Shown here: in pieces, positions 1-39,983 of the stretch
Layout of the letters: every line of letters begins with the position of its first letter
Position numbering within the stretch: position 1 is the first letter of the stretch
From: a virus
Strand: one strand, 5' to 3'
IMG/VR virus record: IMGVR_UViG_3300023202_000288
Span: 1-39,983 of that record
DNA length: 39,983 nucleotides
Translations under genes and position numbers: made by a program
The notes under the pieces: model-generated
Told to the model about the DNA's origin: nothing
Seen by the model: the letters and a program-made list of their open reading frames with translations, nothing else
The model's database searches: none

Positions 1-72
1 CTGAAGATTTGCAGTAATTTCCGACTTCAAAATTCATGATATATGAAAGCAGGGGCAGACACGTACGGATAA

Positions 73-97
73 TAAAATTTGCACCACACGCAAATTA
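73..97 (-). terminator. Weak terminator-like hairpin after terminase
   Basis: Read on the minus strand just after the terL stop, AATTTGC and GCAAATT form a 7-bp stem around a 7-nt loop, followed by TTATTAT. The stem is AT-rich and the T-run is interrupted, so it may only partly stop transcription. No gene was seen in bases 1-119. Confidence 0.3.
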
Positions 98-119
98 ATT
101 ATAATAATGAGCAAATAAA

Positions 120-1739
120 TTAGTACATAACGTCAATGAAAGAGGGCATGTGCTGAAGAATATCAGAGAATAGATAAGCCACTTGTAAGTCAGCAGTATC
201 GCTAAGGTGTGTAGCCTGTTCCTGGGGAATGTTAGAACGTTCGCTGGATTTGTCTTTTTCTATGCCACGTGTAGACTCTTTGGCTGGTGCCTGTTCCATG
301 GATACAAATGTTTCATGGCAGTTGTTGAGGTTAAAACGGATGGTGGGGGTTTGGGCATCCTTAGACCTAAGCAACCTGGACCATAATAAGTACTTTTGTT
401 GATGGGTTAAGGGCGCTCCTTTGGATACAATATAGACCGTCCACCCAGCCTTTTTTAAGATTCGGGTAAACTGTTCAGCATAGGTAATATTGGAGTTGGC
501 CATTTGGGTATTGCCCGTGTGGTCATAGGCGAAATAAACAGTCTTTTCATTGTGGAAACGGTAGTAATGGCAAAACGAATCCGCTAAATCATCCAGTATA
601 TTGGGGTGCTTGACATAGAGGTTTTTTAAAAATCGCAATGTATTGCTGGAGCGTGAATACTGGCATACTGTCATACAGTTGATTTTACTGCCCCAATCCA
701 CGGCTATCCGGAGGGGCTGCCCTTTGACCAGGTCTCCGTCAAAACGGCAATCATTAGAACGCATTTCATCACTGCCATATTCCAGGTTTTTGATATAGCT
801 ATTGTCAAAGCTATGACGGTAGCCGTGCTCATAACGGTTGAGGTCGGGGTAAAAACCACCTTCTATTTTCTCAATACGCTGATTGAGGATTTCCACCATA
901 AATACGAAATCCGTCAGGTCCCGGAATTGCTGTTCAATAAAGCGCAGTCCTACATTGGAGAGGTTATCAAAAATATCAGCTTCCGAATAAAATTCGCCTT
1001 CTTTGGACTTGTAGAAACGGAGCATTTTTTTCAATCGGCAGATTTTTTCCCAATAATACAGCCTTTCTTTTTTGTCCTGGGTACGTAAAAAGCTTAATTG
1101 GTGCTGGATGATTTTTTTCCGCAAATACGTAAAATCATAGGTATAGTATTTACTTTTTTCCAGTAGCCAGGCACCTTCCTGCCCATAGGGCATAGAGGAA
1201 AAGTGAAAAGTGCCATGGTGCCAGGGCAAATGCCCGAAATGCCGCAAATTACCCCGGTTGGTAGATGATATTTCCCTATCAAATTTTTCCTTGTCCAGCA
1301 ACAGGCTTTCATCCGAAATAATGCCATCAATATTGAGGCCCCTGCTGGAGCCACCTCCAGCATCCTGGGAAGACAAATGAAAACCTGTGCCATTGCGGAA
1401 AATGATGAAATTATCATAGCTAAGCGGGGCCTCAAAAGGCTTTTCAAAATGCACCTTCGCGGGTGGTTTTTTGCGGATATAATAATCCCGTTCATACTCA
1501 TACCCTAATTTATTCAAAGCATTCAGGGTACCGGGCAGGGTACGGGTGAGCAGTTGCCGATACGTTTGCCCAGCAATCAGCCAGGCAGACCGGGGCATGG
1601 TTTCCACAATCAAATGTATCAAATACGCTATGATGAACGACTTGCCTGTTCCCCGGCTCCAAATGTTGGTAGATTCCCGGGGCTGGTTGACTACAAACCG
1701 CTTTTGGGGAACATTAAATTTCAGCGGTACCTTGTTCAT
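120..1739 (-). CDS. terL: Terminase large subunit (packaging ATPase/nuclease)
   Basis: This is the DNA-packaging motor: an N-terminal ATPase and a C-terminal RNase H-like nuclease that cuts concatemers at the portal. A Walker A motif (SRGTGKS) lies at about residues 28-34. A Walker B-like strand (DGIISDE) lies near residue 140. Nuclease acids are visible as IAVDWGS (about residue 347), FAYDHTG (about 405) and a C-terminal HLSDTADLQVAY segment, which is the usual place of the third acid. The length (539 aa) is normal for the family. Its start overlaps the end of the upstream small-subunit candidate by 26 bp. If the two window ends join, the next minus-strand genes are 39504-39812 and portal. 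The family call is firm; the packaging type (cos or pac) is not visible. Confidence 0.9.
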   Translation of the reverse strand: MNKVPLKFNVPQKRFVVNQPRESTNIWSRGTGKSFIIAYLIHLIVETMPRSAWLIAGQTYRQLLTRTLPGTLNALNKLGYEYERDYYIRKKPPAKVHFEKPFEAPLSYDNFIIFRNGTGFHLSSQDAGGGSSRGLNIDGIISDESLLLDKEKFDREISSTNRGNLRHFGHLPWHHGTFHFSSMPYGQEGAWLLEKSKYYTYDFTYLRKKIIQHQLSFLRTQDKKERLYYWEKICRLKKMLRFYKSKEGEFYSEADIFDNLSNVGLRFIEQQFRDLTDFVFMVEILNQRIEKIEGGFYPDLNRYEHGYRHSFDNSYIKNLEYGSDEMRSNDCRFDGDLVKGQPLRIAVDWGSKINCMTVCQYSRSSNTLRFLKNLYVKHPNILDDLADSFCHYYRFHNEKTVYFAYDHTGNTQMANSNITYAEQFTRILKKAGWTVYIVSKGAPLTHQQKYLLWSRLLRSKDAQTPTIRFNLNNCHETFVSMEQAPAKESTRGIEKDKSSERSNIPQEQATHLSDTADLQVAYLFSDILQHMPSFIDVMY

Positions 1740-2382
1740 CCTCGTATTTATCGTCCAGCATCTTTGCCATAACCTGGGTATCCACCTCTTCCACTTCTAT
1801 GGCGTCTACTACCTCGTAAAAGTCCTGTTTCTTCATTTTGTGCAGCTCTTGCAGGGGAATGGTCCGGGGTTGACCTTTTTGGTTATCACCCTGGTGAAAA
1901 TGAACCTCCAAAACGAAGTTATGCGGCTCAGTTTCCAAAGCAGTGATTTCCTCCTGCTGTTCAGATAATCTTATCATGTTAAATACCGCCTTATTCATTT
2001 CCTTCAGGTCTTTATCTTTTGCGGCCATCTGGTATACCTGCATTACGTACTCTTTCATGATAGCCAATTGCCCCCTTCTATTCACCACAGTAATATCCCC
2101 CCAAAGCGTGGTAGCTTCCCTCAACAGCTCATAAGCAGTGCGTGTGGATATGGGCTTTCCGGCATTCTCCTCGTCCCGCATCAATTTTTTTACAGCCTGG
2201 CCGGCAGAGTGAAAATTGCACAATAAGCTCCAAAGCCGTTCCATCCTATTCAAGCGCTCTAGGTCGCCTGCCCGTAAATCTTCCTCTTTAATCAGCCCAG
2301 TATAATAGGCGGCTATCCTGTCGCTGACGGTATCAAGTTCCGTGGCCTTTATCTTTCCCGACATAGTTTTAAAAAGTTTCAT
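1714..2382 (-). CDS. Putative terminase small subunit
   Basis: A 222-aa, helix-rich, charged protein directly upstream of terL and overlapping it by 26 bp, the position of the DNA-recognition subunit of terminase. The N-terminal half (about residues 10-110) is all-helical with a segment that could hold a helix-turn-helix (SAGQAVKKLMRD to RTAYELLREA). The C-terminal third is acidic (VDAIEVEEVDTQ and DDKYEDE near the end), as in small terminases that dock on TerL. A second in-frame ATG at 2364 (MSGKIKATELD) may be the true start if the promoter-like sequence at 2389-2421 is used. The assignment rests on position and shape, not on a recognised signature. Confidence 0.55.
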   Translation of the reverse strand: MKLFKTMSGKIKATELDTVSDRIAAYYTGLIKEEDLRAGDLERLNRMERLWSLLCNFHSAGQAVKKLMRDEENAGKPISTRTAYELLREATTLWGDITVVNRRGQLAIMKEYVMQVYQMAAKDKDLKEMNKAVFNMIRLSEQQEEITALETEPHNFVLEVHFHQGDNQKGQPRTIPLQELHKMKKQDFYEVVDAIEVEEVDTQVMAKMLDDKYEDEQGTAEI

Positions 2383-2388
2383 ACCTAA

Positions 2389-2421
2389 TATAAATACGGC
2401 TTAAACCCTAAAAATAACAAA
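2389..2421 (-). promoter_or_regulatory. Possible Bacteroidetes-type promoter for terminase genes
   Basis: Minus strand: TTTG (2421-2418), a 21-nt spacer, then TATTTATA (2396-2389), which resembles the TTTG / TAnnTTTG layout of the Bacteroidetes primary sigma factor with mismatches at the end of the -7 box. It lies between a terminator (2445-2467) and the terminase genes, where a promoter would be needed. Transcription would start near 2384 and favour the internal ATG at 2364. Confidence 0.3.
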
Positions 2422-2444
2422 GGACTGCAAAATAATGAAAATGA

Positions 2445-2467
2445 AAAAGGGGCTTGAAGCCCCTTTT
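2445..2467. terminator. Intrinsic terminator, bidirectional
   Basis: AAAAGGGGC, loop TTGAA, GCCCCTTTT: a perfect 9-bp stem with A/T runs on both sides. On the minus strand it sits right after the RarA-C-like gene (stop at 2494) and separates the non-structural island from the terminase genes. Confidence 0.75.
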
Positions 2468-2493
2468 AATGCATTCGTAATGTAAAATTCACA

Positions 2494-3108
2494 TTAGTCA
2501 AAAATACGTTTCTGCCTTTCTTTGAGGTTTTCCGGCTTCCCATTCCGCTTTTCCGGAAACTCTGTAGACATCATGGCCTTTTGCCTGTAATCTTCCTCAC
2601 CATCCACAATGGCCATGTTTGCCAGTTGGATACTTTCCTCAAAAAAGTGCTTCCACCCATATCCGGCACTCCTGCCTTTTTGTGTATGTTTGTCATGGGC
2701 AAACCCGGGAATAGGCTGCGGGTTGTTGTCATGGGTGCGCCAGTGGTATATCAAAGCATGGTCCACCACCCTTGATTTTTTGCTCCGGCACAACATTAAG
2801 ACGGCATGCGTTAGAAACAACCGCTCCGGACGAATGCGCTCGTCTTTCTTCTTTTTTAGCTGAATATAGCCCGCATACAAGCCCTGAATGTTGGCAGGGA
2901 TGTTAGGGTTGGCCAGCCCCACATCCTCAGAGGAAATGATGCGTATGCGCTTCCACAGGTACTCATCATAGCCACTTTCGTATATTTCCACCATCCAATA
3001 CAGTGCCTGGGTTTCATACCCTCGCCGAACGCATTTCTGAAAGGCTGAGGCCACCTCCAATAACTGGTGGCCTGAGCAGGTAATCATTTCGTATTTTGAA
3101 TTTGTCAT
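2494..3108 (-). CDS. Stand-alone RarA/MgsA C-terminal domain protein
   Basis: About residues 15-110 match the C-terminal half of the replication-recombination ATPase RarA (MgsA/WHIP, clamp-loader family). The run ALYWMVEIYESGYDEYLWKR followed by SSEDVGLANP corresponds to the ALYW...RR...SEDIG(L)ADP signature of bacterial RarA, and HAVLMLCRSKKSRVVD matches the following helix. The AAA+ ATPase half with its Walker motifs is absent, so the protein cannot hydrolyse ATP. A phage-type tail follows (HTQKGRSAGYGWKHFFEE). In RarA this region mediates tetramerisation and partner contacts. A role as a decoy or adaptor at the host fork is inference. A terminator (2445-2467) follows the gene. Confidence 0.7.
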   Translation of the reverse strand: MTNSKYEMITCSGHQLLEVASAFQKCVRRGYETQALYWMVEIYESGYDEYLWKRIRIISSEDVGLANPNIPANIQGLYAGYIQLKKKKDERIRPERLFLTHAVLMLCRSKKSRVVDHALIYHWRTHDNNPQPIPGFAHDKHTQKGRSAGYGWKHFFEESIQLANMAIVDGEEDYRQKAMMSTEFPEKRNGKPENLKERQKRIFD

Positions 3109-3143
3109 TAGTTATGATTATTAATTTAAAATAAGGAAAAATT

Positions 3144-3797
3144 TTATATTAAGCGCAGCTGGGCGGGGTTCTCCCTCGCCCTGGATTTGGTATTCCTGTT
3201 GCACTTGATTAGCCAATTGACTGCTGCCTCCTCTGTGTTGCACCAAATTTTTAGGCCCCTGGCATTAATGGTAAGAAAATCATCTTCCTGTTTTTCTACT
3301 AATCCCAAAAGTTCACCCGTATGGCGGGAGCGCACCTCCACGGCCTGGTCATTTTCCAGAAAATAGGAGAACATACAATTTTTGGCCTGGTATGGTGGAA
3401 ACAGAAATTTGTAGGCTTTACGCTTGTGTGGCCGGATAACAATACTGTTTTGTAGCACCTGTACATCCACACGCATGTGCATATCAAAACCATGCTTGCA
3501 CAGCCAATTTCCTTTAATAGTGAGGCATGGATATTGGCTACTGCTAAAGCGGCTCCTGGTTTCAAAAGACGAAATTTTCAACTTTCTCTTTTCTTCTTTT
3601 GCCTTGGTTTTTCTATCAAATACAGACACCAAAATTTGATTTTGCCGTACACTCAGATACGCATACTTTCCAGCCTCAAAACCTGCCTCCTCAAACCATT
3701 TTCCACGAATCCTAAGAACAGGCACTTGCTTACGTGCAATGGCATTGCTGCCGGGCACTGAGATTTTACCAATCGTTAATTTTCTGATATTTTCCAT
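3144..3797 (-). CDS. Tandem SymE-like (AbrB-fold) protein
   Basis: Two consecutive SymE-type swapped-hairpin domains are visible. The first, near residues 1-60, has VPVLRIRGKWFEEAGFEAGK and then QNQILVSV. The second, near residues 75-125, has YPCLTIKGNWLCKHGF and then QNSIVIRP. The pattern P-x-[LI]-x-[IL]-x-G-x-W-[LF]...GF is the SymE core. SymE of E. coli is an SOS-induced toxin with an AbrB-derived fold that acts on RNA or nucleoid structure. The C-terminal 90 residues (from about YKFLFPPYQAK) are not recognised. The start at 3797 (MENIRKL) was chosen because the family begins M-x-x-RKL and because longer versions would include the upstream terminator. A duplicated domain in one chain is unusual. 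Confidence 0.6.
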   Translation of the reverse strand: MENIRKLTIGKISVPGSNAIARKQVPVLRIRGKWFEEAGFEAGKYAYLSVRQNQILVSVFDRKTKAKEEKRKLKISSFETRSRFSSSQYPCLTIKGNWLCKHGFDMHMRVDVQVLQNSIVIRPHKRKAYKFLFPPYQAKNCMFSYFLENDQAVEVRSRHTGELLGLVEKQEDDFLTINARGLKIWCNTEEAAVNWLIKCNRNTKSRARENPAQLRLI

Positions 3798-3814
3798 TTT
3801 GAACATATTAGGTG

Positions 3815-3843
3815 AAAATAAAAAAGGCGCTGCAAGCAGCGCC
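3815..3843 (-). terminator. Strong intrinsic terminator
   Basis: Minus strand: GGCGCTG, loop CTTG, CAGCGCC, followed by TTTTTTATTTT. It overlaps the space between the 72-aa gene (stop at 3853) and the SymE-like gene (start at 3797), leaving almost no room for a promoter in between. The SymE-like gene may therefore depend on read-through. Confidence 0.8.
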
Positions 3844-3852
3844 CCTGGGCAA

Positions 3853-4071
3853 TTATTTGGAAGGCTTTTGTTTAATAAACCGGAATGCACTCAGCTGGTC
3901 AGAAAAAACCCTCATATCATCTTTTCGGTTGATGGCATGAAACTCCTTACCACGCTTACGAAATTCGCCCAGCCGGTTGCCAGCATACTTCACGGTTACT
4001 GTATAGCCTACGCTTTCTAATGTGTAACCTTTCTTTACATTGTCGGGTACTCTTACGATTAAATTTCTCAT
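3853..4071 (-). CDS. Small hypothetical protein, 72 aa
   Basis: Not recognised. It is a basic, beta-rich protein starting MRNLIVRVPDNVKKGYTLES, with an even spread of charged residues (FRKRGKEFHAINRKDDMR). It may be a small OB- or SH3-like fold, but no signature was seen. It is followed within 10 bp by a strong terminator, so it ends a transcription unit. Upstream is a spacer (4072-4174) that resembles the spacer at 4811-4884. Confidence 0.6.
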   Translation of the reverse strand: MRNLIVRVPDNVKKGYTLESVGYTVTVKYAGNRLGEFRKRGKEFHAINRKDDMRVFSDQLSAFRFIKQKPSK

Positions 4072-4184
4072 TGTATTATTGTTTAGTTATTGAATGATTA
4101 TACTGTAAATGTCTCCCACCAAAACGGATGATAAAAACCATAGCAACTTGATTTCCTACCCGTATCCTACACTGTTAAAAGGGC
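4072..4184 (-). repeat. Imperfect intergenic repeat, copy A
   Basis: On the minus strand this spacer starts at the end of the 4175-4810 gene with CCCTTTTAACAGTGTAGGAT and later has TGGTTTTTATC and GGTGGGAGACATTT. Copy B at 4811-4894 has the same blocks in the same order (CCCTTCTAGTGTAGGTTA, TGATTTTTTTTACC, GGTGAGAGATATTT). Both copies lie between the stop of one gene and the start of the next. Confidence 0.45.
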
Positions 4185-4810
4185 ACTTCTGTATTATCCG
4201 AAGGGTTTAATGGCCTGAAAAACGTATCAAAGAAATCATGCACGAAATCGTAGGATAAGGGAAAACCAACCAGCGCACGCATGCGGTCGCTCAATCGCTC
4301 GTGCTCCTGTTGTATGGAAGCGCTGTAAGCCTGTGGCCCTTCCGGAAAGTCCACCATAAAAGCCACCAGATCATCGGTGGTAACTTCCGTAAAATTGGTG
4401 CTCATATTAAGCGCCTGCACATCCAGTGGCGTACCATCCTCATTAATATAATTCCGCTTCAAAGAAGGGGTAGCACAATTTCGGTCACCAAAACGACAAA
4501 AGCTCTTCCAGGTGGTAGGGCGGATATGGTCGGCAATTACTGATTGCTTGCTCCCTACCAAATCCTTCCAGTCGTTAAGTTGGTGGTATTCCCTGATAAG
4601 CACAACCGGGTCATCCGGGCCACCTTCCATAAAGGCACGTTCCACCGCTGGCCCCAGCTTATAAATACTCACCTGGTAATGCCTGGCCAGCATGTTCATT
4701 TTGCGGGAAAAAGCAATCTTTTTGCCCACCTTACTGGCAAACTCACGGTACTGCTGGTCTGAGAAATTTCGTTTCTTTTTAACTTGTTCTTTGTAGGCCA
4801 TTATTTCCAT
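4175..4810 (-). CDS. Hypothetical protein downstream of glycosyltransferase
   Basis: No family recognised. The 211-aa chain starts with a basic helical stretch (AYKEQVKKKRNFSDQQYREF) and has a middle part with a conserved-looking motif (SVIADHIRPTTWKSFCRFGD) and a Cys (RNCATP). The C-terminal part is acidic and aromatic-rich (HDFFDTFFRP). There is no signal peptide or TM segment, so it is probably cytoplasmic. It lies 74 bp after the TAGT-like glycosyltransferase in the same direction, so a shared role is possible but unproven. ATG at 4801 (MAYKEQ) is an alternative start. Confidence 0.6.
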   Translation of the reverse strand: MEIMAYKEQVKKKRNFSDQQYREFASKVGKKIAFSRKMNMLARHYQVSIYKLGPAVERAFMEGGPDDPVVLIREYHQLNDWKDLVGSKQSVIADHIRPTTWKSFCRFGDRNCATPSLKRNYINEDGTPLDVQALNMSTNFTEVTTDDLVAFMVDFPEGPQAYSASIQQEHERLSDRMRALVGFPLSYDFVHDFFDTFFRPLNPSDNTEVPF

Positions 4811-4894
4811 CTATGACAGAAATATCTCTCACCGCACCAGGTAAAAAAAATCATTTCAGCGTCTGAAGCTACGCTTAACCTACACTAGAAGGGC
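4811..4894 (-). repeat. Imperfect intergenic repeat, copy B
   Basis: Second copy of the spacer element described at 4072-4184. Minus strand: CCCTTCTAGTGTAGGTTAAG, then a T-run, then GGTGAGAGATATTTCTG just before the ATG at 4810. TATTTCTG is one base off the TAnnTTTG -7 box, so the shared block may be a promoter or leader. Confidence 0.45.
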
Positions 4895-5628
4895 AAATAA
4901 ATAGTTTTTTCAAAAGGATGGTTTCGCTTTCGCAGCTTGGTGTCTTCTTTCAGCCGGATTACATCCTTGCCGAACTTATCCACCAAATACTTATAGTCCG
5001 CTTCCTCTGTTTTGAGGTTGCGGAACTCCGCCAGGCCGCCGGGGTTTTTGTGGGTCTGCTGCTGCATGAACGTAAAGCGCATATCCTTGTAACAATACCG
5101 ATGGTGGTAGGCATTTAAAGCAGATATCCAAAAATCTTCGTTCACCACCACATTGGTATCATAATACAGCTTACTTCCCTCCAGCAACCCATGCGCACAG
5201 CCGGTAACGTAACCTGTCAAACTGATGGGTTTATGGCTGCGGTAGCTGGCAGGGTTGGGGTTTTTATTGAAACCAAACAAATACGCCCCGGCCTGCCTGG
5301 CAGCATCAGCCGTAGCGTAGATTATATCCCTGGCCGTATTACGGGACCGGACACGGGCCTTTTTTAAAGGGTACAAACGCCTCATATCCCTAATATCATC
5401 ATCCAACATAAACACATTGCCGAAATGCTCATAAATCCACTGTCTTTTGGCTGTCAGCCCCACTACAGAGTCCGGATGGGTTACCAGCACATCATCGCCC
5501 CAGTAACGGGCGTAATCTTTTTTTTGGCTCTCAGGTATGCAAATCACAGCATCGGCCACCACCTGCATGGTATGTACCCGCTCGGGCCTTTTGTGGGATG
5601 GTATTACGATTTGTACGGGATTGCTCAA
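4885..5628 (-). CDS. TAGT-like GT-A glycosyltransferase, candidate DNA-base modifier
   Basis: A 247-aa GT-A-fold glycosyltransferase. The N-terminal strand has VIPSHKRPER, a typical nucleotide-sugar-binding start. NVFMLDDDIRDMRRLY (about residues 70-85) holds the DxD-type metal site. VVNEDFWISALNAY (about residue 160) and the later HKNPGGLAEFR fit the second half of TET/JBP-associated glycosyltransferases (TAGT), which are known from phages and linked to base hypermodification. The start is TTG at 5628: its bases overlap the stop of the upstream ParB-like gene (TTGA), and the next ATG would remove the VIPSHKRP motif. No TET/JBP oxygenase was seen here, so the acceptor is open: hypermodified DNA, or a protein or wall substrate. 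Fold moderately sure, substrate unknown. Confidence 0.6.
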   Translation of the reverse strand: MSNPVQIVIPSHKRPERVHTMQVVADAVICIPESQKKDYARYWGDDVLVTHPDSVVGLTAKRQWIYEHFGNVFMLDDDIRDMRRLYPLKKARVRSRNTARDIIYATADAARQAGAYLFGFNKNPNPASYRSHKPISLTGYVTGCAHGLLEGSKLYYDTNVVVNEDFWISALNAYHHRYCYKDMRFTFMQQQTHKNPGGLAEFRNLKTEEADYKYLVDKFGKDVIRLKEDTKLRKRNHPFEKTIYLPF

Positions 5629-6272
5629 GGTTTTTTAGCTTTGTTCAGTTGTTCCAAAAAGTCATAAGCGCGGATTACATGGGTACGTCCAATATGCTCG
5701 GTTTTATAGCATTTGGCATTTTTCACGCCTAACAGCTCGGCCACGTGCGTAGCATCAATTTCATTATCAGAAATAATGACAAAAGCGTCATACTTTTCAG
5801 AAAACCGGGGAACGATTTGATACTCCGGCTCCTGCCCATCTTCAAAACCCAGGGCTTCCAGGGCATCATCCTGCTGGCCAACCAGGTCATCCACTCCCCC
5901 AATATCCAACCCAATATCCTCCAGGTCTATTTCAGTGTACAGTTCCTCCAGGATTTGCTTGTCCCATTCCCCTTCATGAATGTTGGAAGAAATAATGATT
6001 TCCTTGCGCTCACCATCAGAAAGCGGACGCTCCGGCACCCGCACATCAATTTCAAATTCTAAACTTTCAAGCTCACAAAGTAAATGATACCTTTTGTTGA
6101 AGGTTAACAACTCGTTGTTGATGTCAATGGTGGGAATCTCAAAAATACCCAGCTTCCGTATTTTTTGGCGCAGCCGGTCTTTGTTCTCCACCGATATTTT
6201 ACCAAAAGGATTATTTTCCAGCGGTACCAGCTCCCTCAGCTTTCGCCTTTCCGTCAACCAATTCAGCCTCAT
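5625..6272 (-). CDS. ParB/sulfiredoxin-like domain protein
   Basis: A 215-aa protein with an N-terminal ParB-like domain (residues about 8-105). LRELVPLENNPFGKI corresponds to the L.p.pNPR strand, DRLRQKIRKLGIFEIPTID to the helix and strand after it, and FNKRYHLLCELE sits where canonical members have GHRRLxALxxLG. In this copy the Gly-His is replaced by Asn-Lys. Phage ParB-like domains of this kind often occur beside DNA-modifying enzymes and can act as nucleases or CTP-type switches. The acidic middle (residues about 110-150) and the C-terminal part are unknown. It is coupled to both neighbours: its ATG overlaps the previous stop (ATGA) and its stop overlaps the glycosyltransferase start (TTGA). 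Confidence 0.6.
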   Translation of the reverse strand: MRLNWLTERRKLRELVPLENNPFGKISVENKDRLRQKIRKLGIFEIPTIDINNELLTFNKRYHLLCELESLEFEIDVRVPERPLSDGERKEIIISSNIHEGEWDKQILEELYTEIDLEDIGLDIGGVDDLVGQQDDALEALGFEDGQEPEYQIVPRFSEKYDAFVIISDNEIDATHVAELLGVKNAKCYKTEHIGRTHVIRAYDFLEQLNKAKKP

Positions 6273-6868
6273 TTCTCCTTCTTTTTCAGCAACTGCTCCA
6301 GTTGGTCGTTTTCTACCCTTCTCCGGAGAACTTCATCAATTTTATCGGGCCGGTCTTTAAACCGGGAAATATACCCCCGGTTGTTTAAAATGCGTTGCTT
6401 CATTTCCGCCCGGTCCTTGGGCAACGCCTTATCCTTTTTCAGGGGTTTCCGCCCATAGAGGAAATCCTCAACCTGCTTTGTAAGCTCCAAAATACGAAAA
6501 GCGTGCCCTTTACGCTCACCCTCCGTTTGCACCTGCATCAGCTGGGCATGCAGCATAGAACGCTCCTGGTACAGCTTTTTCACCTCTGGGTGGTTCGCCA
6601 GCCCTTTTGGCTTTGGGTCTCCTTCCTCCGGACGGGTTACCGATTTCACCGTTTTTATCCTGGGCTTTCCCTTGGGTGGCTTTTGGGCTAACTTTAATAG
6701 CTCCTCCATCAGTTTGGAACGGTTGTATGAGGTATCACCAATCCGTTCAAACATCCTTTTCAAACCTTCATTTTTCCCAAACTTCTGGTACAATGCCATG
6801 CCCTCTGTCCAGTTTTTTTCACCGCCAAGGTACTTTATAATCGTATCTAGTTCCTGTTTGTAAAGCAT
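6269..6868 (-). CDS. Conserved-looking Bacteroidetes phage protein
   Basis: A 199-aa basic, mostly helical protein. The N-terminal segment (WTEGMALYQKFGKNEGLKRM and then YNRSKLMEELLKL) has the look of a small protein often seen in Bacteroidetes prophages, but no function is known to me. The middle is Pro/Lys-rich (KPPKGKPRIKTVKSV). The C-terminal half is a coiled-coil-like helix ending in basic runs. The start at ATG 6868 was preferred over the TTG at 6892. It overlaps the ParB-like gene by 4 bp (ATGA), so the two are probably co-translated. Confidence 0.6.
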   Translation of the reverse strand: MLYKQELDTIIKYLGGEKNWTEGMALYQKFGKNEGLKRMFERIGDTSYNRSKLMEELLKLAQKPPKGKPRIKTVKSVTRPEEGDPKPKGLANHPEVKKLYQERSMLHAQLMQVQTEGERKGHAFRILELTKQVEDFLYGRKPLKKDKALPKDRAEMKQRILNNRGYISRFKDRPDKIDEVLRRRVENDQLEQLLKKKEK

Positions 6869-6896
6869 GTCAAGAAAAGGGACAAATATCAAGTAA

Positions 6897-7112
6897 CTAT
6901 TTTTTCTCCTCCGAACCCTTTTTCTGCTCGTTCTTCGGTACCAAAAAGGGCAAAGCCCCTTTTTTTACCAGCGCATCCGCCTTGGAAACCGATATTTTGC
7001 GCAGGTCAACGCGCTCACGCTGCGGGGCCCGGGTAATAATTTCCGTGGGCTCAATCAGGCAATCGTATTTTGCGGCCACCTTTTCAGGCAGCCCCTTGAA
7101 ATATTTGGCCAT
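6897..7112 (-). CDS. Small hypothetical phage protein, 71 aa
   Basis: Not recognised. It starts MAKYFKGLPEKVAAKYDCLI, contains VDLRKISVSKADALVKKG, and ends in a Lys/Glu-rich tail. It lies 20 bp after the putative tail-tube gene in the same direction. The size and position would suit a small virion or tail-assembly accessory protein, but nothing in the sequence decides this. Confidence 0.6.
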   Translation of the reverse strand: MAKYFKGLPEKVAAKYDCLIEPTEIITRAPQRERVDLRKISVSKADALVKKGALPFLVPKNEQKKGSEEKK

Positions 7113-7131
7113 AAGATTAGTTATTTAGAAA

Positions 7132-7662
7132 TTATACTTCTGGTTTCACCGTAACGGTTCCGGTGTACAATTTCAGCGAGCCAAAATATTCCGCCGTAAA
7201 GCTCCACCCCTTACGGCCAGAGCTGAGCGTACCCGAATCAAAATTACTCATTATGTCAGCTCCCAAGTCTGCCTCTCCCAACTGGATAAAATCACCTTCC
7301 AGGGTCTCTGCCAGTATAATGTACTCATCATATTGTGCAGCATCAGCAAATGCCAACGCATCGGCTTTCGCACCGGGATGGAAAAAATTAAGCTTCACCG
7401 AATGGTTTCGCCCGTCCCGCTCACCCACAGATTCGGCCAGCAACTGCCCTGTATCTGCGGTGGTGTAGCACTTAATAAACCCTTCAGTTGCCTGAAAAGT
7501 ATGGTCGGTGGCCACAGTAATCCGGGTATTGTCGGCAGCCTCCGGGTCGGCCACCGCACCAATTACATCAAAAGCACGCAATGGGGCCAGGTATACCGTT
7601 TTTTTAACGCCAGGCCGGTTGGTATTCCCTTCCAGTCCGGCTAAGTTTTGATAAGAAAACAT
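7132..7662 (-). CDS. Putative major tail (tube) protein
   Basis: A 176-aa beta-rich protein without a signal peptide. The middle (LLAESVGERDGRNHSVKLNF, then the FHPG turn, then ADALAFADAAQYDEYIILAE) resembles a family of Bacteroidetes phage tail-tube-like proteins in which a G-E-R/V strand, an FHPG-type turn and a strand about one's 'own reading of the virion wall' follow each other. The call is from pattern memory and from its place after capsid and coiled-coil genes. The start was set at ATG 7662 since the longer form would begin at TTG. Alternatives are a head-decoration or connector protein. Confidence 0.45.
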   Translation of the reverse strand: MFSYQNLAGLEGNTNRPGVKKTVYLAPLRAFDVIGAVADPEAADNTRITVATDHTFQATEGFIKCYTTADTGQLLAESVGERDGRNHSVKLNFFHPGAKADALAFADAAQYDEYIILAETLEGDFIQLGEADLGADIMSNFDSGTLSSGRKGWSFTAEYFGSLKLYTGTVTVKPEV

Positions 7663-7674
7663 AAGCAATAGTTT

Positions 7675-8055
7675 TTATTTTTTTGACATGGGCACCAGGA
7701 TGCCGGAATTTTTTTCGACCAACGCCTTAATCACATCGGGGTGGTCTTTCAGCTCCTCATCCTTATAGTCCTTACCATTGTAGCGGAACTTACGGGCAGC
7801 CACCTTGTATTTTTTGTTGGAATGGCTCACTGTCTGGAACGGCAGCTCTTTGGACTGTTCATCATGCTGCTTTTGCAGTGTTTCCAGTTCCTCTAGCAAA
7901 GCTTCTTCAGATGCTTTTAATTTTTTGTTTTCTTCCTCCAGGGATTTCATTTTGTCCTGGGTACTTTTATCATCAGCCTTCTCAGAAGCTTTTGATTTTT
8001 TGCTTTCTTCTTCCAGGTCTTTCGTTTTTTCCTGGGGGTTTTTATCATCAGCCAT
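7675..8055 (-). CDS. Coiled-coil Lys/Glu-rich phage protein
   Basis: The first 65 of 126 residues form a highly charged coiled coil with an internal duplication: DDKNPQEKTKDLEEESKK is echoed by DDKSTQDKMKSLEEENKK, about 26 residues apart. The C-terminal half (about 75-126) is a small globular part with YKVAARKFRYNGKDYKDEEL and a final GILVPMSKK. It sits between the major capsid and putative tail tube genes, so a head-tail or capsid accessory role is likely. The function is not known. Confidence 0.6.
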   Translation of the reverse strand: MADDKNPQEKTKDLEEESKKSKASEKADDKSTQDKMKSLEEENKKLKASEEALLEELETLQKQHDEQSKELPFQTVSHSNKKYKVAARKFRYNGKDYKDEELKDHPDVIKALVEKNSGILVPMSKK

Positions 8056-8106
8056 AGTAGTACGGTTTACAATTAGTAATTAATAATGAACAATTAACAC
8101 ACCTGC

Positions 8107-9081
8107 TTAAACGGTCTCCAGGTCGTTGGTAAAGACAATTTCAGGAATCAGAAAATCAATACCCTTATAAAAGTCCGTCCAGATTTTTACCTTCCGGTCC
8201 TCCCCTTCTACTTCAACCCGGTTTTCGTTCACCGATTTTTTCATCAGCCGGATAGCATTCTCTTTGGGTGTACACCAAATAATTTCAGCCCCCCGGTGCG
8301 AAGGCAGCCCCCTTAACCGCAAATTGGTGAAGTCAACGGCAGCGTTGGTGTTTTTGGTATAATCCGCATGGGTACCATATTTGGCAGCATACCCCCTCAA
8401 AAACTGGCGGTGGCGCAATGGGCTGCAAGCAATCTCCATAGGCAAGCCCCAGTATTTATCATTAATCTGGTCTGCAAAGTCCTCAAAATATTCGCAAACC
8501 AAATATTCCACAGACTTATCCCCAGAGGGCGCTGCAGGAAATGCCCCCATGGTAATGGGCGTAATCCTACCTCCTGCAATATGGGCATTCCGGATGGTCT
8601 TAATGCCATTAATGGCCGTTCCGGCAGCCCCTGCAGTACCAGGCGTAGGCGCTGCATACACACCATCAAAAACTTCATTGTTCTCAAAATCTTCGTGCAT
8701 TTGGGGCAATATCTCTTTTTCTATTAACCAGCGGACAAACGGCCATTCTGCCCGGCTCAGGTTATTGTCAGCCAGAAATCCCAACCAGGTAGCCTCCAGC
8801 TCGTCCGGGTATTCCTCAAAATCCATTTTGATGGGGTACTGGGTAATGGCAATCGGGGTAAATTCTAGGGTGCCGATGGGCGTCCATCCCTTTTGAAAAG
8901 GCTGGAGCAATCGGTCAATTTGTGCCCGTGTAGCCCGGTACACCGTATCATCGGTAATGCGGGAAGTAAACAATTCTTCCGTAACAGACCTGTCCCGGAG
9001 CGTACGCACAATGCGGCTTTCGTTCTGGCCCTGGGCGATGTAGTACGCCCCAAATTCAGTAATTACATCTGCAACATTCAT
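8107..9081 (-). CDS. Major capsid protein (HK97-fold candidate)
   Basis: A 324-aa soluble protein placed directly after the prohead protease/scaffold gene, where HK97-type major capsid genes lie. The N-terminal part is helical (N-arm), the middle has WLGFLADNNLSRAEWPFVRW and a long helix (EKEILPQMHEDFENNEVFDG), followed by a Gly/Ala-rich loop. The C-terminal part ends in strands (KVKIWTDFYKGIDFLIPEIV), as in the A-domain of many capsids. No single diagnostic motif is visible; size, composition and neighbours support the call. Confidence 0.7.
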   Translation of the reverse strand: MNVADVITEFGAYYIAQGQNESRIVRTLRDRSVTEELFTSRITDDTVYRATRAQIDRLLQPFQKGWTPIGTLEFTPIAITQYPIKMDFEEYPDELEATWLGFLADNNLSRAEWPFVRWLIEKEILPQMHEDFENNEVFDGVYAAPTPGTAGAAGTAINGIKTIRNAHIAGGRITPITMGAFPAAPSGDKSVEYLVCEYFEDFADQINDKYWGLPMEIACSPLRHRQFLRGYAAKYGTHADYTKNTNAAVDFTNLRLRGLPSHRGAEIIWCTPKENAIRLMKKSVNENRVEVEGEDRKVKIWTDFYKGIDFLIPEIVFTNDLETV

Positions 9082-9110
9082 AAGCTATATAGAATTAAAA
9101 AATGATGGTT

Positions 9111-9536
9111 TTAATTTTCCTGGATGGGCGTAAAAATGGGGTTGCCGTCCAGCGCCTTGTTATGTGGCAAATCATCTATCACCTGTTGTGATGAAGGCGT
9201 GCCATAATTATCGCCTCCAGGTTTGCCCGGCTGGGTGTGGCTATCCCCCGGCTCGCTGCCCAGCTCTTCTACCTGCTGTTGCAAGGCTTCCCTTTCCTGC
9301 TCCAGGTTTGTTATCCTCTCCTCAGCGGTAGACAGTGCAGCCCTTGCCGTGTCCAGTTCATTCTCCAGGGTTTCAACGCGCTCTGTTTCTGCTTCCAGTT
9401 CGGTATCAAGCAACAAGGTTACCCCCTGGATACCCATTTGCTCAATTTCTTCATTCACTGCCTGCACCAGCTCTGGAGTGAGGGATTCTGCCCCGGCCAG
9501 GGCGGTAAGTTTTGGGAATTTATTTTTCGTAAACAT
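9111..9536 (-). CDS. Possible nested scaffold protein (internal start)
   Basis: An in-frame ATG at 9536 (MFTKNKFPKLTALAG) lies right after the Asn/Ser linker of the protease and after an AT-rich stretch (CATAATTCTAATTCT) of the kind found before Bacteroidetes starts. It would yield a 141-aa scaffold protein, in the way that lambda Nu3 is nested in gene C. This is inference from domain layout. Confidence 0.35.
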   Translation of the reverse strand: MFTKNKFPKLTALAGAESLTPELVQAVNEEIEQMGIQGVTLLLDTELEAETERVETLENELDTARAALSTAEERITNLEQEREALQQQVEELGSEPGDSHTQPGKPGGDNYGTPSSQQVIDDLPHNKALDGNPIFTPIQEN

Positions 9537-10457
9537 AGAATTAGAATTATGATTTGATGAAACTTGGTTTGCAATAAAAGTACTGTCGGGCTGGGTAGCA
9601 TTTGCCAATTCCTGCGCCCGATGTATGGCCTGCTGCAAAGTGCCAATGCTATCAGCCAGCCCCATTTCAATGGCAGCCTCGGCAATGAACATGCGGCCAT
9701 GCAATGCCTCATCTTTAACCGATGGCCTGGCATTGCGCACAGCATCCATAAACACTTCGTTGATGGGGTTGAGCTCGTTTTCCTGAATGGGTTTGTAATT
9801 GCCCTTTAGCAGCTCCAAAAAGTCCCGGTTTTTCTCATAGGCTTCTTCAGCGAAAACCGTATGGAACTTTACGCCCATTTTTTCATACACAGGCTTAAAG
9901 TCAGTAAGGCTAACCACCGTACCAATACTTCCCACAAAAGAAGTTTGGTTTGAAAGCATGATTTCAGATGCACCGCTCACTACCCAGTACCCGGCAGAGG
10001 CAGCCATGCCGTCTACCCAGGCAACTACTGGTTTACGCATGCCGGCCACCGTATCTGCCAGGTCCTTAGTGCCATCCACCGTGCCCCCCGGCGTGTCTGT
10101 TACCAACACCACCGAACCAATGTTGGGGTGTTCATCCAGCATGCGCAGCCGGTCGCCCAGGGTGGCCATGCCCAGAATGCCACAAAAATCATTTTTTTCA
10201 AGCACCCCCTCAGCCCGCACAATGCCCGTGCTTTGGGGCGGGGCCTCGTCCGGGTTATCAAAAAAAGTAAGTTCTCCAGCCTGAGGCTTTACTGTACCAA
10301 ATCTTCCATTGGCGGATATATTGCCTCCAATGAGCTGGTGTACATTTTCTCCCTGTAGCCAGGCGGCCACTACGGGTAGTAATTCCTGTGCCGTAATAGG
10401 TTCTATCAACCATCGGCCACGTACGATGGCAAGTAACTGACGGATATTATTTTGCAT
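9111..10457 (-). CDS. S49-family prohead protease with C-terminal scaffold
   Basis: The first 280 residues are an S49 (SppA/ClpP-fold) peptidase. VVLVTDTPGGTVDG forms the oxyanion strand, WVDGMAASAGYW carries the catalytic Ser (about residue 154), and the Lys of the EEAYEK segment (about 210) fits the Ser-Lys dyad. In phages this enzyme cleaves scaffold and capsid N-termini during head maturation. After an Asn/Ser-rich linker (residues about 300-307), the rest is a scaffold-like acidic coiled coil (about 345-410) and a Gly/Pro-rich tail. An in-frame ATG at 9536 after the linker would give scaffold alone. The gene stands directly before the capsid gene. Confidence 0.85.
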   Translation of the reverse strand: MQNNIRQLLAIVRGRWLIEPITAQELLPVVAAWLQGENVHQLIGGNISANGRFGTVKPQAGELTFFDNPDEAPPQSTGIVRAEGVLEKNDFCGILGMATLGDRLRMLDEHPNIGSVVLVTDTPGGTVDGTKDLADTVAGMRKPVVAWVDGMAASAGYWVVSGASEIMLSNQTSFVGSIGTVVSLTDFKPVYEKMGVKFHTVFAEEAYEKNRDFLELLKGNYKPIQENELNPINEVFMDAVRNARPSVKDEALHGRMFIAEAAIEMGLADSIGTLQQAIHRAQELANATQPDSTFIANQVSSNHNSNSMFTKNKFPKLTALAGAESLTPELVQAVNEEIEQMGIQGVTLLLDTELEAETERVETLENELDTARAALSTAEERITNLEQEREALQQQVEELGSEPGDSHTQPGKPGGDNYGTPSSQQVIDDLPHNKALDGNPIFTPIQEN

Positions 10458-10517
10458 AAAGCACTATTGTTTGAATGCTAAATAATATCCAATTGCAGCA
10501 TATAAAAAGGACAAGGG

Positions 10518-11159
10518 TTATTCCACGGCTTCCGTTACGCCCACAATCACCTCCTGCTCTGCCCAATTTCCTTCATCATCGGTTACCCGGATGGTGTAGG
10601 TGCTGGGTGCCAATCCGGCAAAATCAGCAGAAGCCTGGGGCGTGTTGCCGTCCAGTTGGTATTGATAAGGCGCTACGCCATTGGCTACAGAAACAGAAAT
10701 TTCACCATCAGCTGCACCCTCTTCAGATGCCTTAACAACCGCAGCATCATTGAGCACCACAGGTTGGAAGAAATCACCAGACGGCATAGCGTAAATAACA
10801 GTATTACCCGGCGTGCCCCGCATGCCATCACCGCCAAACTCCGGCAGACGCCTGATCAGGCCGTTCATTATGGACTTACTGGAGAACTCGCCCACACTGA
10901 TGGGCGGCACCACGTGGTAAAAAGGCAGGTAGTTCATTTCAATGTACTCATCCCGTTTCGTTTTCAGAATTTGCCCGGTAACCTTTCCAATCATGCTGCG
11001 GACAAAGCCCACATGAATACGCTTGTTTACCAAATCCGGCACAAAGCGGTCAATCACATAGCGAATAATGATGCCGTCCTGGTCTTCATATTCCAGCTTT
11101 CTTGTGTCATAGTCTACAGTAACTTGTACCGATAAATTTTTATAGTTAAATGTGTCCAT
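10518..11159 (-). CDS. Head-associated protein with C-terminal SprB-type repeat
   Basis: Residues 1-140 are an unrecognised globular part (RYVIDRFVPDLVNKRIHVGF and FQPVVLNDAAVV). Residues about 145-205 form one Ig-like SprB-type repeat: ISVSVANGVAPYQYQLDG, then FAGLAPSTYTIRVTDDEGN. SprB repeats are named from the gliding adhesin of Flavobacterium, and phages use Ig-like modules for weak surface attachment. The gene is the last before the prohead protease, 58 bp away, so it may be a capsid decoration or minor structural protein. Confidence 0.6.
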   Translation of the reverse strand: MDTFNYKNLSVQVTVDYDTRKLEYEDQDGIIIRYVIDRFVPDLVNKRIHVGFVRSMIGKVTGQILKTKRDEYIEMNYLPFYHVVPPISVGEFSSKSIMNGLIRRLPEFGGDGMRGTPGNTVIYAMPSGDFFQPVVLNDAAVVKASEEGAADGEISVSVANGVAPYQYQLDGNTPQASADFAGLAPSTYTIRVTDDEGNWAEQEVIVGVTEAVE

Positions 11160-11161
11160 AA

Positions 11162-13060
11162 TTATGTAATGGTTATTTTCACTCGTTTGTATTGAAAACC
11201 GCCACTGCCATCTACCAACCTTACCAGCAATTCAAAAGTACCCGTTTCACTGGCCGTGCCTGAAATTAGCCCGGTTGCACTCAATGTTGCGCCTGTGGGC
11301 AAAGCCCCATCAAAAATGTAAGTGTCTGTTGGGTTCGTTGTGCCATCTTCCAGCGTCATTTGCTGGCTTATAGGCGTGCTGGTATCGCTGGCGATTTCGT
11401 AGTGGGTTTCGTTATCCCGTAGTGCCTCAATGGGAATGGCCTGGTATTCCTTGTGCGTGGGGTCGGCCTGGTTGGCGGTGTAGTTGGTCAGTACCGCATC
11501 GTTGCCGTTGCCGGACTGGTCTAAGATTTTGTAAGTTCCTGCATCGTCTGTGATTTGGTTGAAGTTGTACTTCAAAGATGCTTGGCCTTTCCAGTTGCCC
11601 AACAGGCTATTATTGTGCCACTCGGCTACATCTTGCCTTGTTGGCAAATAATCGCCCAAATGAAAATCAAGAATGATTTGCTTTCTGTAATTGTTTGTAC
11701 TTACCGATGCAATAGTAACTTCCAAGCTGCCAAAACTAGCCACAAGCCTTAAATCCTGAAAAAAATACCTCGCTGTGGCAATGGACGAAAGTTGAGTAAG
11801 CAGGATACCATTCAGGTACACAAGCCATTTGCTGCCATCACAAGCCCACACCAAGCTATTAATTGTATTAAGTTCAACGGTGGCAGTTTGGCCGTTGGGA
11901 AATGCGTACTTTGACCTGTTCTGCGTTGCTGAAAATTCCAGACGGGTTTCAATTTCTCCACTTCCATTAACAAATAATGACATTCCCCTGCCAATAGAAC
12001 CCAATAAAATATTGAAAAGGTCTATTGGGAAATCCTGCCCAATAAAAGATGCTGAAATATGCCCCACGTTGGTATTAGGGGTATAGCTTGCAGGGAATGA
12101 CAGGTACTGGCTCACCCCATCAAACCTCAAAGCATTTTGCAAGGGGGGCAAAAGGCTTTTCTTTTCAATAAGAGGACTATCATAAGTCCCGTTTTCATCA
12201 GTATCCACAAAAGGGGCAAAGGTTTGCTTTGAGTACAAATCTACATAAGCAGACGAAGTATAGGTATCTGTTTTTGCCAGTTCAGCATCAGAAAAATTAA
12301 TGAACTGGCCGTGGTGGGCTTCCAGTTGGGTAACCTTCGCATAATTATACTGCCCCACCACATCCCACATTTTCCTAGCTCCTGGTTGGGCAACATAATT
12401 CCCTACACAAGCTTCATGCGTGCTTTCCGGCAATACCCCGCCAAGCTGATGTATGCTGCGTATTTCTGTTTCAGTAAGGGTGCGGTTGAAAAAGGTGAGG
12501 TAGTTTATATTCCCATTCCAAGAGCTTGCAGACGTAGGTATACCAAAGCGCAAAGGCCAATTATCCACTTGCACACTTGCGTCTACAACGCCGTTTGTCG
12601 TTACATAGCTACTTTCGCTTACACCATTAATAAACCATTGCCCTGAAGAAGATGCCCCATAATGGTTTACTGCTACATGGTATATTTTATTAATTTTAAA
12701 ATTTTTGTTTACTCTTACAAAATAACGACTATTGGCCGCTCCTGAACTTTCCGCAATCAATAAATGTATTGCATATTCATTTCCACTTATATAACTTATG
12801 AACATATTCACGCCCCTGCTGTTACCGCCAGAATAAACATCAAACTGGCTTAGTAAGCGAAGTGATACTCCACTTTCAACTTGTGTAATGTGAATAAATA
12901 AACTGATCGAAAAATCTTTATCATAATCCACCGCATTTTTCACGTTATCATTCACCCCACAATCCACATACTGGTCTACCCCATTAAAAGAAAGCATGGA
13001 ATCAAAAGCCAACCGTGCACGGCGGGCATACAAGCTAGATAGTCCAACAAGGTTACTCAT
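11162..13060 (-). CDS. Tandem LamG-like / Ig-like virion adhesin
   Basis: A 632-aa protein with two concanavalin-A-like (LamG) modules. The first spans about residues 22-205 (SFNGVDQYVDCG at the start, WNGNINYLTFFNRTLTETEI at the end). The second spans about 305-470 (RFDGVSQYLSFP, then DGSKWLVYLNGILL). A C-terminal putative Ig module (about 570-632) has ALPTGATLSATGLISGTASE, the He_PIG-type pattern. LamG folds bind sugars or proteins, so this is a candidate fibre or decoration protein for host binding. The segment coding the first LamG module is visibly richer in A/T than the rest. It overlaps the upstream gene by 8 bp and is 2 bp from the next one. Confidence 0.65.
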   Translation of the reverse strand: MSNLVGLSSLYARRARLAFDSMLSFNGVDQYVDCGVNDNVKNAVDYDKDFSISLFIHITQVESGVSLRLLSQFDVYSGGNSRGVNMFISYISGNEYAIHLLIAESSGAANSRYFVRVNKNFKINKIYHVAVNHYGASSSGQWFINGVSESSYVTTNGVVDASVQVDNWPLRFGIPTSASSWNGNINYLTFFNRTLTETEIRSIHQLGGVLPESTHEACVGNYVAQPGARKMWDVVGQYNYAKVTQLEAHHGQFINFSDAELAKTDTYTSSAYVDLYSKQTFAPFVDTDENGTYDSPLIEKKSLLPPLQNALRFDGVSQYLSFPASYTPNTNVGHISASFIGQDFPIDLFNILLGSIGRGMSLFVNGSGEIETRLEFSATQNRSKYAFPNGQTATVELNTINSLVWACDGSKWLVYLNGILLTQLSSIATARYFFQDLRLVASFGSLEVTIASVSTNNYRKQIILDFHLGDYLPTRQDVAEWHNNSLLGNWKGQASLKYNFNQITDDAGTYKILDQSGNGNDAVLTNYTANQADPTHKEYQAIPIEALRDNETHYEIASDTSTPISQQMTLEDGTTNPTDTYIFDGALPTGATLSATGLISGTASETGTFELLVRLVDGSGGFQYKRVKITIT

Positions 13061-14069
13061 ACTGCAATTTAATTTGGTGCTCCCCGGGATTCACATCGTC
13101 AGGAATTGGCCTTATCAGCCATTTGGTGGTATCTGTGCTTACATTGGAATCCACCCAGGTATTGAGCGCGGCCAAGTCGCTTTCTATGCTAAAAGTAGGG
13201 CTGGCTGCATCCACGGCCACCTCATAGGAAAGTGAGGTAATACCGGATGCCAGGGAAAATTCTTCATCGGTAATGTTCAGCGGGCCTTCCACCACAGCGA
13301 ACCCCGCAGGCACGGTGTCCAGGTCGCCATTAACCCAAAAAGACAGATACCCTACTGCGGTAGCCTCGGCCTGGGTAGGCAGCCAGTCGCCAGCAGTTTC
13401 CGACCAGGTGTACACCTGTGTATCATCCCCAACGGTTGCCCACTGGCCAGCCGTACCCACAGGTACGGCCTGTTGCAAATCCACCAATGTATTGTGGTGC
13501 GAAGCATACCGGTCCATCAGGTTGCGGATCAGCGCAGCACTTACCTGGTTGCCACCGCCAAAATCTAAATACTGGTCGGTGTTCTGCACATGGTCGTTGG
13601 GGGGTGTCTGTGGCTCCAGCCCGGTTTCATCAATAAACAGGTAGGTCAATAAAACCTTATCCCTGGTATTAAAAGCCGGGGTAACCGGGTTATCTTCCTC
13701 GGTGCCAGTGACCAGCTCCCATATTTCATGAATGGTATCAAACACCACCGCATCAAAGCGGGCCTTCCCGGAAGCCGCCAAGGCGTAGGGTATTGACGCC
13801 TGGGGAACAGTGTTTGAAGTAGCATTGTACTGAGCGCTGCCCCCAGCTTCTATCTCAACCAGCTGGTTGGGCTCATCTACCGAATAGCCCGGTACTTGTA
13901 GCCAATACGGTTTATCGGCACGCTCGGGCAGGTTGTCGGCCACCAGTTGCACAAATGCCCCGAGCTGGCCTTTCCAGTTGCTGCCTTCGGCCAGCAGGGT
14001 AACATAATCTTGCAGGGTAAGATCAAGGCGGGTGGGTAGTTGAGAATCCTTTTTATACTGTGTACTCAT
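13053..14069 (-). CDS. Hypothetical virion protein
   Basis: A 338-aa acidic, Ala/Thr-rich protein without TM segments. The N-terminus is helical (LPTRLDLTLQDYVTLLAEGS). The middle has strands with FDAVVFDTIHEIWELVTG and DQYLDFGGGNQVSAALIRNL, followed by VGTAGQWATVGDDTQVYTWS, a segment like those in fibre tip modules. It overlaps the adhesin gene by 8 bp and shares a start/stop junction with the next upstream gene at 14069. A link or chaperone role for the adhesin is likely from position only. Confidence 0.6.
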   Translation of the reverse strand: MSTQYKKDSQLPTRLDLTLQDYVTLLAEGSNWKGQLGAFVQLVADNLPERADKPYWLQVPGYSVDEPNQLVEIEAGGSAQYNATSNTVPQASIPYALAASGKARFDAVVFDTIHEIWELVTGTEEDNPVTPAFNTRDKVLLTYLFIDETGLEPQTPPNDHVQNTDQYLDFGGGNQVSAALIRNLMDRYASHHNTLVDLQQAVPVGTAGQWATVGDDTQVYTWSETAGDWLPTQAEATAVGYLSFWVNGDLDTVPAGFAVVEGPLNITDEEFSLASGITSLSYEVAVDAASPTFSIESDLAALNTWVDSNVSTDTTKWLIRPIPDDVNPGEHQIKLQYE

Positions 14070-14659
14070 TATTCTATAATTCTAATCGTTACACCATCTT
14101 CCAGCACCCTGGGTTGCACGCCAACATCCCCAAAGTCCGGGGTGGTGTCGGTGGCCAGGTAATCGTATAGGTTCCCATGGTAAAACCAACTGGGGTACTT
14201 GCTTTCCCCGGCAAATTCAAAATCCGATCCGTTGAGGTCGGCCACCTGGCGGCCCGTCTCGGCTGAGAACTCAAACTCAAGCGGGTATTTTTTACTGCCT
14301 ACCATCACAAGCAGCCCGTTTCGGTCCAGATACACCACCACCCACTTGCGGTGGCGGAACTGGTTGAAAAACTCCAGGGATTCGGGGCGCATTTTCCCCA
14401 GTGCCCCCTCAAGGGCATGACGATATATTACGCCGTGGCGGGTATTGCGTACACGTAGGCGGTAGCGCAAGGTAAACTTGGTTACTTTGGCCTGGTACCA
14501 AAAAGCGTTAGGTATTAACGGAATTTCTTCCACCACCAGTGAAGTGGCCTGTAACCCATGCCTGGGGCGGGGGTCTTTCAGGATAGTATCCGCATCGGTA
14601 AAGAAAAATTGGTTTATTCCACCATTATTGCGTGAAACCTGTTGTGTAAAGCCATACAT
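14069..14659 (-). CDS. Hypothetical virion protein
   Basis: A 196-aa beta-rich basic protein. Notable runs are FWYQAKVTKFTLRYRLRVRN and WVVVYLDRNGLLVMVGSKKY, which look like strands of a tail or connector component. The C-terminus is acidic (FDGDVG-like loop DTTPDFGDVG). It is not recognised. It lies between 14669-15187 and 13053-14069 in one closely packed operon. Confidence 0.6.
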   Translation of the reverse strand: MYGFTQQVSRNNGGINQFFFTDADTILKDPRPRHGLQATSLVVEEIPLIPNAFWYQAKVTKFTLRYRLRVRNTRHGVIYRHALEGALGKMRPESLEFFNQFRHRKWVVVYLDRNGLLVMVGSKKYPLEFEFSAETGRQVADLNGSDFEFAGESKYPSWFYHGNLYDYLATDTTPDFGDVGVQPRVLEDGVTIRIIE

Positions 14660-14668
14660 GGCAGAAAA

Positions 14669-15187
14669 TTACACAACATTTCGGGCATACCCAGGGACAT
14701 TCAATTCACCAAGGATCTGCCAGGACTTTCGGCGGTCGGTCTGGGAAAGGCGGTATCGGTAGTAGGCTTTTTTGAGGGAATCGTATTTAATGCCGGCCTC
14801 CAGTAAATTGTTATGGTCAATGTAGGTATCAATTACCGCTTTAATCTTTACCTCCTCCATCTCTCGCAGGGTGTCCAGCAAGATAAACAAACGCTCACGG
14901 ATGCACATCTCAACAAAGCTGTTAAAGGCCATGACCTTATCGGGGGTAATATCTATACCGGCCGTGTCTGAAATCCAGGGAGAGAGGTCAAAAGAAAGCG
15001 ATTCAGTGTATTGGCTGCCCAATTCGTAACGGTAAAAGCGCTGCGGACGGGTGAGCAAGTCCAGCAGCTTATTCTGGATTATACAAATGTGGGGCCTGTC
15101 CAGTGGTATTACTTTTTTCCCATATTCACTCCACACGTAATTTTTCACATGGGGCTTTACGGGAATAAAAATTTTTACAGTTGACAT
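14669..15187 (-). CDS. Hypothetical protein, possible regulator or virion gene
   Basis: A 172-aa protein starting MSTVKIFIPVKPHVKNYVW. The second half is helical (SFVEMCIRERLFILLDTLRE; IKYDSLKKAYYRYRLSQT). The pattern of a long helix followed by YDSLKKAYYRYR suggests a helix-turn-helix-like end, and related proteins are common in Bacteroidetes prophages, but no function is known to me. It is the first gene after a 110-bp spacer with a promoter-like sequence, so it may open the structural operon. Confidence 0.6.
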   Translation of the reverse strand: MSTVKIFIPVKPHVKNYVWSEYGKKVIPLDRPHICIIQNKLLDLLTRPQRFYRYELGSQYTESLSFDLSPWISDTAGIDITPDKVMAFNSFVEMCIRERLFILLDTLREMEEVKIKAVIDTYIDHNNLLEAGIKYDSLKKAYYRYRLSQTDRRKSWQILGELNVPGYARNVV

Positions 15188-15218
15188 ACGCTAAAAAGTA
15201 GTAAAGCGAAATTACGCA

Positions 15219-15249
15219 GGAAATTACCAAAAAACACTCGTACATCAAA
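15219..15249 (-). promoter_or_regulatory. Possible promoter of the structural operon
   Basis: Minus strand: TTTG (15249-15246), a 19-nt spacer, then TAATTTCC (15226-15219). Spacing is right for a Bacteroidetes promoter, while the -7 box has two mismatches to TAnnTTTG. It lies in the only sizeable gap between the small early-type genes and the block of structural genes. Confidence 0.25.
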
Positions 15250-15298
15250 AAAATATGGAGTTTCCGCTTTATCAGAAATATCAACCACCTTATCAGGA

Positions 15299-15745
15299 TT
15301 AATTATACTTTGTTTGCTTGGCTAGCAAAGCTTTTTTGGCAATCTCTATATGAAATTGAATATTCTGCCAAACTTCCTCATCTTCCTTAAGCTCTTCAAT
15401 TTCCTGATTGGTAAGCGAAACAATTTGTAAGCGATTGGGCATATTAGGTACTGTTATGTACTTGCCAAGGTGCAGGCAGTAGGCACAAACTACGAGGCTT
15501 CCCGGGTCGGGAGTTTGATTTTCACAGTTCGTTGCACCATTGGCCAGGTTGTTACATTTTGGGCACCTGATCTCACTCTTTAATTTGGTTGATTTAATTA
15601 CCACTCGGCGACTGTCCGCGGCTCTGTCCGATTTCATGCGTTTCCATTCCCTTACATAATTTGGATGTAAAACTACCCTGTAGCCTGGGTATCTGTTTTT
15701 AAACCATTTTTTAAAGGCTTGTAATTCTTCTCTATTCATTGTCAT
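15299..15745 (-). CDS. Zinc-ribbon hypothetical protein
   Basis: A 148-aa protein with a two-knuckle zinc ribbon: CPKCNN (about residue 60) and CAYC (about residue 88), with another Cys between them (NCENQ). The N-terminus is basic with a helix (EELQAFKKWFKNRYPGYRVV). The C-terminal third is an acidic helix (QEIEELKEDEEVWQNIQFHI). It probably binds nucleic acid or a protein partner. Family unknown. It lies 3 bp after the upstream gene at 15749. Confidence 0.6.
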   Translation of the reverse strand: MTMNREELQAFKKWFKNRYPGYRVVLHPNYVREWKRMKSDRAADSRRVVIKSTKLKSEIRCPKCNNLANGATNCENQTPDPGSLVVCAYCLHLGKYITVPNMPNRLQIVSLTNQEIEELKEDEEVWQNIQFHIEIAKKALLAKQTKYN

Positions 15746-15748
15746 TGA

Positions 15749-16117
15749 TTAATTTAAATTCCCGCCTGTGGATTCATTTGTGGAGTGTATTCCTTTCAAC
15801 CTGGCGGTTTCATATTCCAGGAAGTCTTCATACAATCCGATTGACTCCACCCTCATAACAACCTGGTCGGGGTGTTTGTACCAGCTTGAAATGTCATAGT
15901 GAAAGTAAATTGGGCGGACCGCCGCGCGGTCTTCGCCACCCAGCTGAACGTAAAACCTGGCCTCCTCGCAGAAGTCTTTCACATGCTTGTGCTCCAGCAG
16001 TACTTTCCTGGTATGCGGGGCCACCTGATGGTTTTCCTTGATGTGCTCGTGCAATTTTCGGAAAACCGGGTCTTTTTTGATTTCTTCTCTCTCAATTACT
16101 ATCATATTGTCGGTCAA
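15749..16117 (-). CDS. Hypothetical protein, 122 aa
   Basis: Not recognised. It is soluble, with a helical N-terminus (VIEREEIKKDPVFRKLHEHI) and a His-rich middle (VAPHTRKVLLEHKHVKDF), followed by YFHYDISSWYKHPDQVVMRV. It lies in a run of small genes at the head of the late region. Confidence 0.55.
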   Translation of the reverse strand: MTDNMIVIEREEIKKDPVFRKLHEHIKENHQVAPHTRKVLLEHKHVKDFCEEARFYVQLGGEDRAAVRPIYFHYDISSWYKHPDQVVMRVESIGLYEDFLEYETARLKGIHSTNESTGGNLN

Positions 16118-16124
16118 ATCGATT

Positions 16125-16271
16125 TTAAATCATATTAAGAACATATACAAAAAACCTGAAAAGAAGGTAAAGCAATACGCAAATGATAACTCCGTCCACA
16201 ATAAAAATCGTAATTTGCACAGCCTCTGGGAATGTTTTAATTAGGCTGTAGTATTTATTGAGTAGTTCCAT
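16125..16271 (-). CDS. Small single-TM membrane protein, 48 aa
   Basis: ATG at 16271 opens a 48-codon frame that ends with TAA at 16125, just 7 bp before the next gene. After an N-terminal amphipathic part (MELLNKYYSLIKTFPEAVQI) comes a long hydrophobic stretch (residues about 20-46, with VIICVLLYLLFRFFVYVLN). It fills the gap between genes exactly. Small TM proteins of this kind act as holin regulators, exclusion proteins or have no known role. Confidence 0.5.
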   Translation of the reverse strand: MELLNKYYSLIKTFPEAVQITIFIVDGVIICVLLYLLFRFFVYVLNMI

Positions 16272-16282
16272 GATGCAGTGAA

Positions 16283-16495
16283 TTATTCTTCTACTTCAAC
16301 CACCTCTAGCCTATACCTTTTATCTTGATAAGAAAACTCTATGCATTCCTGCTTTTGTAAAAGATGTTGGGCTACTGCTGCCGGGGCTGTATCGGTAACA
16401 TCATACTTTTTAGCCCCCCACATTCCATTTTTCAAAACGTGGCCAGCGTAAATCGTACTCGTTAAAGGTGAGCAACCTACTTTGAAGTTTGCCAT
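16283..16495 (-). CDS. Small conserved phage protein (DUF7446-like)
   Basis: A 70-aa protein beginning MANFKVGCSPLTSTIYAGHV, then KKYDVTDTAPAAVAQHLLQ, and ending with RYRLEVVEVEE. The KVG-SPLT-I-AG start with DVT and a following helix is a pattern I associate with a widespread small phage protein family (DUF7446). Function unknown. It lies 2 bp downstream of the 16498 gene. Confidence 0.6.
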   Translation of the reverse strand: MANFKVGCSPLTSTIYAGHVLKNGMWGAKKYDVTDTAPAAVAQHLLQKQECIEFSYQDKRYRLEVVEVEE

Positions 16496-16497
16496 GA

Positions 16498-16890
16498 TTA
16501 GATAAAGGTATATGCTTTATGAATTTTTACGATTTCCCCGGAATGGTTATCTTGAATATCAAGCAAGACTTTTTTCTCATAGTCTACATAGTAAGTTCCA
16601 TGCCTGGTGAGGCTGCCAGACTGGCAATAACTACCTGAATGGAATAAATCATTGGGTTTTTGGGTTATTATTTTTTCATGCCACCCTTCCGATATCACTT
16701 CCGCACCTTCGTTTGACATGGCCTTATAAATATGCTCCACCACATCCTTTTTTTTCCATGGCTCATAGCGGCTGCTCGACCATTTGATAGCTTTATTTAA
16801 AAATGTCTTGGTCAATTTTACCTTTTCAGCATCAAACTCAATAGTTTGGAATTCGTTGTTTCTTAGCTTTTTGTCTATCGCTATTTTCAT
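16498..16890 (-). CDS. Hypothetical protein at start of late region
   Basis: A 130-aa protein starting MKIAIDKKLRNNEFQTIEFD. The C-terminal half reads like a small enzyme or binding fold (SGSYCQSGSLTRHGTYYVDY, then LLDIQDNHSGEIVKIHKAYT). Not recognised. It is the first gene after the terminator at 17103-17138 and a 250-bp gene-free region with an inverted repeat, so it likely opens a separate transcription unit. Confidence 0.55.
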   Translation of the reverse strand: MKIAIDKKLRNNEFQTIEFDAEKVKLTKTFLNKAIKWSSSRYEPWKKKDVVEHIYKAMSNEGAEVISEGWHEKIITQKPNDLFHSGSYCQSGSLTRHGTYYVDYEKKVLLDIQDNHSGEIVKIHKAYTFI

Positions 16891-16976
16891 TGGCTATAGT
16901 AGTAGTTTTGTTGTATATTTCTAAGTTGGCCTAATTTTTACAAATACTTACGTTTCTTGGAATTGTTTTTTTTACA

Positions 16977-16998
16977 TAATGTTACTTGTCTAACATTA
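16977..16998. promoter_or_regulatory. Inverted repeat upstream of late region, possible operator
   Basis: TAATGTTA and TAACATTA form 8-bp arms around a 6-bp centre, about 90 bp before the start at 16890. A third TAATGTTA lies at 17114-17121 inside the terminator loop. The 250-bp gap 16891-17143 has no convincing gene; this repeat is its main feature and suits a regulator-binding site. Confidence 0.4.
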
Positions 16999-17102
16999 CT
17001 CAGCCAATTACCCAAATTTTCTTGGTTTTGTCCTATGGCTTTTTTTTGTACTCGGGCAAGATTTTTGTGTTATCATTGCCCAATCGTTTATTGTATATAA
17101 AA

Positions 17103-17138
17103 AGCCCTGGAGGTAATGTTACTACCTTACCAGGGCTT
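17103..17138. terminator. Bidirectional terminator closing the early operon
   Basis: AGCCCTGG (17103-17110) pairs with CCAGGGCT (17130-17137), with an inner GGTAA/TTACC pairing. T-rich tracts follow on both strands. On the minus strand it comes right after the stop of 17144-17371 and separates early from late genes. Confidence 0.7.
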
Positions 17139-17143
17139 ATTTT

Positions 17144-17371
17144 TTATGATATTCCAAAAAGCTTCTTCCACCAGGGGCGCTGGCTCTGTAATACTGCCAC
17201 CGTCACCAATTCCCTTAGCTCCCTGGTTTGTTGCCTTAGCTCATCGGTTTGCTTTTTCGTCTCTACGGCCAATGCCCTGGTTTCTTTGGTGAGCTTTTTG
17301 GTTTCCCTGATGTCATCGGCCAGGTACTTTATCATATCCTCGGCCCATTCCTGAAAATTTTTACTTTCCAT
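17144..17371 (-). CDS. Short coiled-coil protein with basic amphipathic tail
   Basis: A 75-aa protein with a helix full of Lys/Glu/Thr (residues about 10-55, e.g. ETKKLTKETRALAVETKKQT). It ends in RPWWKKLFGIS, a Trp-rich basic tail that could touch membrane. Last gene before the terminator at 17103-17138. Its ATG overlaps the end of a 28-codon leader frame (17361-17447), so translation may be coupled. Expression is probably under the operator-covered promoter at 17469-17501. Family not recognised. Confidence 0.55.
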   Translation of the reverse strand: MESKNFQEWAEDMIKYLADDIRETKKLTKETRALAVETKKQTDELRQQTRELRELVTVAVLQSQRPWWKKLFGIS

Positions 17372-17447
17372 ATTTTTCCATTTTATAAATCAAACAACCC
17401 ATATTCACACTTGCAGCCAGTACTAATAAAATCGTTATCGTAAACAT
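17361..17447 (-). CDS. 28-aa hydrophobic leader peptide / mini membrane protein
   Basis: ATG at 17447, TAA at 17361; predicted to have one TM helix (TITILLVLAASVNMGCLIY) and a basic end. It begins about 17 nt after the expected start of a promoter at 17469-17500 and overlaps the start of the coiled-coil gene by 11 bp. Either a real micro-protein or a coupling frame for the next gene. Confidence 0.4.
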   Translation of the reverse strand: MFTITILLVLAASVNMGCLIYKMEKYGK

Positions 17448-17468
17448 ATTTCTTAAATTTGAGATATG

Positions 17469-17501
17469 TAAAGATAAGTAATTTGTTGCGAATTCGCAAC
17501 A
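17469..17501 (-). promoter_or_regulatory. Promoter P2 with 18-bp palindromic operator
   Basis: Minus strand: GTTG (17500-17497), 20-nt spacer, TATCTTTA (17476-17469), one base off TAnnTTTG. The perfect 18-bp palindrome TGTTGCGAATTCGCAACA (17484-17501) covers the -33 box and part of the spacer. The same half sites and spacing (GTTGC-6-GCAAC) recur at 17716-17731, so both are likely bound by the HTH protein encoded between them. Confidence 0.6.
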
Positions 17502-17504
17502 GTT

Positions 17505-17696
17505 TTATTTATTATTTTCATGAAGAATATAGTAAATGGCCAGCTGGGTAATCCGGTCCAGGTTGCGCTGGCCATTGAACAGGCGGGTAATGGCTGCCCG
17601 GTTCACGTCCAGCTCCCGCGCCAGGTCGGCTCGCGACATCCCTTTTTCCTGCAAGCGCTCATGTATCCACTCCAGGGTAATTTTTTTTGTGTCCAT
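17505..17696 (-). CDS. Cro/CI-like HTH regulator, 63 aa
   Basis: A compact DNA-binding protein, all helix, with an HTH of the lambda-repressor type at about residues 17-42: MSRADLARELDVNRAAITRL, then FNGQRNLD. The size is that of Cro. The ATG at 17696 was chosen over the TTG at 17702. The promoter upstream (17700-17731) has its -7 box ending 4 bp before this ATG, so the mRNA would be leaderless or nearly so. Matching operators lie before (17716-17731) and just after the gene (17484-17501). This predicts self-repression and control of the downstream 28-aa and coiled-coil genes. Confidence 0.8.
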   Translation of the reverse strand: MDTKKITLEWIHERLQEKGMSRADLARELDVNRAAITRLFNGQRNLDRITQLAIYYILHENNK

Positions 17697-17699
17697 ACC

Positions 17700-17731
17700 C
17701 AAAGCTAATTATATAGTTGCGATTTTGCAAC
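17700..17731 (-). promoter_or_regulatory. Promoter P1 with operator, for the 63-aa regulator
   Basis: Minus strand: GTTG (17731-17728), 20-nt spacer, TAGCTTTG (17707-17700), a full match to TAnnTTTG. The operator-like repeat GTTGC-6-GCAAC (17716-17731) overlaps the -33 box in the same position as at P2. Start of transcription would fall at or next to the ATG at 17696. Confidence 0.6.
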
Positions 17732-17734
17732 GTA

Positions 17735-17983
17735 TTAATTAGCCATCCACTCCTCATGCCGCTCCTCATATTCTTTCGCTTTCTCTGCAGGCATGGTATT
17801 GCGCTGATAAGAAAGCATCACATCTGTTGAAATTTCATACAGTGCCTTCCAGTGGTCGGTATCCCAGCAAAACAGCCAGGGTTTGCCGAGCTTCCCAGCA
17901 ACTTTGTATGGCCGCCCGGCGTCATCCAGGAAGCAAAACTCCGTGTTCCATCCCTGGGGGATCCCCGTGTATTGTTTCTTCAT
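17735..17983 (-). CDS. Small hypothetical protein, 82 aa
   Basis: Starts MKKQYTGIPQGWNTEFCFLD and contains GKLGKPWLFCWDTDHWKALY; the C-terminus is a charged helix (AEKAKEYEERHEEWMAN). Trp-rich, soluble. Not recognised. Its 5' end overlaps the end of the HNH gene by about 60 bp in another frame, and it ends 4 bp before the operator of the 63-aa regulator. The listed ATG at 17983 was preferred over a TTG 6 bp upstream. Confidence 0.55.
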   Translation of the reverse strand: MKKQYTGIPQGWNTEFCFLDDAGRPYKVAGKLGKPWLFCWDTDHWKALYEISTDVMLSYQRNTMPAEKAKEYEERHEEWMAN

Positions 17984-18401
17984 CTGCAAATAAATCCAGT
18001 TGGTTTAAATGCCTGTTTTTCCCGTATTTGATACTGGCAACATGCTGCGCCAGGTCGTGCCGAAGGTGGCAGCGCTGGCATAGGCAGGCCAGGTTATCAA
18101 AGCGGTTATTGTCTGGGTTGTGGTCCAGGTGGGCCACTGCTAAAACGATGTATACTACCTTGACCCGGTAGGTTTCCCACACCCGCTTTTGCGCCTGCAA
18201 TTCTGTATATCCCTTGTGTCGCACCAGCCACCAGAACAGGATAGTGGCTGAGCTTTTATCTATAATATGCCTACCCCAGTAATGCACGGCGCTTTGGTTG
18301 AACACACCACACCGCTCACACATGTTTTTGGCCCGGTGTACCCGCACCAGGCGGGTGATCAGGGGCCATTTGGGGTGGTATTCATTTAGGTTGATTGGCA
18401 A
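17922..18401 (-). CDS. HNH endonuclease
   Basis: A 159-aa HNH nuclease. The motif is VAHLDHNPDNNRFDNLACLC, then QRCHLRHD, with zinc knuckles MCERCG near the N-terminus and CLCQRC in the HNH core. HNH enzymes make metal-dependent nicks or cuts, and in many phages they assist terminase or replication. The start is uncertain: an ATG-based frame reaches back to 18512 but runs through the upstream Cys-rich gene, so I chose the TTG at 18401, 4 bp after that gene's stop. The 3' end overlaps the next gene by about 60 bp. Confidence 0.75.
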   Translation of the reverse strand: MPINLNEYHPKWPLITRLVRVHRAKNMCERCGVFNQSAVHYWGRHIIDKSSATILFWWLVRHKGYTELQAQKRVWETYRVKVVYIVLAVAHLDHNPDNNRFDNLACLCQRCHLRHDLAQHVASIKYGKNRHLNQLDLFADEETIHGDPPGMEHGVLLPG

Positions 18402-18405
18402 GGCT

Positions 18406-18627
18406 TTAATATTTGTCCGCTCGGCGGTCCGATTTATAACAAACCCAAAAATCAGCACAAGCATCGGGTATATCGCATTCAGCGCAGCATTGCCAACTTT
18501 CTTCCGCTTCAAAATAATCGCAATCGCATTGGCAGTTATTAATAACCCATTTCTGGCTCATCACCTCTACATCGTCAATATCGCCAGAGCAATAGCAGGG
18601 CATTCCGCAAAAGGGGCAGTGGTGCAT
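18406..18627 (-). CDS. Cys-rich small zinc-binding protein
   Basis: 73 aa with twelve or so Cys residues arranged as CPFC, CYC, CQCDC, CCAEC and a final C (residues 4-66). This looks like two or three zinc knuckles. It begins MHHCPFCGMPCYCSGD and its stop is 4 bp before the proposed HNH start, so the two are probably co-translated. Role unknown; nucleic-acid or protein binding is the usual use of such folds. Confidence 0.6.
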   Translation of the reverse strand: MHHCPFCGMPCYCSGDIDDVEVMSQKWVINNCQCDCDYFEAEESWQCCAECDIPDACADFWVCYKSDRRADKY

Positions 18628-18641
18628 ATCATTAATTTATT

Positions 18642-18884
18642 TTAGGGTTCATTTTCTACTTTTTGCTTAAACCTGCGCCAAACACTTTTTTTTTGCTGTT
18701 TCGTCTGTTGACTTCTATATCTTGGTAAGCGCTTATAGTATTCACAGACTTCACAGTCATATAGTTTGGGGGCATCATGATTACATGCAGGACAAACACC
18801 ACCTATAAATAATCTCCACCATCCATGTATTAGCTTAATTATGCGTAGCATCTCAATTCTATTTATTTGACACATTAAAACCAT
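18642..18884 (-). CDS. Small zinc-ribbon protein
   Basis: 80 aa (shorter forms start at MCQINRIEML or MLRII). One zinc ribbon: CPAC (about residue 31) and CEVC (about residue 44), after a hydrophobic/amphipathic helix (MLRIIKLIHGWWRLFIGGV) and before a strongly basic tail (RSQQTKQQKKSVWRRFKQK). Its first bases overlap the end of the membrane-HTH gene by 10 bp. A membrane-near nucleic-acid binder is possible. Not recognised. Confidence 0.5.
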   Translation of the reverse strand: MVLMCQINRIEMLRIIKLIHGWWRLFIGGVCPACNHDAPKLYDCEVCEYYKRLPRYRSQQTKQQKKSVWRRFKQKVENEP

Positions 18885-19525
18885 CCATGTATCGTACTCT
18901 TCGCCTTACCCAGGCGATGCGCTATTTCAGCATAACTCATGCCCTGGTTGCGCAGCTCGGCTGCCTGCTTTTTGGCATCCTTACCCAAGCCATTGCCATT
19001 CGTAATTACCTGCTTTGGCTTTGCCCTGGGGGCGTCTCCACGCCGGGTCCGGGTACGCTTCCGCTTTGGCTGATGCTCAATTTCAGCCTGGGCCTTATAC
19101 TCCTCCCACCGGATGTACAGCAATTCAGAGCAGTGATACACCAAGAAAGCCGACAGGCCCGAAAAGAGCGTACCTATCAGTATTTTGACAATAAGCAATG
19201 CAATACCTGTTTCGGCTGCCGGGAGCTGCACAAACAGTATATCCAGGTTGAAAAAGAAGAAATTGACAATGAACACCACCCACACAAAACCGTTGCTGGC
19301 CTCTTCCATTTTGTTGAGCCGGAAGAACAGCGCGCTCAGGTCCACCGCCACACCAAATGATATAGCATACACCCTGGCCACTATTGGGTTAGAGGCATGG
19401 AACTGGGTAACAGCCAGCAGCAGCTCCGAGGTGTGTATTACCAACGGGGCCGTAATGGCACAAAACACCAGCAGCACCAGCCAGTTAGTCAACACGAAAT
19501 GTGAGGTTGAAATTTGGTTGTTCAT
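18875..19525 (-). CDS. Four-TM membrane protein with C-terminal HTH domain
   Basis: A 216-aa protein. Hydrophobic helices lie at about residues 12-35 (NWLVLLVFCAITAPLVIHTS), 46-66 (VARVYAISFGVAVDLSALFF), 78-97 (NGFVWVVFIVNFFFFNLDIL) and 106-130 (GIALLIVKILIGTLFSGLSA). Then follows a basic linker (about 150-170, KRKRTRTRRG) and a resolvase/transposase-type HTH at the very end (AAELRNQGMSYAEIAHRLGK, then AKSTIHGW). It seems to tether a DNA-binding domain to the inner membrane. Membrane attachment of phage DNA, superinfection control or signal sensing are possible roles. It overlaps both neighbours (41 and 10 bp). Confidence 0.7.
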   Translation of the reverse strand: MNNQISTSHFVLTNWLVLLVFCAITAPLVIHTSELLLAVTQFHASNPIVARVYAISFGVAVDLSALFFRLNKMEEASNGFVWVVFIVNFFFFNLDILFVQLPAAETGIALLIVKILIGTLFSGLSAFLVYHCSELLYIRWEEYKAQAEIEHQPKRKRTRTRRGDAPRAKPKQVITNGNGLGKDAKKQAAELRNQGMSYAEIAHRLGKAKSTIHGWF

Positions 19526-19751
19526 CTTGTAACAGTTCCTTCAAATCTTTAAACTCTTTTTCAGCACAATACTCCATACTATCAAATAATAGTTCAATCC
19601 GGTCTTCGTCCAGTTCCACATAGCCGGTAATCCCCTGGAAGATGTTTTTCTCAACACGCTCAACACGCTCAAAACGGATAAATTCAAGTTGACCAGGTGC
19701 AACATGCCTCAGGAAGGTGAGCGCACCCATTTTTTTTCTGCATTTTTTCAT
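19485..19751 (-). CDS. Hypothetical protein, 88 aa
   Basis: Starts MKKCRKKMGALTFLRHVAPG (ATG at 19751); a longer form could start at GTG 19802, which directly follows the stop of the upstream gene. The C-terminal part is acidic (YVELDEDRIELLFDSMEYCA; EFKDLKELLQDEQP). Its 3' end overlaps the start of the membrane-HTH gene by 41 bp, a sign of translational coupling. No family recognised. Confidence 0.5.
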   Translation of the reverse strand: MKKCRKKMGALTFLRHVAPGQLEFIRFERVERVEKNIFQGITGYVELDEDRIELLFDSMEYCAEKEFKDLKELLQDEQPNFNLTFRVD

Positions 19752-19802
19752 GGCAGTAGGGTTTGTCGTCTCAATTATAAACGTACAAACGTTCCGCCAC
19801 AC

Positions 19803-20207
19803 CTATAAGGACGCACCAGCCAGGCAGTCTATTTCCCTTTTTGTGAGCCGGTTGACCATCTCCTTATCAAACTTTGCCATAATAGCCCTGAGCGATGACA
19901 AATGCTGTCCGCACTCCCCATACACCTGGTAGCACACCCAGGCTGTGACCAGCTGGGGCGCACTCACCTGCACGCGAAAATCCTTTTCATTGCCGGCCTG
20001 GTCTATCAGCTTGCGGGCAATCACTTTCCGGCTCAGCTCCGAGAGGTGGTACTGCCGGATGAAAGATTTCTCAATTTCTATCACCTGGTTTTCCGCATCC
20101 TGCCTCACATACCCTCTCCACCCGGCCACGGCCTCGCCCAGGGCGTACAGCTCGTAGCGGTTTGTTTTTAAAGAGAATGGATGGAACTGGGGGTGGTGGT
20201 AGGGCAT
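19803..20207 (-). CDS. Hypothetical early protein, 134 aa
   Basis: Soluble and basic, probably alpha-helical. The N-terminal half reads as a small beta unit (YELYALGEAVAGWRGYVRQD, then VIEIEKSFIRQYHLSELSRK). The C-terminal half has helices (PQLVTAWVCYQVYGECGQHL) and ends with MVNRLTKREIDCLAGASL, which could be a helix-turn-helix-like tail. Not recognised. It sits mid-way through the early operon. Confidence 0.55.
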   Translation of the reverse strand: MPYHHPQFHPFSLKTNRYELYALGEAVAGWRGYVRQDAENQVIEIEKSFIRQYHLSELSRKVIARKLIDQAGNEKDFRVQVSAPQLVTAWVCYQVYGECGQHLSSLRAIMAKFDKEMVNRLTKREIDCLAGASL

Positions 20208-20222
20208 GGGATTTTATAGATT

Positions 20223-20540
20223 TTATTCAAATATCAACCAGTAATCAACCGATTTTGGAAGCAAAATCAGACTAACGTTTTTTGGTAAGATACTTTTTAT
20301 TTGACCTACCGTAAACGCTGCATATAAGTCATCTGAGAAATATTTTACCTTATCCTCTTTAGTGATAAGTTTTGGTAAGTATGGAATTTCATCATCATCC
20401 CATTCATCATTATCATTCGCCAAAAAGTAGAACGAAGACTCCTGGGTCATACCAAGTTCCTTTAACCGAACTGCTTCATGAAATTGTATTAACACTTCAT
20501 CTATGCAGTGTGGTGTCCATTCAAGTTTTTCTTGATCCAT
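20223..20540 (-). CDS. Hypothetical early protein, 105 aa
   Basis: Acidic protein (ANDNDEWDDDEIPYLPKLIT) starting MDQEKLEWTPHCIDEVLIQF. The C-terminus is hydrophobic with PKNVSLILLPKSVDYWLIFE. It lies 4 bp after the 210-aa gene and 15 bp before the next; the pair is probably one unit. Acidic small phage proteins are sometimes DNA mimics or host inhibitors, but that is speculation here. Confidence 0.5.
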   Translation of the reverse strand: MDQEKLEWTPHCIDEVLIQFHEAVRLKELGMTQESSFYFLANDNDEWDDDEIPYLPKLITKEDKVKYFSDDLYAAFTVGQIKSILPKNVSLILLPKSVDYWLIFE

Positions 20541-20544
20541 AGGG

Positions 20545-21177
20545 CTATATTTTATTTAAGCGTTGAACAATAGAATTTACAAGATGGTCTGCCTTTTCAC
20601 AGTTATACTGCTCAAAATACTTTTGCTTGCATTGCTGATAAAAATGAACTACATGGCCCATGGGGTAACGGTTTCGTTCCAATATTTTCTGAACGTGCCT
20701 GCCCAGGTGCAAAGGGTTTGTAAAATAATGCCCGTTTACATCCAATTCATTATATGGCGTTTCCCTGCCCCTGCGGTGATACTTTCTTTGGATAAAGTCT
20801 AATGACTTCTTTGCCTCAATATCTTCATAAAAAGCATTGAGCCAATGCACCAGGCGGGTTTCCTGGAGATATTCAGGGTTTAGGTCAAAATAATCGTAAG
20901 TACAGGTAACAATCCAGGTGTACGGGTTTTTGTTTAGAGAGTAAATTATTTCATTCACTGGATCGATATTCCCATTGGGCCTCAAATACCCACCAACATA
21001 CATTCTTAAAATAAAATTAGTGAGGCAGTTCACTGGGTCTACGGTTTCCAGAAAGCCTACTTTTTTAGAGTAACCCGGTATTTCTTTTCCTGTGCAAAAT
21101 TTGATAACCTGAATATATGTAGAATACTCCTTATCAAAAGGGGCTTTGGTGAATGAAAATTGTTTTCTTGATGACAT
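20545..21177 (-). CDS. Hypothetical early protein, 210 aa
   Basis: A soluble basic protein with many aromatic residues. Visible parts: KAPFDKEYSTYIQVIKFCTG at the start, a middle with NKNPYTWIVTCTYDYFDLNP, and a C-terminal His/Tyr-rich region (GHVVHFYQQCKQKYFEQYNC). No known motif was recognised. Codon composition is more A/T-rich than in the structural genes. It follows the hairpin-rich gap 21178-21880, so it may have its own promoter. Confidence 0.55.
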   Translation of the reverse strand: MSSRKQFSFTKAPFDKEYSTYIQVIKFCTGKEIPGYSKKVGFLETVDPVNCLTNFILRMYVGGYLRPNGNIDPVNEIIYSLNKNPYTWIVTCTYDYFDLNPEYLQETRLVHWLNAFYEDIEAKKSLDFIQRKYHRRGRETPYNELDVNGHYFTNPLHLGRHVQKILERNRYPMGHVVHFYQQCKQKYFEQYNCEKADHLVNSIVQRLNKI

Positions 21178-21443
21178 TAAATTTCGTTTTAGGTGTTAAG
21201 CGGACGAGTCCGCGAAAAATTTGGCGATTTCTCCTAACTTTTAAAGTCTTTAAAGGTTTCTTCGAAACAAGAAACTTCTAATGGCTTGTAAACTCCTTTA
21301 AAAAGGATGCAGTTCGCTCTAAAAGAAAACTGGATTTCTTGAATCAAAAAAAATTTTTGATTAGGGCATACGCCTCCTGCCCCGAAATATTTTCCTGTTT
21401 TTTTCGGGTATGAAATGCAGCCTTTTCTCTGGGAAATCTGCAT

Positions 21444-21464
21444 ACCTATAAGCATAGGTTTTTT
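21444..21464 (+). terminator. Short plus-strand terminator
   Basis: ACCTAT, loop AAGC, ATAGGT, followed by TTTTTT. It is preceded by two further hairpins (21381-21408 and about 21415-21443), so it may end a small plus-strand RNA. Confidence 0.5.
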
Positions 21465-21607
21465 GCTTAGCCAGGCTTAATGCATAATCGGACCGTTTCG
21501 GAATCTGGTCCTTCACCTGGGGCAGCTTGGGTATAGTTGAAACCTTTTAAGGTGCCCGTGTTGTTCTCATGGTTTTAGTTAGTATTGGTTAAAAATTATT
21601 ATTTACG

Positions 21608-21648
21608 AAATAAGCCCGGATAGCATATAGCTGATACCGGGCTTATTT
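21608..21648. terminator. Bidirectional terminator-like stem
   Basis: AAATAAGCCCGG pairs perfectly with CCGGGCTTATTT over 12 bp with a 17-nt loop. A/T-rich ends on both sides make it work as a terminator in either direction. Confidence 0.55.
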
Positions 21649-21796
21649 ACATGTAATATTTATCAAAAAAAGTAAAAGTAAACTCCTGAAAACGGGCGCT
21701 ATACGCCCGTATACTGTAAGCACAGCTTAATATCAACAAAAAATTAATATGTAAGTTTTGTAGCGTTCGTGTGATATTTTTGGTAAGTTTGTTCAT

Positions 21797-21882
21797 ATCA
21801 TTTATAGTTATTTTGTTATGGCTATGGATCGCCGAAGCGATTGCACTAAAAACCAGCCCGCTGAAACTTGCTGGTTTTTTTT
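21797..21882 (+). ncRNA. Candidate small RNA, about 85 nt
   Basis: Upstream are two exact TAnnTTTG boxes (21775-21782 and 21784-21791), although the nearest TTTG (21757-21760) is 14 or 23 nt away and not at the ideal distance. The transcript would hold a hairpin ATCGC-CGAA-GCGAT (21828-21841) and end in AAAACCAGC/GCTGGTTTT with a run of eight T. No frame of note is inside. Prediction from structure only. Confidence 0.3.
21849..21882. terminator. Bidirectional terminator
   Basis: AAAACCAGC (21849-21857) pairs with GCTGGTTTT (21870-21878). T-runs follow on both strands. On the minus strand it directly follows the 56-aa gene (stop at 21881). Confidence 0.65.
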
Positions 21883-22051
21883 ATTTCTGGTCCCCATAGG
21901 TGCGGATTAGTTTATCTAGCTTTTCTTTCTGGTACCTGCTCATGCCCATCGTTCTCCTGAGCTGCTTCAATCGGTTTACATTCACTTTTACCTCTCCAGG
22001 GCTAATCATAATGTTGCGCTCAATGATGTTCTTGAACTCCTGTTGTTCCAT
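21881..22051 (-). CDS. Small hypothetical protein, 56 aa
   Basis: ATG at 22051 opens 56 codons (MEQQEFKNIIERNIMISPGE; RLKQLRRTMGMSRYQKEKLD) ending with TAA at 21881. It overlaps the upstream gene by 32 bp and runs directly into a terminator. Basic and helical. Third gene of the operon opposed to the repressor. No family recognised. Confidence 0.5.
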   Translation of the reverse strand: MEQQEFKNIIERNIMISPGEVKVNVNRLKQLRRTMGMSRYQKEKLDKLIRTYGDQK

Positions 22052-22304
22052 GGCTATTGAGTTTATTTTTACAATCAGTAATTTGCTGTTGGCAGCGTTC
22101 TATGATGGCCAGCTCTTCATCGCGCACCCTGGCCCACTTCATCCATTTCTCATTTGAGAGTTTTTGCCTTAGCCAAAAATTTACCAGCTTCAAACGGTTT
22201 TCGGCTGTTGCTATGCGGCTGCCTGCCTGGTGCATGGCCTTGACGATGTCATCAGTAGTTGTAGCGGCCGTCGTTTCGGTACCTTTTTTAATGTCTTCTG
22301 TCAT
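22020..22304 (-). CDS. Hypothetical helical protein, 94 aa
   Basis: Starts MTEDIKKGTETTAATTTDDI, then two long helices (RIATAENRLKLVNFWLRQKL; VRDEELAIIERCQQQITDCK) that look like an antiparallel coiled coil. The ATG at 22304 was chosen over a GTG 6 bp upstream. It is the second gene in the operon opposed to the repressor, 19 bp after the ribbon-helix-helix gene. Function unknown; small coiled coils at this place may be antirepressors. Confidence 0.5.
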   Translation of the reverse strand: MTEDIKKGTETTAATTTDDIVKAMHQAGSRIATAENRLKLVNFWLRQKLSNEKWMKWARVRDEELAIIERCQQQITDCKNKLNSHGTTGVQEHH

Positions 22305-22323
22305 AAGCACATTTTCATTTCCT

Positions 22324-22530
22324 CTAACTATTCACCTTAAACAAATCAGGATTTTTTTTTGACTCTGAATCCCCGTATTTCTCAAGGTCTTCACCAAAGT
22401 ATTCGGTGAGAAAATTTTCTACTAATTGAGATAAATTAATGGCTCTTTTCTGCTTTAGCTTTTTTATGGCTCTCATCTTCCAAGCTGGCATAGCCACTGT
22501 CAATAACTTTTTGTCTTTAGGTAATGCCAT
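22324..22530 (-). CDS. Ribbon-helix-helix-like regulator, 68 aa
   Basis: The N-terminal strand (KKLLTVAMPAWKMRAIKKLK) and the helix pair (AINLSQLVENFLTEYFGEDL) match the Arc/MetJ ribbon-helix-helix layout: a short strand for DNA contact followed by a helix with INLSQLV. First gene of the minus-strand early operon, starting 115 bp from the divergent CI-like repressor. A Cro-like role in the lytic/lysogenic decision is likely from this position. Confidence 0.6.
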   Translation of the reverse strand: MALPKDKKLLTVAMPAWKMRAIKKLKQKRAINLSQLVENFLTEYFGEDLEKYGDSESKKNPDLFKVNS

Positions 22531-22645
22531 TTTATTGTGGATTTACATGTTAAAATATATATATTTATGTAAAATTATAGCTAATATATGTGTAATGATT
22601 ATAAATTCAAATTAAAAACTATATAAATCGATAAACAACTATATT
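22531..22645. promoter_or_regulatory. Divergent lysogeny-switch promoter/operator region
   Basis: A 115-bp A/T-rich space between the minus-strand early operon and the plus-strand repressor. TTTACAT (22542-22548) and ATGTAAA (22567-22573) form inverted arms 18 bp apart around an alternating AT tract with TATATTTA, a near -7 box on either strand. These are the likely repressor sites. The exact boxes cannot be fixed by eye. Confidence 0.5.
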
Positions 22646-23107
22646 ATGGAAAAAGATTTTAATGGTCGGCTTAAAAAAATACGTTTGAATTTGGGGCTTA
22701 ACCAATCAGAATTTGCGAGCAAGCTTGGTATGCAGCAAGGTTCTTATTCTATGATTGAAAAGGGAAAGAATGGAATAAGTAGTCAATTGCTCAAAAAACT
22801 TACCATTGAATTGAATGTAAATGCGAATTGGTTGATGACAGGTAAAGGAAAAATGTTCAATCAATATTTAGATAAACCTGTTGACAATGGAGCTTTTGGC
22901 AGTGAAGTAGAAAAGCTTTTACGGGATCAGTTGGCTGAAAAGGACAGACAATTACTGGAAAAAGACCGCTATATTGTAGAACTGCTCCGGTTCATCGATC
23001 CAAAGAAACTGGGAAAGTATAGGGTTACTGAATGGAGAGCCGCTGTTAATAACCTGATTCAGGGCGTTAACGGGTTCAGTAACCTGGCAGCAAAACCTGC
23101 TGCATAA
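22646..23107 (+). CDS. CI-like HTH repressor with coiled-coil tail
   Basis: A 153-aa repressor candidate. The N-terminal Cro/CI HTH spans about residues 5-65 (KIRLNLGLNQSEFASKLGMQ, then GSYSMIEKGKNGISSQLLKK). Then comes a small wing (NVNANWLMTGKGKMF) and a coiled coil (about 88-112, EKLLRDQLAEKDRQLLEKDR). No S24/LexA-type peptidase domain is present, so RecA-driven self-cleavage is not expected and induction should use another route. It is divergent from the lytic operon and followed by a long inverted repeat and a terminator. Confidence 0.8.
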   Translation: MEKDFNGRLKKIRLNLGLNQSEFASKLGMQQGSYSMIEKGKNGISSQLLKKLTIELNVNANWLMTGKGKMFNQYLDKPVDNGAFGSEVEKLLRDQLAEKDRQLLEKDRYIVELLRFIDPKKLGKYRVTEWRAAVNNLIQGVNGFSNLAAKPAA

Positions 23108-23108
23108 G

Positions 23109-23168
23109 GCTGTGTTTCAGTACATTCGGTTTAGGATTGTAATCCTTCCGGGTGTACTGAAACACAGC
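23109..23168. repeat. Perfect 16-bp inverted repeat with inner stem
   Basis: GCTGTGTTTCAGTACA (23109-23124) and its exact reverse complement (23153-23168) flank 28 bp that hold a second stem AGGATT/AATCCT (23133-23146). It begins 2 bp after the repressor stop. It lacks a T-run, and a proper terminator follows at 23174. It may be an integrase/attP element, an RNA-stability structure or a small RNA. Confidence 0.7.
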
Positions 23169-23173
23169 TCACC

Positions 23174-23206
23174 AGCCCAAATTTCCTTATTTGGGCTTTA
23201 TTTTTA
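23174..23206 (+). terminator. Intrinsic terminator after repressor
   Basis: AGCCCAAAT, loop TTCCTT, ATTTGGGCT, followed by TTATTTTT. It ends the repressor transcript before the integrase. Confidence 0.75.
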
Positions 23207-23212
23207 CATTCA

Positions 23213-23254
23213 TTTGAGTAAATTGGCGGACTAATTTATTCACCTATACTCAAA
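23213..23254. repeat. Inverted repeat upstream of integrase
   Basis: TTTGAGTA (23213-23220) and TACTCAAA (23247-23254) are 26 bp apart in the 75-bp gap between the terminator and the integrase start. It may be an integrase arm site, an operator, or part of attP. Confidence 0.35.
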
Positions 23255-23280
23255 ATCATTTACTTTATGAAAAGTATCGC

Positions 23281-24444
23281 ATGAATCTCCTATTTTGGCT
23301 GGCCAAGAAAAAGGCCCGGCCAACTGGGGAAGCTCCCATTTACGCAAAAATTCAAGTAAAGGGAAAACGCCCCTCACAATTTGCTACCGGCATCTGGGTA
23401 CAGCCGGAACAATGGTACCCCAAAGGCTTTGGCTTTATTGCCGGAGATGATAACCTAACAAAATCGTGGAATGAGAAGCTGCTTAATATCAGGGCTGATA
23501 TTAATGGCATCTGTAATGACCTGGAGCGTCGTGACCAGGTGATCACCCCTCAGCTGATAAAATACATTTATACAGGCAAAGTAAAAAGCGCTGAGACTTT
23601 GCTTGCGGTGATGAATGTATTTATGCAGCGGAAGAAAAAAGAGAAGGTAGCACGAAATACTGTGAAGAATTACGAAACCCGCATGGGGCATACCGTAAAG
23701 TACCTGGACAAACTGGGCGACCCTAACAGGCTTTGCCATGAGGTTACTATCAACTTTCTGGCAAATTTTGAAGATTACCTCAAATATGAGCTGAATTTTC
23801 ACCAGAGCCATACCAACAAAATTCTACGATTTGTACGACAGGTAATGGATTTGGCGGTGCAAATGGACCTGGTAGACCATAACCCTTTGCTCTCTTATAG
23901 GTTTAAAAAGTTGCCTCCCCGTATAAAAGTGTATTTGGATGAGCAAGAACTAGAGGCAATTGCCAATCATGAGTTTGCGAATTTTCGCCTGGCCAAGGTG
24001 GCCAGGCTGTTTGTATTCCAGTGCTACACTGGCCTGAGCTATGCGGAATTGCGGGGGTTTCGTCGCCACTGGGTGCGCCCGGGTGTGGATGGAAAACTAT
24101 GGATATATGCTGACCGTCAGAAAGTGGCAGGAGCCCAGTGTGTAATACCTCTCTTTCAAAAAGCCCGGGAAATCCTAGAGGCGTTTAACTGGCAATTGCC
24201 ACAGATCAGCAATGGAAACTATAATGCCTACCTGAAAGAAGTGGCTTTTATTACGGGCATAGAAAAGCCGCTGACCACCCATGTAGGCCGTAAAACGTTT
24301 GGTAATATCCTGCTAAACCATGGGGTAAGTTTGGAAGCAATTAGCAGCATGTATGGCCATTCTAATACACGTACTACCCAAAGTTATTACGTGGAGGTAT
24401 CTGAACAACAGATTGCCAGGGAGACGGCACATTTGAATTTTTAG
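23281..24444 (+). CDS. int: Tyrosine recombinase (phage integrase)
   Basis: A 387-aa integrase of the Bacteroidetes type. Residues 1-95 are an ARM-binding domain (NLLFWLAKKKARPTGEAPIY, then WVQPEQWYP). About 105-210 are a SAM-like core-binding domain (TVKNYETRMGHTVKYLDKLG). About 220-385 are the catalytic part: the Arg I position reads CYTGLSYAELRGF, with Ser where classical enzymes have Arg, as in CTnDOT-type integrases; then THVGRKTF (His, Arg), MYGHSNTRTTQSYY with His and the nucleophile Tyr. A five-codon frame ATG AAA AGT ATC GCA TGA overlaps the start (ATGA). It converges on a strong terminator. Confidence 0.9.
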   Translation: MNLLFWLAKKKARPTGEAPIYAKIQVKGKRPSQFATGIWVQPEQWYPKGFGFIAGDDNLTKSWNEKLLNIRADINGICNDLERRDQVITPQLIKYIYTGKVKSAETLLAVMNVFMQRKKKEKVARNTVKNYETRMGHTVKYLDKLGDPNRLCHEVTINFLANFEDYLKYELNFHQSHTNKILRFVRQVMDLAVQMDLVDHNPLLSYRFKKLPPRIKVYLDEQELEAIANHEFANFRLAKVARLFVFQCYTGLSYAELRGFRRHWVRPGVDGKLWIYADRQKVAGAQCVIPLFQKAREILEAFNWQLPQISNGNYNAYLKEVAFITGIEKPLTTHVGRKTFGNILLNHGVSLEAISSMYGHSNTRTTQSYYVEVSEQQIARETAHLNF

Positions 24445-24446
24445 CA

Positions 24447-24493
24447 AAAAAAATCCCGGACGGACCGCTGGGCGGTTCATTCCGGGATTTTTT
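24447..24493. terminator. Strong bidirectional terminator between int and tail-end genes
   Basis: AAATCCCGGA (24451-24460) pairs with TCCGGGATTT (24481-24490), and an inner ACCGC/GCGGT stem sits in the loop. Poly-A and poly-T runs flank both ends. It serves the integrase (plus) and the DUF4468-type gene (minus). Confidence 0.85.
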
Positions 24494-24494
24494 C

Positions 24495-24977
24495 CTACCA
24501 ATCATCTTTAGCTGTAACCGCTTTATTTAGCCCTTCAACCATGCCCGACAAATGGGCGTCCAGCTCTGCCTGCAGTTTGGACGTTGAGCCACGTAAGTTG
24601 CCATTTTTCTTATACACATACTCGGTAATATCTACACCAGCACGGGTAAGGATATTGGTAATGACAATGCGGTATTTACCATTCTTGACGTCTACAGAAA
24701 TATCATGGTAAAAATCAACATCGGTCATCATATAGGTATACTGGTGGATGTACCGCCCACGGATACCATTGGGGGAATTCGACTGAATTACTTCATCAGG
24801 ATGGGCAAAGGCTTTCCCAAACCAATCATACACTTTTGTATGGAGGGTTCCAGCCTCAGTGCCAGCCACCTCCACAACTGCTTCGGCTTTGAGCTGTCCG
24901 GTTTCCGGATCCAGCTCAAAGGATTGCTGGGCATACACTCCCGTACTCACCAGCAATACCAATAATAAGGTTTTCAT
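24495..24977 (-). CDS. Secreted DUF4468-type protein, probable moron
   Basis: A 160-aa protein with a clear Sec signal peptide (MKTLLLVLLVSTGVYAQQ, cut after YAQ or VYA). The mature part has YDWFGKAFAHPDEVIQSNSP and later FYHDISVDVKNGKYRIVITN, the layout of DUF4468 (TBP-like fold), a family found mostly in secreted Bacteroidetes proteins. Upstream starts in this frame would lengthen the N-terminus and spoil the signal. It stands alone with a 120-bp gap before it and a strong terminator after it, next to int. That is a typical place for a lysogenic-conversion gene. Confidence 0.65.
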   Translation of the reverse strand: MKTLLLVLLVSTGVYAQQSFELDPETGQLKAEAVVEVAGTEAGTLHTKVYDWFGKAFAHPDEVIQSNSPNGIRGRYIHQYTYMMTDVDFYHDISVDVKNGKYRIVITNILTRAGVDITEYVYKKNGNLRGSTSKLQAELDAHLSGMVEGLNKAVTAKDDW

Positions 24978-25096
24978 GTTCATCATACATTTTGGAAGCA
25001 ATTTCAGAGAGATATGCAAAAAAACACAGGCTTTTGAAGGCCAAAACATACGCTGTTAAAATTTGAAAAAAATTGCATTCAGGTAAAAGAAAAAAA

Positions 25097-25513
25097 TCAC
25101 CATTTGCTACCGCCAAAAATATGCAATCCTTTGTAAATAAGATGCCTCTTTTTTTTAGGTACTTTTCCTTCCCTGAGCATTCGGCAAAACAGTTTGTTGG
25201 CCTCGGTGCGGTACCAACGGCCGTACAGGCTTTTCCAGGTTCGTGATTCGTCGACAAATATTTGGTGCGCCCCGTACATTTCACCTTTTTGGGCATGAAG
25301 AAAGCTATACAAAATAGTTGCCCCGAGGTGGTCTTGCCAGCGGATGCCTGTACACCAGGTAAGCACGGGGGGAATGCAGGAAGCATTGAACATAAAATAA
25401 GGAGGCACAACAATCCGGAAACGTTCGCCATGGATCCGCCACTCGTAAATGTACGGGTCAGTGATCAACAACAACTCCTTATTTATGGGGTATATGTCTG
25501 GTTCTACTATCAT
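25097..25513 (-). CDS. DUF1353-type phage protein
   Basis: 138 aa. IVVPPYFMFNASCIPPVLTW matches the DUF1353 start (a 'P-x-G/F-x-(T/N)-D/A-x-S-x-P' strand). LGATILYSFLHAQ fits the ALVHDYLY block. YRTEANKLFCRMLREGKVPK is the (a)D-x-x-F-x-x-x-(M/L)-x-x-x-G-V end block. DUF1353 proteins are common at the ends of tail modules; their role is unknown. ATG overlaps the end of the tape-measure gene (ATGA). Confidence 0.6.
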   Translation of the reverse strand: MIVEPDIYPINKELLLITDPYIYEWRIHGERFRIVVPPYFMFNASCIPPVLTWCTGIRWQDHLGATILYSFLHAQKGEMYGAHQIFVDESRTWKSLYGRWYRTEANKLFCRMLREGKVPKKKRHLIYKGLHIFGGSKW

Positions 25514-27951
25514 GCAATATCAGAATCCTGATCGACTTCATTAACTACCTGTAATCCCGCCTGAATATCGCGGGGGTCATTGTTGACCCGCAAGGTGCGT
25601 GGCCAGGCATCCACTTTGTTGGCGTAGGTAAGGAAAGCCTGCATCATGCCCTGCATGGCCTGTGAGGGGTCTGCACCGCCCCCACCACCAGCTGAGGCCG
25701 CAGCCCCGGTAAAACCACCATCAGCAAAGCGTCTCGTGCGTTCACTTTCCAACCAACCTACCACATTGGCATACTGTGGGTCTTCCACCATAGTGCGGGG
25801 TACAACATACTCATTGTGGTGCACCACACCGGCCACCCGCTCCCCTGTGTTGTCAATGAGGTGGCCATGTCCATCCACCCACATGCCCGGCCCCGTGAAA
25901 CCTCCCTGGGCATACTGCACCTGTTTTACCTTACGGACTGCCAAAGCAGAACGCCCAATGGCCAAAGCAGTTTGGAGCGCTCCTGCGATAGGCCCGGCAA
26001 TGGGCCCCAAGGTGGCCACCCCCCGCCAAATGGCCTGAACCTCAGCAATACCCGCAGCGATGATTTTGCCAATTTCAATGCGTTGCAGCTTTTTGGTTGC
26101 TTCCCGCTGGATGCGTTCCTTCTCAGCTTCCAGGCGGGCAATTTCCTGGGCATTCTTCTCCTGGTTTTCCTCGTCTGCAGATAAAATCTCAATGCGTTTA
26201 TCCAAAGCATTCAGACGCTCATCTGTTTCTGTCTGGATTAAATTTGTGTGAAAATCAACAAACTGCCGGGCAATATCCAATCCCTGTTGGCGCAATTCCT
26301 TGATTTTTTCCTGGCGTTTTGCTTCCTCTTCTTCTGCAATTTTAGTTCTTTCTTGATCAATTTGAGCCAGGCGGTTGCTGATGCTCAGTGCTTCGGCTTC
26401 GGTGAGGGTGCCGTTTTCGCGCATCATTTCCAGACGGGCGTTCAGGGTGCTTTGCTCCAGGTCCAACATAGCCAGATCGCGTTCCTCCTCGCTTACCATT
26501 GCCTGGAGGTATTGTTGTTCTATCAACTCTTTTTTGACCGCATCCTCCTCTTCCATATGCTCCAGGTCCATTTCAAATTTTTCCTGCCTTTCTTCTTCTT
26601 CGGCTTCGGCTTTGGCTGATTTGTATTCCTCTTCAAGCAAGTCTTGCTGCTCACGGAAATTGGCAAGGAGTTCGATCCGTTTTTCTTCAGTAAGGGCTTC
26701 ATTGGCCAACAGCTCGTCTTTGTGCCGCTCTATCTCAGCTATTTTGCGTTCATGGGCCACGTTTAGCCCGGCAATTTCTTTATCGATCCCTTCGTCCATC
26801 AGGCTAATACGGAGGTCCTGGATGTTTTGCTCGAGCTTCTGAGAGGCTTTATTAAGTTTTTCGCGCTCGGCCAATATTATTTTTACCCTTTCCTCTTCCT
26901 GTTTTTGTTCTTCTTTCAGGCGTTTTTCACGTTCGGCCGCTGCCTCCCTGGCAGCGGTATTTTCCAGGCTGCGGGCGCTGGCCCTTTTCTTGGCAGCGTC
27001 TGCTTCAAACTGGGTGCGTTCGGCTACCAGCCTGGCCAGCTCCAGTTGATCATCCCGGGAGGTATCGTTAAGGGAATGTTCCATCTCCATTTTCTCAATT
27101 TTCTTGTCGAGAAAATTCTGCTCTAAACTTAATAATTCGTTTTGTGCGGCCTGGGCCTGGCGGGCGGCCTGTATTCTTTCCTGTTCTGATTTAGAAAGGT
27201 CCTGGGCTATTTCCTTGCTGCGGTTGTATTCTACGTTGAGTTCTGCCCGGCGGGTGGTAAGTTCTATTTCTGAACGCTCTATTTGTTTGGTGAGCTGGTC
27301 CAGGCGGGTGCCTGCTTCATATCCACTTTTTATGGCATCTACAGTACCTGTAACAGCATTTTTGGCCCCATCCCCAAGGGTTTTCAAACCTTCCTTGATG
27401 TCGCCATTCATGATCATCGCCAGCCCCTTGAACACAGAGCCGCCAAGTTCCTGCACTACACCGATCATTTTCTGAAAAATGGCACTGAGCGGGCGGGTAA
27501 CTGCGGTTACAGCGTCCATGCCCGACTGGGTGGAGGTGAGCCATTGTACAAGGGAGCCGAGCAAAACCACCAAAGCACCAATGCCAGTGCCTATGATGGC
27601 CCCTTTCAGACCTTTCATGCCCTTAATGGCCCCGCCTACGCCACTGGTTACCCCCTGAAACCTGTTTTTAATGGCGAGCAGCGTACCTCCAAAGGGAACA
27701 AATTGTGCAAAATCTTCGGTAAGGGAGCTTGTCGCCTTTTTCAAACCTTTGGCCTCCTGCTGTACTTCAGACAACTTGCCTTTTACCTTCTTCAGCTCTT
27801 TGCTTTTCTCTACAAACTCCTTGGTGCCGACGGGTAGCTTATCCAGTTGGTTATTCAACAGGGCGACCGTTGCCTTCATCTCCTTGATGCTGGCATTGGC
27901 CTTTTTGCCATCGGCAATGATCTCAATTTTTCGTTGTTCGGAACTAGCCAT
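25510..27951 (-). CDS. Tail tape-measure protein
   Basis: An 813-aa protein that sets tail length and helps DNA entry. Residues 1-70 are coiled coil (MASSEQRKIEIIADGKKANA), then VPFGGTLLAIKNRF and a Gly-rich hydrophobic segment at about 110-140 (IIGTGIGALVVLLGSLVQWL), the usual membrane-insertion region. About 210-620 are nearly all coiled coil, rich in Glu, Gln, Arg. The end is Gly-rich (ADGGFTGAAASAGGGGGADP) with a WVDGHGHLIDNTGERVAGVV module. No lysozyme domain was seen. It is the longest coiled-coil gene in the window, and this size fits a siphovirus. Confidence 0.85.
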   Translation of the reverse strand: MASSEQRKIEIIADGKKANASIKEMKATVALLNNQLDKLPVGTKEFVEKSKELKKVKGKLSEVQQEAKGLKKATSSLTEDFAQFVPFGGTLLAIKNRFQGVTSGVGGAIKGMKGLKGAIIGTGIGALVVLLGSLVQWLTSTQSGMDAVTAVTRPLSAIFQKMIGVVQELGGSVFKGLAMIMNGDIKEGLKTLGDGAKNAVTGTVDAIKSGYEAGTRLDQLTKQIERSEIELTTRRAELNVEYNRSKEIAQDLSKSEQERIQAARQAQAAQNELLSLEQNFLDKKIEKMEMEHSLNDTSRDDQLELARLVAERTQFEADAAKKRASARSLENTAAREAAAEREKRLKEEQKQEEERVKIILAEREKLNKASQKLEQNIQDLRISLMDEGIDKEIAGLNVAHERKIAEIERHKDELLANEALTEEKRIELLANFREQQDLLEEEYKSAKAEAEEEERQEKFEMDLEHMEEEDAVKKELIEQQYLQAMVSEEERDLAMLDLEQSTLNARLEMMRENGTLTEAEALSISNRLAQIDQERTKIAEEEEAKRQEKIKELRQQGLDIARQFVDFHTNLIQTETDERLNALDKRIEILSADEENQEKNAQEIARLEAEKERIQREATKKLQRIEIGKIIAAGIAEVQAIWRGVATLGPIAGPIAGALQTALAIGRSALAVRKVKQVQYAQGGFTGPGMWVDGHGHLIDNTGERVAGVVHHNEYVVPRTMVEDPQYANVVGWLESERTRRFADGGFTGAAASAGGGGGADPSQAMQGMMQAFLTYANKVDAWPRTLRVNNDPRDIQAGLQVVNEVDQDSDIA

Positions 27952-28057
27952 GCCCTAAAATTCACAAATCAAAACCGAATACACGAGGACAAGGCTGTCC
28001 TTGTGGATACAGGGGGAAACGACAATATTAGGAATACTGCCAAAAAATTTTACGACC

Positions 28058-28225
28058 ATGGAAAACCACGAATATGTAATCCTGCTTATTCCAAGGGATT
28101 ATCGCCCATCCATTATGGAAACCCACAGGCTGGTGAAAGGTGAAGAAACCCTTTGGACTGGAACGGAAGCGGAATGCCTCTTTAGAAAGCTAAAACTGGA
28201 AAACCAAAAAAAGAGCTGGGAATGA
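28058..28225 (+). CDS. Small plus-strand gene candidate in tail operon, 55 aa
   Basis: ATG at 28058, TGA at 28225: MENHEYVILLIPRDYRPSIM, then HRLVKGEETLWTGTEAECLF. It fills most of the 280-bp gap 27952-28233 between two minus-strand genes, in which no minus-strand gene was found. Codon choice looks protein-like (many GAA, CTG, ACC). An isolated gene against the direction of its operon could be a moron or an anti-host protein; it might also be chance. Confidence 0.4.
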   Translation: MENHEYVILLIPRDYRPSIMETHRLVKGEETLWTGTEAECLFRKLKLENQKKSWE

Positions 28226-28233
28226 AAGGCGGG

Positions 28234-28641
28234 TTACAAATCGATAACCACCTTGCGCTGTAAACTACCGGCAATGGCCTCAGAGGCAAATCGTCCGTAA
28301 GCATCCCGCATAATGTCGCCAAAGCGGTGGGATTGGTGGGCCACTGCCCGGGTCCAGGGTTTTGCCCTGCGGCCACCCTGCAGCAATTTTTGAAGGCGTA
28401 CCTCATCCTTGGGTACGCCTTTGCCCACGCCAATATCTGGAAAGATGCCGTAATAGTTATACAGCAAGGCAGCCCGGTAGCGGTCGCCTTTTGATATTTC
28501 GTGGATGCTGCCGTGCAGGGTGCGGTACAGCTCGCCGGATTCATGTACGCGGAGCTTTTTGATGCGGGTCCGGATCTCCTTTACCGCAATTTTCAACCAT
28601 TCATCGGCTGATTGTTTGAGGACTTTTTCAGGATTGCTCAT
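28234..28641 (-). CDS. HK97-gp10-like minor tail/head-tail protein
   Basis: 135 aa, basic. The N-terminal helix has DEWLKIAVKEIRTRIKKLRV, followed by SGELYRTLHGSIHE, and a loop YYGIFPDIGVGKGVPKDEV; then RRAKPWTRAVAHQSHRFGDI. The pattern of a tail-terminator/neck protein of the HK97 gp10 group (a helix, an 'SG-L-R-L' strand, a Y-G loop, then R-x-x-P-x-x) is visible. The start at ATG 28641 (MSNPEKVL) was preferred over 28674. It is placed between tape measure and tail hub genes. Confidence 0.55.
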   Translation of the reverse strand: MSNPEKVLKQSADEWLKIAVKEIRTRIKKLRVHESGELYRTLHGSIHEISKGDRYRAALLYNYYGIFPDIGVGKGVPKDEVRLQKLLQGGRRAKPWTRAVAHQSHRFGDIMRDAYGRFASEAIAGSLQRKVVIDL

Positions 28642-28770
28642 ACACGTGCCATGGTTAATATTATGAACAAGCAAATAAGGAAAGAATAAATGAATATCAT
28701 TTCAAATACAGAGTATTCCTTTTGCCCGAAAATCATAGACAAAAAATCATTTAACAAACGCCTCATATTA

Positions 28771-30252
28771 TTACAAATTAGTCCGAAACAATGTAACCTT
28801 GGCCGGTTGGATTCCCTCTTTCATGTTGACCGAAAAAGCGTACTCGCCCAAAAAATACCGTTGGTACAACCGCATGATTTTTTTCTGCCAGTCCAGCTCC
28901 ATAAAATCTTTTATGGGGAACTGCATTTGGGTTTCTACGGCCACGGTACGGCTGAGAAAGTCCAGCCAGGCTTGCCATGATTGCACGTACAAGCCCTTGC
29001 CTGTGTCGTAGCGTAGGGCAATTTCCGTGCCTTCACTGCTGCCCCTGGGGTAAGCGTTTCCGGTGCTGTCGGCTTGCAGGCCACGGTAAAACAGCAGGCG
29101 TAAACCATAATCGCCTTCTACCTCAAAGGGTGCTGAGTTTCCTGTTTGGGCGGCCTCCGGAATGGTCCAGGTGCGGTTGGTGTTGATGGTGTCCTGGTGT
29201 TTGGTTTCAAAGAGGGTGCCCGCAGCGGTGTGGAACTCATTGCCGCCTGCATCAATAGCGAAACTAAAAGGGGCCGTGGAACGCTGGTTGTACATATCGT
29301 CCCGGGAGTCTGTTCCCATGGCCAGGGAAAAGCCGTTTTCATAGCGGTTTCCTTTCTCATAAGCCTGCCCGGCCATGTATGTGATGTTTTTGTATCCACC
29401 ATCCTTTAAAATCGTTGAGAGTGGCTCTATTTGGACCATCCGGGTAATGGGATTGATGAAGAAACCAATGCAAAACAGGTTTTGCAGGGCCACCAGGAAC
29501 TGCCCTACGGAAATATTTGGCATGTGGTCGGCATATTTGAATGAGGAAGCGTAACGGTTGAGCACGCCCGTGATGCGGTCCAGGCTTTGGGTGTTGTAAA
29601 TTACCAGTGAGCGGATATCGGTTTGTTGTGTCCAGCTTCCGGTAATGCCGTAATAGCCCAATTGCTGAAACAAACGGTTCAGGATGTAGAGCAAAAAGGG
29701 GTAAGGGACCAGCGTATGGTTATTGGCCGAGGTGTTGGTGCCAAACGCGCCCTGGTCGTAATAATTGACATACCCCAGATAATCGGGGTTGGCATCCCCG
29801 TAAAAATCGGCATTCTTGACAGGGAAAAAAGTATAATTTACATCCGGATAGGTAAGCTCGGGTTGGAAGTTTACGGCCGCAGTGCCCAGGTCGTAATCCG
29901 CTAATTTTTTATCCTTGATGGCCGTGGCCACGTCCCCGGCATCGGTATGAAAACTTACGGTGCAATCATCTTTTGTGGCCTTTCGCACTTTTAGCTTTCC
30001 AATGCGCCACAGGTGCAGGCCCTTGCCGAAGTGCAGCCCTACATTGTCCAGCGTTGGCCAGGGCGTTTCATCATCTAAGCGCTGCACATGGCCAATCAGG
30101 CGTTTGTTGACAGCATCCAGCGGGAGGCGGAAATCATAGACCCGGGTGCCGGGTATGGAATCGCCACCGAACATGGGGTTTTTGGCCGATACGTTGATGG
30201 ACGTATTTTCAAATAGTGTGAGGTATTGGCCTTGGTAGCGTAGTCCGATCAT
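28771..30252 (-). CDS. Distal tail / tail hub-like protein
   Basis: 493 aa starting MIGLRYQGQYLTLFENTSIN, with VYDFRLPLDAVNKRLIGHVQ. This start (I-x-L-x-x-x-G-x-L-x-L-x-x-x-T-x-I-x-x-x-x-N-P-x-F) is a pattern I know from Bacteroidetes phage tail proteins that follow the tape measure. The later part has two beta-rich blocks (PVKNADFYGDANPDYLGYVN; GRFLVALQNLFCIGFF-like region) and a C-terminal strand (FSVNMKEGIQPAKVTL). It overlaps the SprB-repeat gene by 4 bp (ATGA). It may be the hub that carries the fibre. Confidence 0.5.
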   Translation of the reverse strand: MIGLRYQGQYLTLFENTSINVSAKNPMFGGDSIPGTRVYDFRLPLDAVNKRLIGHVQRLDDETPWPTLDNVGLHFGKGLHLWRIGKLKVRKATKDDCTVSFHTDAGDVATAIKDKKLADYDLGTAAVNFQPELTYPDVNYTFFPVKNADFYGDANPDYLGYVNYYDQGAFGTNTSANNHTLVPYPFLLYILNRLFQQLGYYGITGSWTQQTDIRSLVIYNTQSLDRITGVLNRYASSFKYADHMPNISVGQFLVALQNLFCIGFFINPITRMVQIEPLSTILKDGGYKNITYMAGQAYEKGNRYENGFSLAMGTDSRDDMYNQRSTAPFSFAIDAGGNEFHTAAGTLFETKHQDTINTNRTWTIPEAAQTGNSAPFEVEGDYGLRLLFYRGLQADSTGNAYPRGSSEGTEIALRYDTGKGLYVQSWQAWLDFLSRTVAVETQMQFPIKDFMELDWQKKIMRLYQRYFLGEYAFSVNMKEGIQPAKVTLFRTNL

Positions 30253-33200
30253 AGTTTTTCCACTGAAAAATCATCAATGTAAATGTATTCTCCCTGATGA
30301 GCTGAAATTGTAGTTCCAGGATACCTGATAATTAATTGATATGCTCCATTCCCACCACCAGATCTGTATGCCCTAGTTTCAAGCTCTTGCCAAACATCTT
30401 TCAATAACGGATTGGCTGCCTTAACAAAAGTATTAGTCCATTGAACACCTGGCTTTGTGATCCATAATTGTAAGTCATTTGATTGTGCACCAGTTTGGGG
30501 TGAAAGATCTATTCCAGTGGGAATATAAATTTTAACCTTGAATACATATATCTCATTATTTACCAAGCCGGGCACAAATAGATCTTCCGAAACAAATATT
30601 GAACCACTGGGAGTACTATTGTTATAGGTTGATTTTAGGGACTTTGTACCAGAAAAAACGGGGTTCGTGACAATTTCAACATCAAAATTGTTGTTAATTT
30701 TCGGCGCAACATCTGCATAGGTAGCATTTTCAAATGTGCCATTATCAAAGTATGGAAATAAACTATCTGGCTGGCCAACTTCAATATTATTGACCACTTT
30801 TTGCAGTTGGGGATCAGTGCTATCAGTAACCGTTACATTGTAAGTGCCTGCGGGCAGGTTATCAATATCTTTTGTGGTTGCTCCATGACCCCAGGCATAG
30901 GTATATGGAGGTGTGCCGCCAAATACTGTCAATTCAATAGCCCCGTTGCTTTCACCGTATGTGCTGGCGTCTGTTACTTCAGCGGAAACCTGTAAATCAT
31001 CAACCGGGGCTGGGTTTTCTACGATTTCAACAGTAAGTTGTTTGCTTTTTTGGGGCACGGAATTATCAAAAACCTGTACTGTATATGAACCAGGTGCCAG
31101 GCCGGAAATATCCTGCGTATTGGCCCCATTGCTCCAATTATATACATAAGGCTCTGAGCCACCTATCATGGCCAAATCAATAGACCCGTTGTCTTCACCT
31201 TCTATGCTGTGGGTAACGTTTGCGGTTAATTCTAATGAATCTACCGGGTCGGCTGTGTCGCCAACCAAAATACCGCAAATTTTGGCGGATTTTCTGGGAG
31301 CACTACTATCCAGAACCCTTACGGAATAAGTGCCTGCGGGAATACTTACATTATCTTTTGTAGTTGCCCCGTTGGACCAGAGATATGAGTAAGGGGGGGT
31401 GCCATCACTGACCTGGAGCGTTATAAACCCATCGGAATTTTCGCCGGATGCATCCCGTATGCGGTCAACACTGACAACCAGGTCATCGGGCACTAACACC
31501 GCAGACAGTTTCGGCGTAAATTTATCAACCCGGGCGCGCTGGTAGGTGAACTCAAATGGGATTAAATTTTCACCCTCATCCTGGATAGTATCATCGGTTT
31601 CTACCAGTACAGGAATCCAGCGGGAGCCTTCCCAGAGGAAAACTGCGGGGGAAACGATAAAGTCCTGAAGGGCTTGCATCATTTCAGGCTCTGGATAGCC
31701 AACAGGTACTTGTACTTCGGGCTGGGCATATTTGCGGATTACTTCCTGTTGGGCATCCTGCACGGTGTAGTCATGAGGTAATAACTTTTCAAGGGTCTGC
31801 TGGTTGGCTTTGAGTTTGTATTCTGCTTTGCCGGTGCAGGCCAGGGTATCGCATCCGCCCAATGAGTTGAGGTATAGGAAAAATTTGCGGTAGCGGTAAT
31901 TGGTATAGTCCAGAATGTAAGTGCGGGTTTCGCTGGCCAGGATGTTGTCCTGGTTTTCTACCCAAATATCGTATCGGTCCAGTACTTCGCAGCTGTACCC
32001 CTCCAGGTATAGCTGATGGTAGCCGGCCGGAAAGGAATACACTTCAAAGCGGTTTAGCCCGCCTGTTTGGGAAAAAAGGGTGTGTTCTTCTTCTGTATCA
32101 TCGGTGAAATAGAGTTTGATTTTTACATGAAAGGCTGTCATCAGAAAATCATTCACCAGGAAATACAGGTACTCGGGCTGGTCGGGTAATACTACCTTTT
32201 CTACAGGCTGCCAGGTGTAAAAGGGTTTGGTAACGTCCAGGTAGGTGAGGAAAAAAGTGTCTTCGGCGTACTCTTCGAAGCTCAACCCACCTAACAGGAC
32301 ATAAAAAGTATCTATTTGCACGGCGGTGTCTTCAACTGGTGGCGTGCCATATTTTTCCTGGCTCTGGAAGTAGAACCGCTTGAACAATGGGTCTTCCCGC
32401 ACAATGCCTGGCTGGTACATTTCTGGTAAGGAGCGGTTGACATAGGCAGACAATACATCCTGCATATCAAAAACCGTAGCACCGTCATCATCAGCGGGCT
32501 GCTCGGCGGCATGTACCTGGATGAAATTGCCAGACATATATTCCAGCTCTACAAACACCTTACAGAGAAAGCTCAGATTGGGTTTGGTGGGTAGGTTATC
32601 GGCCTGGAGTTCTAATACCACGGGGTTTTCACTGAAATAATGGCGGGGCGGGCTAAGCTTGATTTTTTTTACCACTGTGCAGCCATTGCTATCGGTTACG
32701 GTAAGCTGGTAGGTGCCCGGTTGCAGGTTGGTGCGGTTTTGGGAAGTGGGGCCGTCTGCCCATTGAAAACTGTAGGGGGGAATGCCGCCGGATACGGTGA
32801 TATTAATATCATCCTCGGCCACGCTGCTGGTTATTTTGATGGGTGGATTTTCGGTAATCCCCACTTCAAAATCAGCACTTACCCCGTGGGTGTTGGTGAT
32901 GGTAAGGGTGTAGGTGCCTGCGCGTAAATCATCCCGGATGCTTCCACTGCCTCCATCACTCCAGATAAATTCATAGGGGGCATTATCGCCCTGGGTAACG
33001 AGGTTGACCGTTGCCACACCAATGGCCTTGCCACCGCATTGGATGTGGTCGGTTTCAATGCTGACATCATCCCCGGCCACAATGGTAAAATCATCGGATA
33101 CGATGCAGGCGTTTACGGCTTTGTCGCGCACCCAAACCGTGTAATCACCCGCAGGTAAATTGGTAAATTCATTGACATCTTGAAAGTTGGTATTATCCAG

Positions 33201-34079
33201 GCTGTACTCCATTTCACGGTTGGATGTGGCGTTGATTATGACCGAGCCGTCATTTTTGCCGGAAAAGCTTTCATTTTGGACGAGCAATGTATCAATGGCT
33301 GTTTCGCAAGGGGTGGCCGTGATGGAAAAAGCCTGCTGGGCATTACATTTGGTTTGGTTGGTATCCCGCACGTAAATGGTATAATCCCCGTCTGCCAGCC
33401 CTGAGAAAACATTACTGGCCTGCCAGGTGGAATTGTCCAGGCTGTATTCCAGCGTATTGCCTGAAGTGGCGTTGATGGTAGCCTCCCCGTCATTTTGGCC
33501 GGGTGCGGATTCGGGCGTGGTGGATATATCTGTAATCAGCAGGTTACATGCCGGCTGATTGATAGTAAAGGAAATGCTCTTGGTTTGTTCCGTTAACGGC
33601 TCATAAAAGCTCAGGGTATAGTTGCCCGCAGCCTTGTTGATGCCAGTACGTTGTGGGATATCAGGGTCGTCAAGGGTATACCCTTTAGAAGAAGGTGATT
33701 TGGCTACATAGCCGGTGCCGTGTAGAAAAGAAATATCATAAGCTCCGTCGTTTTCAAGATACCCTGAAAGATCGGTAACCTGTACTGACAACTCCAAATC
33801 ATTCCACCCCTGGGAAACGACATTGGCATAAGGCTCGGTGTCCTGTGTAATCACCTTGTAAAGCGTACCCCCCAACAGATGCATGTATATGGGCGTACCT
33901 TCATCGGGTTTGGCATTTTGGACTTCATACCTATTCAACCAAATGGGAACATCCTGGCTCGCTACATTGGTGCCACAATTATAGTCGGTAATTTGTGAGG
34001 AAAATATCTGGGTTTCTTCATCGTAGCTAATTTTAATCAGCTTTGTACCATTGCAGTAATACAGGTTTTTGGTAGCCAT
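30249..34079 (-). CDS. Large tail adhesin with seven SprB-type repeats
   Basis: A 1276-aa fibre or adhesin. Four Ig-like SprB-type repeats lie at about 175-495, followed by an unrelated middle part (about 500-880), and three more at about 885-1125. Typical units read GGTPPYTYAWGHGATTKDID, then LPAGTYNVTVTDS. SprB repeats are known from the gliding adhesin of Bacteroidetes. The last 150 residues (from YFDNGTFENATYADVA) look like a carbohydrate-binding jelly-roll (DDFSVEKL at the very end). The DNA for this tip is much more A/T-rich than the rest, suggesting exchange of the receptor-binding end. It overlaps both neighbours. Confidence 0.75.
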   Translation of the reverse strand: MATKNLYYCNGTKLIKISYDEETQIFSSQITDYNCGTNVASQDVPIWLNRYEVQNAKPDEGTPIYMHLLGGTLYKVITQDTEPYANVVSQGWNDLELSVQVTDLSGYLENDGAYDISFLHGTGYVAKSPSSKGYTLDDPDIPQRTGINKAAGNYTLSFYEPLTEQTKSISFTINQPACNLLITDISTTPESAPGQNDGEATINATSGNTLEYSLDNSTWQASNVFSGLADGDYTIYVRDTNQTKCNAQQAFSITATPCETAIDTLLVQNESFSGKNDGSVIINATSNREMEYSLDNTNFQDVNEFTNLPAGDYTVWVRDKAVNACIVSDDFTIVAGDDVSIETDHIQCGGKAIGVATVNLVTQGDNAPYEFIWSDGGSGSIRDDLRAGTYTLTITNTHGVSADFEVGITENPPIKITSSVAEDDINITVSGGIPPYSFQWADGPTSQNRTNLQPGTYQLTVTDSNGCTVVKKIKLSPPRHYFSENPVVLELQADNLPTKPNLSFLCKVFVELEYMSGNFIQVHAAEQPADDDGATVFDMQDVLSAYVNRSLPEMYQPGIVREDPLFKRFYFQSQEKYGTPPVEDTAVQIDTFYVLLGGLSFEEYAEDTFFLTYLDVTKPFYTWQPVEKVVLPDQPEYLYFLVNDFLMTAFHVKIKLYFTDDTEEEHTLFSQTGGLNRFEVYSFPAGYHQLYLEGYSCEVLDRYDIWVENQDNILASETRTYILDYTNYRYRKFFLYLNSLGGCDTLACTGKAEYKLKANQQTLEKLLPHDYTVQDAQQEVIRKYAQPEVQVPVGYPEPEMMQALQDFIVSPAVFLWEGSRWIPVLVETDDTIQDEGENLIPFEFTYQRARVDKFTPKLSAVLVPDDLVVSVDRIRDASGENSDGFITLQVSDGTPPYSYLWSNGATTKDNVSIPAGTYSVRVLDSSAPRKSAKICGILVGDTADPVDSLELTANVTHSIEGEDNGSIDLAMIGGSEPYVYNWSNGANTQDISGLAPGSYTVQVFDNSVPQKSKQLTVEIVENPAPVDDLQVSAEVTDASTYGESNGAIELTVFGGTPPYTYAWGHGATTKDIDNLPAGTYNVTVTDSTDPQLQKVVNNIEVGQPDSLFPYFDNGTFENATYADVAPKINNNFDVEIVTNPVFSGTKSLKSTYNNSTPSGSIFVSEDLFVPGLVNNEIYVFKVKIYIPTGIDLSPQTGAQSNDLQLWITKPGVQWTNTFVKAANPLLKDVWQELETRAYRSGGGNGAYQLIIRYPGTTISAHQGEYIYIDDFSVEKL

Positions 34080-34609
34080 TACACAGTAAATTGGTCAGGT
34101 TTATAAATCAAGCCAGGATGGTGGGAAATGTGCATGGTGAAATCAAGGCCGGTGCCATAGAGCTGGCGGCCACCAATGTTGGCCAGCATGTCTGTGCCCC
34201 CGCCCCGGAACTCAAAAAAACCCGCTTCGGGATTTTCATCAAAGTAGTTTTTGGCATAGGCCAGGCATTCTTCGCCAATGCGTTCGGTATTGAAAAGGAT
34301 TTGTTCTTCATCGTCATAATCGGCCTTGGCGGGATCATCCAGGATGATGATACGGCCGGCCAGGTCTTTGGACACTGCATCCCCGTCTTCATCGCCGTAA
34401 TTGGAGGTATAAGCCACCAACACCATGGCTGGCATGAGCAATTTGGAGCGCATTCCGGTAAGGAACTCGCCAAGTTGTGCAGTGGCACTCAGGATGGGGT
34501 CATTGGTGAGCACTACCCTGACGAAATGCTTTTCGGTGGGCGTGTGCCGGATTTCAATATGCTTGCCGGCCACTGTTCGCCAGAAGTCAACATACTGGGC
34601 GTAATTCAT
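34079..34609 (-). CDS. Tail-region hypothetical protein
   Basis: 176 aa, acidic (GDEDGDAVSKDLAGR; DDPAKADYDDEEQILF). The start reads MNYAQYVDFWRTVAGKHIEI. FFEFRGGGTDMLANIGGRQL is a Gly-rich loop region. No signature found. It ends directly at the SprB adhesin start (TAATG) and overlaps the gene before it by 4 bp. Likely a tail-completion or assembly protein from position. Confidence 0.55.
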   Translation of the reverse strand: MNYAQYVDFWRTVAGKHIEIRHTPTEKHFVRVVLTNDPILSATAQLGEFLTGMRSKLLMPAMVLVAYTSNYGDEDGDAVSKDLAGRIIILDDPAKADYDDEEQILFNTERIGEECLAYAKNYFDENPEAGFFEFRGGGTDMLANIGGRQLYGTGLDFTMHISHHPGLIYKPDQFTV

Positions 34610-35424
34610 GCACTTTTAGTTTTGCGTTGTTGGTTGTCCATCATCATGCGGTTGGCAATATCCAGGACCGGGTGCACGTAGGTGTTCTCGATCTGCTCCA
34701 GGTTACCAAACTTATCAGATGGCAGGTTGCGGAAAAAATCCATCCAGTCGTGGGCCACGCCTTCGGTGGCTTCACCCTGGCCACCGGAAAAAACAGCCGG
34801 GTACTGGTGCATCATTTCATTACGGCAACCCAAATAATAATACAAAATTGCCAGTTTTATTTCGGGACGCAAGGACTGGACGGTTTTGAGGCGGCGTCCG
34901 AAAGTGGTGGGGTTGATTTCAAGGCGGTTGTCCATAGTGTCCGGTGAAGCGTTCGGGTTTTTCGGACGGTAGAGGGTGGTAACGAGTCCGTCCAGGTTGG
35001 TGGGCTGTCCGGTTTCAATGTACTGCTGGTAGTACTTTTCGGACACTACAAATTCCTTAATTTTTAAATTTTCAAGGTGTGAACGGGGGCCATAATATTC
35101 CCGCAACCATCGGCGTACCTTCGGGATTTTTTGCTCGGTAAGGTGGCTGTCTTTGAACAAAAATTTTAGGCGGAGGGTAAGGTGGGCGGCCTGGACCTCG
35201 GTCATATCCAAGAGAATACGGCGGGGGATTTTCATTACTTTCCAGAGTACCAACATGCGCAAATACCCGTCTAACTTGGCAGCAGGGACATTTTTTAGCA
35301 TGAGCATGCACTTAGTAAAGCTGAGCAGCTGCCGGGGGGTGAGGGCGTTCCAATCGTTGGGAAAGTGGCGTTTAAGCTGGCGGGGAATACCGAGGGTTTT
35401 GTATTTGATAATTACGGGAACCAT
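34606..35424 (-). CDS. Hypothetical basic protein between lysis and tail genes
   Basis: 272 aa, basic, mostly helical. Starts MVPVIIKYKTLGIPRQLKRH (ATG at 35424, 13 bp inside the spanin gene). The middle has LPSDKFGNLEQIENTYVHPV and the end DIANRMMMDNQQRKTKSA. A His/Trp segment (HDWMDFFRNL) is visible. No enzyme motif was recognised. It may be a tail or head-tail joining protein. Confidence 0.5.
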   Translation of the reverse strand: MVPVIIKYKTLGIPRQLKRHFPNDWNALTPRQLLSFTKCMLMLKNVPAAKLDGYLRMLVLWKVMKIPRRILLDMTEVQAAHLTLRLKFLFKDSHLTEQKIPKVRRWLREYYGPRSHLENLKIKEFVVSEKYYQQYIETGQPTNLDGLVTTLYRPKNPNASPDTMDNRLEINPTTFGRRLKTVQSLRPEIKLAILYYYLGCRNEMMHQYPAVFSGGQGEATEGVAHDWMDFFRNLPSDKFGNLEQIENTYVHPVLDIANRMMMDNQQRKTKSA

Positions 35425-35906
35425 GGGAAGAAGCGTTTTGCGTACCTGTACAGGCCGTAGCCTATGAGTAGCAAAATTAGCCACCACCATTGAAAAACCC
35501 ATCGTTTTTTCTGGACGGATTTCTGGACGGATTTGTTATTGCTGTCCTGAACGGTCTTTTCTTTCTGGACGATTTTCTGGACGGGCTTCTGGACGATTTT
35601 CTGAACGGTTTTATTTTTGACCGGGACGACCTGGACGGTATGCCGGACGCTTTCCCGGACGGGGCTGGACACCAGTACCTCATTGCCGGACACCCGTCGG
35701 ACACGCACACCTACCTCGGACAGGTTGATTTCCTGGCCTACTTTCAGGGGGAAATTTAATGTATCTATGAGGGGCAACAAGCGGGTGAGGGTAGTATCAC
35801 TGAAAGTATGGGAAGTGGACCGGGGCGCATGCCTCGCACCCGAGCAACCACTTCCCACGAACCATATACAACCTAACCAAAAGCATAAAATTTTAATTCG
35901 CCACAT
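35412..35906 (-). CDS. Unimolecular spanin candidate (lipoprotein with C-terminal TM)
   Basis: 164 aa. The start MWRIKILCFWLGCIWFVGSG with Cys at residue 21 is a lipoprotein signal (GSGC box, not the strict LAGC). The end (KKRWVFQWWWLILLLIGYGL) is a TM helix with a basic and aromatic cap. In between, about 110 residues include a run of VQK tetrads (about 95-130: TVQKIVQKPVQKIVQKEKTV). A lipid anchor in the outer membrane joined to an inner-membrane helix is the layout of T1 gp11-type u-spanins, which fuse the two membranes at lysis. It lies directly after the endolysin, overlapping it by 14 bp. Start at 35906 chosen by this signal. Confidence 0.65.
   Translation of the reverse strand: MWRIKILCFWLGCIWFVGSGCSGARHAPRSTSHTFSDTTLTRLLPLIDTLNFPLKVGQEINLSEVGVRVRRVSGNEVLVSSPVRESVRHTVQVVPVKNKTVQKIVQKPVQKIVQKEKTVQDSNNKSVQKSVQKKRWVFQWWWLILLLIGYGLYRYAKRFFPWFP
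35510..35625. repeat. Degenerate 12-bp tandem repeats inside spanin gene
   Basis: Units like TTCTGGACGGAT and TTCTGGACGATT repeat about eight times on the plus strand with small changes, encoding SVQK/IVQK/PVQK on the minus strand. Number of units can change by slippage, which would alter the spanin length. Confidence 0.65.
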
Positions 35907-36447
35907 GATCGGCAATTTTGTAAATGCTATAATGTGGGCGGTAGCGTTTGTGCACTCCATCGCCTTCACGGCTACCGCCGTCGTTGGTATTGCCTTCTAC
36001 CGTTACGAAATATTCCGGCTGTACTTCCAGGATAAAACCCACATGGCCAATGCGCTTAAGGCGCGAAAAATAAATGCCAAACACATCACCAGGGCGGGCA
36101 GTTGCCACCTGAGCACTGTGACGGGTATAAACCGTTTTGGAGCGGGGAAACCAGGAAGGGCTCCAGGCGTTTCCATCTACAGGCAGCCCAGCCTGATTGA
36201 AACACCATCTCACGAAGCTTGCACACCAGGGAAAACCAGCAGGCGTTCCGGTCGCCTTTAAATATTCCTCTACACGTTGCCCGCGGTTATTGCCCCCGGT
36301 TTCCCGCACACCAATTTCATTAGTAAAAGCCTTGACCAGGTCAGGACGGCTTTGGGCTTTTAGCCCATGACCCCACCCATGGCCAAGCAGCCCAATAACA
36401 ATAAGTAGGCCGACCATAAGATGGTGACTACAATAACTTTTTGCCAT
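35893..36447 (-). CDS. Secreted CHAP-type endolysin
   Basis: 184 aa. Residues 1-31 form a signal peptide or signal-anchor (MVGLLIVIGLLGHGWGHG). The catalytic part has FPWCASFVRWCF (Cys about 75), RIGHVGFILEV (His about 135) and VEGNTND (Glu/Asn about 151-153), the Cys-His-Asn/Glu set of CHAP amidase/endopeptidases that cut peptidoglycan. PGDVFGIYF and SREGDGVHKR fit the same fold. With its own signal it can reach the periplasm by Sec, so the holin candidate may only time lysis. It overlaps the holin gene by 88 bp and the spanin by 14 bp. Confidence 0.8.
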   Translation of the reverse strand: MAKSYCSHHLMVGLLIVIGLLGHGWGHGLKAQSRPDLVKAFTNEIGVRETGGNNRGQRVEEYLKATGTPAGFPWCASFVRWCFNQAGLPVDGNAWSPSWFPRSKTVYTRHSAQVATARPGDVFGIYFSRLKRIGHVGFILEVQPEYFVTVEGNTNDGGSREGDGVHKRYRPHYSIYKIADHVAN

Positions 36448-36722
36448 AACGTTAACTCATTACTGCGGAACAAACCCTTCATATCAACATCCAAAAAAGA
36501 CGCAAACGCCGGATAAACTATTTTCCACAATAGCCATAACCCGGCGTGCATGATGAACAAGACATATAAAAAATAGAGTGGGCGCACCAGGATAACCATA
36601 TCAAAGGAACCCGCCTGGAACCAATCCTGAAGAAACCCATTGAAAAACCACATGCCTAATACGGCCATAAGGCCGGTGAGCAGCTCTGCGCTGTGGCGGA
36701 AAAAAGAAACAACTCTACTCAT
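36360..36722 (-). CDS. Holin candidate (three TM segments)
   Basis: 120 aa with three hydrophobic helices at about residues 12-32 (ELLTGLMAVLGMWFFNGFLQ), 42-70 (MVILVRPLYFLYVLFIMHAG) and 95-118 (VIVVTILWSAYLLLLGCLAM). Short charged loops. It lies directly before the endolysin and overlaps it by 88 bp, the usual place of a holin. It lacks a known holin motif, so the call rests on topology and context. Confidence 0.6.
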   Translation of the reverse strand: MSRVVSFFRHSAELLTGLMAVLGMWFFNGFLQDWFQAGSFDMVILVRPLYFLYVLFIMHAGLWLLWKIVYPAFASFLDVDMKGLFRSNELTLWQKVIVVTILWSAYLLLLGCLAMGGVMG

Positions 36723-37126
36723 CCTACTTTTTGTTTAATCGCTATTAAATCAGTTTTAAAATGCTCTACCTCTACTTCCATTTTGCCCAGATGATTTTCT
36801 ACACGGGCAATGGCTTTCATAAAATCCACAATGTTAGAATGGTTATGCTCTTTGAGGGTATGCTGCATTTCTTTCAGGATGGTGAGTTTGGCTTCCTGAG
36901 AGTGGTTCAGCTCCTTTTCGGTTTTGAGGCGTTCCTCCAAATTGGTAATGAAGGCGATTTTGCGCTCCTGTTCTTTGTTTAAATTGCGCTCCTCGCCTAA
37001 CTTCTCAATCAATTGTTTGATTTGTCCATCGTACAACTCTTTTTGCTTGCCAAAGCGGTAAATAACCGCTACAATACTACCTATCCATAGTAGGAAAGCA
37101 ACTCCAGCCTGAATCCATCCTGACAT
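36719..37126 (-). CDS. TM-anchored coiled-coil protein of lysis cassette
   Basis: 135 aa. One TM helix at residues 5-24 (IQAGVAFLLWIGSIVAVIYR), followed by coiled coil through about residue 130 (LYDGQIKQLIEKLGEERNLN; EEVEHFKTD-like end). Such a layout occurs in small holin-associated or i-spanin-like proteins. It overlaps the holin candidate by 4 bp. As a u-spanin candidate is present two genes on, this is more likely a second holin-type or anti-holin protein. Confidence 0.5.
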   Translation of the reverse strand: MSGWIQAGVAFLLWIGSIVAVIYRFGKQKELYDGQIKQLIEKLGEERNLNKEQERKIAFITNLEERLKTEKELNHSQEAKLTILKEMQHTLKEHNHSNIVDFMKAIARVENHLGKMEVEVEHFKTDLIAIKQKVG

Positions 37127-38127
37127 TAACCAAAAGCATTGTAAATACCACCATCCGTTTTGGGTGGGCCGGTACTACTGCCAGCATACAGAGAGGAAGC
37201 ATAAAAAGTTGGGAAAACAGAAGCGGATGCAGTGGCATTGAGGTATTCCACCATTTTGGTGACATACGCCCGGCCTACACCTGCTGCATTTTCTGCTACC
37301 AACGCTACCTGGTCAGTGCTGGCGGAAGTTTTTTGCACTGTGCCCTGGCCAGTAGCCATTTGGGTGTGCAGTTCCAACCCGCCTTCAGTCATGCGTAAGG
37401 GCAATTCCTGTACCGCTTCGGCCACGGTGAGGTGAACAATGGCTGGGCGTATGTATTTATCCACCAGGTATTGCTCTTCATTGGTGAAATTAGGGGAAGC
37501 CGATTTTAATTTTGATTTTAGTTCATCATAAAATTGCAGCCCAATTACGTCTTTGATGTGAAAATCCTCAATTCTCTGGAGTAAAGCTTTAACATTTTGA
37601 TAAAACCTACGGGAGTAGGCAATATTAAAATATTGTTGAAAACGATTGGCCGACTCAATAAACAAGTTGCGCTGGATGGTGTATGCGTCAGAATCGCGCC
37701 AATCGGTAAAGGTATCTTTGTTTTTCTCGAGGTATTTGAGCAAAGACTCTACAGCGGCAAAGCCTTTCCTGAAAAGATAGTTTTGTAGCTCCAATTTCTG
37801 GTAATGAAAAGCCGTTTTGTAGGTGTCTGTCTCCATGCGCTGGAGGCCGGAATCTGAAATGGTAAGCTCCAGAAAATCTACATTGTACCCAAGGCCCAGG
37901 TTGACGATAATCCGCTGGCAATGCGCCAGTAAATTCGCCGTAGGTTCATCATTGATGGGCGGGTTTTGGTAGGCTTGCACCAGGGCATCATATTGGGCCT
38001 GCCCTAAATTTTGGGCTACTTCCTTTTCTTCAACCACAAGAAAATCATCGCTAAAATTATTAAAATCAGTATCCCGGGCAATGTTGACAAATTGCCGGAT
38101 TTCATCAGTACTCGTAACCAGTGCCAT
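37126..38127 (-). CDS. DUF6712-like head-associated protein
   Basis: 333 aa, mostly helical. It starts MALVTSTDEIRQFVNIARDT, contains YLVDKYIRPAIVHLTVAEAV and PLRMTEGGLELHTQMATGQG. Proteins of this type (DUF6712 in my memory) lie next to portal in Bacteroidetes phages and may be neck/head-completion components. The C-terminus is Ser/Ala/Gly-rich. Directly downstream of portal with a 54-bp gap. Confidence 0.5.
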   Translation of the reverse strand: MALVTSTDEIRQFVNIARDTDFNNFSDDFLVVEEKEVAQNLGQAQYDALVQAYQNPPINDEPTANLLAHCQRIIVNLGLGYNVDFLELTISDSGLQRMETDTYKTAFHYQKLELQNYLFRKGFAAVESLLKYLEKNKDTFTDWRDSDAYTIQRNLFIESANRFQQYFNIAYSRRFYQNVKALLQRIEDFHIKDVIGLQFYDELKSKLKSASPNFTNEEQYLVDKYIRPAIVHLTVAEAVQELPLRMTEGGLELHTQMATGQGTVQKTSASTDQVALVAENAAGVGRAYVTKMVEYLNATASASVFPTFYASSLYAGSSTGPPKTDGGIYNAFG

Positions 38128-38181
38128 GCTATAAAATTTGTTTCAAATGATCACACCGAACAAATGCCATGCTACAAAGAT

Positions 38182-39504
38182 TTAACTTGACATTTGCTGC
38201 GGCTCTTTGGCCACATCAAGCGTAGCCTGATAATAGTTTTTGAACCAGAATTTTAGATTTGGATCCCATTTGTTGTAATCCCGGATAAGTGTGAACACCT
38301 CCAGTATGTCATCCTGGTGCGGCTTTGTGGTGAGCAGGTAGTTATTCCAGGCCACCCTTTTTTCGCTACCACCACTGGCGAGCTTTGCACCTGGGGTGAA
38401 ACCACGCAAGACCGGGTCAACGCCCAGGGCATACATGATGTGGGAATTGCCCTCCTGGCTGTCCTCAATGTAAATACCGTCTTTGATTTTGTTATCAATC
38501 GGGGTGATTTTCCAGCCTTCATAGTTCTTCTGGAGCGTAGGGTCAGAATGAAAACTTACCATGATGGCGTTTCCTGCCTTGTCGCTGCCGGTCATGAAAG
38601 AAGTGAAGCGGTCTAGCTCTTCTGTCATGATTTGCTTTTTTTTGTCGGTGGCAAAATCATCAAAGCCCGGGTACTTCCAGTTCCACCACCAGGTGCTTAC
38701 CTCAATGAGGTACTTTATGGTAATTTGGTTTTCAAACAGTGCCTTTTTGAATTTTGGGATTTCAGATACCACTTTGAGCCAACCACTTTCACGCACCGCA
38801 TGCCACTCTGCTTTAGGGTACAAGCTATTGCCGGGGCTTGGGTCGTCTACCGGATATATGTATTTGTAACGGTTTCGGGAACGCAGGAAAGCCACCGGGT
38901 CATCGTACGGATTGACCAAAGGCACATCGGTAGCGTACTTGCTGGTTTTGAGCGTATCGCCCAAATCCCAGTTGGCATTGATGACCACTGAGCGGATTAA
39001 ATCGGTTTCTTTTTCCCTTCGGTAACGGGTATACTCGGGGCGTTGGGATGCTACGCTTACGATTTTGCGGCGGTTTTTGGATAAAACGATTTCGGGAAAA
39101 ATGATTTTCCACCAGTAATACGCCTTACTCGCCTGCCGTACATATCGGCGGGTGGTACGGCTAGACATGAAAGCTTCTACTTCGGGAAATTTGGCAGGGT
39201 CTGCGGGAATAAGCACTTCGTTTTTGCCCTGATATTCAGCATAACCATAAGCCACACCCCCACCGTATAACGCTTCGGCTTTCCACGATAGGGTGGCGGG
39301 AATGATGGAGTTTTTTTCGGAATCCTCAATAATGTGTTGAGGTTCCCGGTTATCCGTTCCCCAGGGGTAAATATCCCCAATGGCTTTATGTTTGGAAGCC
39401 TGTAAAGCTGGTGTAGTGTGCCTCCCAGACGTGAAAACAAATGCCATATTTCTGCCTTTGTCAATGGCAACCGTTGCATCATCGTTTATTACAATATTAC
39501 TCAT
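38182..39504 (-). CDS. Portal protein
   Basis: 440 aa. Starts MSNIVINDDATVAIDKGRNM and has YGGGVAYGYAEYQGKNEVLI, a strand-rich wing. Helical core with ITIKYLIEVSTWWWNWKYPG and ELDRFTSFMTGSDKAGNAIM. The end contains LASGGSEKRVAWNNYLLTTK followed by PHQDDILEVF, the 'GG(S)-x-R-x-A-x-N ... P-x-x-D-x-I-L' stretch typical of Bacteroidetes portals. Length normal. The gene is preceded by a 102-aa protein and, across the window ends, by terL. Confidence 0.65.
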   Translation of the reverse strand: MSNIVINDDATVAIDKGRNMAFVFTSGRHTTPALQASKHKAIGDIYPWGTDNREPQHIIEDSEKNSIIPATLSWKAEALYGGGVAYGYAEYQGKNEVLIPADPAKFPEVEAFMSSRTTRRYVRQASKAYYWWKIIFPEIVLSKNRRKIVSVASQRPEYTRYRREKETDLIRSVVINANWDLGDTLKTSKYATDVPLVNPYDDPVAFLRSRNRYKYIYPVDDPSPGNSLYPKAEWHAVRESGWLKVVSEIPKFKKALFENQITIKYLIEVSTWWWNWKYPGFDDFATDKKKQIMTEELDRFTSFMTGSDKAGNAIMVSFHSDPTLQKNYEGWKITPIDNKIKDGIYIEDSQEGNSHIMYALGVDPVLRGFTPGAKLASGGSEKRVAWNNYLLTTKPHQDDILEVFTLIRDYNKWDPNLKFWFKNYYQATLDVAKEPQQMSS

Positions 39505-39812
39505 TAGTATACCACTTTAAAGCCGTTAAATTCAGTTATCAACCGTATATGAATTTTGCGAATATCGCCATTTGGCAAACGTATGTTGCGGGTTGCATTC
39601 TCGTAATGGTGCGGTGCTTTGGGGGGAACTATCCAGTTTTTACCCTTGCCGTTTCGCTGTTTTCCGCCTGATTTTTGGGATAAGGTGCAATTCTGATAGA
39701 TTTTAATTACCCCACCAGTTTTGCGTTGCATATCAGCCGTTACAAACGTTATATCAAAGGGTTTTCCCGTATGAATTTGGCGCAAACATTCCTGTAAACT
39801 TATGATTTCCAT
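39504..39812 (-). CDS. Small hypothetical protein before portal, 102 aa
   Basis: Basic protein starting MEIISLQECLRQIHTGKPFD, with a Lys/Gly-rich loop (SQKSGGKQRNGKGKNWIVPP) and strands at the end (RKIHIRLITEFNGFKVVY). Its stop overlaps the portal start (TAATG). Such small basic proteins are often found between terminase and portal in Bacteroidetes phages; the role is unknown. Confidence 0.6.
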   Translation of the reverse strand: MEIISLQECLRQIHTGKPFDITFVTADMQRKTGGVIKIYQNCTLSQKSGGKQRNGKGKNWIVPPKAPHHYENATRNIRLPNGDIRKIHIRLITEFNGFKVVY

Positions 39813-39983
39813 AACGGAAGAAAATAAGCCTTAGAAAGAAAGCAAAGGACAACGTAAACGTTAAATGAAGGTGGTTTTTTTCAAAAATTTACTGCAATAT
39901 TTTTTTTGTTAAATACCTGACTTTCAATTTTTTAACTTTAAAAACATATTATAAAAAATTTTCTCACCTGTAAGCCCCCTGCC
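39813..39983. other. Non-coding right end
   Basis: 171 bp without a gene. It holds an AACGT-AA-ACGTT palindrome (39851-39862), possibly an operator, and a strongly A/T-rich tract (about 39890-39962). The last bases CCCCTGC pair with GCAGGGG at 50-56 if the ends are joined. Confidence 0.4.

Follow-up and report, generated by a model that had tools for sequence, protein, structure and literature searches.

A phage gene cassette that couples a ParB-like protein to a TAGT glycosyltransferase, with DNA as its putative substrate

The window considered here, a stretch of 39,983 nucleotides covering positions 1 to 39,983 of IMG/VR virus record IMGVR_UViG_3300023202_000288, carries a group of genes in which a ParB-like protein is translationally coupled to a glycosyltransferase of the TAGT family. 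With moderate confidence, we propose that this group is a late cassette for ParB-targeted glycosylation of phage DNA; we infer that DNA is the substrate, that the timing is late and that the role is anti-restriction. According to this model, the ParB-like protein would bind and select phage DNA and bring the coupled TAGT to it, and the TAGT would use a nucleotide-sugar as donor to place a sugar on a base. Two further proteins, an MgsA_C protein and a 211-aa protein, would probably fit the complex for work on DNA that is replicating or recombining. Given its place between the capsid and terminase genes, the cassette would act on DNA that is about to be packaged, protecting it against restriction in the next host. 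An earlier reading, made from the sequence only, had described these genes as a candidate DNA-modification cassette. That remains the best reading, with the TAGT and ParB calls correct, but the cassette had been delimited too narrowly.

The four co-directional reading frames of the sequence-only reading are present on the minus strand at the coordinates it gave, the first having two possible starts (ATG at 6868 or TTG at 6892). Its 1-4 bp stop/start overlaps among the first three genes proved to be 4 nt in both cases (ATGA ahead of the ParB-like gene, and TTGA at the ParB-TAGT junction, where the TAGT start codon is TTG), and the TAGT gene is followed, as implied, by a gap of about 74 bp before the 211-aa gene. 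The limits of 4175-6868 leave out the MgsA_C gene, which also belongs to the cassette because the window follows the gene order of a set of Cytophagales prophages (see below). Also missed were the SymE-like gene in between and the fact that the family of the 211-aa gene recurs in the same slot. Upstream, the S49 peptidase is the probable prohead protease, and the putative capsid role of its neighbor is taken from position. A Pfam scan of the 50 window proteins shows that the phage carries an integrase. The genes run from terminase at one end to a portal-like gene at the opposite end, an order consistent with a closed genome; a terminal repeat was looked for in the window and none was found.

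Table 1. The cassette and its flanking genes in the window
Feature	Position	Strand	Evidence
Terminase large subunit	120..1739	-	Terminase_6N 5.5e-4, slightly below cut-off; family c6, 1.3e-114
Putative terminase small subunit	1714..2382	-	Family c14, adjoins TerL in relatives, 3e-26
MgsA_C protein	2494..3108	-	PF12002, 5e-12; RarA structures, 3pvs 6.5e-12; co-occurrence
Protein with two SymE-like domains	3144..3890	-	PF08845, 1.9e-17
211-aa all-helical protein	4175..4810	-	Family c16 in 13 loci, E 3.6e-33
TAGT GT-A-family glycosyltransferase	4885..5628	-	PF20691, 1.8e-21; phrog_842; active-site residues
ParB-like protein	5625..6272	-	ParB-like PHROGs, fold match, alignment
207-aa helical/coiled-coil protein	6269..6892	-	4-nt ATGA overlap with ParB
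Putative major capsid protein (upstream flank of the cassette)	8107..9081	-	Family c13, 1.3e-26; syntenic in relatives
S49 peptidase (flank)	9111..10457	-	PF01343, 5.5e-27; syntenic

The earlier GT-A/TAGT assignment of the glycosyltransferase is borne out by its match to PF20691 (77.5 bits against a curated cut-off of 27.5, over profile positions 2-205 of 205), by its match to phrog_842, which bears the PHROG name beta-glucosyl-HMC-alpha-glucosyltransferase, and by its intact catalytic residues. The Pfam and PHROG matches are thus to these families, and not to cell-wall glycosyltransferases only, the outcome named in advance as speaking against a DNA-modifying role. In the TAGT alignment, window residues 77-78 of the DDD motif are invariant and residue 76 is kept in 61 of 63 sequences; the residues common to the cassette enzymes and the T-even TAGT are PSxxR, DDD, D165, GG and R203. 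This match, together with the active-site residues of a family that glucosylates DNA in T-even phages, argues for DNA glycosylation. The T-even enzyme puts a second glucose onto glucosylated hydroxymethylcytosine (PMC13216743, PMC13390438). Cassette and T-even TAGTs share only about 25% identity, which counts against the proposal, and in a tree the cassette enzymes are separated from two sampled hydroxymethylase-linked TAGTs with 99/96 support, subject to a long-branch warning. Because of the low identity and the separate branch, the substrate of the cassette TAGT may differ from that of the T-even enzyme. A clamp-binding-like motif near the C-terminus of TAGT, Q[KR][TS]hxhP[FY], fits only 22 of 61 sequences, and the window protein has E in place of Q.

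The call of a ParB/sulfiredoxin-like protein was likewise upheld, by matches to ParB-like PHROGs and to ParB/Noc structures. An AlphaFold model (pLDDT 83) finds ParB/Noc in Foldseek at E values of about 1e-5 to 1e-4 (best 9e-6), with sulfiredoxin structures a weaker match, and relatives match ParB_N. The protein consists of an N-terminal domain of the ParB/sulfiredoxin fold and, at the C-terminus, a conserved domain of some 60 aa. It lacks the marks of a canonical ParB partition CTPase, with no ParA among the matches listed and with the GxxR CTP-binding motif altered: the window protein reads FNKR where relatives typically have GHxR, a further point against DNA glycosylation. The PHROG name, ParB-like partition protein, would suit a gene for plasmid-type partition of the prophage whose link to TAGT is incidental. 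We find this barely credible, however, since there is no ParA among the window Pfam matches listed, the phage carries an integrase, ParB is next to TAGT in nearly every locus (see below) and the ParB-TAGT overlap is conserved. ParB has the look of a general partner for enzymes that modify DNA, because mycobacteriophage Nigel has a ParB-TET-kinase-terminase arrangement in the same place (see below). In models of phage DNA methyltransferases (phrog_498 and PADLOC PDLC03229), too, the N-terminal part can be aligned to the ParB domain. One ParB-like module therefore accompanies three kinds of DNA-modifying enzyme (methyltransferase, TET-type oxygenase and glycosyltransferase), and this supports a targeting role; we infer that ParB is the targeting subunit. 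Because Nigel has both a ParB and an oxygenase, it can be argued that ParB is not itself an oxidase. Both the shared layout in Nigel and the N-terminal position of the ParB domain in methyltransferase models favor DNA glycosylation.

Related loci were fetched with a TAGT query, separately with an MgsA_C query, and from bacterial genomes. A ParB-like gene lies directly upstream of TAGT in all 35 viral loci that have upstream sequence (overlapping it in 32) and in 23 of 24 loci from bacterial genomes, so that the two genes adjoin in 58 of 59 loci overall; 61 ParB-TAGT pairs are left below 85% TAGT identity. TAGT itself is rare, exceeding the Pfam cut-off in 4 of 395 Bacteroidota genomes in an unbiased sample. 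Three of these four are preceded by ParB, one within a divergent ParB-TAGT-TerS-TerL array, and the fourth, a protein of 512 aa, resembles a cellular enzyme. The fixed position of ParB upstream of TAGT, which holds in this unbiased sample as well, is a further argument for DNA glycosylation.

MgsA_C is the third recurrent member of the cassette. It lies within 10 kb of TAGT in 23 of the 35 viral TAGT loci, and of the MgsA_C-seeded loci with enough upstream sequence (n=44), 41 have TAGT and 41 have ParB within 10 kb. The query was made from cassette members, so these 44 are no random sample of MgsA_C, and they include near-duplicates; that a gene as rare as TAGT should be near MgsA_C in 41 of them nonetheless argues for the proposed function. 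The shared gene order in Cytophagales prophages (hosts include Hymenobacter, Runella, Spirosoma, Larkinella, Arundinibacter and others) is S49 protease-capsid-ParB-TAGT-211-aa family-SymE-like-MgsA_C-TerS-TerL-portal, with MgsA_C and the 211-aa gene swapping places in some of them. A small SymE-like ORF abuts MgsA_C in many relatives. The 211-aa protein ends in -EVPF and is modeled as all-helical (AlphaFold pLDDT 87), and a search of the model against the PDB gave no fold match. The 207-aa protein has a weak profile match (E 5e-4) to family c20, whose members precede ParB in 10 phage loci from Bacteroidota, and a BLAST match in one locus, L101 (9e-6). Farther afield, Streptococcus phage Javan291 has ParB-TAGT-146 aa-TerL, with ParB annotated as a DNA modification methylase, and ParB-TAGT-MgsA_C is also found in MAG loci of Planctomycetota and Chloroflexi. 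Mantel correlations for co-divergence of ParB, TAGT and MgsA_C (r 0.69-0.83) fit a unit but are equally expected of any co-inherited genes, and the gene order could owe something to common ancestry of the phage backbone, which counts against the proposal.

The main alternative to DNA glycosylation is that TAGT glycosylates a protein of the virion or the packaging machinery (capsid, portal or terminase), its late position reflecting that target. The location between capsid and terminase genes and the lack of an enzyme that makes a hydroxyl on DNA would both fit. However, in T-even phages the TAGT family has DNA as its substrate, the universal partner of TAGT is a DNA-associated ParB-like protein, a TET-type enzyme occupies the same slot beside ParB in Nigel, and the cassette is found again beside terminases of unrelated types (GpA-type and Terminase_6N-type). 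We therefore regard a protein target as quite unlikely.

The sequence-only reading had noted that the window contains no oxygenase or nucleotide hydroxymethylase, and neither appears among the Pfam matches listed for the 50 window proteins (25 of 45 families); alpha-GT and beta-GT are also absent among those listed. A direct search of the window for Tet_JBP was negative, with phage Nigel as the positive control. Among cassette records, Tet_JBP was found in 0 of 50 (same control) and dCMP hydroxymethylase (PF00303) in 0 of 49 (T4 control positive). The absence of hydroxyl-making enzymes across about 50 cassette records is well supported, but falls short of proof because many of the records are fragmentary and the sensitivity of the TET model is only moderate. 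This missing enzyme is a further point against DNA glycosylation.

To our knowledge, all characterized DNA glycosyltransferases require a hydroxyl. The acceptor might accordingly come from an unrecognized hydroxylase of phage or host, the chemistry being of the ordinary T-even or TET kind. Remote oxygenases can escape Pfam, and even the Nigel TET falls short of the curated cut-off. On the other side, neither TET nor hydroxymethylase turned up in the roughly 50 records, and no family other than ParB, TAGT and, in many cases, MgsA_C is shared by the majority of loci. We take this version seriously while giving it somewhat less than even chances; it overlaps the main proposal, since DNA is glycosylated in both. 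A bolder version, which we consider unlikely, is that ParB and TAGT are self-sufficient, glycosylating an unmodified base (at an exocyclic amine or ring atom) or relying on the ParB-like subunit to activate the base. DNA would then be coated with sugar without any oxygenase or hydroxymethylated nucleotide, and the site selectivity of ParB would let a temperate phage glycosylate DNA without harming its host.

In about 20 loci, sugar genes (either PIG-L and WbqC or a nucleotide-sugar epimerase) lie next to the cassette or overlap it. The PIG-L deacetylase and the WbqC-like protein each accompany the cassette in about 15 loci; WbqC overlaps ParB in 11, with PIG-L directly upstream of WbqC where both occur there, and the epimerase overlaps or adjoins the cassette in five. 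These genes would suit a product in the form of a glycosylated and, in some cases, deacetylated base, and their coupling to the cassette argues for DNA glycosylation. None of the three is found in the window, and the window phage would use a nucleotide-sugar from its host. PIG-L, WbqC and nucleotide-sugar epimerases are also found in surface polysaccharide loci, as would be expected if the genes served lysogenic conversion, with glycosylation of lipopolysaccharide altering the host envelope (superinfection exclusion). This is very unlikely, however: the sugar genes share an operon with ParB-TAGT and overlap it, flippase and GtrAB-like genes were not noticed in those surroundings of the cassette that were examined, TAGT is not a GtrB-type enzyme, and the operon lies in the block of virion genes and not next to the integrase.

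A tightly coupled ParB-TAGT pair next to the packaging genes is thus carried by many phages whose bacterial hosts are unrelated, in company with none of the known hydroxyl-making enzymes, so that these phages probably protect their DNA with sugars, perhaps by a new route. The parts belong to known families; what appears to be new is their combination and the missing hydroxyl-making step. A 2026 study found TAGT alone, without alpha- or beta-glucosyltransferase, in 288 of 753 phage genomes and left the chemistry open (PMC13216743); the cassette provides a context for some of these genomes, with fixed partners and a minimal two-gene set for tests. Should the substrate be DNA, the cassette would extend the range of glycosylated DNA to temperate phages, in which hypermodification has been described as a conceptual problem (PMC3918226), and it would uncover either a hydroxylase of a new kind or a reaction that needs no hydroxyl. 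The cassette suggests, in addition, that ParB-like proteins are exchangeable partners that target methyltransferases, TET-type oxygenases and glycosyltransferases alike. Named isolates with the cassette include lysogens of Runella, Hymenobacter, Arundinibacter, Larkinella and Tenacibaculum, and Streptococcus phage Javan291.

Several known systems resemble the cassette in part. A reading as a defense system was set aside, with no PADLOC match for the window cassette genes except ParB (to the N-terminal part of the methyltransferase model). The phage ParB-DNA methyltransferase proteins (phrog_498, PDLC03229) have a homologous ParB-like N-terminal domain, but the cassette ParB lacks their methyltransferase domain and has a separate TAGT gene instead. 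The MgsA_C protein is homologous to the C-terminal domain of the recombination factor RarA/MgsA (the C-terminal part of 3pvs), but the phage gene, of about 200 aa, matches MgsA_C only and lacks the AAA+ ATPase domain.

Iyer et al. reportedly predicted, in 2013, TET-associated glycosyltransferase systems in which the TAGT family has ParB-like proteins as neighbors; TET is present there and was not found here, and MgsA_C and the 211-aa family are not known to be part of that prediction. The T-even TAGT is of the same family, has the same catalytic residues and is likewise translationally coupled to a partner gene. That partner is dCMP hydroxymethylase (TAGT overlaps its gene in T-even phage SG1 and adjoins one in phage ctUhy936), whereas the cassette has ParB and no hydroxymethylase; in addition, the T-even enzyme adds a second sugar, and the cassette TAGTs branch apart from it.

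A matching layout is that of mycobacteriophage Nigel gp1-gp4, in which ParB overlaps a base-modifying enzyme just upstream of terminase. Nigel gp1 is a homologue of the cassette ParB (hhalign 1e-9), gp3 is a P-loop nucleotide kinase and gp4 is terminase; a TAGT was looked for in Nigel and none was found. The gp2 protein is an oxygenase of the TET/JBP type (its Pfam match, at 4.3e-6, falls under the curated cut-off), with only weak matches to TET-like dioxygenases in the PDB (E 0.3-0.4). Its PHROG name, queuine transferase, was set aside on account of the Tet_JBP match and the HRD...H...R motif in its sequence. In Nigel the effector beside ParB is thus an oxygenase, whereas in the cassette it is a glycosyltransferase.

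Within the cassette, one window gene codes for a protein in which the SymE-like domain occurs twice. Many related prophages have a small SymE-like ORF that lies next to, or overlaps, the gene for MgsA_C, the C-terminal domain of RarA/MgsA without the AAA+ ATPase. Based on this recurrence, SymE-like proteins may be regular members of the cassette rather than toxins.

Relatives carry additional genes near the cassette. An N6-methyltransferase-like protein (PF02384, partial match) is encoded between the TAGT glycosyltransferase and MgsA_C in locus L014 and 10 others; its NPPY catalytic motif seems, by eye, to be missing, and the gene is absent from the window. An Amidoligase_2 protein (PF12224; 5e-20 in L046) lies near the cassette in four loci (L046, L053, L089 and L096) and could further elaborate the modification. 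Five cassette-bearing prophage loci (L114-L118) were found in one bacterium, Arundinibacter roseus. Elsewhere in the window, two proteins are matched by SprB repeats, which are typical of Bacteroidota adhesins.

PHROGs names gp2 of the mycobacteriophage Nigel a queuine tRNA-ribosyltransferase. This label looks wrong, as the protein has a TET/JBP-type domain with HRD...H...R.

Coordinates of features in the window and in comparison loci
Feature	Location	Strand
Two-domain SymE-like protein	window 3144-3890	-
211-aa family member	window 4175-4810	
TAGT C-terminus	window 4888-4920	
SprB-matched protein (probable)	window 10518-11159	-
SprB-matched protein (probable)	window 30249-34079	
N6-methyltransferase-like protein	L014:12258-13064	
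Nigel gp2	L136:776-1744	

The C-terminal tail, for example QKTLKLPF, is conserved in most TAGTs of the cassette (EKTIYLPF in the window), and a clamp-binding-like pattern was found at 22 of 61 TAGT C-termini. The 211-aa family has a conserved -xPF C-terminal tail, often acidic, that resembles the C-terminal peptide of SSB.
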